Under the pieces are notes generated by a model. That model was not told the DNA's origin and did not search any database. It saw only the letters and a program-made list of their open reading frames with translations. This document shows, in pieces, positions 1 through 64,000 of a stretch of 64,000 nucleotides of DNA (positions are counted from its first letter, which is position 1; the number at the start of each line of letters is the position of its first letter). A program made the translations under genes and the position numbers. The stretch is from Stieleria bergensis (lineage in GTDB: Bacteria; Planctomycetota; Planctomycetia; Pirellulales; Pirellulaceae): assembly GCA_007745635.1 (NCBI GenBank), contig CP036272.1, forward strand, positions 6,337,697-6,401,696, read 5' to 3'.

Positions 1-693
1 GTCAAGCTTCTCCTTGTCTTCTCGATTCACAGACTTGGACAGCGCACCGGCTTCCTCTTGAATGGAATCAAGAATCGAAGCTTGCAGTTTGTTTGCTTGA
101 GCCTGACGCACGCGTTGTGATTGGGAATCGGAAACGAACAGCTTCTCGAACAGCTCGGCCGGACCTGTGATCGGTGGGACTCGCACTCCTGAACGAGTCC
201 AGGAAAGCTGACAACCGCCGTGAATCCCCCCTTCTGAACCAACTGCAATCGATGGAAACCGAGTCTGTGCTCCGATCGCATCAGCCATGAACTGATCAAC
301 GGTCACGTTGCCATCGGGTCGCAATTTCGATTCGTGATGCAGGACACCGGAAAGAAAGGTGTGCACGGCGAAGTGACCGCCTCGAATCCCGTGATCCAAA
401 CCTCGGTAGACGGTCAACTGGTCGCGGTTTGGCGCCAGCGGCTTGAGCAACGTGGTCTCATCGAACGCTTTGCCAGTTGTCTCCGGGAAGAACTGTTTGG
501 TTTGAAAGCCTAACAAGTTGGCGATGGCAACAAAACGCGGTGCCCCAACACCGGCGCCCTTGGTCGCCGAGACTGGAACCGTCTTCACAGCCGTGCTAGC
601 GACTTCGGCGCCTAGACTGGTCAGGGCAGGCAAGGCCAACGAACCAGCAAGTGAGCTCAATGCAAAACGACGTCGATTCAGTGGCTGCGACAT
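1..693 (-). CDS. DUF1552 protein, 3' end cut by window edge
   Basis: The minus-strand frame is open from ATG at 693 to the window edge (231 codons), so the C-terminal half is missing. The N-terminus reads MSQPLNRRRFALSSLAG, a twin-arginine (Tat) export signal, followed by about 200 residues typical of DUF1552 proteins: an early stretch on the gathering of protein partners (PRFVAIANLLGFQTKQFFPE), a GLDHGIRGGHFAVHTFLSG segment and a VTVDQFMADAIG segment that matches the other four family members in this window. The family is exported and usually encoded beside a planctomycete cytochrome c protein; its reaction is unknown. No cytochrome gene lies upstream, so a partner, if any, would lie downstream beyond the left edge. 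Confidence 0.85.
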   Translation of the reverse strand, partial: MSQPLNRRRFALSSLAGSLALPALTSLGAEVASTAVKTVPVSATKGAGVGAPRFVAIANLLGFQTKQFFPETTGKAFDETTLLKPLAPNRDQLTVYRGLDHGIRGGHFAVHTFLSGVLHHESKLRPDGNVTVDQFMADAIGAQTRFPSIAVGSEGGIHGGCQLSWTRSGVRVPPITGPAELFEKLFVSDSQSQRVRQAQANKLQASILDSIQEEAGALSKSVNREDKEKLD

Positions 694-1596
694 GTGATTG
701 ATTCGGGGTGGGAGTTGCGTCCATTCACTGGATCCCAGGCAATAGGAATGCAATGCGTTGACGAACTAAAGGTTCGACGGCCACTCAGGCCGCGGAGGGA
801 CTGATCAGTATATCGTCTAGCCAGCCCCATTTGAACAGGAATCTTGAGATGACCGACTGGCGCAATGAGCAAAAAGAGGTCGAGTTTGCGTGGCGGGCGC
901 AGAACCGCAGCCCATCGAAATCCCTGCGTGATGCGCCACTGGGGACGCTGAATCGAGCACAGCCCAGCCCTTTTTCGCGGTCAAAACGCAGGCCGAATAA
1001 CCAAACAGGCCGAATAACCAAACAAGCCGAATAACCAAACAAGCCGAATAACCAAACAAGCCGAATGACCAAACAAGCCGAATGACCAAACAAGCCGAAT
1101 GACCAAACAAGCCGAATGACCAAACAAGCCGAATGACCAATCGGGCCGATGGGACCTGAATTCTGCCTTTCACTGCGCAAGCTAAAGAGCCAAGCGTTGC
1201 ATTTCGCCCCGCATCAACCCATCGCGTGGCGTCTGCACCACCCGCCCGCAGTTCTTCAACACTTGATCCGCAGCTCGACGTTTTCCTCTGGAATCATGCT
1301 GCGCAACGGGATTGACTGTGTTCAATCAACGGTTGTCGGAGGTTGTACCAACGTCCCAGCCATCATTTGCTGGCCGCCCAAACGCGGCCTCTGGCTAAGA
1401 TTGGATCAGCCGAGCAACATGGACTACAATGAATGTCCCGCCTAGGGACCATGACCGGTGCAGGCAATTCGCTTGCCAGCCAATCACTTGCAACTTTGCC
1501 AGGACGCGTTTTGATCCGCTGATGCGAGATCGTTACATCGCGGTGCGGCAGCGACTGACTGCACTGAAATCGATCTCTCCCCTCCACCCTAGCTCT
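694..1596. other. Intergenic stretch without convincing genes
   Basis: About 900 bases separate the divergent DUF1552 and cytochrome genes. The only clear structure is the 17-bp tandem repeat listed separately. Open frames across the repeat on the minus strand exist because a 17-bp unit cycles through all three frames without a stop; they give a repetitive hydrophobic peptide and are not credible genes. An in-frame upstream extension of the cytochrome gene to ATG 1429 is possible but gives a non-signal N-terminus. Confidence 0.6.
992..1144. repeat. 17-bp tandem repeat, nine copies
   Basis: Nine head-to-tail copies of a 17-bp unit (gccgaataaccaaacaa). The first four copies carry ATAACC and the last five ATGACC, and the first and last copies have terminal variation. 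The block is intergenic. Segregation of one base variant into contiguous copies suggests expansion by slippage or unequal exchange from two founder copies. Confidence 0.95.
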
Positions 1597-4500
1597 ATGC
1601 CCACCTCGATACAGCTTCGTTGCTGCGCGATCCTTTTCGTGTTGGCTCTCTTGCCATCGGCAACCACCAGCCCATGCGTTGCCAGCGATCAAGATCTGTC
1701 CAAGGCGTCTGCATTGCTTAACAAGCATTGCCTGGAATGCCATGGCCCCGATTTGCAGGAAGGCAACCTTCGCATCGACAAACTGAACACGGACCTGGTT
1801 GCGGGTGATGACGCCGATCGCTGGCATGAAGTGCTCAATCGGATCAACGTGGGCGAGATGCCGCCCGAAGACGAGCCTCAGCTTTCTGCTGACGAGCTGC
1901 AAACGGTCACAGGTTGGCTGAACGCTGAACTGAAACGTGCGGCAAAGGCTCGGCAAGCGAACCGAGGCGTCGCACAAATTCGGCGGCTGAATCGATCAGA
2001 ATATGGCAACACGATGCGTGATCTATTCGGTATGCCGCTGAACTTTGAAAAGCCTTTGCCACCTGACGGCCTGTCTGCCGCTGGCTTTCTAAATGACAGT
2101 GAAACACTGACGGTGTCGCCACTGCATATGGATTACTACCTCAAGATCGGTCAGCATGCAGTGGACAAAGCGGTGCCCTTAACGGCTGCCCCCAAACGCA
2201 CGGCGTTTCGACTGGAGGTCGGTCAAAAGGATCCAGCAGGGGTTGATAAAAACGGCAAGAAAAAGCCAGCCACCCTGCGTGTTGATGCCACGCGACTTGA
2301 TTCAGAAGATCCCAAGAACGCGCGACGCCCCAGTGTCAGCGTCAGTTTTGGCCGACGTAGCGATCGCGGTGAAGCATCAGAGCAGGGCGCTATCCTTTCG
2401 CCATCATTGCGAGCAAGGGGGACAGGTATCCCAGGACGCCAAGTCCCCAATCCTTCGTTGGTCTTTCGCTTGCAGGAATTTCCCACCGAAGGCCCAGTAC
2501 GCATTCGGGTGACAGCAGGTGCTGTCGATCCCGACGAACCCATCAAACCCCAAGTTCGCGTCTTCATCGGCACGCTCTTGGATGACGGAACTGAGTTTGC
2601 TTATCTGGGCCCTGCTCAATTGGTCACTGATACCGCAAAGCAACAAGGAATCTATGAGTTCCACGGCCAAATGGAAGATTTGCCGCTGCCCTTCCGCCAA
2701 CGATCCAGTGGCCAGCGAGGTGACTTAAGTGTCATGATGATTGGCGTGACCAATACGGTTGATGTCGAAGCCAAACAAGAACGCACACCCAAACTGCTGG
2801 TCACTCGCGTCGACTTTGAAGCACCGTTTCATCAGCAATGGCCTCCCCGGTCGTATGACCAAGTCTTCTTTCGTGGCAAAGCGACGCCCGGACAGGAATC
2901 GCAATACGCTCGCCAGATCTTCGAGCGTTTCATGACTCGTGCTTGGCGCCGGCCGGTTCGAAAGCAAGAAGTCGACCGCGTTCACACCGCTTGGCAATCG
3001 ACTTGGCAAACCGAAGTCGTTGATTTGATCAGCCAAACTGAAGAGGAAGAAACGCCCGAACCCGGTAAACCCGGTTTGGAAACACTGTATTTCGAAACCG
3101 CCCCTGCCGACGCCTCTTTGGAAACCTATGCCAGCATGCAACCGGTTGCCACTGATGTGACTCACAGCATTGATCTAAATGTCCCCGTTCGCAAACGAGC
3201 GGATCGCTACGGATTGCAGTTCCGCGGCATTCTAAATGTCCCCAATGACGGCTCTTGGCAGTTTGACTTGGCGTCGGATGACGGATCACGCCTTTACATC
3301 GATGGCCAACTGGTGATCGACAATGATGGCAACCATGGCATGGTGACCAAAACAGGCGGCGTTGACCTGTCGGCGGGCGCGCATCACTTCCTGTTGAATT
3401 ACTACAATACGACGGGCGGCTCCGGTCTGAAACTGCAATGGAATGGACCAGGAATCCAATCATCACCCATTGCCGCCGGATACTTTAGCCACGGTGGGTC
3501 AATGCCCTTGGCAGGCGCCCCCAAGCCGACGTTTGAAAGCACGATCAAACAGTTCTTGCCCGTGGTTCTCGCCTCGCCCAACTTCCTGTATCTGCAACGG
3601 CCTGAATCGAACGACCACGCCCATCATGATTTTGCGATTGCGTCCCGGCTGAGCTACTTTCTCTGGGGCACCATGCCCGATACACAACTGCTGGAACTCG
3701 CTGCCAAAGAGCAACTGTCAAACCGAGACGTGCTCGTCAAACAAGTCCGTCGCATGCTGGCCGATCCTCGTTCGAAAACGATGGTCAAGTTGTTCGTCGA
3801 TCAGTGGCTTGATCTCGATGGCGTGCAACGAGTTGCCATCAACAAAGATCGCTTCAAAGATTTCTGGGACGAGACCAAGGTCGCCATGCAGCAGGAAACA
3901 CGTCTGTTGTTCGCGGAACTGATGCACAACGATTTGAGCGCCCTGAACCTGATCGATTGTGACTTCACGATGCTAAACGATCACCTGGCCCAGCATTACC
4001 AGATCCCTGGAGTGCATGGACCCGAGTTTCGTCGCGTCGCCTTGTCCACCAACGATCAACGTGGTGGACTGCTGACTCATGGCAGCGTGCTCTACCGCGG
4101 CTCCGACGGCAAGGACTCTCACCCGATTCGGCGCGGCGTTTGGTTGCTGAAACGATTGCTTGATGATCCACCGCCCGATCCACCGCCAAACGTTCCCGAC
4201 TTGGATCAAACCGACCCCAAACTCTCTGGGCGACCGCTTAAGAAACAGCTGGAACTCCACCGGGAAAACCAAGCCTGCGCGAATTGCCATCAAAAGATCG
4301 ATCCGTTTGGCATCGCGTTTGAAGACTACAGCGCCGTCGGTCGCTGGCGTGGTGAGAAAGACAAAACCGCTGCCAACACCACCTTGCCAGACGGCAGCGA
4401 AATCACTTCGCTCAAGGACTTGAAATCGCATTTGATTCAACATCGCAAGCAAGATTTCGCCCGTGCTTTGACGAAGAACCTGTTAACCTATGCCTTGGGT

Positions 4501-4623
4501 CGCTCTCTGGACTTTAGTGATGACCCTTTGGTTGACCTGCTCTCAGCAGACTTGCAAGATCACGATTTTCAAATCCGCTGGCTAATCGAAGCCATTGTCA
4601 CCAGCGACGCCTTCCTTCAATAA
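1597..4623 (+). CDS. Planctomycete cytochrome c protein with PA14 domain
   Basis: A 1008-residue exported heme protein. ATG 1597 is chosen because it opens a signal peptide (MPTSIQLRCCAILFVLALLP); an upstream ATG at 1429 adds a charged, non-signal tail. Domain order by recognisable segments: N-terminal c-type heme domain with CLECH (C45); DUF1587 about 125-190 (RLNRSEYGNTMRDLFG); DUF1595 about 437-500; PA14 about 500-632 (SDDGSRLYIDGQLVIDNDG); DUF1592 about 679-800 (SRLSYFLWGTMPD); DUF1588 about 819-920 with CANCH (C894); DUF1585 to the end. PA14 domains commonly bind carbohydrate, so a role at polysaccharides is plausible. Followed 95 bases later by a DUF1552 gene, its usual partner. Electron acceptor and substrate are unknown. 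Confidence 0.93.
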   Translation: MPTSIQLRCCAILFVLALLPSATTSPCVASDQDLSKASALLNKHCLECHGPDLQEGNLRIDKLNTDLVAGDDADRWHEVLNRINVGEMPPEDEPQLSADELQTVTGWLNAELKRAAKARQANRGVAQIRRLNRSEYGNTMRDLFGMPLNFEKPLPPDGLSAAGFLNDSETLTVSPLHMDYYLKIGQHAVDKAVPLTAAPKRTAFRLEVGQKDPAGVDKNGKKKPATLRVDATRLDSEDPKNARRPSVSVSFGRRSDRGEASEQGAILSPSLRARGTGIPGRQVPNPSLVFRLQEFPTEGPVRIRVTAGAVDPDEPIKPQVRVFIGTLLDDGTEFAYLGPAQLVTDTAKQQGIYEFHGQMEDLPLPFRQRSSGQRGDLSVMMIGVTNTVDVEAKQERTPKLLVTRVDFEAPFHQQWPPRSYDQVFFRGKATPGQESQYARQIFERFMTRAWRRPVRKQEVDRVHTAWQSTWQTEVVDLISQTEEEETPEPGKPGLETLYFETAPADASLETYASMQPVATDVTHSIDLNVPVRKRADRYGLQFRGILNVPNDGSWQFDLASDDGSRLYIDGQLVIDNDGNHGMVTKTGGVDLSAGAHHFLLNYYNTTGGSGLKLQWNGPGIQSSPIAAGYFSHGGSMPLAGAPKPTFESTIKQFLPVVLASPNFLYLQRPESNDHAHHDFAIASRLSYFLWGTMPDTQLLELAAKEQLSNRDVLVKQVRRMLADPRSKTMVKLFVDQWLDLDGVQRVAINKDRFKDFWDETKVAMQQETRLLFAELMHNDLSALNLIDCDFTMLNDHLAQHYQIPGVHGPEFRRVALSTNDQRGGLLTHGSVLYRGSDGKDSHPIRRGVWLLKRLLDDPPPDPPPNVPDLDQTDPKLSGRPLKKQLELHRENQACANCHQKIDPFGIAFEDYSAVGRWRGEKDKTAANTTLPDGSEITSLKDLKSHLIQHRKQDFARALTKNLLTYALGRSLDFSDDPLVDLLSADLQDHDFQIRWLIEAIVTSDAFLQ

Positions 4624-4718
4624 TCCGCAGTCGCTGACTGCCCCCTGCCCACCAAGCTTTACCGAATCGGTACAGACTCCCGCCAAAAACAACCCACCCA
4701 AACTGCAGGCAGAAAACC

Positions 4719-6068
4719 ATGAACGCAAAACCAAGCCAAGAAAAGTCCTGGCATTTTGATCGGCGGGCGTTTCTGCGCGGGACCGCCGGCGTCTCATTAG
4801 CCCTGCCGTCCTTGCACTGCATGGCAGACGCTCAGCCGAAACAGGAGCAACCGGCACGTTTCTTAGGCGTGTTCTTCGCCAACGGCGTCAGCCTGCCACC
4901 GGAGAAGCACGAAGATCACGAGAAATGGCACTGGTTCCCAATGGGCGAGGGCAAGGATTTTCGCTTCACTCAAACCTTGCAACCACTTGAACCGCTGCGT
5001 GATCATGTGACTATTCTGGGCGGCCTGTCGCACCCACTGGGTCGCCGATTGGTTGGCCACGCCACCGGTGATATCTTTTTGACCGGTGGTGATGTTCGCG
5101 GTTCAAAGTACCAAAACAGCATGTCCTTGGACCAAGTCTATGCCGCTCAGGCAAGCCAGCAGACACGGGTTCCATCACTGGTTCTGTCCAGCAACGGTGG
5201 CGTGGGCTACAAGACTCGCACGTCGACCATTTCATTCAATCGGCAGGGCGAAGCCATTCCGACTGAATGCATGCCCCGGCAAATCTTCAATCGCTTGTTC
5301 GGCCAAGCGAAAGGTACCAGCCAAGAGACGCAGAAGAAACGACTACAGCAGGAACGCTTGCTGGTTGACCTAGTCTTGGATGATGCCAATAGCATGCGTC
5401 GCAACTTGGGTGTTCATGATCGTCGCAAACTGGATGAATACTTAAACTCGGTGGACGAAATTGAACGCCGCATCGATCGCACCGAGCAATGGCTTGGAAC
5501 ACCTGTCCCGCATATTGATCCACTATCGTTAAACCTCGAAGCCAAGCAGGATGGCCCCGAAGACTACATTCGGACCATGTACGACCTGATCTTCTTGGCT
5601 TTCCAGACGGACATCACGCGATCAGCCTCGTTTTTGATTTCACAAGAAGACGGCAAAGGAGTCTCGGATAAGTTCCCAGCAATCGCGTTGGGCCTCTCGG
5701 GGCACCACAGCCTGTCACACGGCACGGGCAAGGATCAAGGCTATGAACGTTGGGCTCGCTATGATCAGTTCCTAGCCAAGCAACATGCATACTTTTTGAA
5801 ACGACTGCATGATGCAACCGATGGTGATGAAACACTCCTCGACCGTACCGTTTCGATTTACGGAAGCGCGACGAGCACGACTCACAATGCTCGCAACTAT
5901 CCGCTCGTCCTTTCGGGCGGCGACAAACTCGGCTTCAAGCACGGCCACTACCGCCGTTACAACGAGTCGACTCCATTGTCGAACATGCACCTCACGGTCC
6001 TGCAACAACTGGGCATCCCTCTGGACTCGTTCGCTGACAGCACCGGGACCATGGCGGAGCTTATTTAA
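4719..6068 (+). CDS. DUF1552 family exported protein
   Basis: A 449-residue protein with a Tat signal at the N-terminus (DRRAFLRGTAGVSLALPS; twin arginines at 15-16). It follows the 1597-4623 cytochrome gene on the same strand and is probably co-transcribed. Family landmarks are a FFANGVSLP segment early, a LSGHHSLSHGTGK segment in the middle and a LLDRTVSIYGSATSTTHN segment late, the last corresponding to the LDNTLxxYxSxxxxxxxH stretch of the other DUF1552 copies here. The fold is probably related to the DUF1501/alkaline-phosphatase-like group, which is family knowledge, not visible directly. Reaction unknown; pairing with a heme protein suggests a shared periplasmic complex or pathway. Confidence 0.92.
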   Translation: MNAKPSQEKSWHFDRRAFLRGTAGVSLALPSLHCMADAQPKQEQPARFLGVFFANGVSLPPEKHEDHEKWHWFPMGEGKDFRFTQTLQPLEPLRDHVTILGGLSHPLGRRLVGHATGDIFLTGGDVRGSKYQNSMSLDQVYAAQASQQTRVPSLVLSSNGGVGYKTRTSTISFNRQGEAIPTECMPRQIFNRLFGQAKGTSQETQKKRLQQERLLVDLVLDDANSMRRNLGVHDRRKLDEYLNSVDEIERRIDRTEQWLGTPVPHIDPLSLNLEAKQDGPEDYIRTMYDLIFLAFQTDITRSASFLISQEDGKGVSDKFPAIALGLSGHHSLSHGTGKDQGYERWARYDQFLAKQHAYFLKRLHDATDGDETLLDRTVSIYGSATSTTHNARNYPLVLSGGDKLGFKHGHYRRYNESTPLSNMHLTVLQQLGIPLDSFADSTGTMAELI

Positions 6069-6098
6069 GGGTTGGTGCGTGCCGCGTTTTCACGCATC

Positions 6099-7055
6099 CT
6101 ACGATTCCTTGCCAGAACGCCAGCCGCGAGGAATCCAAACCGGGACCCGGCACCGGTATCGAGTGTAAGCATCACCAAACCGCTTCTCTAAATCGTGCTC
6201 TTCAACAGGCCGAACCAATAAGTGCCAAAGAATGGCGCCCAACATGGCATAGCAAATCACCCAGGGACTGCCCAAGTACCAGCCCACTGCGATGCCTTGG
6301 GCGATCCCAGCAATCGCCATCGGGTTGCGCACGTAGCGGTATGGACCACGCACAATCAAACGGGGCGGCGTCGCGGTCGGCAGCGGTGTGCCTTTGCCAA
6401 CCATCGACATGTGATACGCACTGCGAAGCCCAATGCTAGAAGCCGCAACGAACAAGGCGATTGCCAACAGCGGTTGCCCAACATGCTCGAACCGCTGCCA
6501 GCCAAGTTGAATCGCAACCTCCTCGATCGCCTGGGGAATCACGTACAGGAAGAGCCCCCAAAACAGTGCCATTTGCAGCAACGTCCATAGCAGCGCCTGG
6601 CGCGCGGTTAAACGGGCTGGTCGGAACGCTGCCATTTGCTGGTCGCCAACACCTTGAATTAAGAGCAAGGTCAACATCGCGCCACTCATCAGACTCATCA
6701 CGGCCGAGGCAAGCCGGCCTTCATCGGTCCTCAGGCTGACGAACAAACAGTAGAGCGTCGGGTAGACGACCGCTGCCGTGACGGCCCAGAGCAAGGGCGT
6801 GACGACCGCAGGCTGACGATGAATCGCCCACAGAGTGAACGCTCCGCCGGTGACGATGCAGACAAAATCGGGTAGCCAGAATGAAGTCAAAGCGGCTTCT
6901 GGAAAAGACGCCGGCTGGAACCACTTGACCGCAGGTGGATAGCCGAACAACAAGGCCCACCAAGCGATCACGCCCAGGGTCTGGATCCAGAGATAGATCT
7001 GTAACGTTCGTTTCGCCTGCTGCATACGGTCAGACCGCCCATTTCTGCTAGACAT
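6099..7055 (-). CDS. Isoprenylcysteine carboxyl methyltransferase-like membrane protein
   Basis: About 318 residues with several hydrophobic segments. The C-terminal quarter holds the hallmark of the ICMT/PEMT phospholipid-methyltransferase superfamily: RGPYRYVRNPMAIAGI followed by a membrane pair and then RPVEEHDLEKRFGDAYTRY, the segments that form the S-adenosylmethionine pocket. The substrate in bacteria is generally unknown. ATG 7055 is preferred over a TTG at 7097; ATG 7025 is another option because it directly precedes the first membrane segment. Convergent with the DUF1552 gene that ends at 6068 and divergent from the copper protein at 7269. Confidence 0.85.
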   Translation of the reverse strand: MSSRNGRSDRMQQAKRTLQIYLWIQTLGVIAWWALLFGYPPAVKWFQPASFPEAALTSFWLPDFVCIVTGGAFTLWAIHRQPAVVTPLLWAVTAAVVYPTLYCLFVSLRTDEGRLASAVMSLMSGAMLTLLLIQGVGDQQMAAFRPARLTARQALLWTLLQMALFWGLFLYVIPQAIEEVAIQLGWQRFEHVGQPLLAIALFVAASSIGLRSAYHMSMVGKGTPLPTATPPRLIVRGPYRYVRNPMAIAGIAQGIAVGWYLGSPWVICYAMLGAILWHLLVRPVEEHDLEKRFGDAYTRYRCRVPVWIPRGWRSGKES

Positions 7056-7268
7056 AACCGCCAAAGTGAGGGACACGGGGAATTGCGTGAATTTCAACTG
7101 ACTCGTTCGCAGCGAAACTTTTGTCCCTCGGCGGGTTTGAAACCAGATTAAACCAGCCTTTTAGTGAGCACAAGAAATTCGTTAAACACGACCAAGACAC
7201 GTGCAACGTCAACGAATCGTGTCCTTTAACCTACGATGCGAACCTGCCGAACCACCTGGGCACCAACC

Positions 7269-9296
7269 ATGAACACCCTTCGTCTCGCTCTGGCGATGAA
7301 CCTGTTGATCGCAGTTTCCCTGACCACGACCGCCAGCGGACAAGATAGACTTCAAAAGCTGTTTCAGGCAAGGGACACCAATGACGATGGGAAAGTCACC
7401 GCTGCGGAGCTAAACAATGCGCGAGTCTTTTCATTGCTTGACCTGAACGGCGATGGCGAAATCACTCAGGCCGAGGCCGCCAAAGCGGTGCGTCAGCGTT
7501 TCCCACGCCTTGCCGGGACCAACCAGCCCGAAACGGTCACGCCAGACCAACCCCAACACTCACCGGTCGCCGAACCCATTCGACAGGGACCACAGCTCTT
7601 GAAACCTGGCCAGCAAGGCATTGGGCGGCTGATTCCCAACTTAGCCTTTACGGACATTCAGGGAAACAAACATCAACTCAGTGACTTCTCCGACCGGCAA
7701 GCCATCGTCATTGCGCTCACTGGGACGGGCTGCCCACTGTGCCTAAAGTACGCGCCAACGCTGGCGGCAATCGAGAAACAGTACGACTCCCAGAACGTCG
7801 CTTTCGTCTTCATCAACCCCAACGAATCGGAACGCGGTGAACGGATTGATCAAGCGATGAAGACACATCAGTTTGCTGGCCCTTATGTTAGTGACCCGAA
7901 CAACGAATTGCTGTCGGCTTTAGATGCAGCAACGACAACCGAGGTGTTCGTTCTGGACGCCGCCAGAACACTTGCCTATCGAGGCGCAGTGGATGATCAA
8001 TATGGCTTTGGTTACGCGCTTGACCAGCCACGCGTCAACTACTTGAAAAACGCGATTGACGACGTCATCGCCGGTCGCAGGCCGAACGTCAAAGCGACAT
8101 CCTCTCCGGGCTGTGAGATTTTCTATAGCGACGAACGACAAGAGACTGACGCACGGGGTGTCACCTACCACAACCAAGTCTCACGAATCATTCAAGCGAA
8201 TTGCATCGAATGTCATCGCAGCGGCGGCATCGCTCCGATTGCTTTGGAATCCTACAGTGAAGTCAAAGACTACGCCGGGATGATTGGCAATGTTGTCAAA
8301 CGCGGCATCATGCCACCTTGGTTTGCGGCACCGCTTCCTGCCAGCGACGATTCCGATCCCAAACGACAACATTGGGCCAACGACCGGTCGCTGACAAAGC
8401 AAGACAAAGAGACTCTCTTCAAGTGGATCCAATTAGGAGCACCCGAAGGCGACCCCGGGGACGCCCCCCTGCCAGTCTCCTTTCCCGATGGCTGGTTGAT
8501 CGGCAAACCGGACGCAGTGTTTGGGTTTGCGGAGCCTGTTGCAATCAAAGCAACGGGAATCATGCCCTACAAGAACATCCGCGTCAAAACCGATTTGCCG
8601 GCGGACCAGTGGGTGCAAGCGATCGAGATTCGACCGGGTAAAGCGGATGTCGTGCATCACGTCATCGTCTCTGTCCGTGATCAGAATGGCAGGTCCATCG
8701 AACGCGATGGTTTCTGGGGTGTTTATGTTCCCGGCAATAGCACGTTGGTGTATCCAGAAGGTCTCGCCAAGAAATTGCCCAAGGGAGCGACCCTGAATTT
8801 CCAGATGCACTACACACCCAATGGAACAGCCACAGAAGACAGCACTCGCATTGGACTCGTCTTCTCCAAAACCAGTCCCAAGTACGAGGTAAAAGTCGCA
8901 CCGATCATCGATGTGAGATTGAGGATTCCACCCAACGACCCAAACTACGAAACTGTCAAAGAACTTCCATTGCCAAATGATGTGCAAGTCACTGGCTTCT
9001 TACCACACATGCACTTGCGCGGGAAAGCAGCACGCTACGAGTTAATCAGCGACGGCCAATCCGAGATTTTGCTTGATGTTCCCCAGTATGATTTCAATTG
9101 GCAACTGCTCTACAAGCTGTCAAAACCTCGCATGCTAAGAGCCGGCCAAACCATCAGGTACACCGCATGGTATGACAACAGCGCAGGCAATCCGGCGATC
9201 AAGGATCCAAACCGCACTGTGAGATGGGGGGAACAAACGCATGACGAGATGATGCTGGGTTACGTAGAGTTCGTCCAGCCGATTGCCAACGAATAA
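7269..9296 (+). CDS. EF-hand/redoxin/heme/copper-monooxygenase fusion protein
   Basis: A 675-residue exported protein; ATG 7269 opens a signal peptide (MNTLRLALAMNLLIAVSL), whereas the frame upstream does not. Modules in order: two EF-hand loops (DTNDDGKVTAAE and DLNGDGEITQAE, about 22-65); a redoxin domain about 115-270 with the CxxC motif GCPLCLKYAPTL; a single c-type heme site CIECH near 310 within a PSCyt-like segment ending RGIMPPWFA; and a C-terminal region like the copper type II ascorbate-dependent monooxygenases, with candidate copper ligands in HHVIV, MHYTPNG, LPHMHLRGKA and DEMML. This suggests a periplasmic oxidoreductase that links thiol, heme and copper chemistry; the substrate is unknown. 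Confidence 0.88.
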   Translation: MNTLRLALAMNLLIAVSLTTTASGQDRLQKLFQARDTNDDGKVTAAELNNARVFSLLDLNGDGEITQAEAAKAVRQRFPRLAGTNQPETVTPDQPQHSPVAEPIRQGPQLLKPGQQGIGRLIPNLAFTDIQGNKHQLSDFSDRQAIVIALTGTGCPLCLKYAPTLAAIEKQYDSQNVAFVFINPNESERGERIDQAMKTHQFAGPYVSDPNNELLSALDAATTTEVFVLDAARTLAYRGAVDDQYGFGYALDQPRVNYLKNAIDDVIAGRRPNVKATSSPGCEIFYSDERQETDARGVTYHNQVSRIIQANCIECHRSGGIAPIALESYSEVKDYAGMIGNVVKRGIMPPWFAAPLPASDDSDPKRQHWANDRSLTKQDKETLFKWIQLGAPEGDPGDAPLPVSFPDGWLIGKPDAVFGFAEPVAIKATGIMPYKNIRVKTDLPADQWVQAIEIRPGKADVVHHVIVSVRDQNGRSIERDGFWGVYVPGNSTLVYPEGLAKKLPKGATLNFQMHYTPNGTATEDSTRIGLVFSKTSPKYEVKVAPIIDVRLRIPPNDPNYETVKELPLPNDVQVTGFLPHMHLRGKAARYELISDGQSEILLDVPQYDFNWQLLYKLSKPRMLRAGQTIRYTAWYDNSAGNPAIKDPNRTVRWGEQTHDEMMLGYVEFVQPIANE

Positions 9297-9329
9297 ACCG
9301 CTCATCGATTCCGTTGGATCGTTGGATCC

Positions 9330-9385
9330 AATCGCCAAATGGCGGTTCCTGAAAACGCCGCAGACGGCGATGATCCCACAAAAAT
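9330..9385 (+). terminator. Hairpin cluster after the copper protein
   Basis: Just after the stop at 9296 the sequence can form cgcca/tggcg and cgccg/cggcg hairpins, enclosed by an atcgcc/ggcgat pair. There is no T tract, so factor-independent termination is uncertain. Confidence 0.3.
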
Positions 9386-9493
9386 CCGAGTGGTGATCTC
9401 CTGGGCTCCGTGAACAAGCATGCCCAGCGTGACAGAGTTGACGCTATCATGACGGATCACCATCCATCGTCAGCACACCATCCGAATCGTTTC

Positions 9494-10051
9494 ATGAGCC
9501 CACCAGCGATACACTACCGCACGGCCACGTCGTCAGAAGATGCAGCCGTGATCCAGATTCATCAGGACGCTTTTGGTCGCGAAGGCGGAGCAGAGATCGG
9601 CGCATTACTGGCCGCAATGCTGAAAGATCCATCTGCAAAACCATTGCTCTCCCTGGTCGCTCAGTGCGACACCGACTTGATCGGACATGTGCTTTTCACC
9701 CACGCACGTCTGTCACCTGCCAGCGATGCTTCGGCGGTAATTCTGGCCCCACTTGCTGTCCTGCCTGAGCAACAAAAACAGGGAATCGGCAGCGCCTTGA
9801 TTGATGCTGGCTTTGAACGGCTAAAACAACAGAAGATCGATCTGGTCTTCGTCCTTGGCTATCCTGATTACTACACGCGATTTGGATTTCAGCCGGCCGG
9901 GAGATGCGAGCTGCACGCACCTTACCCCATCGAAGCAAAGAACGCAGAGGCGTGGATGGTTCATGAACTGACCCCTGGCGCGATCGCGGCCTGCCAGGGG
10001 ACCGTCCACTGCTGTGATGCATTGGACAAACCAGAGTATTGGCGCGAGTAA
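9494..10051 (+). CDS. GNAT family N-acetyltransferase (YhbS-like)
   Basis: About 185 residues from ATG 9494. The fold is recognisable from the YRTATSSEDAAVIQIHQDAF start, the acetyl-CoA-binding stretch LAVLPEQQKQGIGSALI (Q/R-x-x-G-x-G/A type) and the LGYPDYYTRFGFQPA segment shared with YhbS-type acetyltransferases. The acceptor substrate cannot be predicted. An upstream in-frame ATG at 9410 would add 28 residues without family similarity, so the shorter start is preferred. It lies alone between the copper protein and a convergent gene. Confidence 0.88.
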   Translation: MSPPAIHYRTATSSEDAAVIQIHQDAFGREGGAEIGALLAAMLKDPSAKPLLSLVAQCDTDLIGHVLFTHARLSPASDASAVILAPLAVLPEQQKQGIGSALIDAGFERLKQQKIDLVFVLGYPDYYTRFGFQPAGRCELHAPYPIEAKNAEAWMVHELTPGAIAACQGTVHCCDALDKPEYWRE

Positions 10052-10119
10052 CGAGGACTACCAATTGGCAGTCCTCTGATGACTCGCAATGAAGCGCACA
10101 TCAGATGCCAGAGATGGCG

Positions 10120-13100
10120 TTACTGGGTGCTTTTGAGCAAAGCGACTATCTTTGGCCGCGCCACTTGAATCGCCTCCAAGTCGATTTCAATGCCAGTGGC
10201 ATTGGCGATCGACTGATAAAGTTTAGCCAGCTCGTCGGTCCACTCGCTGGAGACAACATCCACTGGGGTTTCGCCTTGACGATTCGTTGCGTCAATCGCC
10301 CCGCCTTCCTTGATCAGCAGCTTGACGACGTCTTCTCGCCCAAGAAAGGCTGCCACGTGAAGCGGCGTGTTGCCATCGCGGTTCGTTCCATTTACCTTGG
10401 CACCGCGCCGAATCAGCGTCTTGGCGATTTCGGTCCGACCATACAGTGCGGCATGACTTAGCGGCGTGGATCCGGTTTGCGGCCGTTGCTCATTAATTCG
10501 TCCTTGCTGTTGCCGTCGGCCAAGATGCTGCCTTAGCTCGCCCAGGTTATCGTCTTCGATCGCCTGGGCAATCGCATGACGGATGTCTCGATCAGCGTAG
10601 GCTCGCAGGGCCACCAATTCATCGGCGGCGCGTTTTGATTCGACCACATTAAAGATAAAGTCATTGCTGAATCGGCCCTTCTGGTTCTGGACTTGTAACA
10701 GATGCATCCCGACACTGGGAAGCGATTCGAATTGCAATTCGACTTGATCCTTCCCCGTCACGGTCACTTGCCCCTGGACGTGTCGGCCATCGACAAACAA
10801 TCGGGCGTTGTGATGCACATGTCGTGCGCCGATCGTGAAAGAGCTTAAACCAGGGTACACAATCGGAAACTTCTGATGCCCACTCTGAGCCTCAATGGCA
10901 CCTGCCGTCCAGAGCGCAGGTTGTGGATCATCGTAGGCGCTGGCCTTCGCTCCATGCCGAGCGGTCAAGGTACCGATGAACTCTCCTCGCCCAGCCATTG
11001 CCATCAACTGCTGCGTGGTGAAGCGCTCGTTTGCAGCGGTCTTGCTAACATACGAATCCTTGACAAACTGCAGCGAGACCGGCTTTGCGACGGCATCATC
11101 ATCCAGCGTGCCGCTTTCAATCAGCACTCCATCCACGTCCAGAACAATGGCCTGCTCGGCGGCGCCTCTCTCAAACGCATCGATTAATTCAGAAGTGATT
11201 GAATCGTTCACAGTGGCTTCACTGAGCGTCACTTGTCTGGCAAACGCCCCAGAAAAACCAGTGCTTCCTTCGAGCACCATGTCCCAAACGGGGTCAAATC
11301 TGCGTTGTCCCTGCCATGAGAACTGCCAAACCTCCCGCTCGGGGATGCCTCGCTCAGCCACGTGGCGGTAAAAGTCGAATCCGATAATGTTGAGACGCCC
11401 TTGCGGCAGAATCAAAAATCGATCGTTGGCTCCCCGCCATGTCGGCGCATCCATGCCGGTTCCTGGCGTATTGGTGCTGACCAGAAACGGCATCCGATGG
11501 CAGTCACCACAGACGTTTGGCTTGGCTTTTTCGTCCAAATGCCCCTTGATGTGAAACAACTCAAACCCGGACTTGGCAGTTGACGAAACGGTGTTGGTAA
11601 AGGGCCGTTTCTGCGCCGGAGGGTAGGGGACCGCCAACATGAACTTGGCCATCTGATCCCGCTGCTCGGCAGTGAAAGCGCCGACTTTTCCTTCGTCATT
11701 GACCAACTGCGAACCATGTTTGAGCATCGTCGCGGCAAGTCCACCATCGATCAAATGCCGAGCCGGACTCTTGGGATCCTCTGGATCGCTGTTCGGATCG
11801 ACTTTCCCCCAAACGTTGGCGCTGTTATTGCCTCCGTAGGGATCACCGGGGATCCCGTCCCAGTGGAAGGGTTCCGTGTCGCGCAATCCACGTATCGGCA
11901 TGGTTGAACGCGGCATGATCTGATCACCGCCCGAAACGACAGGTGTTTGCAAGACCCACAGCAATTGATCGGTGTGTCCATCAGGGTGACAACTGGCACA
12001 GGAATAAGTCCCCGTCGTCGATCCCATTGCACGATTGAACCAAGCCCGACCGAGCTTGATTTCGCGATCAGTCGGATCATCCAACCCAATTGATTCGACC
12101 ACCTGCGGGCTTGCTGGATCAGTGACATCAACAATCGAGACCGAATCATCAACCGCGTTGTAAACCCAAGCGTTGATCTGTGCTTCATTCTCTTCGATCG
12201 CAATGCCTCGGGGCACGGCCCCGACATCAGCGCGACCTAGCACTTGGCCCGATTCTGCATCGACGGTAAACAGCTTGTCAGAACCGGCAGCGGTAGCCAC
12301 GAGCACACGATCATCAGCGGTCACCTCGATCGCATAGGGAGTCGCCAACGCGTCGCTGGGCTCAGGATGCTGTGGCGGCACCGGCTCCAAATCAAAGAAC
12401 GTTGTTTCGGCAGCTTCCAAATCACTCAAACGCACTTTTGTGATTTGATTCAAGAACGCGCGGTTCTCAAGCTCTGGCAAGCCATGCTTCTTTGTCCCCG
12501 AGCGTCCGTTGACATCGTTTCGAGCATCGGTCTGGGCCAGATAAACATTCCCTTTGGAGTCAACCGTCATCCCATACAGCAACGTCCCCAGAGTCTCGAC
12601 AGATTTGATCAACTTGTCAGTCTTTGTATCAAAGACAAACAGGTCACGATCAGGCACCTCGGGATGTTTGACGATATCAACGACATGCCCAAGTGAGAGC
12701 ACGTTGTTATTGAAAATGGAGTGCTGCCAGGCATCAAAGGTCACCAAGTCACCATCGATTTCATTCCCGGAACCTCCAGAGAGTTGTGTCTGGTTGTTGG
12801 ATTCAAAGGGCACCACGTAGAGCCTTTGATCGCGGACAACAATCGCTCGTGGGTCTTGCGCTGGGATGCTCAGATGTTTTACAACCCGGCGTGTCTTCAC
12901 ATCGACAACAGCAATTTGATTCTCTGACGAGAGCGCCACATAGGCCTTGTCGTTGCTGGCAAAAGCAATCCCCATTGGCTCATCAAATAACGTTGCCTTG
13001 CGTTCCGGATCAAACTGCTGGATCGTTGCAATCACCTGCAGAAAGGTGACGCTCTGGGCGTCCGTATCAATCACACTGACCGAGTCTGAAACGTGATTCG

Positions 13101-13446
13101 ATACCCAGGCCTCCTTGCCATCAGGACGGACACTGATGCTAACAGGATCCACACCGACAGCAATGCGATGCAAGACCTTGCGCTGATCCCGACTGATTAC
13201 ATCAACCGTATCCGCTGGCGTATTGACCACCAACACATGGGCGGGAAGCATTGCCAACGGAGAAAAGTGTGGGCTGCAAAACAGAGGATGCCCAACCTGC
13301 TGAGTCTGATCACTGGCTGCTGAGTCACTGGCCGCTGAGTCACTGGCTGCTGAGTCACTGGCTGCTGAGTCACTGGCCATCACCAAACCGCCATTCATCA
13401 TCGCAACTGCGATCAATGTGCACACGCGAAGGATGCTGCAACGCAT
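10120..13446 (-). CDS. Beta-propeller/diheme/ankyrin fusion protein
   Basis: A 1108-residue exported protein. After a signal peptide (MRCSILRVCTLIAVAMMNG) comes a repetitive SDSAA linker, then YVTN-type propeller repeats about 70-460 (HVLVVNTPADTVDVISRDQ, AWVSNHVSDSVSVIDTDAQ). Two c-type heme sites follow, CASCH (C482) and CGDCH (C646), in a region resembling di-heme peroxidase (MauG/CcpA) proteins. A beta-rich segment about 870-950 resembles IPT/TIG domains. The last 120 residues carry two to three ankyrin repeats (NTPLHVAAFLGREDVVKLL). It lies 96 bases downstream of the FecR-like gene and may be transcribed with that sigma/FecR pair. Function unknown; heme plus propeller suggests periplasmic oxidation, with the ankyrin tail for binding. 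Confidence 0.88.
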   Translation of the reverse strand: MRCSILRVCTLIAVAMMNGGLVMASDSAASDSAASDSAASDSAASDQTQQVGHPLFCSPHFSPLAMLPAHVLVVNTPADTVDVISRDQRKVLHRIAVGVDPVSISVRPDGKEAWVSNHVSDSVSVIDTDAQSVTFLQVIATIQQFDPERKATLFDEPMGIAFASNDKAYVALSSENQIAVVDVKTRRVVKHLSIPAQDPRAIVVRDQRLYVVPFESNNQTQLSGGSGNEIDGDLVTFDAWQHSIFNNNVLSLGHVVDIVKHPEVPDRDLFVFDTKTDKLIKSVETLGTLLYGMTVDSKGNVYLAQTDARNDVNGRSGTKKHGLPELENRAFLNQITKVRLSDLEAAETTFFDLEPVPPQHPEPSDALATPYAIEVTADDRVLVATAAGSDKLFTVDAESGQVLGRADVGAVPRGIAIEENEAQINAWVYNAVDDSVSIVDVTDPASPQVVESIGLDDPTDREIKLGRAWFNRAMGSTTGTYSCASCHPDGHTDQLLWVLQTPVVSGGDQIMPRSTMPIRGLRDTEPFHWDGIPGDPYGGNNSANVWGKVDPNSDPEDPKSPARHLIDGGLAATMLKHGSQLVNDEGKVGAFTAEQRDQMAKFMLAVPYPPAQKRPFTNTVSSTAKSGFELFHIKGHLDEKAKPNVCGDCHRMPFLVSTNTPGTGMDAPTWRGANDRFLILPQGRLNIIGFDFYRHVAERGIPEREVWQFSWQGQRRFDPVWDMVLEGSTGFSGAFARQVTLSEATVNDSITSELIDAFERGAAEQAIVLDVDGVLIESGTLDDDAVAKPVSLQFVKDSYVSKTAANERFTTQQLMAMAGRGEFIGTLTARHGAKASAYDDPQPALWTAGAIEAQSGHQKFPIVYPGLSSFTIGARHVHHNARLFVDGRHVQGQVTVTGKDQVELQFESLPSVGMHLLQVQNQKGRFSNDFIFNVVESKRAADELVALRAYADRDIRHAIAQAIEDDNLGELRQHLGRRQQQGRINEQRPQTGSTPLSHAALYGRTEIAKTLIRRGAKVNGTNRDGNTPLHVAAFLGREDVVKLLIKEGGAIDATNRQGETPVDVVSSEWTDELAKLYQSIANATGIEIDLEAIQVARPKIVALLKSTQ
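13310..13379 (-). repeat. 15-bp in-frame tandem repeat (SDSAA)
   Basis: Four full copies and one partial copy of a 15-bp unit (tcactggctgctgag on the plus strand) encode repeated Ser-Asp-Ser-Ala-Ala directly after the signal peptide of the gene at 10120-13446. One copy differs by a single silent base. Confidence 0.95.
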
Positions 13447-13542
13447 AGGACCCCCAATGCTGAATAAGCAAAATAGACGAGAAGCGAATTAGAACAAACG
13501 ACACGCGAGGCGACCTAGATCACTCAGCGGATCGAAAAATGA

Positions 13543-14877
13543 TTAGGGCGACGACTCATCGAATGGTTCAAGTGACACATCAAATACACGCAGCCCAGAC
13601 GATGCTTCCGAGTGAGTGAAACACCAAACGCCGGTCGCCACCAAGTTGTCAGGAGACTCCGGTAGCTTGTCTCGAAACGCTTCCACGGAAGGATCCAAGT
13701 CAAACGACTCTAAATCAGCGGTCGCGAGATAGCCGCCAGCAGGATTTTCCTGCAGTTTGCAACGCGCGAGAAACTTTCCGGCAAAGTCGCCGTTGGGTTT
13801 GGCGACCGAGAAACCCAAGTACAAATCGGTTTCCACATCCATCCGTCCATGCACAGTCCAGCGGGTCGACGGTTTCAGCACCACGGGTGAATTTGAATCC
13901 GAACGAATGGTCATCCCTAACATCTGCAAGACGATCGACGGCGCATTCTCGGGCACAAAGGCGACCGCCTTGAGCGAAGCCGGGTCCGCCTGCTGAGCAG
14001 CCTGCCATTCGCCAAAGGTTTCCTCTGGTCCCTTCGCCAGCGAACTGCTCCATTGATGAACCATGTTCGGGACCATTTCGCGTTTGAACTCACGATCAAC
14101 CGCCGCAACAACTCGGTGGTTCGCTGGCACCTTGATCTGCTTTCCGTCACCGTTCCTTGCGACCTGCACAGTTCCCTCGGTGACTTTGACAACCGTTGCT
14201 GGCAGAGCCGCCTCGACATCAAAACTGGTTCCCAAGACCGTCAAGGTTGCCGAACGCGTGTGCACCAGCATGGGGTGCCCGGCAGGCTGAGGATTCACGT
14301 TTGCTGAAAGCTTGCCAGATTTCAAGTGCAGCACTTTCTGCCCGTCATCGGCAAAGGTCAACATTGAGTTCCCCGACAGTGTGATGGCGCTGCCATCATG
14401 AAACTGCAATTCAAACCAAGAATCGGGCGAGAGCCCATCAATCGTCCCTCCAGTGAGCCGCTGTCCGACCAAGAGCTGATGGGTGACCACGCCGGCATCA
14501 CCTGTCCAACGCAAGGGGCCACTGACACCGGTGACCGTCGCAATCTTGGACTCCCCGCGGAGCATCATGCCGATCGGCACCACCAACATGCCAGCGACAC
14601 AGACGGCCACCACCAACCAGGCAGTCTTCAAATGTCGGCGCAACTGCTGGGATGCCAACAACACGCTTTGGTATCGATCACCATCGGTCGCGTTAGGGTC
14701 AACATCGGCCACCTGGCGCAGGGAAGCATCCAAGGTGGCATAACGCCGGAACGTCTCTCTTGCCGAGGCTGATTGCCGAAGCAAATCCTGTAACGTCTCT
14801 GAATCTTGCTGACTGATCGTCTCGTCGAGCCAAGCAGCAATCAACGCATCGAGCTTTTCATTCCCTTCGTCCATCAT
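13543..14877 (-). CDS. FecR-domain membrane protein, probable anti-sigma factor
   Basis: 444 residues from ATG 14877. That start is chosen because it overlaps the stop of the sigma gene as ATGA, implying translational coupling; a TTG further up at 14931 is unlikely. The first 60 residues are helical and acidic, like the cytoplasmic sigma-binding region of planctomycete anti-sigma proteins. A single membrane segment lies at about 86-106 (LVVAVCVAGMLVVPIGMML), followed by a FecR domain about 115-245 (GGTIDGLSPDSWFELQFHDG, TRSATLTVLGTSFDVEA). The C-terminal 150 residues are unassigned and beta-rich. Likely role: holds the ECF sigma factor at the membrane and releases it on a periplasmic signal; the signal is unknown. 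Confidence 0.88.
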   Translation of the reverse strand: MMDEGNEKLDALIAAWLDETISQQDSETLQDLLRQSASARETFRRYATLDASLRQVADVDPNATDGDRYQSVLLASQQLRRHLKTAWLVVAVCVAGMLVVPIGMMLRGESKIATVTGVSGPLRWTGDAGVVTHQLLVGQRLTGGTIDGLSPDSWFELQFHDGSAITLSGNSMLTFADDGQKVLHLKSGKLSANVNPQPAGHPMLVHTRSATLTVLGTSFDVEAALPATVVKVTEGTVQVARNGDGKQIKVPANHRVVAAVDREFKREMVPNMVHQWSSSLAKGPEETFGEWQAAQQADPASLKAVAFVPENAPSIVLQMLGMTIRSDSNSPVVLKPSTRWTVHGRMDVETDLYLGFSVAKPNGDFAGKFLARCKLQENPAGGYLATADLESFDLDPSVEAFRDKLPESPDNLVATGVWCFTHSEASSGLRVFDVSLEPFDESSP

Positions 14878-15422
14878 GCCCCCTCCAACGCGATCGCTCG
14901 CGAAAGACAGCTCAATAACAATTGTCTCCAACGCTGAACAGCCTTGTACAACGCTTGCTCACTGCGTCCGCAGTCCACCGCCAGCTGCCGTATGGTTCGG
15001 CCAGGCGTATGCGCCGCCAACAGCAATTCACGATGCTTAGGATCCAGTTTGCCTAAACAGGATTCTAAATGCGAAAGATGCGTCGAAGCATCGTCAACCG
15101 AATCCGCTTCGCGCTCGATCAACTCCCAAACATCGTCGGCAAACACCAGCGGCGACCTAGCCATTTTGCGGCGGTACCGAAGTGCTTCAAAACGTGCAAT
15201 GGTCATCAGCCAACCGCCAAACGAAGTGCCGGGGGTGAAGGAATCAAACTTCCGCCACGCCACGAGAGTCGCTTCCTGCACGACTTCATCCACATCATGC
15301 CAAGTCGGCAGCAAACTGCGAAGCGAGGCTCGAACCGAAGGTTCATGCTCAATCGCCAGCCGTACAAACTGCTCGTACCTGTCTTGATCCGTCGGTGCTT
15401 TGCTCACTGCTTCTACTGTCAT
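14874..15422 (-). CDS. ECF-type RNA polymerase sigma factor
   Basis: 182 residues from ATG 15422; a GTG at 15503 would add 27 residues without similarity. Sigma region 2 lies about 8-75, with the DVDEVVQEATLVAWRKFD core and a GTSFGGWLMTIARFEALRY promoter-melting stretch. Region 4 lies about 115-175, with a helix-turn-helix around TIRQLAVDCGRSEQALYKAV. It matches the planctomycete/verrucomicrobial sigma subfamily that is usually encoded with FecR-type membrane proteins, which is exactly the next gene here (overlap ATGA at 14877-14874). Targets are unknown; the propeller/heme/ankyrin gene downstream is a candidate. Confidence 0.93.
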   Translation of the reverse strand: MTVEAVSKAPTDQDRYEQFVRLAIEHEPSVRASLRSLLPTWHDVDEVVQEATLVAWRKFDSFTPGTSFGGWLMTIARFEALRYRRKMARSPLVFADDVWELIEREADSVDDASTHLSHLESCLGKLDPKHRELLLAAHTPGRTIRQLAVDCGRSEQALYKAVQRWRQLLLSCLSRAIALEGA

Positions 15423-15762
15423 GCGTTCTCTCAGTTGGCCGCCGAATCCCAGTGTTTTTCGCGGTTCTATCGAATCACTTTCCAATCCGTGAGAATTGGA
15501 CACCCAAAACGCTAATCAGCTGCAAAAGATGCCTCGCACACTAAAGGACCCGCTGGGAGAACAGCGATTCCCGCGTTGCAGACAATGGACAACAGACGAT
15601 CAACCAACGCCCCAACACCATTCCTCGGCCTCGCAGAGTCTCCGCGCACGCGGGGTGCTGAACTGGCAAATGCAAGCACAGAGCGCACGCAAACAGCATC
15701 CGTCGCGCGGTCCAGAAGGTGCACCTGAACCGGCCACCCGCCCATCCAACCGGGGCATGTCG
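15423..15762. other. Intergenic stretch, nothing recognised
   Basis: About 340 bases between the sigma gene start and the end of the DUF1552 gene on the same strand. It should contain the promoter for the sigma set, but no convincing -35/-10 pair, repeat or RNA structure was seen. Confidence 0.5.
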
Positions 15763-17163
15763 CTAAACGATCAACTCAGCGAGTGGACCTTCTTGTGGAA
15801 CGCCGTTCTTTTGCAGGTCCAAATCCATATTCCCGTAGTGCTTGATCGGATGACCAAACGCGTTTAACCAAGTGGTCCACCAGTTACCAATCGTGCGATG
15901 ACCGGCCTGACCATATTCGGGATAGTGAATGTAGCGACCAGCAATGTTCAAGCGGCCGCCGTTTCCACCCAGCACCAGGTAAGGCCACTGCGAAAGGTTG
16001 CCATGATGCTCATTGCCGGAATCACTTAAGTAGATAATGCTGGTATTATCCAGCAATGTACCATCCCCTTCCGGCACAGCCTTCAGTTGCAAGGCCAGAT
16101 CGGCTAGCAACTTCATGTGATGCAAGCGAATGATATCGCGAGCCTGCTCGGGCGTTTTCCCATTACAGGACTCACGGTGGCCAATGCCATGAACGGTGCG
16201 TTCTGAAAGCCCCAGGTCACCGTACGTTGTGCTGATGTTATCCAGCCGCAATGTGACCACGTTCGTGATGCCAGAGATCAGCGCAGCGGCGGTTAGATCC
16301 ACATGAGATTGCTGGCGAATGATTGGCTGCTTGGACAGAAACCGATCGCTGAACTCAGGAACAGACTGGCGGATTTTCGCTTCGATCGATGCCAAACGCT
16401 GCCGACGAACCTGCAGTTCTTCGAAGGCGTTCAAGTAATGTCCCATTTTCTCACGTTCGGTGCTGGGCAACGCGCGATTCAACTGCCGAATGTCATCGAC
16501 CATAAAATCCAACAGATTTGACTTCAACTGATAACGTGACTGAGCGACTTGGTCGCCAGCAACGGCACTGCCGAACAACTGTTGGTAGGCGATCTCTGGA
16601 CTGGCTTGGAAGGGTAACTCTCGGCCAGCACCGAGCGCTGTGATGCCTGGATACAATGTCCCTTCGGTTTCCTTGCCCATGACCTTCCCACGCAAGGCCA
16701 AGCCCACATGATTAAACGGCGAAGGGAATAGCTTGGCCAATTCAGCGTCTGCGGTCGCGCGCAGAATTGATCCGGAGTGATGCTCGCCACCGGTCTTGTA
16801 AACGCCCAGGGCACCGAACCAACTGGAGTGCCCAGGGCGGCACATTTTCCCAGACAACCCTTGCACGATTGCCAATTGATCCTTCAGCGACTCCAGTGGC
16901 TTCAAAGTCGCTGGTAGTGCGTGACCGGCCAGCGACTCGTTGATCAACCCGTCCTGTGCATCGACTTTGCCCTGCAATCCACTGGGCACCAGCGACTGGG
17001 GGATGATGCCGCTGGATTTAACAACAAAGACAAATCGCTGTGGTGTTTGTGTGCGATCGACGCCGTTTGCGTCTGCTTGCAATCGGCCCAACATGGGCTG
17101 CAACAGCAACGATCCAGACCCCAGGGCGGCGGACTTGAACAACTGTCTACGGGTTGGATTCAT
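15763..17163 (-). CDS. DUF1552 family exported protein
   Basis: 466 residues from ATG 17163 (a TTG nine bases upstream is unlikely). The start MNPTRRQLFKSAALGSGSLL is a Tat-type export signal. Family landmarks include GLSGKMCRPGHSSWFGALG, the GITNVVTLRLDNISTTYG segment and the late LLDNTSIIYLSDSGNEHHG stretch with conserved Asp and His residues. It lies 53 bases after the stop of the cytochrome gene 17216-19537 on the same strand, the standard pairing. Closest relative in the window is the copy at 39038-40357, whose cytochrome partner is likewise closest to this one's partner, so the two pairs look like paralogous units. Reaction unknown. Confidence 0.92.
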   Translation of the reverse strand: MNPTRRQLFKSAALGSGSLLLQPMLGRLQADANGVDRTQTPQRFVFVVKSSGIIPQSLVPSGLQGKVDAQDGLINESLAGHALPATLKPLESLKDQLAIVQGLSGKMCRPGHSSWFGALGVYKTGGEHHSGSILRATADAELAKLFPSPFNHVGLALRGKVMGKETEGTLYPGITALGAGRELPFQASPEIAYQQLFGSAVAGDQVAQSRYQLKSNLLDFMVDDIRQLNRALPSTEREKMGHYLNAFEELQVRRQRLASIEAKIRQSVPEFSDRFLSKQPIIRQQSHVDLTAAALISGITNVVTLRLDNISTTYGDLGLSERTVHGIGHRESCNGKTPEQARDIIRLHHMKLLADLALQLKAVPEGDGTLLDNTSIIYLSDSGNEHHGNLSQWPYLVLGGNGGRLNIAGRYIHYPEYGQAGHRTIGNWWTTWLNAFGHPIKHYGNMDLDLQKNGVPQEGPLAELIV

Positions 17164-17215
17164 CGTGCACAAACCAGAAACTTGAAACGGAACGAAACAG
17201 TCATAACCAATCCAC

Positions 17216-19537
17216 TCAATCCATGCGTTTTCGATACAAGAACGAATCCGACGAAAGCAGCGTGATCACCATCGCTCGGAAACTGCCTTCGGATTCAACA
17301 TAGGCTCGATCCGCAGCCTGCAGTGTGGCGGCATCACTTAGCATTTCATTTCGGCCCATCCAATATCGAAAGGCGTGCCTGACAAAGGATTGCCGAACGC
17401 GCGTTGACTGTGCCAACAGCTTGACCAATTGTATCGGATCTTGCACCGGCCCGTCCAACGTCACCTCGCCACTGCCAGCCAGCCGGCCGCTACTGTCAAC
17501 AGGCTTGCTCTTGCCTTTGGCCATCAAATTCTCCAGTTTGCGATGACGCCCGAAATCGTCGTACAACTCGAACGGCATCCCCAACGGGTTCATCTTGACA
17601 TGACAGCGCCAGCATTCCTGCGTTTGGGTCACGGTCAGCCGCTCCCTCAATGTTTTTTCATGATCCTCAGGGATACTCGCATCAACTGTAATTGGCAACT
17701 CTGGCACCGTGCCTGCCAACAGTCGCTCGCGAATCCATTTGCCACGTCGAATTGGATCATTGTCCAAATTCAATGAATGAGCAATCAGCCAAGCAGGGTG
17801 CATCAAGATTCCAACCCGCTGCTCTGGATTGAGCACAAAGGGCTGTTCGACAGGGAAGCTAAAGCTTTGATCAGAAAGGTTGTATGCCGTGATGTAGTCG
17901 CGACCATTCTGCATCGGCATGTGACTCAGGCCAGCCTGATCGCACTGTTCCAGGTAGTTCATCCAGCGTTTGGTCACATTCCCATTGGCGTGCGTGAACA
18001 TGCGATCAATGGAACGCACATAAGTCATGTGTTCCTTGGGAACTTGGTACGGGAAGTCACGCCAGGGCTTGTCTTTGTAATAGTCATAGAACTTCTGCAG
18101 TGCATCGTGCCGGTGACGCTCTTCCGCATTGTCGCCAGAGTGAGCGACAAAATACTTCTCGGTGGTCAACAACTGTGCCAGCACATCCTTGTCTTCTCTG
18201 ACGATGTGCAACACCAAGGTGTCAGCATCCTGGACCAGGGATTCGGGCACCTTGCGATAGTCTTTGCCAAATCGCGAGGCATCCTTAAAAACGCCCGGCG
18301 CAGCGTTGTAACCAAAGAACTCGTGGAAGAATCGCAGAATGCGAGGCTTCTCAATGTCCACGTCATCCCAAATCCGAGTGACCTGCGCAATCACGTCCTC
18401 GCGAGTCGTTAGCTGCCCCGATGCTGCGGCGTGCAATAACTGCTCATCGGGCTTTTGGTCCGTTAACGCATAAGCGATCGCGAACGCCAAGTCGGCCGGC
18501 GACATCATTTGCCGGCCATGTTCGTCCAGCGGTCCTTGCCCCAGTTCCATGCGGTACACGGCTGGCGGGCTGACCGCGATCGCCACCAACATCATCCGCA
18601 GCGCTTCGGCGTGATTGGCTTGCTTTGCACAGCGTCCCATTAACTGGCGATACTTTTCCAATTCCTGCGCATCGGGCTCCCGTTCGATGACCAGTCGAAA
18701 CATCGTGGCGATGGCTTCGTTCACTTGGTCCGTCGTCGCTGCGTCAGCCAGCACAATGGCAGCGAAGGCTTCAGGCGTCTGATTGAACCGAGTCTGGATC
18801 GGCTTGCCATTCTTGTCCTTGGGCAACTGGTCTTCGGGAATCGGACCTTCCAGCTTCACGCGTCGCTGATGCATTGCATCGGCCAAGTGCTTGTCGACCA
18901 GGGCTTCGGCATTGCGGAGCATGGTTTCCAAAGTTGCTGAATCTGCCAGGGCGATGGCAGCAAAGTCGCGGATGCCAGCCTTTTCTTCCATCGTGAAGGG
19001 CTGCTTGAGCTTGCTTAACTGGGAACTGCGCTCTCCATATCGCCCGGGCCGAAACCCCATGCCCCGGTTGGCCAACGAATCAAACAGATGTGGACTTTTC
19101 TTCCAGAGGCGGGACGGTGACCACGCGACCTGCGTTGCCTGGCGACCAAACAAGGCCTGATGATCGACAGAGTTGCCGTGCTCTGGAAACAATTGCTTTC
19201 GTTGCCACTGCTGAATCAAACCGCTCTCTGCAAGCTGGCCCTGCAAGACACCAAGCAACTGACTGCTTTGAACGTCTGTTAGCGGCGGCTCATCCAGCGG
19301 TGGCATCTGTGCAGTGACCAGCACATGAAAGACCCGCGCCAGTTGCTCGTTGCGTTTCGCGGGGTCCTGACCCTGGATCGAATCGAGCGAGAAATCGCCC
19401 TCGGATTCACCGTCAGCATGGCATGCGGAACATTTGTCCTGAAGCACTTTGAGCAGCGGACGATCTAGCGTCGCTGGTTCGATCGCAAAACAGCGACCGG
19501 AAAGAATCAGCAGAACAAAAAGAGACTTCAACTTCAT
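17216..19537 (-). CDS. Planctomycete cytochrome c protein (DUF1592/DUF1588)
   Basis: 773 residues from ATG 19537, which opens a signal peptide (MKLKSLFVLLILSGRCFA); the upstream in-frame starts add 34 non-signal residues and would overlap the divergent sulfatase start. An N-terminal heme site CSACH (C36) is followed by a DUF1592-like middle region, ALTDQKPDEQLLHAAASGQL, and a C-terminal DUF1588 region with CWRCHVKMNPLGMPFELYDD (heme site near residue 644) and a DUF1585 tail. A WMNYLEQCDQAGLSHMPMQNG segment distinguishes it from the 40354-42969 paralogue, which has a coiled coil at the equivalent place. Exported redox protein of unknown substrate, paired with the DUF1552 gene downstream. Confidence 0.92.
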   Translation of the reverse strand: MKLKSLFVLLILSGRCFAIEPATLDRPLLKVLQDKCSACHADGESEGDFSLDSIQGQDPAKRNEQLARVFHVLVTAQMPPLDEPPLTDVQSSQLLGVLQGQLAESGLIQQWQRKQLFPEHGNSVDHQALFGRQATQVAWSPSRLWKKSPHLFDSLANRGMGFRPGRYGERSSQLSKLKQPFTMEEKAGIRDFAAIALADSATLETMLRNAEALVDKHLADAMHQRRVKLEGPIPEDQLPKDKNGKPIQTRFNQTPEAFAAIVLADAATTDQVNEAIATMFRLVIEREPDAQELEKYRQLMGRCAKQANHAEALRMMLVAIAVSPPAVYRMELGQGPLDEHGRQMMSPADLAFAIAYALTDQKPDEQLLHAAASGQLTTREDVIAQVTRIWDDVDIEKPRILRFFHEFFGYNAAPGVFKDASRFGKDYRKVPESLVQDADTLVLHIVREDKDVLAQLLTTEKYFVAHSGDNAEERHRHDALQKFYDYYKDKPWRDFPYQVPKEHMTYVRSIDRMFTHANGNVTKRWMNYLEQCDQAGLSHMPMQNGRDYITAYNLSDQSFSFPVEQPFVLNPEQRVGILMHPAWLIAHSLNLDNDPIRRGKWIRERLLAGTVPELPITVDASIPEDHEKTLRERLTVTQTQECWRCHVKMNPLGMPFELYDDFGRHRKLENLMAKGKSKPVDSSGRLAGSGEVTLDGPVQDPIQLVKLLAQSTRVRQSFVRHAFRYWMGRNEMLSDAATLQAADRAYVESEGSFRAMVITLLSSDSFLYRKRMD

Positions 19538-19637
19538 GGCACTTACAATCATCGTAGGTTGCTTCGAAGGGCTCTGATTAAGATACTCTACCGTTCCCAG
19601 TTCCTCCACACGTCTCCCTGAACCACTGCGAAACTCC

Positions 19638-21125
19638 ATGAACCGTCACTCGATGCTCGCGATCCTTCTGCTCATCTTCACCGGGCTTAGCAATGTCCCT
19701 GGGCTTTGCAATGTTTCCGGGCTTTGCAATGCGGCTCAACGCCCCAATATTATTGTGATTCTATGCGATGACCTCGGCTGGGGAGACTTGCAAAACTACG
19801 GCCATCCACACATCAAGACACCCCATCTGATGCAACTGGCCCAGGATGGGATTCAATTCAATAGTTTTTACTCCGCCGCGCCGGTTTGTTCGCCTTCGCG
19901 CGTCGGCCTGTTAACAGGCAGAATGCCCAACCGCGCGGGCGTCTACGACTGGATCCCTGATGCCAACCCCAACGCTCCACTGACACGATCACGACAACAA
20001 GTGGAAATGCGTCGCGAAGAGTTCACCATTGCACGGATGCTCAAAACCGCTGGGTACGCGACCTGCATGAGTGGCAAATGGCATTGCAATGCGATGTTCA
20101 ACTCGCCCAAGCAAGCTCAGCCCGGCGACCATGGTTTCGATCACTGGTTTGCCACCCAAAACAATGCCGCGCCGTCACATAAGAACCCGCGCAACTTTGT
20201 TCGCAATGGCCAGAAGGTTGGCGACCTAAACGGTTACAGTTGCCAGATCGTCGCCGACGAAGCAATCGACTGGCTAGAAGATCAACAAGCGGAAACCCCT
20301 GAACAACCGTTCTTCATTTACATGGCCTTTCACGAGCCGCATGAACCGGTGGCCTCGCCTGCCAACTTGGTGAACAAGTACGAATCCGGCCCCGCCAAAA
20401 ACCATGACCAAGCACAGTACTTTGCCAACGTGGAAAACCTTGATCTCGCAACCGGTAAGATGCTGGCAGCCTTGGATCGAATGAAGCTGCGTGAAAACAC
20501 GTTGGTGATCTTCACGTCTGACAACGGCCCGGAAACATTGAATCGCTATCGCAGCGCCAATCGCAGTTACGGCACACCTGGACCTTGGCGAGGCATGAAG
20601 CTGCACACCCACGAAGCGGGGTTTCGCGTCGCAGGGATCATGCGTTGGCCAGCAATGATTGAAGCCGGACAAGAATCAGACCGCGCCGTGAGCTCGCTGG
20701 ACTTCTTACCGACCTTTGCCAAACTCGCCGGTGGCCAACTGCCCCAAGACATCACCTTGGACGGCACAAACTTTTTGCCCGCGCTGTCGGGTCAATCCAT
20801 TGATCGCCCGCAACCGCTGCTGTGGGCCTATTATCACAGCTACGATGGAAAACGCTACACGCCAACGGTCGCGATGCGTGACGGTAACATGAAAGTGCGT
20901 GCAACATTGCAAGGCATCGGCAGCCCGGACAACATCGACGAGACAAATTTGAGCAAAATTCGCGCTGCGAAACTCGTTGACTTTGAAATCTATGACCTCA
21001 GCCAAGATCCAACGGAATCCAAATCGCTCGACGCAGCCTCCAGTCCGCTGCCTGCGAAAATGACCAAGCTCTACCAAGCGATGCTGGATGAATGCCACAT
21101 TTGGCCTGCAGTGCCCAGCAAATGA
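19638..21125 (+). CDS. Sulfatase (formylglycine-dependent)
   Basis: 495 residues with an N-terminal signal peptide and the sulfatase motif CSPSR followed by VGLLTGR; the modified residue is C84, to be converted to formylglycine by a maturation enzyme not encoded here. The start of the mature domain (NIIVILCDDLGWGDL) supplies the metal-binding aspartates and FTSDNGPE the second set. This is a type I arylsulfatase-like enzyme acting on sulfate esters in the periplasm or outside, most likely of polysaccharides. It is divergent from the cytochrome gene at 19537, sharing about 100 bases of promoter region. Three 18-bp repeats lie in the signal peptide region. Confidence 0.95.
   Translation: MNRHSMLAILLLIFTGLSNVPGLCNVSGLCNAAQRPNIIVILCDDLGWGDLQNYGHPHIKTPHLMQLAQDGIQFNSFYSAAPVCSPSRVGLLTGRMPNRAGVYDWIPDANPNAPLTRSRQQVEMRREEFTIARMLKTAGYATCMSGKWHCNAMFNSPKQAQPGDHGFDHWFATQNNAAPSHKNPRNFVRNGQKVGDLNGYSCQIVADEAIDWLEDQQAETPEQPFFIYMAFHEPHEPVASPANLVNKYESGPAKNHDQAQYFANVENLDLATGKMLAALDRMKLRENTLVIFTSDNGPETLNRYRSANRSYGTPGPWRGMKLHTHEAGFRVAGIMRWPAMIEAGQESDRAVSSLDFLPTFAKLAGGQLPQDITLDGTNFLPALSGQSIDRPQPLLWAYYHSYDGKRYTPTVAMRDGNMKVRATLQGIGSPDNIDETNLSKIRAAKLVDFEIYDLSQDPTESKSLDAASSPLPAKMTKLYQAMLDECHIWPAVPSK
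19683..19736 (+). repeat. 18-bp in-frame tandem repeat in signal peptide
   Basis: Three copies of an 18-bp unit (gggctttgcaatgtttcc) encode Gly-Leu-(Ser/Cys)-Asn-Val-(Pro/Ser) at the signal peptide end of the sulfatase. The third copy has a diverged last two codons. Confidence 0.9.
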
Positions 21126-21146
21126 CCCAAGATCGACAACGTCAAA

Positions 21147-21178
21147 TCAGGCTCGACCTGCTTGCGTTCACAGCCTGA
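21147..21178. terminator. Possible hairpin between convergent genes
   Basis: A 7-bp inverted repeat (tcaggct/agcctga) with an 18-base loop lies between the sulfatase stop and the DUF1559 stop. No T tract; weak candidate for a terminator serving either strand. Confidence 0.25.
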
Positions 21179-21295
21179 AAGGGCCATGAATGCAAGCTGA
21201 TCGGCCGACAAAGCATTCTGTGGCGCAGACCATGACCAACTGCAAGTGATGCTCACCAGCAGCCAACTCGACCACTAGCCAACTCGATTACTCGA

Positions 21296-22507
21296 TTACT
21301 GAGGAAACTCTTCAATGGTCTCACGGCCATTGCGCGTGCCCAATGCGCCCCACAGCCCGTAGGGGCTTTCTTGTCCAGGGGCGCGAGCGCCAGTTCCACC
21401 GGCGTAGACATTGCCGATGTCTTGTCCAGAATCAATCGAGTCGGTTACAAAGCGAATGGCACCATCGCCGAGCAACGCATGAGCTCCGCCGGGATGGCGA
21501 CTGCTGGTTGTAAAAATGCCCCAGCGAAAGATATCACTGGATGACGTGTCCAAGCAAATCGGTCCATTGGGTGGCAGAATGGTTGTGAATCCACTGTACA
21601 CAGTCAGATGACAGGCCCACTTGAAACCACGCTGTTGTTCGGAGGTCCCGGACAACGCGGCTCCCGGCCCCCAGAACTGCGGCCGTTGAGGATCTTGTCC
21701 CTGGTAACAGAGTGAAGGCGCCGTGGTCCCGGGCCCGGTGTTTCGCTTCTGCTGTGTCGTGATGTCCCGGTCACCAAGATCCGTATTGAATTCACCGCCC
21801 ATGATCGTGTTGGACAAACCGTCAAGCACATCGCGAAACCTGGGACGCAAGAACCCAACCTGAAACATTCCCCGCTGCGACTGCTTGGCGTCAGCAGCAG
21901 AATTCAGTGAATTGCCATATTGATCCAGAATCCCTTGATACTGATAGTACATCGAATCACCGACACAGACGCCATAGTTGGTGCGTCCCTGGGCCGGCAG
22001 TCCCTCACCGGGATCACTAGGGCAGCGGTACGCTGCCAACGTTGTCAGCCAAGGCTGGTAAGGCCCAAAGGCATCGTGATCGGCCAGAGTCATGTGTGTG
22101 CTAGGCCCCATTGCCGCGTACAACAAGCCGCTGTTCGCTTCACGATAGGGATTGCGAATCTGATCCCATAAAGGTTGCTGTTCAAGGAACGGCAACACTG
22201 GCACCAAGGCACTGAGGTGACGAATGTTACTGCCACCTCCCATCGCGGTTGGCGTCATTGTCGCGGCCCAATTCATACCGGGCGCCCGCTTCGTCCCGCC
22301 TCCCTGCGGTGGCAACTGTTTGTAGGCCGATTCGTAGTTGTGAAACGCCAGCCCCAATTGCTTCAGATTGTTGCCGCAACTCATCCGGCGGGCAGCCTCG
22401 CGGGCAGCCTGCACCGCTGGCAGCAACAGCCCAACGAGGATTCCAATGATCGCGATGACCACCAATAGCTCAACCAGCGTGAAACCGCTGCGTGATTGCG
22501 TTTTCAT
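21296..22507 (-). CDS. DUF1559 pilin-like secreted protein (copy 1)
   Basis: 403 residues. The N-terminus has the type IV prepilin signal [20 protein letters not shown], with cleavage expected before Phe, and the following helix [17 protein letters not shown]. The DUF1559 body ends with the family H-x-G-x-GDG signature ([13 protein letters not shown]). Such proteins are abundant in planctomycetes and are exported by a type II secretion/pilin-like route; their role is unknown, possibly pseudopilus or surface fibre subunits. It is a close paralogue of the gene at 24090-25298 but has no lipoprotein gene upstream. An extended -10 sequence lies about 130 bases upstream. Confidence 0.93.
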   Translation of the reverse strand: MKTQSRSGFTLVELLVVIAIIGILVGLLLPAVQAAREAARRMSCGNNLKQLGLAFHNYESAYKQLPPQGGGTKRAPGMNWAATMTPTAMGGGSNIRHLSALVPVLPFLEQQPLWDQIRNPYREANSGLLYAAMGPSTHMTLADHDAFGPYQPWLTTLAAYRCPSDPGEGLPAQGRTNYGVCVGDSMYYQYQGILDQYGNSLNSAADAKQSQRGMFQVGFLRPRFRDVLDGLSNTIMGGEFNTDLGDRDITTQQKRNTGPGTTAPSLCYQGQDPQRPQFWGPGAALSGTSEQQRGFKWACHLTVYSGFTTILPPNGPICLDTSSSDIFRWGIFTTSSRHPGGAHALLGDGAIRFVTDSIDSGQDIGNVYAGGTGARAPGQESPYGLWGALGTRNGRETIEEFPQ

Positions 22508-22637
22508 AAATAACTCACATGAGATGAATGCTGTTCAAGTCAAGCCGCTTGACGTGGCCACGGCTGATGACCGTGAACCTGGAAAGCTCATCAATCGCCC
22601 GCCACGACTGGACTTTGTTACAAGTTGATATAGTTCC

Positions 22638-22647
22638 TTATAACATA
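22638..22647 (-). promoter_or_regulatory. Extended -10 element for DUF1559 copy 1
   Basis: On the minus strand this reads TATGTTATAA followed by G, containing TGTTATAAG close to the extended -10 consensus TGnTATAAT. The same ten bases occur upstream of the lipoprotein/DUF1559 copy 2 unit. It would give a leader of about 120 bases. Confidence 0.4.
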
Positions 22648-22758
22648 GACTGAAAAGCTGAGAAATTCGGAAACCCCTGAATTCGTCCGCCAGCGTTCAG
22701 AGCAAACGCCTATGAAGTGGCGGACCATCCGCTCTGACCCGCAAAACTGACGCCAGTC

Positions 22759-22775
22759 CGCCAGGGAGGCTGGCG
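22759..22775. terminator. Short hairpin downstream of the lyase gene
   Basis: Perfect 6-bp stem cgccag/ctggcg with a five-base loop, 145 bases downstream of the lyase stop on the minus strand. No T tract, so termination is only a suggestion. Confidence 0.25.
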
Positions 22776-22880
22776 AGCGCACGCCAAACATCCTGCGGGG
22801 TGCCGCGCAAGCACGCCACCGCCGAACAGCACGTTGGCCGCGGCTCACGCTTGCGCGTGCGATCCTTCTTGCAACACACT

Positions 22881-22931
22881 GTTTCTTACAGGGCCCAGTT
22901 TCTTACAGGGCCTAGTTTCTTACAGAGCCCA
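22881..22931. repeat. 17-bp tandem repeat overlapping the lyase 3' end
   Basis: Three copies of a 17-bp unit (gtttcttacagggccca), each differing by one or two bases. The copy at 22915-22931 contains the stop codon and last codons of the lyase gene; the other two lie just downstream of it. Confidence 0.93.
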
Positions 22932-23831
22932 ATCGAAGAAACCGATCGACTGTAGATCTGAACGCAACTGTTCGGCCTGCTGCTCACTGAGCTTAGGCTG
23001 TGGCAGCAGACAGTCGCCGACATCAAAGCCTTGAAAACCTAACACGCAACGCATGGCGGGATGAAAGGGGTACCTGCCGATTGTCCGAATCATCTCGATG
23101 GAGACCAACTGCAATCGGCGGGCTTCGTCCCACTTCTGCTGTTCGATCGCGTCAACTAAGTTCCGATACAAGGCCGGGGCGACGTTGTAGGTGCTTCCGA
23201 TACCGGCTTGGGCTCCTGTGGCATAGGCTCCCAAGAGCATTTCATCACAGCCCCAAACGATGTCGAAGCGTCCGCCATCAACACTTTGACACATCTGAAA
23301 TTCAAACAGAGTGGGCGCGGTGTATTTGATACCAACCAAGTTTGGAATTCGTTTCCCAGCGAGCTGCAAGAACTCGGGCATATCAATCGCCGATCCGGTC
23401 AGCGCTGGAATGTGATAGTAGTAAAACGGCAACTCGGGAGCTCCCGAGGCGATCACCTGCATGCTGTCGACCAAGGCGTCGACCGAGGTGACTTTAAAGT
23501 AAGACGGGCAGGTTGCCGAAATCATCTCCGCACCACACTGAGCCGCATGAGCCGCCAACTCCCTGGCTTCATCCAAGCTATTGTGCCCGACCTGCACAAT
23601 CACGGGAACGCGTCCCGCCGCAGCTTGCACATAGGATTCGGTGACGGCCTTGCGATCGGCACTGGAAAGCGACATGCCTTCACCGGTGCTACCGCAGACA
23701 TACAAGCCGCGCAATCCTTGCTGGATCAAATGATCGACCATCGCTGGCACGACATCGGTCTTGAGCTGTGCGCGTTCATTCAGCGGTGTGTAAGTCGCGG
23801 CAATCAGCCCAGTCAATCTTGCAAAGTCCAC
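22920..23831 (-). CDS. N-acetylneuraminate lyase/DapA-family aldolase
   Basis: About 303 residues. The sequence has the class I aldolase features of the DapA/NanA family: start GLIAATYTPLNE, the pyruvate-binding GSTGEG, the YYYHIPALTG segment with the catalytic Tyr, and Schiff-base lysine in GIKYT (K169 from this start). GSTGEG and YYHIPALTG point to N-acetylneuraminate lyase, which splits sialic acids to pyruvate and N-acetylmannosamine, rather than dihydrodipicolinate synthase. The start is uncertain: the frame continues to TTG 23885, but GTG 23831 gives the usual short N-terminus. It sits between two DUF1559 genes and may serve use of host or algal sialic-acid-like sugars. Confidence 0.85.
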   Translation of the reverse strand: MDFARLTGLIAATYTPLNERAQLKTDVVPAMVDHLIQQGLRGLYVCGSTGEGMSLSSADRKAVTESYVQAAAGRVPVIVQVGHNSLDEARELAAHAAQCGAEMISATCPSYFKVTSVDALVDSMQVIASGAPELPFYYYHIPALTGSAIDMPEFLQLAGKRIPNLVGIKYTAPTLFEFQMCQSVDGGRFDIVWGCDEMLLGAYATGAQAGIGSTYNVAPALYRNLVDAIEQQKWDEARRLQLVSIEMIRTIGRYPFHPAMRCVLGFQGFDVGDCLLPQPKLSEQQAEQLRSDLQSIGFFDWAL

Positions 23832-24022
23832 GTTCTCAATATCCTGTGTAATGATTTCTCGAGCAATTGCTCTGGATCGATTCAATCAGCGGCACGAAGA
23901 ATATCGAGCGCTGCACTCACCCCCCCGTCGCTGCTGGCAAATTATCACCTGCTGCGGATACGACCGCAACCAAGCCAGAGCGACCATGACCCGTGCGAGG
24001 CAAGATGCCTCTGGCCAAATCA

Positions 24023-24057
24023 AAAGGCGACCAACAATGATTTCGCTGGTCGCCTTT
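24023..24057 (-). terminator. Rho-independent terminator for DUF1559 copy 2
   Basis: An 11-bp perfect inverted repeat (aaaggcgacca and tggtcgccttt) with a 13-base loop, followed on the minus strand by TTTTGATTTGG. It begins 33 bases after the DUF1559 stop. The symmetric A and T runs could let it work in both directions. Confidence 0.85.
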
Positions 24058-24089
24058 GATAAACACGAAGAGATCTGGTCGTCAGTCGA

Positions 24090-25298
24090 TCAAGGAACTT
24101 CCTGGATGGTTTCCCGTCCAGCACGTGTTCCCATTGCGCCCCACAAGCCGTAGGGGCTCTCTTGGCCCGGTGCACGGGCGCCGGTTCCAGCATGGTACAC
24201 GCTACCGATGTCTTGGCCCGCTTCGATCGAATCGGTGATGAAACGAACGCCCCCATCTCCCATCAAAGCATGCGCTCCACCGGGGTGACGGCTACTGGTT
24301 GGAAAAATCCCCCAGCTGAAGATATCACCGCTCGACGTGTCCAAACAGATCGGCCCATTAGGCGGCAAGATGGTGGTAAAGCCAGAATATACTGTGAGGT
24401 GGCAAGCCCACTTGAAACCACGCTGCTGCTCATTGCTCCCCATCAGCGAAGCGCCCGATCCCCAGAAACTCGGACGATCAACATCTGCTCCCAGAGCACA
24501 CAAGGAGGGTGCCGTGGTACCAGCGCCTGGCGCTGATTTCTGCTGCGTTGTGATATCACGATCGCCAAGATCTGTATTGAATTCACCACCCATGATGGTA
24601 TTGGACAGCCCGTCCAATACATCACGGAAGCGGGGCTTCAAGTAACCGACTTGGAACATGCCTCGCTGAGCCTGCTTGGCGTTGGATGCCGTGCTCAATG
24701 CATTTCCGAATTGATCTCGGATGCCTTGATACTGGTAATACACCGAATCGCCCACGCAGACGCCGTAGTTGGTCCGACCATGTGCTGGCAACCCTTGCCC
24801 TGGGTCGCTTGGGCAACGAAGGCCAGCGAGTGTCGTGAGCCATGGCTCGTAACGACCGTTGGCATCATGCTCTGCCAGAGTCATGTGCGTGTTGGGTCCC
24901 ATCGCGGCGTACAACAGGCCATTGGTCTGTTCGCGGTAGGGATTACTGATTTGCTGCCACAGTGCTTGCTGCTCCATGAAAGGCAAGATCGGAACCAATG
25001 CGCTGAGGTGGCGCACGTTATTACCACCACCCGACACGGTTGGAGTCAGCGAATCTGCCCAGGCTGAACCAGCCGACCGCTTGGTGCCACCGCCCTGAGC
25101 GGGTAACTGCTTGTAAGCTGATTCGTAATTATGCATGGCCAGGCCGACCTGCTTCATATTGTTGCTGCAGCTCATTCGCCGAGCTGCTTCACGTGCTGCT
25201 TGAACAGCTGGCAACAATAGCCCCACCATGATCCCAATGATGGCGATAACCACCAACAACTCAACCAGCGTGAAACCGCTTCGAGATCGCGTCTTCAT
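24090..25298 (-). CDS. DUF1559 pilin-like secreted protein (copy 2)
   Basis: 402 residues from ATG 25298, preceded by a purine-rich AAGAGAG sequence that can act as ribosome-binding site; the upstream in-frame start at 25355 adds 19 residues that would spoil the prepilin leader. The leader reads [20 protein letters not shown]. The body is very similar to the copy at 21296-22507, including [19 protein letters not shown] and the [13 protein letters not shown] signature. It lies 104 bases after the small lipoprotein gene and probably shares its promoter, and a strong terminator follows. Function unknown, as for the family. Confidence 0.94.
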
Positions 25299-25402
25299 AA
25301 ACTCTCTTGCACTCATAAATATTGTTTGAAACGAAGCAGCTGATCCATGCTGCACACATCACCACACTGAAACGCTCGTACTGAACGCCTCCCGCCAACC
25401 GC

Positions 25403-25594
25403 CTACTTCAACATGTCGCCGCTACCGCTGGCTCCCGCGGGCTCCTGACCAACCGCCTGGGCTGCATCAGGATTCTCTTGCAGGAATTGCTTCAGATCTT
25501 GCTCGGACGCTGTTTGGTTCTCACCTGAGCCGCAGCCCACCAAAACCAAACCGAGACAGACCACGAAACCAGTCGCTAAAGATCGCAAAATCAT
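25403..25594 (-). CDS. Small lipoprotein upstream of DUF1559
   Basis: 63 residues: a signal peptide with lipobox LVGC (MILRSLATGFVVCLGLVLVGC), then an acidic tail ending in SGSGDMLK. A GAGG sequence five bases upstream supports ATG 25594. Small lipoproteins of this type often precede DUF1559 genes in planctomycetes, and the spacing and strand here suggest a two-gene unit with 24090-25298. It could anchor or chaperone the pilin-like protein; that is inference. Confidence 0.85.
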   Translation of the reverse strand: MILRSLATGFVVCLGLVLVGCGSGENQTASEQDLKQFLQENPDAAQAVGQEPAGASGSGDMLK

Positions 25595-25616
25595 ATTAAC
25601 CTCGAATAGTTACTGC

Positions 25617-25629
25617 ATGTTATAACATA
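25617..25629 (-). promoter_or_regulatory. Extended -10 promoter with 12-bp palindrome
   Basis: ATGTTATAACAT (25617-25628) is a perfect palindrome that includes TGTTATAAC, an extended -10-like element, 23 bases from the lipoprotein ATG. The TATGTTATAA core (25620-25629) is shared with the promoter of DUF1559 copy 1. The palindrome could be an operator. Confidence 0.45.
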
Positions 25630-25894
25630 CAGCCTTGTTCAGTATCGTTCCAGAGAAAACCGTTTACCCTGAGACAAATCCAACGTTATCGCAACGGCAC
25701 AAACGGACTGATCGACCACCCATGCAGCAAATGTCTGGCATCCGCCAGACGCGTTAACGTTCGCAAAGACCACAGTCAGCGCCTCGACTGGGCGTTGACA
25801 TTACCTTCGAGCCTGATCGCCTCGTAAGACCACGCGACATCGACCCGCAATGATCGAAGACTAATTGCCCAAGAAAAAAAATAAGGCCTGATGA

Positions 25895-25980
25895 AGGCAA
25901 GAGCGGGCCCCCCGTCCCTCACTTGATGCCATGCCGCCATCCACCTGGCGGACAGAAAAATCAGAGGCCCGCTGATGCCT
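25895..25980. repeat. Nested inverted repeat
   Basis: Arms at 25895-25909 and 25966-25980 match at 13 of 15 positions, including agcgggcc/ggcccgct. Inside lies ccgcca-tccacc-tggcgg. Could be a structured RNA end or a relic element. Confidence 0.6.
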
Positions 25981-26026
25981 TTCCGGAGAGAAACGCTGAG
26001 AGACAAACGCGATGACAGGCCAGAAC

Positions 26027-26051
26027 CGTGCAGGGCAGGCCGCCCTGCACG
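26027..26051. terminator. 10-bp perfect hairpin
   Basis: cgtgcagggc and gccctgcacg with a five-base loop, 85 bases after the stop of the minus-strand gene at 26136. No T tract follows on either strand, so its role as terminator is uncertain. Confidence 0.4.
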
Positions 26052-26135
26052 TGGTTGATAAGGGGACAACTCAGTGGCAACGCGAATCAGCGGCCTGCAA
26101 AGAATCTCCACCAACGACTGTAAGAATGACTCTTC

Positions 26136-27857
26136 TCATTCCAACACATCGGCATCCAGTTTCTGCTCGTCCTCGATCAACTTCATCTCGGCGCCGAACC
26201 TCAACATGCCCTCTTCAATCACAAAACGAAAACGCTGACCATCGGGAATGGCAGTGACCTGAAAACCAATGCCAGCAGAATCGTCGCCTCGCTTGATGGC
26301 CTTGATCGCTCGTGCCATTTCTTTGGCGTCCTCTTTGTCGGCCACTGGCTGCATGGCCTCGATCATTGGCAGCATCCGTAATTGGAACTGAGTCGTTGGC
26401 CGGACTGGATTGGGATCGGCTTTTCCTGAATCGATGAATTGCTTGACTTGCTTTAACGAATCCTTGCCGGCGACCACGTACACCGCCTTTGCAGCCGTGC
26501 CCAGATAGAGGTCCATCTTCTCGCCAAACAACTCATTGGAGAGGCCTTCAACGTCCGAAAGATCAATTCGGAACCGATGCAATTTGACACCTTGATAGGT
26601 TTCCAAATCAAAGACGATCTCGGGGGCGACTGGATCGTAAGGCACCCACTCGACGAGCTCCTTGATCAGCGTCTCCAGCTTGTCACCATCGGCAACAAAC
26701 ATTCCCATCGCTACCTGAGCGTCGCCAGGGGTTGCCAAGACCTGAGCACCAAAATCAAATCTTCCGGCCAGCAACGAATCGCCAATGATTTCCATCCCTC
26801 GGCCGATGTACTCGACCGCTGCTTCGGGATCCTCAACCGGCATCAGAAGCAGCAGATCCTCGGACATCTCTGGCCACTCAGTCTTAAACTCCTCAACCGC
26901 TTCGACGACCAACGGACTAACGGCGACGGCATGGTGCAAGCTGAGCACGGCGTCCTCGCGAATCACAGAGGCGAAACGTGAGGGGATGGGCTGCCTGGCG
27001 TTCATATCCTGGGCGGTTTCAGATCCTTCGACAGCCGTGTAGGAATAGTCCAGTGCGAACAGCCCCTCCTCTGAATCGATTTCAATTCCCAAAACCAGCA
27101 ATTTCGTTTCGCGAAAGACCTTCTCGATCTCCGCCATCAATTCAGCCAAATCTTCATCATCGCCCGGTGCGACCCCACCACCGAGGTTAAAGAAGATCAT
27201 CGCAAAGCCCTGCTCAACGGATTGCAGAAACTGATCCAGAATGACCGGCGGTACTTCGGTCATCTCCAGTCGCACGGCAAGGTTGTATTGCTCCGCAAGA
27301 TCAGCGTACAACGGCAAAGGATTCGCGGGGACGAGTTCTAAACCGGCCTGACTGATACCAATGACCGCTTGATTGGCAAGCTGTTTGACAAATACATCCT
27401 GCGTCTGAACGGAAAACTTGAACGTGTCATCATCGAGCTCGGTCACCTCGCCGATCTGCGCCTCAAACTGCTTCAAAATTCCCTTGGCATTGGTCGTTGG
27501 CACAACCAGGAGCGGCTCCGGCTGCTGACCACGCATGGCCAGCAGAAAACCGACCGGCTGATCGGTGTTAACGATCGGCTTGTAGGGCGCAGAAAGCATG
27601 CCGACCAAATCGGCCGCGGCAGGTTCACCGACGACACGGGCTAAATAGGCAAGGTCCGCCTCCTGTTCATCCACGGACGCCAGCACGGCAGTGACGACAG
27701 GCTTGCTGCCGTTGGTAAATGTCTGGGCCTGCAGTCGCGAGCTCAACGCTGTGCCAGCAATCGCCATCACCAACAAAGCGGCGATCGAGCGTCGGACTCC
27801 CATGCCGACAAATAGGTTTATTTGACGAAGAGACCGAAAGAACATCGTGTGAGGCAT
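26136..27857 (-). CDS. Secreted protein of unknown family
   Basis: 573 residues from ATG 27857; ATG 27845 is an alternative, and the frame upstream to a TTG at 28031 is charged and non-signal. A signal peptide ends near LSSRLQAQ. The rest is soluble, acidic and without heme, metal or catalytic motifs that I recognise; several stretches of the type GFLLAMRGQQPEPLLVVP and SVVAGKDSLKQVKQFIDSG-like repeats of alternating beta and helix suggest two similar halves. It lies 180 bases downstream of a DUF1552 gene, with a weak terminator-like sequence between, so it may be separately transcribed. Function not predicted. Confidence 0.8.
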   Translation of the reverse strand: MPHTMFFRSLRQINLFVGMGVRRSIAALLVMAIAGTALSSRLQAQTFTNGSKPVVTAVLASVDEQEADLAYLARVVGEPAAADLVGMLSAPYKPIVNTDQPVGFLLAMRGQQPEPLLVVPTTNAKGILKQFEAQIGEVTELDDDTFKFSVQTQDVFVKQLANQAVIGISQAGLELVPANPLPLYADLAEQYNLAVRLEMTEVPPVILDQFLQSVEQGFAMIFFNLGGGVAPGDDEDLAELMAEIEKVFRETKLLVLGIEIDSEEGLFALDYSYTAVEGSETAQDMNARQPIPSRFASVIREDAVLSLHHAVAVSPLVVEAVEEFKTEWPEMSEDLLLLMPVEDPEAAVEYIGRGMEIIGDSLLAGRFDFGAQVLATPGDAQVAMGMFVADGDKLETLIKELVEWVPYDPVAPEIVFDLETYQGVKLHRFRIDLSDVEGLSNELFGEKMDLYLGTAAKAVYVVAGKDSLKQVKQFIDSGKADPNPVRPTTQFQLRMLPMIEAMQPVADKEDAKEMARAIKAIKRGDDSAGIGFQVTAIPDGQRFRFVIEEGMLRFGAEMKLIEDEQKLDADVLE

Positions 27858-27890
27858 GATGATGTTGATTGAGAAAGTAGGGCGATGAAT

Positions 27891-27916
27891 AAAAAGGGGC
27901 CACTTAAAATGCCACC
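27891..27916 (-). terminator. Weak terminator-like sequence
   Basis: On the minus strand a GGTGGC/GCCCC imperfect stem is followed by TTTTTATT. It lies between the DUF1552 stop (28040) and the next gene start (27857) and could end the long minus-strand run. Confidence 0.35.
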
Positions 27917-28039
27917 TCAGGAGCAAAACCAAATTCCGCTCCTCTTTGAGTCTATCGCCATCCCCCCTAAAGGGCAAATGAATGCCACGATCGATGGTTT
28001 TCTTTCGCCTGCCAGATCCTCGCTTTCCCAATAAATGGC

Positions 28040-29611
28040 TTAACCGCCTGCGGCCCCGGGCTTGTGGCCAAACACCGATTCCAGTGACTCAATCTTGGTC
28101 ACCTTGCGTTGCTCAAGACTGCCCGTACCGACCAAGGTGACGGGGGTTCCGCAGTGATAGGCAACGTTGTAGCGATGGAAATCTTGAAAGTTAACTTCCA
28201 GCATCACTGACTCTTGGCCTTGCACGTCCAGATAAAACAGCTTGGCCTCATCCAAATCATCAGACATCCGCAGGCGACCGCGGACCTCAAAGCGATTGCC
28301 TTGAATCTTGGCCCAACTGTCAAACGCTTTTTCTTTCCAGGGTGCATAATCGGACGCATCAAGCCCCGTCAGAAGCGAACTCGACTGAGCATATTCCTTG
28401 GTCTCAATCCCGAATTTTTCTAACAACGACAAGTGCAATCGCGCCAGCGGCTGATTCTCTGCATAGCGGACGTAACGCCCGGTTTTGACCAAGCCTTTGC
28501 CGCCAGCCAAGATAATCGGGATCCGCGTCACCGTATGGTTATCACTGTGCCCCATTCCAGAACCGTACAGCACGAGCGTGTTGTCTAGCAGCGTGCCGTG
28601 TTGATCCTTAAAGGACTTCATCCGTTCGAGCAGGTAATCAAATTTCTCCATGTGCCACAAACTGATCTTCAGAAGGCTATCGAGGTTTTCGCGACTAAAA
28701 TTCCGAAAGAAGTGTGACAGATAATGATGCTGCTTATGAATCCCGAGAAAATCAAAAATCATGCGACTATTAGAATTGCCAAGCATGTACGTGACGCAGC
28801 GGGTCTGATCGGTCCACAAAGCCAGCGTGATCAAGTCCAGCATCGCTTCTACTTGATCGTTCAAGTTGCTTGGTCGTTCAGGGCGTTGCAGCGTTGAAAA
28901 ATCAACCGAAGACTGGCTGCTGATCGTTTGCAAGCGTTTTTCAGTCTCGCGAACAACACTTAAGTACTGTTCCAGCGTCTGGCGATCCTCACGACCGGCT
29001 CGGCGGTTCAACGAACGCGCATCCTCACCGACCCTGTCCAGCAAGCTTTTCATTACTGCACGCTCCGCAGGTGCACTTAGGGGGTTGCGGAACAGACGAT
29101 CAAAGACCAGCTGAGGATCACTCTCACGAGGAATCGGCGCACCATTTTTGTCGTAGGAAATGTAGCTGCAGCCAATCTGATTGGGGAACAAACCTTCGGT
29201 GGTCAATTCCAACGAACGATGTGGGGTGTCCTTGCCGATCTGGTCTGCGATCAGTTGATCGATCGAAGCGGTTCGCGTGTTGCGGTGGTGCCCTGACAAA
29301 AATCGGCGTGTGGAGTTCGCATGTGAGGAGAACCCAAAGTCGCCCATATTGTCCAAGATCAGCAAATCGTCCTTGTGCTTGGTAAAGGGCTGCATCAACG
29401 GCGACATGCGAAAGTCGTCTTCCGAACCACCGCTGATATTCCACGACGGTGGATGAACTCCGTTCGGCTTGAACAGGGTCATGAAACGCATCGGCGGCTG
29501 ACCGTCACCAGCTTCGCGAGCACTGGCTTCCATCAGATTCAAAAACGGCAACGGCAACAAGACACCCGCACTGCCGCGGAGAAATGATCGTCGCTTTAGT
29601 TGCAAAGTCAT
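28040..29611 (-). CDS. DUF1552 protein with C-terminal extension
   Basis: 523 residues from ATG 29611, whose A is shared with the TGA stop of the cytochrome gene (TGATG); GTG 29614 is an alternative. The leader KRRSFLRGSAGVLLPLP is a Tat signal. Family segments include FMTLFKPNGVHPPSWN, HANSTRRFLSGHH and LLDNTLVLYGSGMGHSDNH. Unlike the other copies it continues for about 95 residues after the normal end, with a VRGRLRMSDDLDEAKLFYLD segment that looks like a beta-rich domain. The tight overlap implies translational coupling with its cytochrome partner. Reaction unknown. Confidence 0.92.
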   Translation of the reverse strand: MTLQLKRRSFLRGSAGVLLPLPFLNLMEASAREAGDGQPPMRFMTLFKPNGVHPPSWNISGGSEDDFRMSPLMQPFTKHKDDLLILDNMGDFGFSSHANSTRRFLSGHHRNTRTASIDQLIADQIGKDTPHRSLELTTEGLFPNQIGCSYISYDKNGAPIPRESDPQLVFDRLFRNPLSAPAERAVMKSLLDRVGEDARSLNRRAGREDRQTLEQYLSVVRETEKRLQTISSQSSVDFSTLQRPERPSNLNDQVEAMLDLITLALWTDQTRCVTYMLGNSNSRMIFDFLGIHKQHHYLSHFFRNFSRENLDSLLKISLWHMEKFDYLLERMKSFKDQHGTLLDNTLVLYGSGMGHSDNHTVTRIPIILAGGKGLVKTGRYVRYAENQPLARLHLSLLEKFGIETKEYAQSSSLLTGLDASDYAPWKEKAFDSWAKIQGNRFEVRGRLRMSDDLDEAKLFYLDVQGQESVMLEVNFQDFHRYNVAYHCGTPVTLVGTGSLEQRKVTKIESLESVFGHKPGAAGG

Positions 29612-31521
29612 CACTGTGATTCCTTGTCATCAGAAAGGGATGTTTGAACCATCGCTTCGCGCAGCGGAACGCTGATTGCGATTTCGTAAACCAAATCGCG
29701 ATACGTTCCATCGGTTTGGTTCAGCTTGTCTGTGATAGCATCGACCGTGGGGCGATCAAAGAGTTCCAATTTACGGCAAACGGCATACGAAAGCGTCCGT
29801 TCAACGATATTTTTAATCACTTGCCGACGTTTGCTGGTGACCAAGATCGACTTTAACTCCTGAAAATCGTTAAACGTTTCTCCGCTTGGCAGTTGACCGG
29901 TGGTATCAACGCTGCCTGTTTTTTGGAACTTTGCTCCTTCGTAGCGTTGGAGTGCGAAGCCCAGCGGATCGATCTTGTTGTGGCAAACAGCGCAGGCAGA
30001 ATTCGCGCGGTGCTGCTCAAAGCGTTGTCGAAATGTCATCTTCACACCCTTCGGTGCTGGTGGGACTTGACCAACATCTGGTGGTGGCTCAGGAAGATGT
30101 TCACCGAGAATCCGCTCCAGAATCCAAACACCACGCAGGATCGGACCTTTATTCATCGCCAGGATTCCAGGCATGGTCAGAATGCCACCACGTTCGACGG
30201 TTTTCTGGAGCGTGATCTTTTCATTGGGAACGATTTCACGTTCGATACCTGCGGCTTTTCGATAGCGTTTCATCTGCTTGCGATCATCGCCGTAAAAACC
30301 TTGCGTGTAGGGATTGGCAAAGGCCACGCGAGAATCAATCAATTCAATCAGTGGGCGATCTTCCTGAAACAGATAACGCATGAAGTCACGTGGCTGAGAA
30401 CGCAGGGCTTCAGCTTCGGGGACTTGCACGTTGTTCTTTTCGACTTCGCCAAGCGTCAACCACTGGTGGGCAAAGTCGGTGGACAAGCTGATCGACTTGG
30501 GGGAATCGATCATGCGATCAATCTGCTGACGGATCTGCTCAGGCGATGACAACTTCCCTTCACGGGCGGCTTTGAACAATTCTTCGTCCGGCATATCTGC
30601 CCAAAGAAAGTAAGACAACCGCTGCGCAAATTCATAATCATCAACCGCCAATCGCCCCGTACGACCATCGGCTGCGGTCTGAGTCTCTGTCCCTAAACTT
30701 CGATACAGAAACTGCGGTGACATCAGAATGCGTTTGAGAGCAAACTTGGTGGCTGTTAACACCTCCGTCTGGGAGTCCAAATCCAGCAACACATCGCTGG
30801 TGACGTGTCGCACCGGTCGGCGATAAGCGCGTGCAGCGAAGTCATTCACCAGGACCTCTGCCTGCACAGCAGTCAATCCTTGGTCCCCCACCGGACCGAC
30901 GATCTTTTCCAACAGCTCACGACGCTTGCTTGAAAACAATTCCTCGATGGCCGCATCGGCTAGATACGAGTACTGATCCCACAACTCGGTGGTTAGCGGC
31001 GCCCACTGAGTGTCATTGCAAAAGCCGCTCTTACCCGGAGGGTCAGGCGGCAACAACTTCATCACCAATGACTTTTCAATGACGGTTTGCTCGGCTTCAA
31101 CGATGGCAACTTCCAGGTCGAATCCAAACAACGTCCGCATTGTGTTGCGATACTCGACGGCACATAAGCGACGCGGCCGTAGCGTAGCGGGACGTGACTG
31201 AACCGATCGCACCAGCGTTTGGTCATACCATTGTAGAAAATCCAACCGCTGCTGTTCACTCGGCTGCAACTCGTCCTCCGGTGGCATCTCCCGAGTTCGC
31301 AATCGTTCGGCGACCGATTCCCAGACTTGGTAATGCTCTGCAGCGTTCTCGGCGGTGAGCTGTTCCAAATCAACTTGGCCACGCGCATCATCGCCTTGGT
31401 GACACTCCACGCAGTACTTCGCCAGCAGTGGCTTCACCTTGTCCTGAAAATCCACCGCCAGGGCGCAAGACCACTGCACAAAAACGAAAGCCAGTAGAGA
31501 TGCAATCCGGATGACAACCAT
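29611..31521 (-). CDS. Planctomycete cytochrome c protein (DUF1592/DUF1588)
   Basis: 636 residues from ATG 31521 (a TTG two codons upstream is unlikely). A signal peptide (MVVIRIASLLAFVFVQWSCA) precedes heme site CVECH (C37). DUF1587 follows (CAVEYRNTMRTLFGFDLE), then DUF1595 (FAARAYRRPVRHVTSD), DUF1592 (QRLSYFLWADMPDEELF), DUF1588 with CAVCHNKIDPLGFALQ (heme near 511) and DUF1585. This is the most compact of the four complete copies and lacks the PA14 insertion of the 1597-4623 copy. It overlaps the DUF1552 gene by one base. Exported, probably membrane-associated or periplasmic; substrate unknown. Confidence 0.93.
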   Translation of the reverse strand: MVVIRIASLLAFVFVQWSCALAVDFQDKVKPLLAKYCVECHQGDDARGQVDLEQLTAENAAEHYQVWESVAERLRTREMPPEDELQPSEQQRLDFLQWYDQTLVRSVQSRPATLRPRRLCAVEYRNTMRTLFGFDLEVAIVEAEQTVIEKSLVMKLLPPDPPGKSGFCNDTQWAPLTTELWDQYSYLADAAIEELFSSKRRELLEKIVGPVGDQGLTAVQAEVLVNDFAARAYRRPVRHVTSDVLLDLDSQTEVLTATKFALKRILMSPQFLYRSLGTETQTAADGRTGRLAVDDYEFAQRLSYFLWADMPDEELFKAAREGKLSSPEQIRQQIDRMIDSPKSISLSTDFAHQWLTLGEVEKNNVQVPEAEALRSQPRDFMRYLFQEDRPLIELIDSRVAFANPYTQGFYGDDRKQMKRYRKAAGIEREIVPNEKITLQKTVERGGILTMPGILAMNKGPILRGVWILERILGEHLPEPPPDVGQVPPAPKGVKMTFRQRFEQHRANSACAVCHNKIDPLGFALQRYEGAKFQKTGSVDTTGQLPSGETFNDFQELKSILVTSKRRQVIKNIVERTLSYAVCRKLELFDRPTVDAITDKLNQTDGTYRDLVYEIAISVPLREAMVQTSLSDDKESQ

Positions 31522-31663
31522 GCTCAACAGGGGTGAACGAGATCAATTCAGTAAAAGTCTTGTCGCGACCAATCGGTGCCCCATGGTAATCGAATCCACC
31601 TCGCCTGTCGTGATCAATCCCGTCCGTGCCCCACGCAAAACAAACACGCTTGCGTTTCAGCAT

Positions 31664-33091
31664 TCAACGACTTGACTTGCTGTCGGCTGAAAAGTTGGGA
31701 TTCGGTCGCATCCGTTCGGCATCCACTTCATCACGCCATGCCTCTAGCTCGGCTAACAATGCTTTGCGTCGCTGCGGAAACTGGTTAGCCAGATCGGTCG
31801 TCTCGCTCAGATCGTTTTTCAGGTTGTACAGTTCCACCGCAGCCGGATCAAAGGATTCGATCAGTTTCCAGTCGCCTTTGCGAATCACGCTTGAAGGATG
31901 GCTAGAGGGATGCTGGTTGTAATGTGGGAAATGCCAAAACAAAGCCTCTCGCGAGAGCGTCTCTGTTTCACTTAACAGGGGCTGCAAATTGACTCCATCA
32001 AGATGCTGAGACGGCAACATCGACAACCCCGCTGCCGCCAAGCAAGTGGGGTACAAATCGCTACTGATCACCGGCTCGTCGACCACGCGACCGGGAGTTG
32101 CCAGCCCCGGCCATTTCACAATCAACGGGACGCGAATCCCACCCTCGTAATAGGCTCCTTTGTTCGCACGCAGCGGAGCATTGCTGGTGGCGTTGTAGAA
32201 CCCACCATTATCGGAGGTAAAGATCACCATGGTATTGTCTGCCAAACCCTCTTGTTGCAAGGCAGCCATCACGCGTCCAACACTTTGATCAATGCTTTCC
32301 ACCATCGCTGCATAAACGGCTTTTCCTTGCCGCTTAGCCTTGGTCACGCCTTCGTACTTGGCAACCAATTTTTTTGGCGCTTGCAACGGGGTGTGAACAC
32401 CATAGTGTGGGAAGTACAGAAAGAACGGCTTCCCGTCGGTCTCTGAAATCAACTTCACTGCCTCGTCGGTCAGGCGGTCGGTCAAGTACTCACCCGCATC
32501 GCCATCGGGCAGCACATGCCATCTCGCTCGATGCGTCGTGGTCGGGATTTTCCAGTTCCCTTGGTAGGGATAAAAGTACTGGCCCGGTGCGCCATGTGCG
32601 TTGCCAGCAACGTTGATATCAAATCCATGATGCTCAGGCAGACAAAACGGCTCACTGCCCAAGTGCCACTTGCCAAGATGAATGGTCCGATACCCAGCTC
32701 GCTGCAACGCTTCTGCGAGTGTGAATTCTTCCACAGGAAGCCCGCGAAGCTTACGCCCTTCGATTAACTTTGCTTGCGGATCCCAACGCCCCGATGGCAA
32801 CCAATCGGTTAATAACAACCTAGCGGGATACTTACCGGTCAAGATCGCCGCTCGAGTCGGTGAACACACAGCGCATGCCGCGTAAGCATCCGTAAAGCGA
32901 ACACCATCCTGTGCCAATTGATCAATATTAGGCGTGCGGTAATAGTCACTGCCCTGGCAACCCAAGTCCATCCAACCTAAATCATCGATCAAGAAAAGAA
33001 CGATGTTCATTGGCGACTTCTCCGCCGCTGGCAGTGCATGACCGGACAACACAAATAGCAGCCCGAGAGCAATCAAACGCATCAAGTTCAT
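31664..33091 (-). CDS. Sulfatase (arylsulfatase A-like)
   Basis: 475 residues from ATG 33091 (GTG 33127 and ATG 33082 also possible). After a signal peptide, NIVLFLIDDLGWMDLGCQG gives the metal-binding aspartates, and CSPTRAAILTGKYPARL the formylglycine motif (C76). HLGKWHLG and FTSDNGGFYN complete the active site. This is a type I sulfatase, probably exported and acting on sulfated polysaccharides. It lies 47 bases downstream of a second sulfatase gene on the same strand, and the two are probably co-transcribed. Confidence 0.95.
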   Translation of the reverse strand: MNLMRLIALGLLFVLSGHALPAAEKSPMNIVLFLIDDLGWMDLGCQGSDYYRTPNIDQLAQDGVRFTDAYAACAVCSPTRAAILTGKYPARLLLTDWLPSGRWDPQAKLIEGRKLRGLPVEEFTLAEALQRAGYRTIHLGKWHLGSEPFCLPEHHGFDINVAGNAHGAPGQYFYPYQGNWKIPTTTHRARWHVLPDGDAGEYLTDRLTDEAVKLISETDGKPFFLYFPHYGVHTPLQAPKKLVAKYEGVTKAKRQGKAVYAAMVESIDQSVGRVMAALQQEGLADNTMVIFTSDNGGFYNATSNAPLRANKGAYYEGGIRVPLIVKWPGLATPGRVVDEPVISSDLYPTCLAAAGLSMLPSQHLDGVNLQPLLSETETLSREALFWHFPHYNQHPSSHPSSVIRKGDWKLIESFDPAAVELYNLKNDLSETTDLANQFPQRRKALLAELEAWRDEVDAERMRPNPNFSADSKSSR

Positions 33092-33138
33092 TGGAAAGTC
33101 AAACAGTCGAGAAAAAGTGAGGCCCACAACACCATCTG

Positions 33139-34614
33139 TTACTGAGCTTTCTTGCGTCGCCTAAACGGCTTGGCATCTTGAGTTGGAACCCAGCGACGCA
33201 GCGATTCTAACGTCTGCTGAAACGAAGGGTCTGCCGCCAAGTTATTCCATTCATTGGGATCAATGCGATGGTCATACAGCTCCTCGTCACCATTGGCATA
33301 GTGAATGTAACGCCAATGATCGGTTCGCACGGCATGATTGCCGGGGCCATGGGAAGTGATCGCCGGTCGCGTCCAGACCATCGCGGGGTCGTTTAGCAGG
33401 GCAGAGACACTGACACCATCCAGTCCCGCCAGTTCAGGCAAACCACACACTTCGCTGAGCGTAGGCATCAAACAAGTTAAATCGACAGGACGATTGCAAA
33501 CCACACCTGCGTTCGCTGCGTTGGGCACCGAAACAATGAAGGGAATTCGCGTCGAGCGTTCCCACAAAGTGAATTTATGGAGATGCTGCTTTTCACCCAG
33601 ATGCCAGCCGTGATCAGACCATAGAACCACCACGGTGTTGTCTGCTTCGCCGCTTGCATCCAGAGCATCAAGCAATCGACCGACCATTGCATCAGCAAAG
33701 CTAATGCTGGCAAGATAAGCTTGCGTCAGCTCCACCAGTTTGCCTTCGCGGACGACCAGTTCGTAGTCCTCGCGTCGTTGACTTGCCATCGCCTTGCCTG
33801 CCCCGGGAAGGTCCTCCAGGTCATCTGCTCGTTGCTTGGCAAGCTTGATGGAATCAATGGGATACTTCTGGAAGTACTTCCTTGGAGCATAGAATGGCAA
33901 ATGCGGTCGATAGATTCCAGCCGCCAAAAAGAATGGCTGATCGGGCGGTTGCTTCAAAAATTCGACGGCCCACTGCACCATCTTTCCGTCACCGGTTTGC
34001 CGGTCCTGCTTTTCCAAAGGCCCCCAATCGAATTCTTTAGCGTTGCGAGGCGGCCTAGCCAGTTGCTTGACGCTTGACATGCCATTGAGTGGAAAGCCAG
34101 CGGGGAACGCGAAGTTGCTGACCTCGTGCCCTCGATGCAAGCGATCTTGATAGTGCCCATCAAAACGCTGCGCAAAGTATTCGTGCCAATCACTCTGGCG
34201 ATTAAACCCCGGCATGTGATGAAAGACTTTGCCGCCACCCACGACATGATAACCATGTTCGCGAAAGTGTTGCGGCAAGCTCGCCAGCGAGGGATTGATC
34301 AACTGCCACTTGGCACCATTATCGTAAACGCCCGTGCTGCCCGGTCGCCTGCCAGTCAGTGTCGCCACGCGCGAGGCATTACAAACCGGTGCGATGCAGT
34401 GAGCATTGGAAAACAACACACCGCGCGCTGCCAATCGATCAATGTTCGGCGTGCTAACATCGGGATGCCCACCCAAACATCCCACCCAGTCGTTCATGTC
34501 ATCAACAACAATCATTAAGACATTTGGTGCTGCGGCTGACAGACGGCCAGTTGCCAAACTCATGACAACGCACAGCATGAAGGTTCGACGCAGAGAGAGG
34601 GTTTGAGAAAGCAT
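33139..34614 (-). CDS. Sulfatase, iduronate-2-sulfatase-like, with CxAxR motif
   Basis: 491 residues from ATG 34614 with an export signal; a TTG at 34659 would add 15 residues. Family features are NVLMIVVDDMNDWVGCLGG, the VVGGGKVFHH segment, WSDHGWHLGEKQHLHKFTLW and the tail RYIHYANGDEELYDHRIDP, all typical of iduronate-2-sulfatase-like proteins. The formylglycine motif reads CNASR (C78) with alanine where most type I sulfatases have proline. Ala at this position is accepted in the consensus for the radical-SAM sulfatase maturase but is unusual for FGE substrates. Substrate inferred only as a sulfate ester. Confidence 0.92.
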   Translation of the reverse strand: MLSQTLSLRRTFMLCVVMSLATGRLSAAAPNVLMIVVDDMNDWVGCLGGHPDVSTPNIDRLAARGVLFSNAHCIAPVCNASRVATLTGRRPGSTGVYDNGAKWQLINPSLASLPQHFREHGYHVVGGGKVFHHMPGFNRQSDWHEYFAQRFDGHYQDRLHRGHEVSNFAFPAGFPLNGMSSVKQLARPPRNAKEFDWGPLEKQDRQTGDGKMVQWAVEFLKQPPDQPFFLAAGIYRPHLPFYAPRKYFQKYPIDSIKLAKQRADDLEDLPGAGKAMASQRREDYELVVREGKLVELTQAYLASISFADAMVGRLLDALDASGEADNTVVVLWSDHGWHLGEKQHLHKFTLWERSTRIPFIVSVPNAANAGVVCNRPVDLTCLMPTLSEVCGLPELAGLDGVSVSALLNDPAMVWTRPAITSHGPGNHAVRTDHWRYIHYANGDEELYDHRIDPNEWNNLAADPSFQQTLESLRRWVPTQDAKPFRRRKKAQ

Positions 34615-34664
34615 CTTCAACAGGAAAGAGAGGGAGCTTCGATCAACGCAGGGCAGCAACCATG

Positions 34665-35807
34665 CTACGGGGATGGATCCAAGAATCGTTTCACCGACAA
34701 AAAGTCGATCGCCTGGCGATCCACCTTCCGATCAACCAGTTCCGCCGCAACGGCGCCAAGTGCACTCGTGAACTTGAATCCATGCCCGGAGAGTCCAGCA
34801 ACCAGAGTCACCTGCGGAGAATCAGGTAACGTATCGACGACAAAGTTCTCATCCGGAGTGCAGGTATAATAGCACCCAGCCCACTGGCTGAGTGTCGTCG
34901 AAGCGGCCGGCAAACAAACGCTGATAAAGTCCTGGCAGAGCTGCTGATCGTACTCGTCGGGTCGATGTTGCTGGCCTTGCATGGATTCAACGACTTGCCC
35001 ACCGCTATGCCGTGCCAATTTTAATCCGACACCGGGATCATGGGGTGTGCCGTAAAAATGTCCGCGAGGAGTTTCGAAGAAGTAACACGGAAAAGCTGGC
35101 TCATCATACGTCTGATCGGTGACCTGGAACCAATACAGGTGCTTGCGAAGAATCTTTAATGGAATGCCATGACTGGCAAGCCACTCATTCGCCCAAGGAC
35201 CACCTGCCAGCACTAAACTCCCGGCCTGATAACGAGCCCGATCTGTCACCACAGAGACACTGGCTGGCTGTGTCTCCCATGACACCATTGGCTCGCCATA
35301 GCGCAGCGCTGCACCCAAATTCTCGGCCAGTGACAGATGCGTTTGGACGCAACGTTCCACGTCAAGGCACCCCGCATTGACCTCACGAATCACTCTCCAA
35401 TCGCTTGGTCCAGCGATACCGGGATAACGCTGCATCGCATCTGCCATCGTGAACTCTTCAATCGGCAGCTCGTACTGCTTGGCACTAGATCGAACACCGG
35501 GGATCACAACTCCATCCTCGGGACCAACTTCAATGAGCCCCGTGCGATGAAACACGATTTCGCCGCTTGCCCGCTCAACTTCATCCCAGCCACGATACGC
35601 ACGCTTCAACAGCGGGACATAGCTGGGGTGTTCAAAATAAGCTTGACGAATCACTCGCGTGCGTCCGTGAGAACTACCGTGGACATGCGGCGGGTGATAC
35701 AAGTCCAAACCAAGCACGCGCTGTCCCGTTTTGGCCAGGTGATAGGCCGCGGAACTGCCCACGCCGCCCAAACCGACGACGATCACATCATAGGTTTCAA
35801 CGGACAT
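34665..35807 (-). CDS. Sarcosine oxidase/N-methyltryptophan oxidase-like flavoprotein
   Basis: 380 residues from ATG 35807 (GTG 35819 possible). The N-terminus VIVVGLGGVGSSAAYHL is the FAD-binding Rossmann motif, HVHGSSHGRTRVIRQAYFEH is the family signature, and CYYTCTPDENFVVD includes Cys312 at the position that covalently binds FAD in monomeric sarcosine oxidase. The end GLSGHGFKFTSALG closes the FAD site. It would oxidise a secondary amine such as sarcosine or an N-methyl amino acid, giving hydrogen peroxide and formaldehyde. It has no signal peptide, so it is cytoplasmic. It lies 51 bases upstream of the sulfatase gene. Confidence 0.9.
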   Translation of the reverse strand: MSVETYDVIVVGLGGVGSSAAYHLAKTGQRVLGLDLYHPPHVHGSSHGRTRVIRQAYFEHPSYVPLLKRAYRGWDEVERASGEIVFHRTGLIEVGPEDGVVIPGVRSSAKQYELPIEEFTMADAMQRYPGIAGPSDWRVIREVNAGCLDVERCVQTHLSLAENLGAALRYGEPMVSWETQPASVSVVTDRARYQAGSLVLAGGPWANEWLASHGIPLKILRKHLYWFQVTDQTYDEPAFPCYFFETPRGHFYGTPHDPGVGLKLARHSGGQVVESMQGQQHRPDEYDQQLCQDFISVCLPAASTTLSQWAGCYYTCTPDENFVVDTLPDSPQVTLVAGLSGHGFKFTSALGAVAAELVDRKVDRQAIDFLSVKRFLDPSP

Positions 35808-35885
35808 GAATGACCTCACAGGAATGCACCGTGAATAATGTGTCGACGCTGGCGTCTGGGATGGCTGCGAGCAGTCTTGATCGGT

Positions 35886-38201
35886 TCATTGATCGCCTTT
35901 CCCTCTGGTCTTCCGAGCCACCATTTTAATCGCTCGCTCGAGCAGCGACTCCAAGCCCACTGTCAACTCGGGATGCGGGCTATAGCAAATCACGGCTCCT
36001 TGCCCGAACCTGCCTTTGGCCATCGCGACGGTCCCTATCATCACTCCAGGCGATGCACCGTTTTTGACAACCTCCGTTTTGTACGTTGCCAACGTCTGAA
36101 AGTCTTCAATGTGATCATGATTCCCCGGCGCTAACAGCGGGCCTTGCCCATGGTAAATTTGAAGCTCGGAGTCCGGCAACAAGAGATCGCTCGCACCTTG
36201 CTCAGTGGCTTCGATGGACACCGTTCCTGTCCCGCGATTCCAATGCTTGCGATCAACCACCTTTGCGTCCATGATCCCAAGCGACCATTCATAGTCTGCC
36301 GACGCCAAGTAGGATCCAGCACAGATTCCAATGTACCCACCGCCGTCAGCGACAAAGCGGCGGACTGCCTCCCTGCGTTCTGGACCCAACGCACGAGCTT
36401 GTCCACTGCCACTGCCACCGGGATGAATCAGAACATCCAACTGCTTCAGCTGATCAGCCTCCACATCTTCAGCAGCCAATCGATGCACGTTCAATCCCGG
36501 CAACTTCTCCAGCTCGAACAGCAAATCCTTAAAACTGCCACCGACACCTTTTCCAACGTAAACACCGACATTCACAGAGGACGCATTCGGTTCCGTTTCG
36601 TTTTTTTGCTGTGAAACGCAAACCTGATCAATGATCAATGTTGCTTGGGGAGCAGCGAAGCGTAGGCCGACCGACTGAACTTGAAGATCAGCGGGCGCAT
36701 CAACCGTGCCAAGCAAGCCTGCTGAATCTCCACTCACGCTATTTCGCACAAACAGATCAAGCCGGTTCGCTGCCCCCCGTTCAATCACAAACCAGAACGT
36801 GATCTTACGCTGTCGAGTGAACATCAATGGGTCAGGCAGCGCATCGTTGTCATCGCGAGCAATCAACGGCCCATGCCAAAGCGAATCCAGGCTGGGGTCC
36901 GCTTGCGATGCCGCCCCTGCCCGCCGCAAGATGGCTGATGAACGCGTGGTGCGACTGCCCAAATCGACTTCGGCAAACCAACCGGTGAACGGCCTGGCTG
37001 GCCGGTCGACCGGCAAATGCTTCGGAGGTGTCTGACCGCTGGCTCGTCGTCCGAACAGACCAAACTGAAACGCTTGATCGTGAAACCCTAACGCGTCGTG
37101 CATGGCATCAAACTGCAACGTGATTCGATCACCCACCCTGGGCAGCCCGGTCGGTGGAAAGGAAGCCATCAAGGTGCTTGCTTTTTGATCGTCGCTTGTT
37201 TGCAACCTCAATGCGGGCGACTGAGTGAGCTTGCCACCGGTGGGCGCGACCGACAGCTCCGCATCGGCGCTGTCCACCAAGCGCCAGGACTGCAAACGCT
37301 GATCGTCGAAATGAAAATTGACGATCGCTCCCTGCGACGAAAGACGTGATGTGGCGATCTTCGGTGGATCAGCTAAAGGCAAAGAGGAGCGATCGACATC
37401 CAGGCCTGGAAGATAGTTTTCTGCGAAAGCAACCAATGCGTTGGCGATGCGATCGGCAGTCGTTGCCAACTGATCAGCAGATCGCAAGTCGCGTCCAAGC
37501 TCTAACTGAATCGCATCCACTGTCCCACCGCGATCACTTCCATAGGTCACAACGATGTAGCCGCCGTCGTAACTGGGATGATCTTGATCAGCGAGGTCCA
37601 CATTGGGAACCACGGGAAAATCCTGCTTGGCGAGCTGACCAAACAAACTGCCGGGCCCGATCAATGCGGCTCGGCCATGGTGCTTTAACAAATGCGAAAC
37701 CGTGGCCCCGTTTTGTGTGCCTCGGTAGATTGCTTGGGGATTGGCTGCTTGCCCATGAATATCCAGCAAGATGCCTTGTTGCCAACGATACTCCACCTGG
37801 CGCCGCGCATCGGACAGGGCTTGATGATAGGCGTCGTAGGCTTGCTGAGCGGGTGACGACTCATAGGCGTCCAGTGGCCGGCGATTGGCATCGGCGTACT
37901 TGCGATGAAACTTCGCGACCACCAAATAGGGACGCTTCCCCGTCTTGCGCTGCAGTGCGTTGGCGATTTCCTGTGTCAACGTTCCAGTGTTCAAATCCGT
38001 CCGATTGCGAAACTGCCTGACGCCTTGTCCCGTGCGCTCGGCAGCGCCGGCTATCGCTTGACTGCCACCGTGTGGAGCGGAAAGAATGATCGGCAAGTCG
38101 CCGCGCTGAACATTTACCAGCGGATGGGCAGCCCGTTGGGCCCAGGCAGACTGCGCGACCATCCCGCCACAAACGATCATCAACACCATCCGAATCAACA
38201 T
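35886..38201 (-). CDS. N-formylglutamate amidohydrolase-like/glutamine amidotransferase-like fusion
   Basis: 771 residues. ATG 38201 is chosen because a strong Shine-Dalgarno GGAAGGAGAG (38207-38216) precedes it and it opens a signal peptide ending AQSAWAQ; ATG 38270, which overlaps the stop of the VOC gene, is the alternative. The first 270 residues resemble N-formylglutamate amidohydrolases (LSAPHGGSQAI, GILLDIHGQA, AIQLELGRDLR). The middle 230 residues are beta-rich, like a LamG/concanavalin domain. The last 200 residues match the BPL_N glutamine amidotransferase-like group (VLIHPGGSGSGQ and GGYIGICAGSYLAS with a Cys nucleophile). Exported; substrate unknown, perhaps a peptide or amide. 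Confidence 0.86.
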   Translation of the reverse strand: MLIRMVLMIVCGGMVAQSAWAQRAAHPLVNVQRGDLPIILSAPHGGSQAIAGAAERTGQGVRQFRNRTDLNTGTLTQEIANALQRKTGKRPYLVVAKFHRKYADANRRPLDAYESSPAQQAYDAYHQALSDARRQVEYRWQQGILLDIHGQAANPQAIYRGTQNGATVSHLLKHHGRAALIGPGSLFGQLAKQDFPVVPNVDLADQDHPSYDGGYIVVTYGSDRGGTVDAIQLELGRDLRSADQLATTADRIANALVAFAENYLPGLDVDRSSLPLADPPKIATSRLSSQGAIVNFHFDDQRLQSWRLVDSADAELSVAPTGGKLTQSPALRLQTSDDQKASTLMASFPPTGLPRVGDRITLQFDAMHDALGFHDQAFQFGLFGRRASGQTPPKHLPVDRPARPFTGWFAEVDLGSRTTRSSAILRRAGAASQADPSLDSLWHGPLIARDDNDALPDPLMFTRQRKITFWFVIERGAANRLDLFVRNSVSGDSAGLLGTVDAPADLQVQSVGLRFAAPQATLIIDQVCVSQQKNETEPNASSVNVGVYVGKGVGGSFKDLLFELEKLPGLNVHRLAAEDVEADQLKQLDVLIHPGGSGSGQARALGPERREAVRRFVADGGGYIGICAGSYLASADYEWSLGIMDAKVVDRKHWNRGTGTVSIEATEQGASDLLLPDSELQIYHGQGPLLAPGNHDHIEDFQTLATYKTEVVKNGASPGVMIGTVAMAKGRFGQGAVICYSPHPELTVGLESLLERAIKMVARKTRGKGDQ

Positions 38202-38206
38202 CGCGT

Positions 38207-38216
38207 CTCTCCTTCC
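38207..38216 (-). promoter_or_regulatory. Strong Shine-Dalgarno sequence deciding the start at 38201
   Basis: Minus strand GGAAGGAGAG, with AGGAG seven to eight bases from ATG. This is one of few clear ribosome-binding sites in the window and supports the shorter signal-peptide start. Confidence 0.75.
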
Positions 38217-38269
38217 GACAAGTTCGCCCAACCCCCGGCACCAGCACTGTCTGCAACAACAGATATCCA

Positions 38270-38704
38270 TCAGTCGCGTGCAAACAGCTGGCCATCGATG
38301 TCGGCAAATGCTTTGAACTCCAACGCGTTACCGCTGGGATCGGCAAAGAACATCGTGTGCTGCTGGCCGGGCTGGCCTTCGAATCGCACACAGGGCTCAA
38401 TGATAAACTGATCGACAAAGTCACGCGCGCGTTCAGCCAACTGCTGCCAGGCTGGGACTTCTAGAATCACTCCAAAATGAGGCACGGGCACGGACTGGCT
38501 ATCGACAGGATTGCAATGATTGGCAACCGTGCCGTCGCGACCGATGGCAGGGTTCAAATGAGTCACCACCTGATGGCCGAACATGTTGAAGTCGATCCAG
38601 GTGGGCGCACTGCGTCCTTCAGGCAACCCCAGTTTGCTCCCATAGAAATCACGAGCTTCATCGATATCGCGTACTTGAATGGCCAGATGAAAGGGAGTCA
38701 GCAT
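38270..38704 (-). CDS. VOC/glyoxalase family protein
   Basis: 144 residues from ATG 38704 (a longer frame to 38734 adds ten residues). The start LTPFHLAIQVRDIDEARDFY is the beta-alpha-beta start of a glyoxalase/bleomycin-resistance module, and QHTMFFADPSGNALEFKAF is the second module with the metal-binding Glu. The metal-binding His and Glu (HLAIQV and LEFKAF) suggest a dioxygenase- or lyase-like enzyme. Its TGA stop shares one base with an ATG of the next gene (38270). Substrate unknown. Confidence 0.88.
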   Translation of the reverse strand: MLTPFHLAIQVRDIDEARDFYGSKLGLPEGRSAPTWIDFNMFGHQVVTHLNPAIGRDGTVANHCNPVDSQSVPVPHFGVILEVPAWQQLAERARDFVDQFIIEPCVRFEGQPGQQHTMFFADPSGNALEFKAFADIDGQLFARD

Positions 38705-39037
38705 GGGTGTGACTTCATTGAGAGAAGGGAACAAACGCCGGTAGCACCATGAAACCGATCCACTTGAGTGTGTGCCGGTTGTTTCTGGCGATTATTTAAA
38801 GCGATCTGCTGCCCGCTGTGGCTCAAAGCGATGGCCGACCATGGCGTTTTCGGCAAATGGCGAGCCAACAGAGACGACGTAAACAATGCACTGGCAAGAA
38901 GTTGCGACAATTCCTTATTTGTGTAGAATAATCTTGCCGACTAAAGCAATGAAACGAGAGCAGCTTTAGTGCCCCACCTGCCTTTCAACCCACCCATCTA
39001 GGCCCAACTCACGCGGCCCTCTTTAGAGAGACAAATC
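38705..39037. other. Divergent intergenic region
   Basis: About 330 bases between the divergent VOC and DUF1552 genes, relatively A/T-rich near 38900-38960. It holds a sigma-70-like promoter at 38903-38930 for the plus-strand genes. No other element was recognised. Confidence 0.5.
38903..38930 (+). promoter_or_regulatory. Candidate sigma-70 promoter
   Basis: TTGCGA, a 16-base spacer and TAGAAT lie about 108 bases upstream of the DUF1552 start at 39038, in an A/T-rich stretch. Match to consensus is moderate. Confidence 0.45.
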
Positions 39038-40357
39038 ATGCTGAATCGACGAAAGATGCTTCAGGCTGTCGCTGGCGGAGCCGGCGCCGCACTTGGACTT
39101 CCCGCTGCTTCGCAAACGGCGCAGGGCGCGATTGCCAGCAGTGGTGGACCAAAGCGGATCATCTTCTTCATGCAGAACCAAGGCTTTGATCCAGCCACCT
39201 GTATCCCCAAGAGCATGACTGGCAGCGGATCGTTGGCCAACAAGACCCTGCCTGAGCCGATCAGCCCGTTGGAAAAGTACAAAGAGCGGCTGCACATCAT
39301 CAATGGCTTGCACGGCATGCACACCACGCCATCTCACAGTGCCTTCTTCGGTGCACTGGGTGGCTATCGAGGCGGCGACGGCGTTCCTCCCAGTGCAGCG
39401 ACCATTGACTATCAATTGAGCAAAGTGCTGCCCGAGACGATGCTGCCACACTTGTGTATCGGCATGGACTCGATCGAGAACATGACCAGCAAGCCGACCA
39501 TTGCCAACTTATCGGCAAGTGGCGCTGGCCAGCCGATCTTCATGCACTCCAATCCCAACCACCTGTACCAGATGCTTTATGGCGGCATCTCCTCGGGAGA
39601 CATTCGACGCCAACACGAAGCTCGTTCCAATGTTCTGAATCAAATCGAACAATTGGCTGCCGCAAAAGGCAACTCGCTACCGAAATCCGATGGCCAGCGT
39701 TATGGCCAATACGTTCAAGGGTTCCGTGATGCGAACGGGCTGCGTGATCGCCTGGATTCTGTCTCAGATCACTTGCGCGAATTTGCTCCCAAGGTCGACG
39801 AGCGGTACACCAACCCTGAATTTGAAACCGATTGGCATGACTGTTTATTAGACTTAGGCATTTCGTCGATCACCTCTGGCATCACCAACACACTGACGAT
39901 TGGCTCCGGTCGTGGCGAGATCTTTGGCGCCTGGAAAGGACTCGACATTGATCAACAGGGACACAACCTGGGTCACATGAAGCAGCCCGACAATCCAATT
40001 TGGATCAAGATTCGCCAGTACAACAGTCGCATGTTGGTGCGCATCATGGAAGCGTTGGACAGCGTGCCCGAAGGCAGCGGCAGCATGATGGACAACACGC
40101 TGATCGTTTACACCAGCAATAACGCAGACAAGCAACACACCAGCGGCAACAATTGGCCCGTCATGTTGCTGGGCAACTGTGGAGGCATCTTCAAATCAGG
40201 ATGCTTCACTCAGGTCGAAGGCAAGCGGCCGATCAACTCGCTGTATGCGACGTTGCTGAATGTTGCGGGGCAAAACGTGGATCGCTTTAACATGAGCGAC
40301 CAGATGGCGAAGAAGTTTGACGACTCAACAGGCCCCTTGAAGGAAATCTTGGCATGA
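39038..40357 (+). CDS. DUF1552 family exported protein
   Basis: 439 residues, with an AGAGAGA ribosome-binding sequence upstream. The leader [19 protein letters not shown] is a Tat-type signal. Family segments are [52 protein letters not shown] and [18 protein letters not shown]. It is closest to the copy at 15763-17163. Here the DUF1552 gene comes first and its stop overlaps the cytochrome start as ATGA (40354-40357), the reverse of the order in the other pairs. Reaction unknown. Confidence 0.93.
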
Positions 40358-42969
40358 TCATTGTTCGGTTTGTGTACTCTCTTTGCGTGGCCGGCCTGCT
40401 GCTGGCCACCGCGCCGTTCGCGGCCGCTCAAGGCACGCAGAAAAATGGCGAAACCTACACGCCGGGCCAGAAAATCAAAGTTGACTTCAAAGGGTTTGCC
40501 AGTGAGTTCCTGGCGACCCATTGCGTTGACTGCCATGGCGAGACGGATCCCGAAGGCGGACTTTCTCTGCACGACTTAGGTCCCGTTGATGAAGTCAATG
40601 CCGGTGTCTGGAGATCCGTCTGGGCTCAGGTGACATTGAAGGAAATGCCACCCCAGGACATGGATCAACCCGGCGTGATTGAACGCCTGAAGTTCTCCGA
40701 CTGGGTGGTCGGACGCCTCAGTCACGTGATGCGTGACAAAGGTGGCTTTCAGGCACTCGTGGATCCTAACAAAGGGAACTTTGTCGATCACGAACTGTTG
40801 TTCGGTCAACTGCCGAGCAACATTGTGCTCAAGCCAACGTCTTCGCCTGCGCGAATCTGGAGACTGACTCCGCAAGAACACATCACTCGACTGAACGAGC
40901 TGATCAACACCGAAGCCAAATACGATCCTGCCAAGCCTGGACTGCGCACTCACGGCGATGCGGTTCCAACCAATCATGGTGGTGAACTAAAACTGTACTT
41001 TGGCACCGACCGAATCATTCAATGGCAGGGCGGAACCGTCGCCTATGCAACAGCCGTCAAAAGCGTGCCTGCGATTCTGTCCTCCGCTCGCAAGCATGGA
41101 CTGGAGAACTACCCTGAGTTCTACACCGTCAACAGTGCCGAAGCCACGCAGATCATGGACGTCGCTGATGACCTTCTGGAATACATGGCTTATGGACCAC
41201 TTAGCATCGCCAATCCAGAACAGATCACTGACGACCCCAAGACTTACAAGATCGAAGGCGACATCCGCGGACTGCCAACGGCGATTGTTTACAACACCAA
41301 AGTGGTTCGACCGCTGACGCCCGTCTACGAATTGATGAAAGACAAGGGTGTGGACGAACAGAAACTCCGCGCGGCAGTGGACTACATGTTCCAAGCGATG
41401 ACGTATCGTCCGCCGAGCAAGTCGGAATCAGAACGCTACCTGGAGATTGCCCAACAGACCATCGATAAACTGGGCAAAGAAGAAGGCGTCATGCTTGGCT
41501 TGTCAGCAATCTTTCTTGATCGAGATGCCCTCTTCCGATCAGAACTGGCTACCAGCGGCAAGCCAGACGAACATGGTCGCGTGATGTTGAAAGACTGGGA
41601 ACTAGGCCTGGCTGTCAATCATGCACTGAGCTACATCCAGCCCGATGAACAACTGCAGCAGGCCATCCAAGACGGCCGCATGCGAACCAAAGAGGACGTT
41701 TACCGCGAAGTCAAACGCATGCTGGAAGACCCCAGCATCCGCAAGCCTCGCGTCACGCGTTTCTTTCGTGACTACTTTGACTATGACCTGGGTGGATACA
41801 TCTGCAAAGATGCCAAAGCACTGGCAGCAACCGGCGCCAGCACGCGCGGCACTGCACACTACCGGGCCATGTTTGACGCGACGGCCAGTACCGACCGCTT
41901 GATCGAACTGATCTTGAGCGAAGACAAAGATGTCCTCCGGCAACTGCTAACGACCGACAAAGTCGTCGCGACGCGGAGTGACAACGTTTACTTTGGGCGC
42001 AAGAACACGAACGAAGAACGAGCCAGATCACTTGCCGAAGCCAAAGTGCGTGCGGAAGAAGCTTCCAAAGAAGCTCGGGCGCAATTGGAGACGCTGGAGA
42101 AGGAATTTGCTGAACTGGAAGCCCAGGTGAAAGCTGAACCCGATAACAAACAGCTGAAAAAGAGCCTGGACCGACAGAAGAAAACCGTCGCCAATGCCAA
42201 GAAGAAAGTGAACGACGCCAAGAATCGAGCGAACAGCAACGCGAATCATAATGTGACGCAGGCGAAGCTAAACGGGCCCAAAATCCATGCCCGTGTCAGT
42301 CGCCGCAGCTTTGGTACCGGTTCGATGAAGCCCGATCGCGTCTTGGCCACCGCGCCGGAAGGTCAACGACTTGGCTTACTGACCCATCCTAGCTGGCTGG
42401 TCTCGCACTCCGACGCCATGGACAATCACGCGATCTTGCGAGGTCGCTGGATTCGCGAGCGTTTGCTTGGGGGTGGCATCCCGGATGTTCCGATCACTGT
42501 CGACGCCATGCTACCCGACGAACCGCAGAACACGCTGCGAGAACGCATGCGTGTGACCCGTGAATCCTATTGCTGGACTTGCCACAGGAAAATGGATCCA
42601 CTGGGCTTGCCGTTCGAGATGTACAACCATGCAGGGATCTTTCGAACCACCGAACTGGACCAACCTGTGGACACCAGTGGCGAGATCATCGACAGCGGTG
42701 ACCCTGAACTGGACGGGAAGGTTTCCAACGCAATCGAATTGATCGAGAAGCTTGCCGCCAGCGAACGTGCTGAACAAGTGTTTGTTCGTCACGCCTTTCG
42801 CTTTTGGATGGGACGCAACGAAACCTTGAACGATGCTCCTGTGCTTCAAGACGCCCACCGTGCCTATCGCGAAAGCGGTGGCAGCATGAATGCGTTGCTG
42901 CTCTCCTTGCTGACCTCTGACGCGTTCCTCTATCGAACTCGGTCCGAAGCCCTGTTAGCCGGTCCTTGA
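40354..42969 (+). CDS. Planctomycete cytochrome c protein with coiled-coil insertion
   Basis: 871 residues starting at an ATGA overlap with the DUF1552 gene, so translation is probably coupled. A signal peptide ([18 protein letters not shown]) precedes heme site CVDCH (C57). The body resembles the protein at 17216-19537, with [18 protein letters not shown], the DUF1588 segment [19 protein letters not shown] (C740) and a DUF1585 tail. Residues about 549-645 form a long Ala/Lys/Glu-rich heptad stretch ([17 protein letters not shown]) that the paralogue lacks at the same place; it should form a coiled coil. Exported redox protein; substrate unknown. Confidence 0.93.
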
Positions 42970-42975
42970 TGGATC

Positions 42976-43042
42976 GCAACCGTTCAATCCAGGGACGGCG
43001 TGTGCTTCCACACGCTGTCCGATTCGCGATTCGATCGGTTGC
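42976..43042. terminator. Long nested hairpin after the cytochrome gene
   Basis: A 12-bp stem with one G-T pair (42993-43004 with 43009-43020, loop cttc) sits inside a 7-bp pair gcaaccg/cggttgc (42976-42982 with 43036-43042). It starts just after the stop at 42969. No T tract; probably a transcript-end structure. Confidence 0.5.
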
Positions 43043-43108
43043 TCGCTCGCCCCACTTCTCTGCCTGCCGCCAACCTCGCGGCTCGTCTCCGCTCACCACG
43101 ACTGCCTC

Positions 43109-44653
43109 ATGCTGCGCCACTCCTTATTGCTATCGTTAGCCCTGGTTTCATTCAGTAGCCTCGCGTTGGCACAACAACGCTGGCCGAGCCATCGTGGCCC
43201 CAACCAGAACTATCACTTATCCAGCAAGACAAGCTTTCCAACGACCTGGAGTGTCAGCAAGGGCGAAAACATTCGCTGGCGAATGCCTCTGCCAGAAACG
43301 GGACACAGCGGCATTGCCGTCTGGGATGACAAGCTCTTCCTGACCTGCTTCAAAGAGCTAAGCGAAACAGACAATCGCAACAATGGCACCTGGGCCGCAG
43401 AATCTCGCGGCCACTGCCTGGACGCAAAGACTGGCAAACTGCTGTGGAGCTGTGACTTGCCGGGCAAACGCCCCAACCAAGTCAACGGAACCTTCACCGA
43501 TTCCACCACGCCGACGCCAGTCACCGATGGCAAACATGTCTGGTTCGTCAGCGCCGGCGGTTACATGGCGTGCTATACCGTGACAGGGCAAAAAGTCTGG
43601 GCAAAGCCGTTTGACGTTCGCACCAAACACTCGGCAAAACAGTTCCAGCCTTTCCTGCATGCAGGCAAACTGTATTACGTCATGATGCGAGACTCGGCCG
43701 ATCCGCTGCGGCGCGAGCAAACCGCCAAAGACTATGACAAAAACAGTAAGACCGGTTGGCCGTGGATGCATGTCCGAACCTTTGATGCGATGACCGGGGA
43801 AGCAGTCGACACATTGCCGCAAGGCATCAGCGTGCACAGCAAAGGTGCGCTCGGCCAAGTCAACGGCCAGACGGTGCTGCTGCATGCTAAAGGCGGCGGA
43901 CACTCACCTCCAGAAAAGCCCTATGGGATTGGACTCTCCAAACTAAACGCAACCCACGATCAAGTGTGGGAACGGCCTGGTTTGTACTTCGAAGGCACGC
44001 ACTTTGTTGACCAACAGCATGCGTATTGCTTTGACAAGAATGATTTGGTTGTCCTTGATCTCGCCAGTGGTCAAACGATCAAGCGGATTCCCGTACGCAA
44101 CCAAGGCTCGATCATTCGCTTTGACGAATCAGCGGGCAAGTACCTGGCGCCACAGGCGGTTGAGAAAGGCAAAAGCAAACACATGCTGACTCATCGCAGC
44201 AACATCGGTGTTGGCCGCTACCATTTCTTTCTGGGAGGTCAGGCTGGCACCTTGGGACGCATCGATCTTGAATCGGGCGAAGTCAACCACTTGCAAGTTC
44301 CTCTCCAAGTGCGCTATGAAGCTGGTAAGAAAGTTTACCAATGGAAACAGTTCGACTCCGGCGATGCCACAGGATCCGGCTTCGTCGTCGAAGGTGACAA
44401 GCGTCGCTTGAGCCACGGCTTTGGGCATATCTCAGCGGCAACACCGATCGTGATCAATAACCACATCTATTTCACAACCGTGTTAGGGACCGTGTACGTG
44501 GTCGATGCCACCGCCGAGACCTTTGACCAACGGGCCTTGGTGGCAGTGAACGATTTGGGCAAACCCGGCGAAACCTGGACGCTGGCTCCACTGACCGCGG
44601 CGGAAGGCTGTCTGTACCAGCGCACCGCACGCGAGATTATCTGCATTCAATAG
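43109..44653 (+). CDS. PQQ-type beta-propeller exported protein
   Basis: 514 residues with a signal peptide ending in SLALA. The opening QRWPSHRGPNQNYHLS and repeated blades such as LDAKTGKLLWSCDLPG, FDAMTGEAVDTLP and VLDLASGQTIKRIPV are typical of PQQ/BamB-like propellers. In planctomycetes such proteins are exported and mostly uncharacterised; binding of PQQ is not certain because the cofactor residues are not evident. It lies 139 bases after the cytochrome gene on the same strand, with a hairpin between, so it may have its own transcript. Confidence 0.9.
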   Translation: MLRHSLLLSLALVSFSSLALAQQRWPSHRGPNQNYHLSSKTSFPTTWSVSKGENIRWRMPLPETGHSGIAVWDDKLFLTCFKELSETDNRNNGTWAAESRGHCLDAKTGKLLWSCDLPGKRPNQVNGTFTDSTTPTPVTDGKHVWFVSAGGYMACYTVTGQKVWAKPFDVRTKHSAKQFQPFLHAGKLYYVMMRDSADPLRREQTAKDYDKNSKTGWPWMHVRTFDAMTGEAVDTLPQGISVHSKGALGQVNGQTVLLHAKGGGHSPPEKPYGIGLSKLNATHDQVWERPGLYFEGTHFVDQQHAYCFDKNDLVVLDLASGQTIKRIPVRNQGSIIRFDESAGKYLAPQAVEKGKSKHMLTHRSNIGVGRYHFFLGGQAGTLGRIDLESGEVNHLQVPLQVRYEAGKKVYQWKQFDSGDATGSGFVVEGDKRRLSHGFGHISAATPIVINNHIYFTTVLGTVYVVDATAETFDQRALVAVNDLGKPGETWTLAPLTAAEGCLYQRTAREIICIQ

Positions 44654-44678
44654 CGCACCGCTGGGTGTCAATGCAGAT
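44639..44678. terminator. Inverted repeat spanning the propeller gene stop
   Basis: A 9-bp inverted repeat (atctgcatt/aatgcagat) with a 22-base loop covers the stop codon at 44651-44653. Possible transcript-end or translation-coupling structure; no T tract. Confidence 0.3.
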
Positions 44679-44987
44679 CGGAAGACCATCAACGTGATGG
44701 CTCGGTGCATGCCCTTGCGTTTAATCTCCACCACCCGAGTCTGGATGAAGTTTGCCAGCGGCCACCGCTTTCTGGGCAAGTGAGCTTGCATTGAACTGGC
44801 AAGCTGGGGAGATTAGCAATCCAGAGCAATTCTGCAGGATGGCGGCCAACTGCGTCAGCGGCGTTGACGAGGCTCCGAGCGACCCGCTTGGATGCCCGTT
44901 TGCTCCGCATCATTTGGCTTCCGTATCAATAGCTGCTGATCCACCGCTGCTCCTCTTAGACGTCAGCAACTTGACCGAGGCAACTTC
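44654..44987. other. Intergenic stretch with a nested structured element
   Basis: About 330 bases upstream of the 12-heme cytochrome. The main content is the nested inverted repeat at 44722-44815; no gene or clear promoter was seen. Confidence 0.5.
44722..44815. ncRNA. Candidate structured RNA or leader element
   Basis: Three nested stems: taatctcc/ggagatta (44722-44729 with 44808-44815), ttgccag/ctggcaa (44752-44758 with 44796-44802), and gcaag-tgag-cttgc (44776-44789). It lies 170 bases before the 12-heme cytochrome start. Could be a regulatory leader or a relic inverted-repeat element; no known riboswitch was recognised. Confidence 0.3.
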
Positions 44988-47450
44988 ATGCACCGTGCCC
45001 ACACGCCACAATCGAAGATCACCGCAGCGTTGTTTTGTGCTCTGGCCTGGCTGATGAGCCCAGTCGCAGCGCAAGAGCGTTTGGTGGATCACTTCCCCAA
45101 AGCCAAGCAATCGGGCTGCATGGCCTGCCATGGAGAAATTGAACCGATTCGCGAAATCGGTTCCGAGATGCTCAACCAGATCATGGCCCAAGGCGAAGCC
45201 GCAGGCGACCCGGCTGGCTGCATCATCTGTCATAACGGCGACGCAACGGAGACGAAAGACAAAGCCATTGCCCACGGCGGAGAGGACTTCTATCCAGATC
45301 CTGGCAGCCCCTGGGTGAATGCGCAAACCTGTGGACGCTGTCACGAAGAACAAGTCCGCGTGCAGTGGCAAAGCCTGATGATGACCGAAGCAGGGAAGAT
45401 CCAAGGCACCTGTTGGTCCTTTGGTGCCTTAACAGGTTACGAGCATAAGTACGCCAACTATGCCGTTGAAAACCCCAAGGACCCCAAAGCAAGATTGGGG
45501 ACAGACGCCTATCGCCAGTACATGCAGCGTCTGACAGAGCTTGAGCCCAACGTCTTTGTTGAAAGGCATGAACCGCTGCCCGAAGCACTGGGCTTCGATG
45601 AACTGGATCAGCTGAAAGACGATCCCAGCTTGGCTGCATTCACTTACATTCGCCAAGAATGCAATCGCTGTCACCACGCGGTCAAAGGCCGATCCCGACG
45701 CGGTGACTTTCGCGGCATGGGTTGCTCGTCTTGCCACATTCCCTACAGCAATGAAGGTTTCTATGAAGGCCGCGACACCTCGATCCCAAAAGACGAAACC
45801 GCACACCCGCTGACTCACCAAATCCAAGGGACTCGGGAAGCCAAGGTCACGGTGCATGGAATCAGCTACCATGGCTTGCCAGCGGAAACCTGCACCACCT
45901 GCCACAACCGGGGCAAACGCATCGGGGTCTCATTTCAAGGCTTGATGGAAACGCCGTACCCTTCGCCGTTGACCGCCGAAGCAAAGGAACAGCCGGATCT
46001 TCATAGCAAGCATTACATCGCGATGGAACAGGACATCCATTATCAGAAAGGGATGAAGTGTCAGGACTGCCATACGTCGACAGATGTTCACGGCGATGGG
46101 TTCTTGGCCGCTTCAAATTTGGCGGCGGTGCAAATTGAATGTTCCGATTGCCATGGAACTCCCGATCGCTTTCCGTGGGAATTGCCGTTGGGATACATGG
46201 ACGAATTCGCAATGACGCCTGCCGATGGCCAGGCACGTGGAATCACGGACAAACAGCTGCCACACACCTGGGCTGGCTATGCACATGAAAAGAAAGACGG
46301 CTTCCTGCTCACCGCGCGCGGCAATCCTTACGAGAACGTCGTCCGCGACGGCGATGAAGTGATTGTCTACACCGCCGAAGGCAAAGACCTTCGGCTCAAG
46401 CCGCTGAAAAAGCTGGTCGAAGAAAAAGCGATCAGCACGCGAGGCTTGGTCGCGATGCAAGGCGTCTCCAAACACTTGGATCGAATGGAATGTTACACCT
46501 GCCATGCCAGCTGGACGCCACAGTGCTATGGCTGTCACGTGAAAGTTGACTACAGCCAAAAGGATCAATGCCCAGAGTGCAATGAATCGGCAACAGGGTT
46601 TGATTGGGTCGCCGCCGGCAGAAAGCATGCTGACCCCGAGCACCGAACCAACGATGGCGAAGCAGGCTTTGACACGATCATTCCAGGCAAAGTGAGCGAA
46701 CAGCGAAGCTATCTGCGCTGGGAAGATCCGATCATGGGAATCAACGGCGAAGGCCGTGTGACGCCTCTGGCACCAGGCTGCCAACCATCAGTCACCATCA
46801 TTGGTCCTGATGGGAAACCAATTCTGACCAACCATATTTTCAGGACGCCCGCGGGGATGGAAGGCAGTGGCGACGAGGGGCAGCTCGCGATCGACATGAG
46901 CCCCACGCAACCGCACACGATGACCAAGAACGCGCGGACCTGTGAATCCTGTCACGCGTCGGACAAGGCTTTGGGTTTGGGCATCGGTGGACCACGACCA
47001 TGGAACGAAAAGCACTTTGTCGACTTGCAAACCACCGACGGAACGGTGCTGTCAAAACGAGCCCAACCTCAAATGGAATCCATTCCCAATCTCGACCATG
47101 ACTGGTCGCAAATTGTTGATCGAGACGGCAATCAAGTTGCCACGGTAGGCCATCACTGGAAACTCTCCCGAGCCTTCAACCGCGAAGAGTTGCAACACAT
47201 GACCCGTGACGGAACCTGTGTTGCCTGCCATAAAGAGATTCCTGAAAACTCAATGGCTGTTAGCTTACTTCATCACGTCGCCAAGTTCAGTGGGCAGTTG
47301 CCCAAGACCAACGACCAACACTTCAGCTTGGTCAACAAGATTGTCCTGAGCTCCGCCTGGGCTCAAGTCATGGGAGTCGTGGTTCTGTTTGGTGGCCTGA
47401 CCTTGGGCGCATTCCTGTGGCGCAGAAAACGCCGTCTGAAGACGTTATAG
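44988..47450 (+). CDS. Twelve-heme c-type cytochrome, membrane-anchored
   Basis: 820 residues with signal peptide (ALFCALAWLMSPVAAQ), twelve CxxCH heme sites from CMACH (C44) to CVACH (C744), and a C-terminal membrane segment about 785-806 followed by RRKRRLKTL, which places the heme domain in the periplasm. A thirteenth site reads CPECN (C528), where the axial His is replaced by Asn. Spacing of heme sites is irregular and includes pairs such as CYTCH/CYGCH. The family is not one I can name with certainty; it resembles multiheme oxidoreductases of nitrogen or sulfur metabolism or an electron-transfer conduit. No partner quinol oxidase gene is adjacent. Confidence 0.92.
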   Translation: MHRAHTPQSKITAALFCALAWLMSPVAAQERLVDHFPKAKQSGCMACHGEIEPIREIGSEMLNQIMAQGEAAGDPAGCIICHNGDATETKDKAIAHGGEDFYPDPGSPWVNAQTCGRCHEEQVRVQWQSLMMTEAGKIQGTCWSFGALTGYEHKYANYAVENPKDPKARLGTDAYRQYMQRLTELEPNVFVERHEPLPEALGFDELDQLKDDPSLAAFTYIRQECNRCHHAVKGRSRRGDFRGMGCSSCHIPYSNEGFYEGRDTSIPKDETAHPLTHQIQGTREAKVTVHGISYHGLPAETCTTCHNRGKRIGVSFQGLMETPYPSPLTAEAKEQPDLHSKHYIAMEQDIHYQKGMKCQDCHTSTDVHGDGFLAASNLAAVQIECSDCHGTPDRFPWELPLGYMDEFAMTPADGQARGITDKQLPHTWAGYAHEKKDGFLLTARGNPYENVVRDGDEVIVYTAEGKDLRLKPLKKLVEEKAISTRGLVAMQGVSKHLDRMECYTCHASWTPQCYGCHVKVDYSQKDQCPECNESATGFDWVAAGRKHADPEHRTNDGEAGFDTIIPGKVSEQRSYLRWEDPIMGINGEGRVTPLAPGCQPSVTIIGPDGKPILTNHIFRTPAGMEGSGDEGQLAIDMSPTQPHTMTKNARTCESCHASDKALGLGIGGPRPWNEKHFVDLQTTDGTVLSKRAQPQMESIPNLDHDWSQIVDRDGNQVATVGHHWKLSRAFNREELQHMTRDGTCVACHKEIPENSMAVSLLHHVAKFSGQLPKTNDQHFSLVNKIVLSSAWAQVMGVVVLFGGLTLGAFLWRRKRRLKTL

Positions 47451-47457
47451 ATTCAGC

Positions 47458-47479
47458 GAGCGAGAACCGCGACTCGCTC
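47458..47479. terminator. Hairpin between convergent genes
   Basis: A 7-bp stem gagcgag/ctcgctc with an eight-base loop, between the stops of the 12-heme cytochrome and the propeller gene. Lacks a T tract. Confidence 0.35.
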
Positions 47480-47521
47480 ACTGGCGTTTCAAGCTTGAAT
47501 GATCGAGGCTCGCGGCAAGCT

Positions 47522-48847
47522 CTATTTGCCAATCGCATACAGCTTATCGCCGCGACGAAGGATCAACCGATCGCCTGCGATGGCTGCGGCGTACAAGACG
47601 TTTCCGCCACCGAATCCTGGCGTTTTTGCCCCGGGGCCTGTGGCATCCCAACACCGGTTACTGGCGATCTGCTTGCCGTCGGCCAACGAGACCACGGAGG
47701 TTGTCCCCTTATAGCCGAAGAGATAAAGTTTGTCCCCGCTAACGATTGGGGTCGCCCAAATCCCACCGGCATCAATCCGACCGGTGGAAACCTTTTCGCC
47801 GGTTTCTAAATCCAGGCGATACAGCACACCGGCGCGGCTAACGATCGCTGCTGTCTCCCCCGCCACGACAGGACTCCCAAAGGTTGAAGTTGCCTTGACT
47901 GCCTGCCACTTGTAGTCGGCGACGAATGAACCATCATCCTGCTTGGTGATCTGCACCAAGCCATTGGATTCCGCTGCAGCACCAGCCACTGCAGCACCAC
48001 GACCATCCGAGGCGCCAATCAAGAACTGTCCCTTGCCGACAGGCATCGGCGTGCACGAAGAGTTGTTGGCAATCTTGTCAAACTCCCAAAGCCGTTGACC
48101 GCTGACTGGATCCAGACCCACGATTTTGCCACTGGCGCTGCAAACCAGATGAGCACCTTCACCGACCGGCACCAGACGAGGCGATGACCAAGAGGCTGCC
48201 CCAACACCGGCCGAACGCCAGATCTGTTCGCCGGTTTCAGGATTGACGGCTAGCACATAAGGATCCTGGCTTCGCTCAACCCAAACGAAAATCCGCTCCG
48301 CATCTTGCTCAAGCGACGCAGCCAATCCATGACGCGCTTCGATTTGGCCGTGCTTGGCGACTAAATCTTGCTCCCACGAGACATTGCCGTCGCCATCGAC
48401 TGCCAGCAACAAGCCTCCTTCGAAGAAGGCTGCAAACCCCGCCTTGGTTGCGATCGCCGAGGGAGCCGCTCGACTAACCATGGGTGTGTTCTTGTACGGC
48501 GAGGGATTCTCCCGCGTGACTTCCCAGGCCTTCTTCCCTGACTGGACGTCGTAAGCGGAGACATGATACTGATCCTTGTTGTCACCACTGGTCGAGGTGA
48601 CAACGATCAAGCCATGAGCAATCACGGGCGTCGATTGACCGTAACCCGTGATGTCTGCTGTCCAGGCGATATTCTCTTCCGGTGACCATTCGACCGGCAG
48701 TTCTGATTCCGCTGAGTATGGCTGACCGCCGTTCTGAAACTTGCCCCAAACCACCGACTGCCCGGCAGCAAACTGCCCCTGGGTGACGGCCAGAGTCGCC
48801 ACAGCGACGGTGAGGGCAAAGCGTCGATAAAGTGAACAAAAGACCAT
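47522..48847 (-). CDS. PQQ-type beta-propeller exported protein (second copy)
   Basis: 441 residues from ATG 48847, which opens a signal peptide (MVFCSLYRRFALTVAVATLAV); a TTG at 48871 would add eight residues. Blades include VSAYDVQSGKKAWEVTREN, GLDPVSGQRLWEFDKIANN and YRLDLETGEKVSTGRIDAG. The protein is more distant from the 43109-44653 copy than a recent duplicate would be. It is convergent with the multiheme gene. Likely an exported PQQ/BamB-like propeller, function unknown. Confidence 0.9.
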   Translation of the reverse strand: MVFCSLYRRFALTVAVATLAVTQGQFAAGQSVVWGKFQNGGQPYSAESELPVEWSPEENIAWTADITGYGQSTPVIAHGLIVVTSTSGDNKDQYHVSAYDVQSGKKAWEVTRENPSPYKNTPMVSRAAPSAIATKAGFAAFFEGGLLLAVDGDGNVSWEQDLVAKHGQIEARHGLAASLEQDAERIFVWVERSQDPYVLAVNPETGEQIWRSAGVGAASWSSPRLVPVGEGAHLVCSASGKIVGLDPVSGQRLWEFDKIANNSSCTPMPVGKGQFLIGASDGRGAAVAGAAAESNGLVQITKQDDGSFVADYKWQAVKATSTFGSPVVAGETAAIVSRAGVLYRLDLETGEKVSTGRIDAGGIWATPIVSGDKLYLFGYKGTTSVVSLADGKQIASNRCWDATGPGAKTPGFGGGNVLYAAAIAGDRLILRRGDKLYAIGK

Positions 48848-49006
48848 CGGTGGTAACCCTGGTATGAGCAAAGGAAAGAAGTGTTCTACATCACATTAGA
48901 AAGTAGGCCACTGTTGATCGCAAGCATTGCCATCTGCGGCCCAGTCTCGCAGCCTTGGCGTTAGACGCCGGTCCGTTGCCCGCATCGTTTCCACCGCAAC
49001 CCACAG

Positions 49007-49987
49007 CTAGCGTTTTGTGACTGCCTGCTGGAACACTTCCAACGACTGCTTGATCGCAGCCTGCAGATCGGTGAGCGGGGCCTTGGGAAACGCTTGGCAA
49101 AAAGGAGCTTCATCCAGATCACAGATGAAAGGCACCTCTTGCGTGCCGATGGTGATTTGATGCTCAATCCCTAACTCGGCAACCGCCAAGCTTAACGCAT
49201 CGACAAACTGCTGAGTGTTGACGCTGTGCCCGCGCAAGGTGAATGCATCGTAACCAGAAAATGGTGCGACCAGCGTTTGCGCCACTGCGGCGCCAACATC
49301 CGGCGCGTACAAATAATCTTGGCGACTGCGATAAGGGATCTGATAGGGCAGCCCCTTGGCGACATGCTTCAGCGCGGTGGTGGGCGTGGCTGTCAGTCCA
49401 GCATCACGCCCGGGTCCAAACAACGCGCCCGGCCGGACACTGATCGTGGGCACACCGGTCTCCTCGGCAAACAGACGGCTAATCACTTCACCAGCCAATT
49501 TCCAGGCACCGTAAACGTTGACCGGCTGCGGCACAGCAGAAACCGGGACAACCCCTGTCGGGTAACTCGCCCGCGGTCCATAAACAGCCACACTACTGGC
49601 GAAGACATAGCGTTGGAGGGGCAAACCACTCGCCTTCATGGCTTCGATCAAATTCTGCGTGCCACCCAAATTGATCTGCATGCCCAAGTCACGATGCTGA
49701 TTGCAATCCGGGGTTTGCAATCCGGCGAGATGGGCAACATGAGTGATCTTGTGATCATTCAGGAGTTGCTGCAATTCGGCTTGCTCACGCACATCAACGG
49801 CAACGCAGCGAAGGCGGGATCGATCGACATCGGCAAACACACTGGCGGTGCGGCTCTGACTGACTTGGCGGCTACAAACGGTGACATGGCTATCCGTATG
49901 GCGCAGCAACCACTTGGTGGTCTCAGCACCGATACATCCATAACCACCGGTGATTAAGATCGAAGCGACAGCGTTGTGATCAGTCAT
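49007..49987 (-). CDS. NAD-dependent epimerase/dehydratase (extended SDR)
   Basis: 326 residues. The N-terminus ILITGGYGCIGAETTKWLL has the GxxGxxG nucleotide-binding motif, and VYGAWKLAGE supplies the catalytic YxxxK; the Ser/Thr triad partner lies in RYVFASSVAVYG. The family includes UDP-sugar epimerases and dehydratases; the substrate cannot be assigned. It overlaps the DUF6653 gene by eight bases at its start (49980-49987), which suggests co-transcription. Cytoplasmic. Confidence 0.9.
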   Translation of the reverse strand: MTDHNAVASILITGGYGCIGAETTKWLLRHTDSHVTVCSRQVSQSRTASVFADVDRSRLRCVAVDVREQAELQQLLNDHKITHVAHLAGLQTPDCNQHRDLGMQINLGGTQNLIEAMKASGLPLQRYVFASSVAVYGPRASYPTGVVPVSAVPQPVNVYGAWKLAGEVISRLFAEETGVPTISVRPGALFGPGRDAGLTATPTTALKHVAKGLPYQIPYRSRQDYLYAPDVGAAVAQTLVAPFSGYDAFTLRGHSVNTQQFVDALSLAVAELGIEHQITIGTQEVPFICDLDEAPFCQAFPKAPLTDLQAAIKQSLEVFQQAVTKR

Positions 49988-50489
49988 GCGTTATTGAGGG
50001 TTCTAAACGTTCAACTGGAGAGTCACGTTCAATCCAGACCATCCGATCAAGAAACCACAGTTTCCCTAGCATCGAAGCGGTCAGGCCAGCCAGCGTCGCA
50101 GTCAAGTCAAAGGTACACAGGCCGACCAGCCACACCAAACCACCGAGTGATGCGATCCAGGTCGTGGCTCGAATCACAGGTCGATGGTGATCGGCGATCG
50201 TACCGGGCAAGTCTGCCAGCCAAACACGTTCACCCAACACGCCGCGCGACATCCAGTTATCAAGCGAAGCGGGCGGAGGAAACAGGCGTGGATTGATCCA
50301 GACCCAAACAATGGTAAGCAATGACGGGACCAAGCACCACCAGCCAATCCAATCGCGACTCCAAACAGCGATGGAGAACAGTGGCATCGAAAGCACGCGC
50401 GTCCAGCCGCTCCAAGGGTTGGCATGCCGTTGCCAAGTGCGATCATCCATCGCCATCAGACGCTCGGTGGCTTTCGCAAGTTGATTCAT
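49980..50489 (-). CDS. DUF6653-like membrane protein
   Basis: 169 residues from ATG 50489 (an upstream start at 50537 adds 16 residues). It has the family opening TWQRHANPWSGWTRVLS and a WWCLVPSLLTIVWVWINPRLFPPP segment, with two pairs of membrane segments, the second around IASLGGLVWLVGLCTFDLT. The RHANPWSGWTR and INPRLF stretches are what identify the DUF6653 family. Function unknown. It runs directly into the epimerase gene with an eight-base overlap, which implies linked expression. Confidence 0.8.
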   Translation of the reverse strand: MNQLAKATERLMAMDDRTWQRHANPWSGWTRVLSMPLFSIAVWSRDWIGWWCLVPSLLTIVWVWINPRLFPPPASLDNWMSRGVLGERVWLADLPGTIADHHRPVIRATTWIASLGGLVWLVGLCTFDLTATLAGLTASMLGKLWFLDRMVWIERDSPVERLEPSITHD

Positions 50490-50796
50490 GGCACGAGGGT
50501 CTTTCGTAAGGAAAGCTTGGCAATTGCATCCAAGCAAATCGGCAAAGCAGCCAGCGTGAGAGCCTGTTCACAGGAGCGTGACGCTCGTTTCAGCGATCTG
50601 CGGATCACCTCAATCTGTGATCCAGCTTAGAGATTGCCGTCTAGAATAGCCATCTGCTCCTATTATTTCTTTTTCTTCCTAAGAAAGCGTTCTCTGGCGA
50701 GTCATCTAGTTACCGGGCAAGGTTTCCACGGAAATCTCCCCCTGGCTGACCTTCCCATCAAGTGACTCCCACCAGCGATTTTTAGCACCCGAGTGC
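50490..50796. other. Divergent intergenic region before the sigma factor gene
   Basis: About 300 bases between the DUF6653 gene and the sigma gene at 50797. A/T-rich near 50635-50690, with TAGAAT and a TATTAT stretch, but no confident -35/-10 pair. This region should hold the promoter of the sigma/vWA/giant-protein set. Confidence 0.45.
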
Positions 50797-51645
50797 ATGT
50801 TGACACCTTCGATCCCCCTCGAGCCGAGCACTGCGGAACCGAATGCCGGTGAGCCCAGCTCCATCGAAGCCAGCGGCCCCGCTGGCCAGCGGGATCTGTG
50901 CCTGCGCCAGCTCTTTGAATCGCTAGAAACGCCCTTGCTGCGGTATGCATTTTCAATGCTGCGCCGACGCGAAGTGGCCGAGGAGATTGTGCAGGAAGTG
51001 TTTATGAAACTGCACGTCCACTGGCAAACGGTGGAAAACCCGCAGGCCTGGCTGTATCGCAGCGTCCGCAACGGCGTGCTGGGTTACTTAAGAAAAAACA
51101 AAGCTGAACTACCACCAGGTTCAGCAGCCCAACGACTACTTGAACAATTTGCCAGCGATGGCACAACGGCCACGGGCAGCTTCACACAAAGCCGCCCCAG
51201 CAATCACGAACACCGCTCCAATCACTCCGCCCGTGGTGAAAAAGCTGAGGGCCAGGAAACAGAGCGTGGCACCGCGTCCGGTGAAAGTCACCAGGGGAAT
51301 GAAACCATGAGCCATCCCTCAGTTGCCAGGGACGCCGCTGCCAAAAGCTCGGCCAGCAGAACGTCATCACCGGTCGCGGTACTGGCAATGGCCTCGCTGC
51401 AACCTCAGCAATGCCCTCAGGCGATCAGTCAGCGGATCGAAGCCTGTGAATTGCTGCGGGAAGCGATCGATCAACTGGAAGCAAAAGACCAGGAGATCGT
51501 TCGGCTGAAATACTTCGAGGGCATGAAGTATCGCGAAATCAGTGAACGAACTGGTCTTAGCATTGGCAATGTCGGCTATCGCCTGCACAACATCCTAACC
51601 TCCCTGGCCAATCGATTACGCCCCTTGGGCATCGACGGCGCCTAA
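50797..51645 (+). CDS. ECF-type sigma factor with long disordered linker
   Basis: 282 residues, about 90 longer than a usual ECF sigma factor. Region 2 lies about 35-105 with EVAEEIVQEVFMKLHVHW and NPQAWLYRSVRNGVLGYLR. Region 4 lies about 215-275 with LEAKDQEIVRLKYFEGMKY and a helix-turn-helix around REISERTGLSIGNVGYRL. Between them, residues 106-208 are Ser/Thr/Glu/Gly-rich and low in order, with no similarity to a known domain. It begins the set followed by the vWA protein 70 bases downstream and the giant protein. Targets unknown; autoregulation of the set is likely by analogy. Confidence 0.92.
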   Translation: MLTPSIPLEPSTAEPNAGEPSSIEASGPAGQRDLCLRQLFESLETPLLRYAFSMLRRREVAEEIVQEVFMKLHVHWQTVENPQAWLYRSVRNGVLGYLRKNKAELPPGSAAQRLLEQFASDGTTATGSFTQSRPSNHEHRSNHSARGEKAEGQETERGTASGESHQGNETMSHPSVARDAAAKSSASRTSSPVAVLAMASLQPQQCPQAISQRIEACELLREAIDQLEAKDQEIVRLKYFEGMKYREISERTGLSIGNVGYRLHNILTSLANRLRPLGIDGA

Positions 51646-51715
51646 CCTGACCTCCGCCCCCTTTTCTCAGAATCAAACGCAACTTCCTGCCAAAACGTCT
51701 TTTGACGATCGTCCG

Positions 51716-54700
51716 ATGAGCCAAGAAAACGAACCTACGATCGACCTGGAGCTACAAACCCGCATCATTGCCATGGTGCTCGGTGAAGCCTCGGACATGG
51801 AATGCGAGCAACTGCAAGGTTTGATCGAGCAGCGTGAAGAACTGGCTGTGTTTGTCAAGGAAATCACGGAAGTTGATGACTTGATGCGCGAAGTGGTCGC
51901 CTTGCAAGCCGACCCACCCGGAACATCAGAGTCCTCCGCAAGCGAACCAGCGACGGACACGTTTGCCGAACTAGCGGATTGGGATGCAGGTCAGTGGAAA
52001 CTGTCCAGTGACCGGCGGCAGAACGTGCTGGCGGCAATCGAGTCTGCACCGAAAGGAATCGCAGCGGCGACACAATCCACAGCTTCCGGTGATCTTCAGT
52101 CCGCTGCCCAAGACGCGCTGCCTGTGTGGCAAAACAAACGCAACTTGCTCCGCTGGATCTCGATCGCCGCCTCCGTGCTGGCGCTCGCCAGTGTAAGCGT
52201 TTTCATGTTGCTGCCAAGTTACCGTCAATTTGCAGCATTCGCTCCGACTGATAGCAGGCGATACCGCAGCGTCACGATGGCCAATGATGCGCAAGCGCTC
52301 GTTGAAGACAACGCGATAGCAGCCAAGGCATTCCTTTACGACATCGAAGAAGCTCCCGCGACTGCGATCGATGGTGCGTTAGCCGAGCCTCAACTGTATT
52401 ACAAAAGTACCACAGAGGGCGACAAACGCGGTGCGATCATTGATTCTTTGCATGATCAACGATTTGCTGAGCAAGCCGAATCGGTGCAAATCGAATCGGC
52501 TCGGGGCTCCCTTGACGACAGTTTCAGCATGGGATCGGACAAGTTCATTGCACCCCAATCGCCAGCCCGTCAGTCCGCTGACTCTGACTGGAAAACCGGC
52601 ACCAAGATCGTCGACTTAGAGTCACGACTGTCCCTGTTGAACAAGTCCGCGGAGACGGAATCCCGATCACGCTATCGAGAAAGTGATGGAGACCAACCAG
52701 TGCGTGGTCAATGGCGACGCGAACGATTCGGAGAAGCGTTTGGAGAACCCAGCAGTGGCGATGGCGGACAGCCTTCGGGTCCGATCACCAAGAAGCCTCA
52801 AGAAGCGTTGCCTGCAACGACTCCTTCTTCCGGCCCCGTTTCGAACTTTTTTTCTAGAGCCACCACCGAAGGCAAGGCAACGCTGCCAACGCCCGATTAC
52901 TTGGCAGACGATGTGAAAGACCTGCCAGCTGGACCGCAGATGAAACTGGCCCCCGAGGCCACCGCAAGGGTTGCCCAGAAAGCGGAGCATTTGCAACGCC
53001 AAAGCCAGCAACAAGCTCAACAGGGCCAAGCCACTGGATTGATGAGCCGCCCCGGACTCGGCGTCAACGGACCTGGAACCAACGATCTGAGTGGCAATCA
53101 AGCGGGTGGATTCGGTTCAGTTCCCGGCAGACTGGGGATCAACGATCGAGCGTCTCGCAGTCTGGAACTGAGCGACGAAACAACCAGAATGCCTGTTGAT
53201 CTCGCTGCTCCCACCGGCAAAACAAAACGAAAGGGAGGCGCGGACCGCTTGCTTGGAGACGTCGACAATAATGGAGACGGAATCATGAATGCGGAATGGA
53301 TGAGCAAGCATGCCGGCAACGAATCCAGTTTCGGGGTCAATGGTGCCACTGGGGGCGTTTGGATGGATTCGGGAATTCAATCAAGCCAGCCGAACCAAGG
53401 ATTGCGTTTTGCCCAACCAACGGATGGATACGCTGGCCTTGGTGGGATGGATCTTGACGGCATAGCCGAGGGTGGTGGCAATGGGGGTGGAATCGGAGGC
53501 GGCCAGCCAGGCGCGCCGCCTCTCGTTGCTGGATTTGCACCTGGCAACGACGGCCCCATGGGTGGCAGCGGTGGAGCAAACTCAAGCGGCGCCAACCGCA
53601 ACGCAATCATCAGCAATGGATTCACTGGCAGTGGATTTGGCGGCGGCGGGTTTGGTGGTGGTGGCGGCGGAATGGGTGGCGGCGGCGGTGCCGTCGAGCT
53701 AAACGCTCGCGTGTCGAACGCCGACATGAGTTTGTCCCTGGACGCCTTGGGCGCAGTCGCAAACCAGCCCATCACCGGCACTGCAACCAATGGTCGAGTT
53801 TCTGGTCGTGACTCCCAGTCCGCCACCCAAGCCCAGTCCGTTGATGCCACCGAAGCCCAGTCCGCCACCGAAGCCCAGTCCGCCACCGAAGCCCTGATCG
53901 TTGGGGGCATCGTTGTGGATTCCAATGGACACCAGCCGCCTAGCTCAGCCAGTGGTGGTGAAAAGAACAGCGACTCAATGCAACTCATTGATCGCGATCG
54001 CTTACTTGCGGTCGTCGCTGGCACACCACCGGTCCCCACACAACCTTCGAATGCAGCAGCACCCGTTGATGCTCCGGCTACTACCGACCTGTTTGCCATG
54101 GGATTACGTGAAGTCGAGCGATCAGCCAGTGAGTTTTCCAGCGCCGCCCAAGCCGCCAAGGAACCAGCTGCTGCTGAAGTCAGAGAACTCGAAGAGACGC
54201 TGAAAAGCCAAGAAGCGGTTCGCGGCATCATTCGCGATCAGAGATCAGCGCTTCGATCAAAGACTGCCACCGACAACGCGGAAAAGATGTTGGAACAGTT
54301 CAAGGAAGCTGATGAATCCAGAATCGTTGAATTCGAAACCGAATCGCTTAGCGGTGAGCTGGACAAGTTGAGCTCATTGAGCGAAAGCAAGCAACCCAAC
54401 GAGACGCGTTACCAAAACAGTCACTGGGGCGGGGTTGCCGGCCGAGGCGTTGCCCTGCCGCAACCTGCCAAACCTGAGTCAGGCAAAAAAAACGCACGAG
54501 GCGGAAACCAACAACGATGGGATTTCAATCACGAAGCAGGTGATTCCCTTGACGCAGGACAAGCTGGTGAAGACTCCAGTCGCGACTTCTATTCCTACGC
54601 CGAAAAGGGCAACCGCAATGGCCAATCGATGCTAGAAGGCGAAATCGCCGAGGGAATCATCCTGAGCGTCCCACTGGAACGACGACTCAAGATGCTTGAC

Positions 54701-56293
54701 GCCAAAGCATCACACGGTGAAGCCGATGGCAAACCCACCGACGAATCCATTCGCGGCAAAGGCGCCAAAGGTGTGCCGCTGGGCTGGCGAATCGCTGACA
54801 TCTCGTTTGACGACAACGTCGACTTTGATGTCACGTTCGAACGCGACGGCCAAGCGGTCGCGGGCAAAGATGTCTCTGCCAAGTCACGACGCATCAAAGA
54901 GTCCTTTGGATTTCAAAAACAATCGCAAGCAGCAGAAAAGAAAGATGCCCAGCGCACCGCAGGATTGAACGAGACCAGCGCTAGCGAAGAACCCTTTTCA
55001 ACCTTCTCGCTTCACGTCAGTGATGTGGCTTTCAAGCTTGCTCGGACCGCACTTTCGCAAGGCCAGTGGCCTGCAGCGGACAAAGTTCGGATTGAAGAAT
55101 TCGTCAACGCCCTGGACTACTCAGATCCCAACCCCAGTCAAGACAGCAAAGTTGCCTGTCAGTTAGAACAATGCGTGCATCCCTTTTTGCAGCAACGAAA
55201 CTTGATGCGTGTCTCGATGCGGACAGCTGCGAGTGGCCGTTCAATGGCGACGCCACTTTCGCTGACATTGGTGCTTGATCATTCGGGATCCATGGAACGC
55301 GCCGATCGCCGACGACTGTTGACCGAGGCGCTCAGCGCCTTGGCAAAGCAATTGAAGCCAACCGACAAAGTGACGCTCATCAGTTTCGCTCGCACGCCTC
55401 GTTTGGTGGCTGAACAAATCGCCGGCAACCAAACCGACAAACTGCTGCAACAAGTCATCCAACAGCCAATTGAAGGCGGAACCAATCTGGAAACCGCTCT
55501 GGAGCTGGCTTACGAAAAAGCTCGCGAAGGTCATCGCAGTGGACAGTACCAAAGCCGCATCGTTTTGCTGACCGATGGAGCCGTCAACTTAGGCGACGCA
55601 GATCCAGAGAGCTTGCAAAAACGTGTCATTCAAATGCGTCAATCAGGCATCGCCTTTGACGCTGCTGGAATCAGTGCCAATGGACTGAACGACGAAGTCC
55701 TGGAGACGCTGACTCGCAAAGGCGATGGTCGCTATTACATCATCGATGGCATGGATGAATCAGACGATCGCTTCGCCCAGCAGGTCGCAGGTGCTCTGCG
55801 TCCGGCTGCGAAGAACGTCAAAGTGCAAGTCGAATTCAACCCACAGCGAGTGGGTCAATACAAGTTGCTGGGTTTCGAAAAGCACGCCTTGAAAAAGGAA
55901 GATTTCCGCAACGACAAGGTCGACGCGGCAGAAATGGCTGCCGAAGAAGCTGGCGTCGCGGTGTATCAATTCCAAGTCAATCCTGATGGACAAGGCGATA
56001 TTGGTTCGGTTTCGGTTCGTTTCCAAGACCTGGAAACGGGCCGCATGATTGAACAGCGTTGGCCGATCCCCTACCAGTCACACACCAGCGAAATGGACCA
56101 AGCTGCTCCCAGCATGCAACTGGCTGCCACCGCAGCCTTGTTCGCGGCCAAGTTACGTGGCGATGCGATCGGTCAAACCGTCGACCTCAAGGAACTTTTC
56201 CGCACCTTGCAGGCATTGCCATCAGAACAACGCCGCGCACCACGGGTCGCCGAACTGATCCAAATGATTCAACAGGCAGAGCTCATTCAGTAG
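51716..56293 (+). CDS. Membrane vWA protein (YfbK-like), probable anti-sigma
   Basis: 1525 residues. Residues 1-60 are a short acidic helical region resembling the N-terminus of the FecR-type protein at 13543, a position where anti-sigma factors bind sigma. A single membrane segment lies about 142-165 (ISIAASVLALASVSVFMLL). A long low-complexity region follows, with a dockerin/EF-like GDVDNNGDGIMNAE, a Gly-rich stretch about 583-659 and a repeat about 699-725. C-terminal domains: vWF-like about 1090-1150, vWA about 1180-1345 with an intact MIDAS (D1188, S1190, S1192, T1256, D1287) and a DUF3520-type tail. The vWA domain is probably periplasmic and binds a protein ligand through a metal ion. 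Confidence 0.92.
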   Translation: MSQENEPTIDLELQTRIIAMVLGEASDMECEQLQGLIEQREELAVFVKEITEVDDLMREVVALQADPPGTSESSASEPATDTFAELADWDAGQWKLSSDRRQNVLAAIESAPKGIAAATQSTASGDLQSAAQDALPVWQNKRNLLRWISIAASVLALASVSVFMLLPSYRQFAAFAPTDSRRYRSVTMANDAQALVEDNAIAAKAFLYDIEEAPATAIDGALAEPQLYYKSTTEGDKRGAIIDSLHDQRFAEQAESVQIESARGSLDDSFSMGSDKFIAPQSPARQSADSDWKTGTKIVDLESRLSLLNKSAETESRSRYRESDGDQPVRGQWRRERFGEAFGEPSSGDGGQPSGPITKKPQEALPATTPSSGPVSNFFSRATTEGKATLPTPDYLADDVKDLPAGPQMKLAPEATARVAQKAEHLQRQSQQQAQQGQATGLMSRPGLGVNGPGTNDLSGNQAGGFGSVPGRLGINDRASRSLELSDETTRMPVDLAAPTGKTKRKGGADRLLGDVDNNGDGIMNAEWMSKHAGNESSFGVNGATGGVWMDSGIQSSQPNQGLRFAQPTDGYAGLGGMDLDGIAEGGGNGGGIGGGQPGAPPLVAGFAPGNDGPMGGSGGANSSGANRNAIISNGFTGSGFGGGGFGGGGGGMGGGGGAVELNARVSNADMSLSLDALGAVANQPITGTATNGRVSGRDSQSATQAQSVDATEAQSATEAQSATEALIVGGIVVDSNGHQPPSSASGGEKNSDSMQLIDRDRLLAVVAGTPPVPTQPSNAAAPVDAPATTDLFAMGLREVERSASEFSSAAQAAKEPAAAEVRELEETLKSQEAVRGIIRDQRSALRSKTATDNAEKMLEQFKEADESRIVEFETESLSGELDKLSSLSESKQPNETRYQNSHWGGVAGRGVALPQPAKPESGKKNARGGNQQRWDFNHEAGDSLDAGQAGEDSSRDFYSYAEKGNRNGQSMLEGEIAEGIILSVPLERRLKMLDAKASHGEADGKPTDESIRGKGAKGVPLGWRIADISFDDNVDFDVTFERDGQAVAGKDVSAKSRRIKESFGFQKQSQAAEKKDAQRTAGLNETSASEEPFSTFSLHVSDVAFKLARTALSQGQWPAADKVRIEEFVNALDYSDPNPSQDSKVACQLEQCVHPFLQQRNLMRVSMRTAASGRSMATPLSLTLVLDHSGSMERADRRRLLTEALSALAKQLKPTDKVTLISFARTPRLVAEQIAGNQTDKLLQQVIQQPIEGGTNLETALELAYEKAREGHRSGQYQSRIVLLTDGAVNLGDADPESLQKRVIQMRQSGIAFDAAGISANGLNDEVLETLTRKGDGRYYIIDGMDESDDRFAQQVAGALRPAAKNVKVQVEFNPQRVGQYKLLGFEKHALKKEDFRNDKVDAAEMAAEEAGVAVYQFQVNPDGQGDIGSVSVRFQDLETGRMIEQRWPIPYQSHTSEMDQAAPSMQLAATAALFAAKLRGDAIGQTVDLKELFRTLQALPSEQRRAPRVAELIQMIQQAELIQ
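53814..53891 (+). repeat. 18-bp in-frame repeat in the vWA gene
   Basis: Three 18-bp units (cccagtccgccaccgaag) and one 24-bp variant encode repeated Gln-Ser-Ala-Thr-Glu-Ala in the low-complexity region of the vWA protein. Confidence 0.9.
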
Positions 56294-56374
56294 CCCGCCC
56301 GTCACCAAACAAGAAACACGAACGCTCACCTTACTCCCGCAACGGACGCCTCGCGTACCGCTGTCCAACAACTG

Positions 56375-59300
56375 ATGTCTAACGTCATGAACATGCTGAA
56401 ACGATGTCTCCTGATCACCTCCCTGGTGACCTTGCTTTTGAGCGGTCGAGCGATCGCGCAAGACGATGCCAACAAAACCTCAGATCAAACGGCGACCGAT
56501 CAGGCTGCCTCTGAGAACGTCCTAGACGCAGGCGAGGGCGGCTTTGTGATTCTGCGCAACGCCATCAGCAAGCCCAAGCTGCCCGTGATTTTCTCAGGGT
56601 CGGTTGACGCCAAGGTGACCGTCAAGAGCGACTCCGTCGCCCAGCAAATCACGCTCCAAGCCAAAGTGATTCAGGGACAGGCCAAAACGCTGACCTTCGG
56701 TATCGCAGGACAAGGCTTGGTCACCAACGTCACCGGCAAAGGCTTGACGTCCTGGGCAGTGCGAAAGGCTGGCAAATCGCGATTCCTCGACTTGCATGTC
56801 AGCGAAGACGTCAAAGACCTCCAAGCAATCATTCAAGTGAACTCGAATGATCTCAGCTTACCGGCACAGCGTGAACTGACACACTTAACCGCTGGTGACT
56901 CGATTGGCTTTGCCGCCGTGATCTCGATTCAGCACGATGCTCAAGTCGTTGCCAAAATTGCCAAGGCCGATGGCTTTGTCCCACTGGATGGCCAGAACGG
57001 CATCCAGCGTTTGCAGACCAACCAAGGCGGTCAGATCGTCCTGCAACTCAGTCGCAGCAACGGAGCTCCAGCACCTGTTGAAATCACCAATAGCACCCTG
57101 ATTGGAACCCTGCACCCCAATGGGAAATCCATCGAGTTTAAATTGCGTGGCAATGCCATTGTTTCGCAAGACGATGCCACTTTAAAGGTACTCTCTGGCA
57201 ACGCAGCCATTAGCAAGTCACCTAGCGTTGCGGGAACACGTTTGCAACTGGTCAGCACGGGCAAACAAACCCTCTACCAAATGCACTTTGACAAGCCCGG
57301 CCAATACCCACTGGAACTTGACTTTGTTGCCAAGCTAGATGAGCACCAAGATTGGCGACACATGGACTTCACCGTCGCGGCCAGCGCTGTCGTGCCGATC
57401 GCTCTGAAAGGCATCGAGCCAAGCATCGAATTCCAAGCCAGCAAGGACACCATCGTTCCCAATCGCCAAGGTGAAGACTGGGTAGGATTTCTTCCTGCAA
57501 GCGGTCGAGCCTTGGTGCGTTGGAAGCAATCGCGTGAAGAGTCCTCAGGCAAACTGTTCTTCACCACCTCTGGCTTTACCGAAACAAAAATCGGTGCGGG
57601 CTTGCTGCGTCAAGCGCATCGCGTCAGCTATCAGATTCTCCAAGGCGAACTGTCCCGCATTGACATGACGATTGCCGGCCCGGGCGAAATCCTGGAAGTG
57701 CAAGGAGCCAACATCATTTCTTGGAAAGTCCTTCCCGCCGATGACCAAGCTGATCCAACCACCTCGCGAACGCTGCAGATTGTGCTCAGCCAGCCCATCA
57801 ATGCGAAGGCGGATTTTGTGATCCAAACTCAAACCGCTTTGGGTGCCTTTCCCATTGAAGCGAAAGCGATGCGTCTAACGCCCGTTGATGCCGTTCGACA
57901 TTCTGGATACGTGCGACTTTCCAACCTGGGATCGGTTCGTCTGGAGCCCACTGAGATCTCGGGGCTGACCCAACTCGCACCCGAACAATTCCCAGCCGAA
58001 GCCATCGAGGCCCGACAAGTCTTCGCCTATCGCTTCCCCACCAGCGAGTACAACTATGGCGTGTTGGCTGATCGCGTGCAGCCCGAAGTCAGCGTTTCGC
58101 AAATCTCGGTCTACCGACTGACTGAAACCGAGCAATCGCTTCAAGCAGACATTGAACTGGACATTCGTGAAGCACCCATTCGCGAATGGGACGTTCATAT
58201 TCCAGATGACCACACTGTTGTTTCGGCAACCGGTGCAAATGTTGCCGACTACATCGTGGCCAGTGAGATTGACGCAGGCCAGAACGTTCGCAACTTAAAG
58301 ATCGTCTTTCGTGGCGATGTCTCGGGCCGTCAGTTGGTCCGCTTGGTGCTGGAGAAAACTCAAAACGCAGCCACCGGTGACTGGCAGCTGCGACCGATTC
58401 AGTTTCCAGAAACCAAGTCGGTCCGTGGTGACATCGGTGTCGCAGCCGATCCAGGCTATCGGTTGACCACGGGCACCACCGATCACTTGGCTGAAAAGAG
58501 CTTGGCCTCGTTCCCAACTCCAACGCAGAACTTGCAACAAGCGTTCCGCATTCGTCAGGCCGACTGGTCAGCAACCATGCAGGTGGAACAACTCGAACGC
58601 AGCGTACAGTCCGATGTCTTCCATCTGTATTCGCTCAGCCAAGAAACCGTCTATGGCAGTGCACTGATCAATTACTTTGTCACCGGCGCGCCGGTTTCCC
58701 AGTGGAAACTGACCGTCCCCCAGTCGCTAGGGAATGTGAACGTCGATGGGCAGGATGTTCGCACCTGGCGGCGGGAAGAGGACACGTTGATTGTCACCCT
58801 GCATCAACCGGTCATGGGTGCGTTTACCTTGCTGGTCACCTTTGAAGAAAACCCCGGCGAAGGTGGCGGCACGTTCCAAGCCGGACTGATTACGCCACAG
58901 GAAGTGCAAAACGAACGTGGCTACATCCAAGTGGTCAGCCCGATGCAAGTCGAGCTTGAAGCGCAAACGGTTTCCGATGGGATGCTGGTCTTGGACCCAC
59001 TGGAACTGCCGGCCGAGCTACGCCTACTGAGCACCGCTCCAGCCCTTGGCACCTGGCAATACACCGAACGTCCGTTCAATCTGAGCCTGAATGTTCGCTG
59101 GTTCCAGCCGGGAACGACCGCCGCACAGATCGTTGAATTCAGTGAAGTGAACAGTGATGTGACCAAGGATGGCCAGCTAGCTACCGAGATCACCTATTAC
59201 GTTAAATCGCTGGGCGGACGGTCGCTAAAAGTCAAACTGCCGGCCGACCCCGTTCGTCTCTGGGATGTCAGCGTGGATGGCAAACCTGTCAACGCCAGAC

Positions 59301-62300
59301 AAACCAAGGACGCCACGCTGATTCCACTTCCTGGTGGTGATCCTAACCGACCGATCCCAGTCACGCTGCGAATCAGCAAACCAGCGGTCAAGTCAACGCA
59401 ACCCGTGCTGTCCTTGCCGGTCGTTTTCGCACCTGTCTTGAAGACTCAATGGCGAATCCACAGCGACAAGCATCAGGTCCTGGTGCCGGTTTCCAAAGAG
59501 ATCGCGCCACCAAAGCCCGTGCTCGCGGAAACCGGATTCCAATGGATCGTCAAGCAAGGCATCTGGCTGCTGATTCGCATTGGCTTCTTTGTTGCCTTGG
59601 CGACTTGGTTGCTGCGTCGATCTGCGATCTACAAAGTGTTTGGCATCGCCGCGGGCATCGCAGCGTTTGCCGTCGCGATCACTGCAACGGACGTGGCCAT
59701 GAACCATGGCAGCCAAATTCAGCAGCTAGAACTCAACCTACCGGTGCTCTCCTCGGGTGAAGCGGTGGAGGTCGCTGTCAACAATTTGCCAACATGGATG
59801 GTTCAAGTTTCATGGCCGGGAGTTGGCCTGACCGTCGCCGCGATCATTCTGTTGCTCGCTTCGTATCGACTGAAGTCGCAACCAAAGCGTCCAGCGGTAC
59901 AGCAGTTCGCTGTTTGCCTGCTGGCTGTGGCAACCCTGCTGCAACCCAATGGAGCACCGGGACTGTTCGTGCTGATTGCCGCTTGGCTGGTGGCCTATTT
60001 GATCGCACCGCAGCTGTGGGCATTCGCCAAGTTCGTTTGGCCTTGGGGGCGAGAGGGCTGGAAGAACTTCCGCAAGAAGCGTGCCGCGGTGAAAGCTGCC
60101 AAACAGGAAGCTCGCTCAGACGTCGTCAGCAAGACGGCAACCACCGGCGTGTTGCTGCTCGCGATCTTGTTTAGCAACGCCAGTCAGGCAGGTGCGGAAG
60201 TTCCAGCTGGCTTCGTTGCTGCGGACTCGATCAACCAACAATGGCAGATCCAACATCAAGAAAACCGCTTAACTGCTACGGGGCAAGTGTCAATCGCTGG
60301 CCGACCTGGTGATCGCTTCTTGCTGCTCAAAGCGCCGGCAACCCTGACGCGTTTCGAAGGGCAAGGGCTGCGATTATCCAAACAAGTCATCCCCCAGCTG
60401 GGCATGGCTTACGTGATCAGCATCCCTGTCCCTGAAAACCAACCCGCCGGCGAACCTGCCATGGCGGATTATCAAGCCGAGTTTGATTTCCAGCTCGAAG
60501 ACATCCAGCATCGACAGGGGATCGCTGTGCTGACAGGTCCAGCAGCGCTACGCAAGATTGATGTACAGCTTGACCAAGCTGACTGGGAAATCTCATGCAA
60601 TACCGCAGTTCGCGTGGAACCCTCAGCTGGCAAAGACAAAACCGAAGCCACCGTGCTACTCGGCCTTGGTGATGCGACGGTGACCCTGAAGCCGATGGCT
60701 CGCGATGTGACCACCGAGGAAACACAGTTCTTTGTCGAATCGTCAAACCTCTTTATCCCGGGCCCAGGTGTCGTTGACGGCACGCACCAGTTAAATGTTC
60801 GTACATCACAAGGCCAAGTGAGTTCGCTGGACGTGATGATTCCGGCGGGCTTCATGGTCAGCTCGGTCGACGGCCCCATCGGAGCTTGGCAATTTGATGC
60901 CGAGAAACAACAACTCAAGGTCGCGATTGAACCCGCGCAATCGGGCGCATTTGAGGTCATGATTCAGACTCAGCGTGGCCTGGACACACTGCCTGCAGAT
61001 GTCGCACTTAGCCCCGTCACCGTTGATCAACCCGATGGACAAGTGGGCTTGGTGGCCGTTGCCTTTGGTCCCGACGCTCAGCCGGAAAAAGTTGATACGA
61101 ACAACCTGTCCGCGGTGAACCTGAGCGACTTCGACGCACGACTGCTGAACGGTCGAAAGGTTGCGATTCACAAGGTGTATCGTTACGGTGCAGAAGGTGG
61201 CGACCTGACAGCGCGAGTCGTGCCTGTGGATGCCGAGGTTCGCTTGATGAGCGAGCAAGTGCTCTCGATCGGTGATGAACGAGTGGTGCTTGCGGTCAAC
61301 TTTGCCGCTGGCATCTCCCGCGCCGGCTTGTTTCAACTAAGCTTCCCCTTGCCCGATGGATTTGAAGTCGAATCACTCACCGGGGCTTCGCTTAGCCATT
61401 GGTCGGAAATCGATGACAATGGTGGTCGCCGTGTGATCATGCACCTCAATGGGAAAACCATTGGAGCCCAGTCGTTCTCATTGACTTTGACAGGGACGAC
61501 GGCTGCCGAGGGCGGTCAATGGCAAGTGCCCCGTTTTGAACTTGACCAAGCAGAACGTTCGTCGGGAAAGCTAATCGTTCGACCCACCACGGGTTTGCGT
61601 TTACGCGCGGTTTCTCGGCTGAACGTCACCGAGATTGATCCGCGTTCCTTGGGCGGGCAAGGGCAGGGTGCGATCGCATTCAACTTGCTGCAATCAGACT
61701 GGGACTTAGTGCTGGGCATTGAGAAACTGGACCCCTGGGTCATCGCTCAAGTCCTGCATGAAGTGACACTACGAGAAGGCCAGACTCGTTCGACCTTGAT
61801 GATTGATTTGGACGTCCAGAACGCCTCGATCCGAACATTCCCGATCACCGTGCCACTGGCCGACGATGCAGTCCTCAAGACATTGCGAGCGGCCGGCGAA
61901 AAGGTTGCCGACATGGTTCGCGTCTCTCCTGATTCGAATGTCTGGGAATTGCAGTTCAAAGAACGCATTGTGGGCAAGACCATGGTACGGATCGAATATG
62001 AACGTCGTGGCCAACGCACAAATGATACCGAATCGCTTGTGCCTTTCGTTTTCCCCCAAGCCCGACAACTGGCCTATTTCTTTGGTGTTCGCACCGGCGG
62101 TCGACTGGAGATTGAAGCAGAAGCCTTGACCCAAGGCTGGCAACAAGCTGACTGGAATGCGGTTCCGCAAGCGTTGCGTGCCTCAGGACTACGCAGTGCT
62201 CCTATGATCTTGCTGCGGGCAGTGAATCCAGCCGGAGCCTTGGGTGTGAGCGTGAAACGCCATTCCATTGCCGACTCCTTAAAACTGCGAGTGACCGAAG

Positions 62301-63388
62301 GCCGGTTGACCTCGGTGCTCTCACCAACAGGTGATCAACTGACGGCCGTCGATGTCACCATGGAAGTCATGCAGCGCAGCAGCCTGAGCGTTGGGCTACC
62401 GCAGGGCGGTGAACTGATTAGCATCTTTGTCAACGGCGAGAGCGTCAACTCGATTCGACTGGGACAGAACTCCAACACCTGGCAATTCTATGTCTTACCA
62501 GGACTACAAGACCGCACCGCCACGGTCAGTTTTGTCTACAGCGTGACCGGCGGCGATCTCAAGAACTTGAAACTGCTCAGCCCAGAACTAAGCGTTCCGC
62601 TGAAAGATATCCAGTGGGATGTCATTGCTCCGCTTGGTTTTGAGCTAACTGATGATGACGGCAACATGGAACTGACGGGCCATCCTGTTCGCATGTCCTA
62701 TGATCGCCAAGACTATGAACAGTTAGTCAACAGCGAACGACAAGCGAAGCAAGCGAACGCCGTGAACATGCTGAGGCAGGCCGGCCAGTTGCTTCAACAA
62801 GGTGACCGCAGCAAAGCGAACTGGGTCTTCAACAGTGTCGCCAACCAATACGCGTTGGACGCCGCGACAAACGAAGACGTGCGTGTTCAACTGGAAAACC
62901 TGCAGACCGAACAAGCCATCGTCGGACTCAATAGCCGTCGACAACGACTGTTCCTTGACAACAGCGATGATCAATCGGCGACCCTGGATCAACAGTGGAA
63001 GCAGGCAGCAACCACCAACCCGATCCTGCAACAGAACCAAGTCAATTTCCGTCCCCAGCAATTGAGTGCCTTACTACAAGGCAACTCGTCGGCGGACAAT
63101 CAAGCCTTGCTCAAGATCGCCGCTCGGCTCGTTCAGCATCAGCACAGCACTCAACCCGCTCCACAAGCGATTCGCATCAACATGCCAGAAGAAGGCAATG
63201 TGTACACGTTCCGCCGATCGGTTCAGGTTGCCGAAAAAGCACCGCTGGAAATCGAGGTCGATGTGCAACTGGAACGTCGGCTGAAGACCTGGCAAGTGGC
63301 GGCCACCGTGTTGCTGCTAGCCATCATGGCTGTGGTCATGTTCGTCGCTCGAAAACCCGCCGCGACAACACAAACCGCCGGGGCATAA
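56375..63388 (+). CDS. Giant two-part envelope protein of repeated beta-rich modules
   Basis: 2337 residues with no family I recognise. A signal peptide (LLITSLVTLLLSGRAIAQ) opens the first half, about 1050 residues, beta-rich and without Cys motifs. Around 1058-1220 lie four to five membrane segments (IRIGFFVALATWLL, VFGIAAGIAAFAVAI, GLTVAAIILLLAS, GLFVLIAAWLVAYLI), and at about 1254-1275 a signal-like segment (TGVLLLAILFSNASQAGAE) leads into a second beta-rich half, which ends with a coiled-coil-like stretch and a C-terminal membrane segment (TVLLLAIMAVVMFVA). A module of about 150 residues starting with V-x-x-V-x-G-x-x-V-x-x-W recurs in both halves. It ends the sigma/vWA set, 81 bases after the vWA gene. 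Confidence 0.9.
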   Translation: MSNVMNMLKRCLLITSLVTLLLSGRAIAQDDANKTSDQTATDQAASENVLDAGEGGFVILRNAISKPKLPVIFSGSVDAKVTVKSDSVAQQITLQAKVIQGQAKTLTFGIAGQGLVTNVTGKGLTSWAVRKAGKSRFLDLHVSEDVKDLQAIIQVNSNDLSLPAQRELTHLTAGDSIGFAAVISIQHDAQVVAKIAKADGFVPLDGQNGIQRLQTNQGGQIVLQLSRSNGAPAPVEITNSTLIGTLHPNGKSIEFKLRGNAIVSQDDATLKVLSGNAAISKSPSVAGTRLQLVSTGKQTLYQMHFDKPGQYPLELDFVAKLDEHQDWRHMDFTVAASAVVPIALKGIEPSIEFQASKDTIVPNRQGEDWVGFLPASGRALVRWKQSREESSGKLFFTTSGFTETKIGAGLLRQAHRVSYQILQGELSRIDMTIAGPGEILEVQGANIISWKVLPADDQADPTTSRTLQIVLSQPINAKADFVIQTQTALGAFPIEAKAMRLTPVDAVRHSGYVRLSNLGSVRLEPTEISGLTQLAPEQFPAEAIEARQVFAYRFPTSEYNYGVLADRVQPEVSVSQISVYRLTETEQSLQADIELDIREAPIREWDVHIPDDHTVVSATGANVADYIVASEIDAGQNVRNLKIVFRGDVSGRQLVRLVLEKTQNAATGDWQLRPIQFPETKSVRGDIGVAADPGYRLTTGTTDHLAEKSLASFPTPTQNLQQAFRIRQADWSATMQVEQLERSVQSDVFHLYSLSQETVYGSALINYFVTGAPVSQWKLTVPQSLGNVNVDGQDVRTWRREEDTLIVTLHQPVMGAFTLLVTFEENPGEGGGTFQAGLITPQEVQNERGYIQVVSPMQVELEAQTVSDGMLVLDPLELPAELRLLSTAPALGTWQYTERPFNLSLNVRWFQPGTTAAQIVEFSEVNSDVTKDGQLATEITYYVKSLGGRSLKVKLPADPVRLWDVSVDGKPVNARQTKDATLIPLPGGDPNRPIPVTLRISKPAVKSTQPVLSLPVVFAPVLKTQWRIHSDKHQVLVPVSKEIAPPKPVLAETGFQWIVKQGIWLLIRIGFFVALATWLLRRSAIYKVFGIAAGIAAFAVAITATDVAMNHGSQIQQLELNLPVLSSGEAVEVAVNNLPTWMVQVSWPGVGLTVAAIILLLASYRLKSQPKRPAVQQFAVCLLAVATLLQPNGAPGLFVLIAAWLVAYLIAPQLWAFAKFVWPWGREGWKNFRKKRAAVKAAKQEARSDVVSKTATTGVLLLAILFSNASQAGAEVPAGFVAADSINQQWQIQHQENRLTATGQVSIAGRPGDRFLLLKAPATLTRFEGQGLRLSKQVIPQLGMAYVISIPVPENQPAGEPAMADYQAEFDFQLEDIQHRQGIAVLTGPAALRKIDVQLDQADWEISCNTAVRVEPSAGKDKTEATVLLGLGDATVTLKPMARDVTTEETQFFVESSNLFIPGPGVVDGTHQLNVRTSQGQVSSLDVMIPAGFMVSSVDGPIGAWQFDAEKQQLKVAIEPAQSGAFEVMIQTQRGLDTLPADVALSPVTVDQPDGQVGLVAVAFGPDAQPEKVDTNNLSAVNLSDFDARLLNGRKVAIHKVYRYGAEGGDLTARVVPVDAEVRLMSEQVLSIGDERVVLAVNFAAGISRAGLFQLSFPLPDGFEVESLTGASLSHWSEIDDNGGRRVIMHLNGKTIGAQSFSLTLTGTTAAEGGQWQVPRFELDQAERSSGKLIVRPTTGLRLRAVSRLNVTEIDPRSLGGQGQGAIAFNLLQSDWDLVLGIEKLDPWVIAQVLHEVTLREGQTRSTLMIDLDVQNASIRTFPITVPLADDAVLKTLRAAGEKVADMVRVSPDSNVWELQFKERIVGKTMVRIEYERRGQRTNDTESLVPFVFPQARQLAYFFGVRTGGRLEIEAEALTQGWQQADWNAVPQALRASGLRSAPMILLRAVNPAGALGVSVKRHSIADSLKLRVTEGRLTSVLSPTGDQLTAVDVTMEVMQRSSLSVGLPQGGELISIFVNGESVNSIRLGQNSNTWQFYVLPGLQDRTATVSFVYSVTGGDLKNLKLLSPELSVPLKDIQWDVIAPLGFELTDDDGNMELTGHPVRMSYDRQDYEQLVNSERQAKQANAVNMLRQAGQLLQQGDRSKANWVFNSVANQYALDAATNEDVRVQLENLQTEQAIVGLNSRRQRLFLDNSDDQSATLDQQWKQAATTNPILQQNQVNFRPQQLSALLQGNSSADNQALLKIAARLVQHQHSTQPAPQAIRINMPEEGNVYTFRRSVQVAEKAPLEIEVDVQLERRLKTWQVAATVLLLAIMAVVMFVARKPAATTQTAGA

Positions 63389-63555
63389 TCGGCAGGTAGC
63401 CAAGTGAATCATGCCGGCGAGTTCGCGACACAACAAGTAAACGCAACGATCACGCGCTGTAGGCGGGCACAGTCGTCGCGAACTCATCGTCCGTCACATG
63501 CTTCCAGACAAGACAGCACCGCCGGGAAACCTGAGGCCATTGTCTCTTCAGATAC

Positions 63556-64000
63556 TCAAGAGGCAGATTCGAATTGCCCAGTCGTGAAAGCCGTCTCAAT
63601 ATCAGCCGGGCAACAGAGCCGGTCAGTGGGATCGTCTGCCAACATCGCCAAAACGACATTCCGAATCAACGGTCGGGTTTGCTGCCAACGCTCTGAGTTT
63701 TCAATGATTTTCAAAGACATCCAATTCTGTGGATGCGTTTTCCGGAGCCGGCTCATCGACACTCCCGAAAACAACTCATAGGCAATGCATCCCAAGCTGA
63801 AGTAATCCGATCGATAATCACCGGGCAATCCTACTAAACCTTTCGGGTGCCACGTATCCCTGCGTCCCACCCACAGTTGATTGAAGACCGGCAGTTGGGT
63901 CGTATTCAGCGGTGAGGCCGAAATCCAGCAGATGACACGACTTGCCATCCAGCCCTAGGATCACGTTGCCAGGCTTGATATCCCGATGAACCATGCCCAG
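63556..64000 (-). pseudogene. Ser/Thr protein kinase fragment with frameshift
   Basis: The minus strand from the window edge encodes the catalytic loop (MVHRDIKPGNVIL), the DFG segment (LLDFGLTAEYD) and the activation loop to GGTQGYVAPE, then meets a stop at GCCCGGTGA. In the next frame the kinase continues with DYRSDYFSLGCIAYELFSG, ending at 63556. The frames join if one A is removed from the run at 63841-63843. The 5' part lies outside the window. The kinase may be a decayed gene or the break may be a sequencing error; the coding quality on both sides favours a recent single change. Confidence 0.85.

Follow-up and report, generated by a model that had tools for sequence, protein, structure and literature searches.

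In FecI–FecR–FecA signalling, an ECF sigma factor works with a single-pass anti-sigma factor and a large envelope partner that is made under sigma control. For FoxR/FoxA, contact between the partner and the anti-sigma factor outside the cytoplasm has been described (PMC11637429). Zinc-less members are common among class I anti-sigma factors, and a zinc motif is not required (PMC7406223). The window analysed here, the whole stretch of DNA of 64,000 nucleotides, carries three consecutive plus-strand ORFs of 282, 1525, and 2337 residues at 50797–51645, 51716–56293, and 56375–63388, with intergenic gaps of 70 bases (sigma/vWA) and 81 bases (vWA/giant), in agreement with an earlier note made from the sequence; all coordinates below refer to the plus strand. 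No description of this sigma–vWA–giant set was found in the literature searched, coverage of which was partial and does not imply absence from print.

Architecture of the three proteins

The first protein is an ECF sigma factor, as the earlier note had claimed: Sigma70_r2 (E = 2.3e-11) and Sigma70_r4_2 (E = 1.4e-14) both scored over the Pfam cut-offs, TIGR02937 matched as well, and regions 2 and 4 are present with region 3 lacking a Pfam match. Alignment revealed an extra segment of ~85–90 residues between regions 2 and 4 (approximately residues 113–200; 51133–51396) that was found in none of the 48 relatives compared. The sigma factor is 181–214 residues long in 47 of these relatives, and the remaining one, at 284 residues, looks like an ORF-start overrun.

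The second protein, a putative anti-sigma factor, was described by ORF, Pfam, and hydropathy analysis, which upheld the earlier reading of a single-pass protein with a YfbK-type vWA module and an intact MIDAS. Its one transmembrane segment spans residues 148–166 (52157–52213), and a single hydrophobic segment was likewise found in 47 of 50 vWA proteins. A low-complexity tether follows (residues 167–1085; 52214–54970), composed to 79% of G, S, P, Q, N, E, D, K, R, T, and A; its length in 47 relatives ranges from 321 to 1012 residues. The module itself (residues 1086–1522; 54971–56281) contains vWF_A (2.3e-15), VWA (1.9e-16), and YfbK_C (6.6e-29), all over their cut-offs and in the order that marks the YfbK family. 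The MIDAS is complete (D1188, S1190, S1192, T1256, and D1287), and these residues are invariant in all 58 aligned proteins, including that of the window. In a PDB sequence search with the vWA module, the sole useful match was the vWA domain of inter-alpha-trypsin inhibitor H4.

The earlier description of the N-terminus as anti-sigma-like held in part, through an indirect profile chain that was significant; a direct profile comparison with the zinc-finger set was not. The domain concerned (residues 1–115; 51716–52060) lacks zinc ligands and was delimited in an alignment of 41 proteins, across which it is conserved, whereas the adjoining tether is not. With 10 of the 18 extracted zinc-type sequences and 11 of the listed canonical N-termini, both selected by eye, we found that the trio N-termini matched those of remote trios (E = 8.4e-13), that the remote N-termini matched zinc-finger (zf-HC2) anti-sigma domains (E = 1.3e-14), and that the trio N-termini also matched the N-termini of canonical planctomycete YfbK proteins (E = 2.6e-13); the best value from column-shuffled controls was 0.18. 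Compared directly with the zinc-finger set, the trio N-termini gave a probability of 0.9% and an E value of 0.058. The window's vWA protein lacks the HxxxCxxC zinc motif; of 17 remote vWA proteins (including L208, which is cut at its N-terminus), 11 carry it, at a corresponding place in the N-terminal domain, with zf-HC2 over the Pfam cut-off in 7 of these 11. Family models matched sparsely among the 41 aligned proteins: an NCBIfam anti-sigmaE model in five (best E = 0.0016; the window's protein was not among them) and zf-HC2 in two (best E = 0.19). The window's N-terminus had no Pfam or NCBIfam family match, and a PDB sequence search with it returned no match. Adjacency to the sigma gene, a trait of class I anti-sigma factors, was observed in the window and in 49 of 49 testable loci. 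By sequence comparison, the vWA N-terminus is linked to anti-sigma domains through the indirect chain.

These observations bear on the alternative that the vWA protein is mainly an envelope or adhesive structural partner of the giant protein, that its link to the sigma factor is shared transcription, and that its N-terminus does not function as an anti-sigma domain in the species of the window. The lack of zinc ligands and the non-significant direct match would fit this alternative, as would the derived state of the window's copy, with its sigma insertion, its 70-base gap, and a giant protein on a long branch (0.75 versus a median end branch of 0.34). We nevertheless consider it unlikely, as the N-terminal domain, unlike the tether that follows, is conserved over the 41 proteins, the zinc motif sits at the equivalent position in remote orthologues, and the sigma and vWA genes overlap by 4 bases in 39 of 49 loci, in place of which the window has its gap.

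The third protein, a giant membrane protein, was said in the earlier note to belong to no known family, and indeed nothing in it scored over a Pfam cut-off; the best matches, PF00124 (E = 0.005) and PF10988 (E = 0.012), were both below. PDB sequence searches gave nothing useful, one returning no match and another, with a best E value of 0.0073, for the most part designed TPR proteins; no Pfam match to a TonB-dependent outer-membrane transducer was found in the giant or in 18 diverse relatives. The protein is an internal duplication built of repeats. Internal repeat comparison placed about four units in a first ectodomain (residues 30–1055; 56462–59539), near residues 429, 605, 777, and 951, and about four in a second ectodomain (residues 1290–2300; 60242–63274), near 1485, 1653, 1822, and 2004. 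The eight repeat starts were set by eye; of the 28 unit pairs, 5 scored above 90%, and of the four pairs that join equivalent units of the two halves, 777/1822 reached only 17.8%. Hydropathy analysis located a central cluster of four hydrophobic segments (residues 1058–1211; 59546–60007), which has four to six such segments in 50 relatives, and a C-terminal transmembrane segment (residues 2307–2325; 63293–63349). At four loci the giant is divided into two genes, and the second gene of these split versions starts at an internal signal-peptide-like segment (residues 1254–1274; 60134–60196).

Linkage, co-variation, and a shared candidate promoter

A GTDB-wide scan with the giant yielded a best set of 73 loci, the titles of which are nearly all Planctomycetota or Verrucomicrobiota. 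The sigma–vWA–giant order was found in 49 of the 49 loci whose contig extends upstream of the vWA gene, the other 24 being cut by a contig edge. Among 20 remote homologues, the trio was kept in 16 and cut or interrupted in two, and the giant occurred without the sigma–vWA pair in two (L217 and L218). Within the divergent vWA clade, 22 family loci comprised 19 trios, two cut loci, and one pair without a giant (L060); the 49-, 22-, and 20-locus sets overlap in some genomes. Sigma genes are present in L060, L070, L077, L093, L097, and L209. Loss of linkage had been set beforehand as a refuting result, and linkage was instead retained in all 49 testable and 16 of 20 remote loci. Because the same three genes recur in every testable locus, the set is more than chance, and the view of the three genes as one conserved set is borne out by this recurrence together with the frequent 4-base overlap and one conserved promoter motif.

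Pairwise distances among the three proteins in 24 genomes correlated at 0.76, 0.82, and 0.90, compared to 0.37, 0.40, and 0.50 for their correlations with RpoB, a comparison that left out the short L115. Partial correlations given RpoB were 0.72, 0.79, and 0.88, and none of 2000 permutations gave values as high. The giant/vWA pair was the best correlated (0.90), which suggests, from sequence distances, that these two proteins may be in contact. Operons can persist, and the trio might be an old operon held together without functional coupling; we regard this as very improbable, because its order is retained between two phyla despite changing flanking genes and because the three proteins depart together from RpoB distances.

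A candidate ECF-type promoter, CTAAGAA-N13-GAGTCA (of the form CTAAGAAA-N12-GGGTCT), lies at 50679–50704, and the motif is conserved upstream of sigma genes. Its spacing is 12 in 42 of 44 loci, including the window, and a score of at least 11 of 14 was reached in 43 of 44 loci versus 36 of 880 shuffles, with the consensus derived from the same loci as those scored and six loci without a sigma anchor left out. Remote trios share the motif in part, scoring 12 in 2 of 17 cases and 8–10 in the others. A sequence model trained with the window operon site ranked that site first in its own genome (20.3 bits) and reported the operon site in five of eight genomes, as the best site in four of them. A strict pattern recovered the operon site in just 5 of 10 relatives and was not enriched there, with 26 matches versus 54 for the reversed control. 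The strict pattern has a second match in the window's own genome (L173), 62 bases before the start of a 374-residue secreted-looking ORF; it was disregarded, since two matches also came from the reversed control. A regulon outside the operon is therefore not demonstrated, the sequence model having scored only 150 of 648 first-look candidates in this genome. Scanning with a sigma-70 consensus for separate promoters of genes 2 and 3 gave matches at chance level.

Position behind the same promoter would also suit a giant that is only an output. The sigma factor would then, with the vWA anti-sigma factor, sense some other envelope signal as a complete pair, and the structural protein made in response would be the giant. 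The pair alone is common, an ECF sigma gene adjoining the YfbK gene with no giant in the stretch examined at 13 of 15 canonical YfbK loci, and L060, within the trio clade, has the pair without a giant. Against this, the giant nearly always adjoins the pair in the divergent vWA clade (19 of 22, with two more cut), and its distances track those of the vWA protein most closely, which suggests contact and does not prove it. We hold the output-only explanation to be possible, at less than even odds.

A proposed signalling unit and its relation to known systems

The trio recurs in the same order in two phyla, and the giant therefore probably belongs to, or is made by, a single envelope signalling unit that controls itself. 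Our preferred reading, to which we assign a probability of roughly 0.55, is an autoregulated three-component ECF signalling operon in which the giant is both product and monitored partner. The conserved motif suggests that the sigma factor would read the promoter before its own gene, making more of itself, the membrane anti-sigma factor, and the giant. The anti-sigma factor would grip the sigma factor by its cytoplasmic N-terminal domain, cross the membrane once, and, as predicted from its architecture, hold the YfbK-type vWA module outside the cytoplasm on a long flexible tether. The giant, with its two ectodomains built of repeats, would sit in the inner membrane and be at once the main product and the partner monitored via the vWA MIDAS. 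With the giant in place, the anti-sigma factor would be stable; if the giant were absent, out of place, or under strain, cleavage or reshaping of the anti-sigma factor might free the sigma factor to make more giant. This direction of signalling is proposed by analogy with the FoxR/FoxA contact, and we infer that sigma release is controlled by binding of the giant to the vWA module, the coupling that the earlier note had in mind. More tentatively, the operon may be a homeostat for a single giant molecule in Planctomycetota and Verrucomicrobiota, with a sigma factor serving mainly one operon and the giant monitored through a long tether whose vWA/MIDAS makes an integrin-like contact, an idea that we hold to be less likely than not.

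An unnamed family of giant membrane proteins gains a genetic context, and with it a role open to testing, in two phyla with a poorly understood envelope biology, and with one candidate promoter and one domain boundary named, simple first tests can be made. The plan of ECF signalling would be widened to include a putative anti-sigma factor whose outer part is a vWA module and a repeat-built giant where iron signalling has a TonB-dependent receptor.

Like FecI–FecR–FecA and FoxI–FoxR–FoxA, the trio has three parts, an ECF sigma factor, a single-pass putative anti-sigma factor, and a large envelope partner. By analogy, it would work like FecI–FecR–FecA signalling without being a member: by Pfam, the trio has no TonB-dependent receptor and protein 2 no FecR domain, the putative anti-sigma factor bears, at the end of a long tether, a vWA/YfbK module, and the giant combines repeat-built ectodomains with a membrane cluster at its centre. 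The trio resembles known ECF sigma/anti-sigma pairs in having sigma regions 2 and 4 only, an adjacent gene with an N-terminal anti-sigma-like domain and a membrane anchor, and zinc and zinc-less members mixed within one family; it differs in its YfbK-type extracytoplasmic part and its giant third gene. Protein 2 has all three Pfam parts of YfbK-type vWA proteins over cut-off, with vWF_A scores below those of the canonical clade (~48–62 versus mostly >80 bits), and departs from them in its long tether and anti-sigma-like N-terminus. Canonical planctomycete sigma–YfbK pairs (L058 and L086–L099) share the neighbouring sigma gene in 13 of 15 cases and homologous N-termini, but, unlike the trio, have no giant in the stretch examined and score only 8–11 for the trio promoter (15 pairs scored).

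Conservation of the sigma–vWA–giant gene set

The window carries three consecutive plus-strand ORFs of 282, 1525, and 2337 aa with intergenic gaps of 70 and 81 bases, as the earlier note had claimed. Pfam identified the first product as an ECF-type sigma factor with regions 2 and 4 and the second as a YfbK-kind vWA protein (vWF_A, VWA, and YfbK_C); no Pfam family scored above cut-off for the third, the giant, in keeping with its earlier description as a protein of no recognized family. The sigma factor contains an extra segment of roughly 85–90 residues between regions 2 and 4 (51133–51396), which is absent from 48 aligned relatives.

The three genes form a conserved unit. The giant was matched in 21 of 60 relatives, some of them distant, and in 12 of 14 genomes of the window's genus, its own genome counted. 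An alignment of 24 giants, scanned against the GTDB representatives, picked up 127 relatives. The best 80 of these, from 73 loci, were retained; all are labelled Planctomycetota or Verrucomicrobiota except L159, which has no phylum label. Linkage across genomes had been set beforehand as a check, and the order sigma, vWA, giant was present in 49 of the 73 loci from these best 80 of 127 relatives, with the remaining 24 interrupted by a contig edge, including 10 that break inside a vWA gene adjoining the giant. At 39 of the 49 trio loci, the end of the sigma gene and the start of the vWA gene share 4 bases. PF12450 matches within the family divide into two clades, one scoring high and the other low. 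From the low-scoring clade, 22 loci outside the genus were retrieved, their genomes partly coinciding with those of the giant scan; they comprised 19 trios, 2 cut loci, and 1 locus with the sigma–vWA pair only (L060, a second copy in genome G072). Within the window's phylum, 61 of 392 genomes contain matches to the giant profile, as do 53 of 288 genomes in the phylum of L134, a locus labelled Opitutaceae. Among 20 loci of remote giant homologues, 16 contain the trio, one is cut inside the vWA gene (L208), one has the pair with the giant 2.8 kb downstream (L209), and two have the giant only (L217 and L218). At locus L212 (7670–12603), four genes encode, in this order, a sigma factor, a 656-aa zf-HC2 and YfbK protein, a second vWA protein (792 aa), and the giant.

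In a tree of 44 giants, the window's own and those of 43 loci, one branch parts the two phyla, with 31 and 12 labelled rows on its sides, the window uncounted. Pairwise distances of sigma factor, vWA protein, and giant correlated at 0.81, 0.84, and 0.93 in this set. In the 24 genomes with usable RpoB, out of 30 asked, the corresponding values were 0.76, 0.82, and 0.90, versus 0.37, 0.40, and 0.50 for the three proteins' distances against RpoB. Metagenome bins may join RpoB and operon of different organisms, and this would depress the RpoB correlations. Partial correlations given RpoB were 0.72, 0.79, and 0.88, and 0 of 2000 permutations were as high. The three genes move as one unit, through transfer or shared acceleration. 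In the giant tree, the window's giant has a long end branch (0.75; median 0.34), which agrees with the insertion in its sigma factor and the loss of the sigma/vWA overlap.

The vWA protein and its N-terminal domain

Earlier claims of a single-pass protein with an intact MIDAS, the metal site of the vWA module, both held: the window's protein has one hydrophobic segment (residues 148–166), and the five MIDAS residues are invariant (58/58). The architecture of the trio proteins, MIDAS included, is evident from their sequences. A low-complexity stretch of about 920 residues in the window, and of 321–1012 residues in 47 relatives, connects the TM segment with the module. Following the TM segment, the vWA proteins of L063, L066, and L215 contain short stretches that match the pseudopilin-like family SBP_bac_10/DUF1559; the matches in L066 and L215 exceed Pfam's cut-off and the one in L063 falls short of it. 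One giant relative in alignment A5 matches this family at 5.2e-53. In L078 (12854–14152 and 10599–12905) and L108, the N-terminus and module are encoded by separate ORFs, and L091 (5332–7590) encodes a YfbK protein with a lipoprotein-like start and no sigma gene found nearby.

The first ~100 residues are conserved in 41 vWA proteins; their consensus is PELEARIVALVLGEASDFER..L.RLIE.RPELA, with WKLS.E.R..VLAVI as a second block. Single-member scans gave weak matches to NCBIfam putative anti-sigmaE (5/41, best E 0.0016), NCBIfam anti-sigma factor (3/41), Pfam zf-HC2 (2/41), and HTH_32, the commonest Pfam match (9/41, best 0.036). In profile comparisons, trio N-termini matched those of canonical YfbK proteins (E 2.6e-13) and of remote trios (E 8.4e-13), and the remote N-termini matched zinc-finger anti-sigma domains (E 1.3e-14); no column shuffle fell below 0.18. 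HxxxCxxC occurs in 11 of 17 remote vWA proteins, 7 of which pass the Pfam zf-HC2 cut-off, and PMC7406223 describes class I anti-sigma families in which members with and without zinc occur together. The N-terminal domain is very probably (roughly 85%) an anti-sigma domain. The anti-sigma-like N-terminus of the earlier note is supported indirectly, by the profile chain through remote trios, but the direct comparison with zinc-finger anti-sigma domains was not significant (0.058), and the window's own N-terminus had no NCBIfam or Pfam match in single-member scans.

Build of the giant

The giant consists of two homologous halves (profile probability 99.3%, E 2.8e-20), with repeat units of ~172 residues starting near 429, 605, 777, and 951 and near 1485, 1653, 1822, and 2004. 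With 5 of 28 unit pairs above 90%, a build of four plus four units is likely, though some individual units are less secure. At 4 of the 49 trio loci, two genes encode the giant, and the second opens with its own signal-peptide-like segment in the place of residues 1254–1274. Relatives have 4–6 hydrophobic segments at the centre (50 relatives) and one at the end (48/50); in relatives a TPR-like region ahead of the C-terminus is suggested, with TPR_2 matches in 4 of 18. Elsewhere in the window's genome, an overlapping gene pair (L045, 2–7775; about 74000–81800 of that genome) encodes remote giant paralogues of 1265 and at least 1343 aa, with no sigma or vWA gene seen beside it, and similar pairs occur in other genomes.

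Promoter-like motif and relation to known systems

A promoter-like motif lies ahead of the sigma gene. Counting bipartite words upstream of 44 sigma genes with no prior model, we found AAGAA-N14-GGTC most often (14/44 sequences; none of three shuffled sets gave more than 4). At 42 of 44 loci, Verrucomicrobiota among them, the fit to the consensus CTAAGAAA-N12-GGGTCT has a gap of 12, and scores of at least 11 of 14 were reached at 43 of 44 loci versus 36 of 880 shuffles, the consensus having been built and scored on the same loci. Best fits for 15 canonical sigma genes were 8–11. The window's copy (50679–50704) is a candidate promoter. Across its genome, a strict pattern gave 2 matches, equal to the reversed control, and a sequence model trained with the operon site ranked that site first (20.3 bits; next 13.7); in relatives, the same searches separated the operon site poorly. 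These outcomes are therefore compatible with a small regulon. In genome G145 (L175, L190, L193, L194, and L196–L200), near-identical copies of CTAAGAACCTATCCGAAAAGGGGTCT, which match the promoter pattern, are probably a dispersed repeat.

In the mechanism we infer, the vWA protein would bind the sigma factor and contact the giant, the motif would be used as a promoter, and the direction of the signal is likewise presumed. No description of such a set was found in the literature searched, of which coverage was incomplete. In cell-surface signalling, as PMC11637429 describes it, an outer partner touches and protects the anti-sigma factor. Although the defining receptor and FecR parts of systems of the FecI–FecR–FecA type are absent from the trio by Pfam, with giant relatives also scanned, the overall plan of the trio resembles cell-surface signalling.
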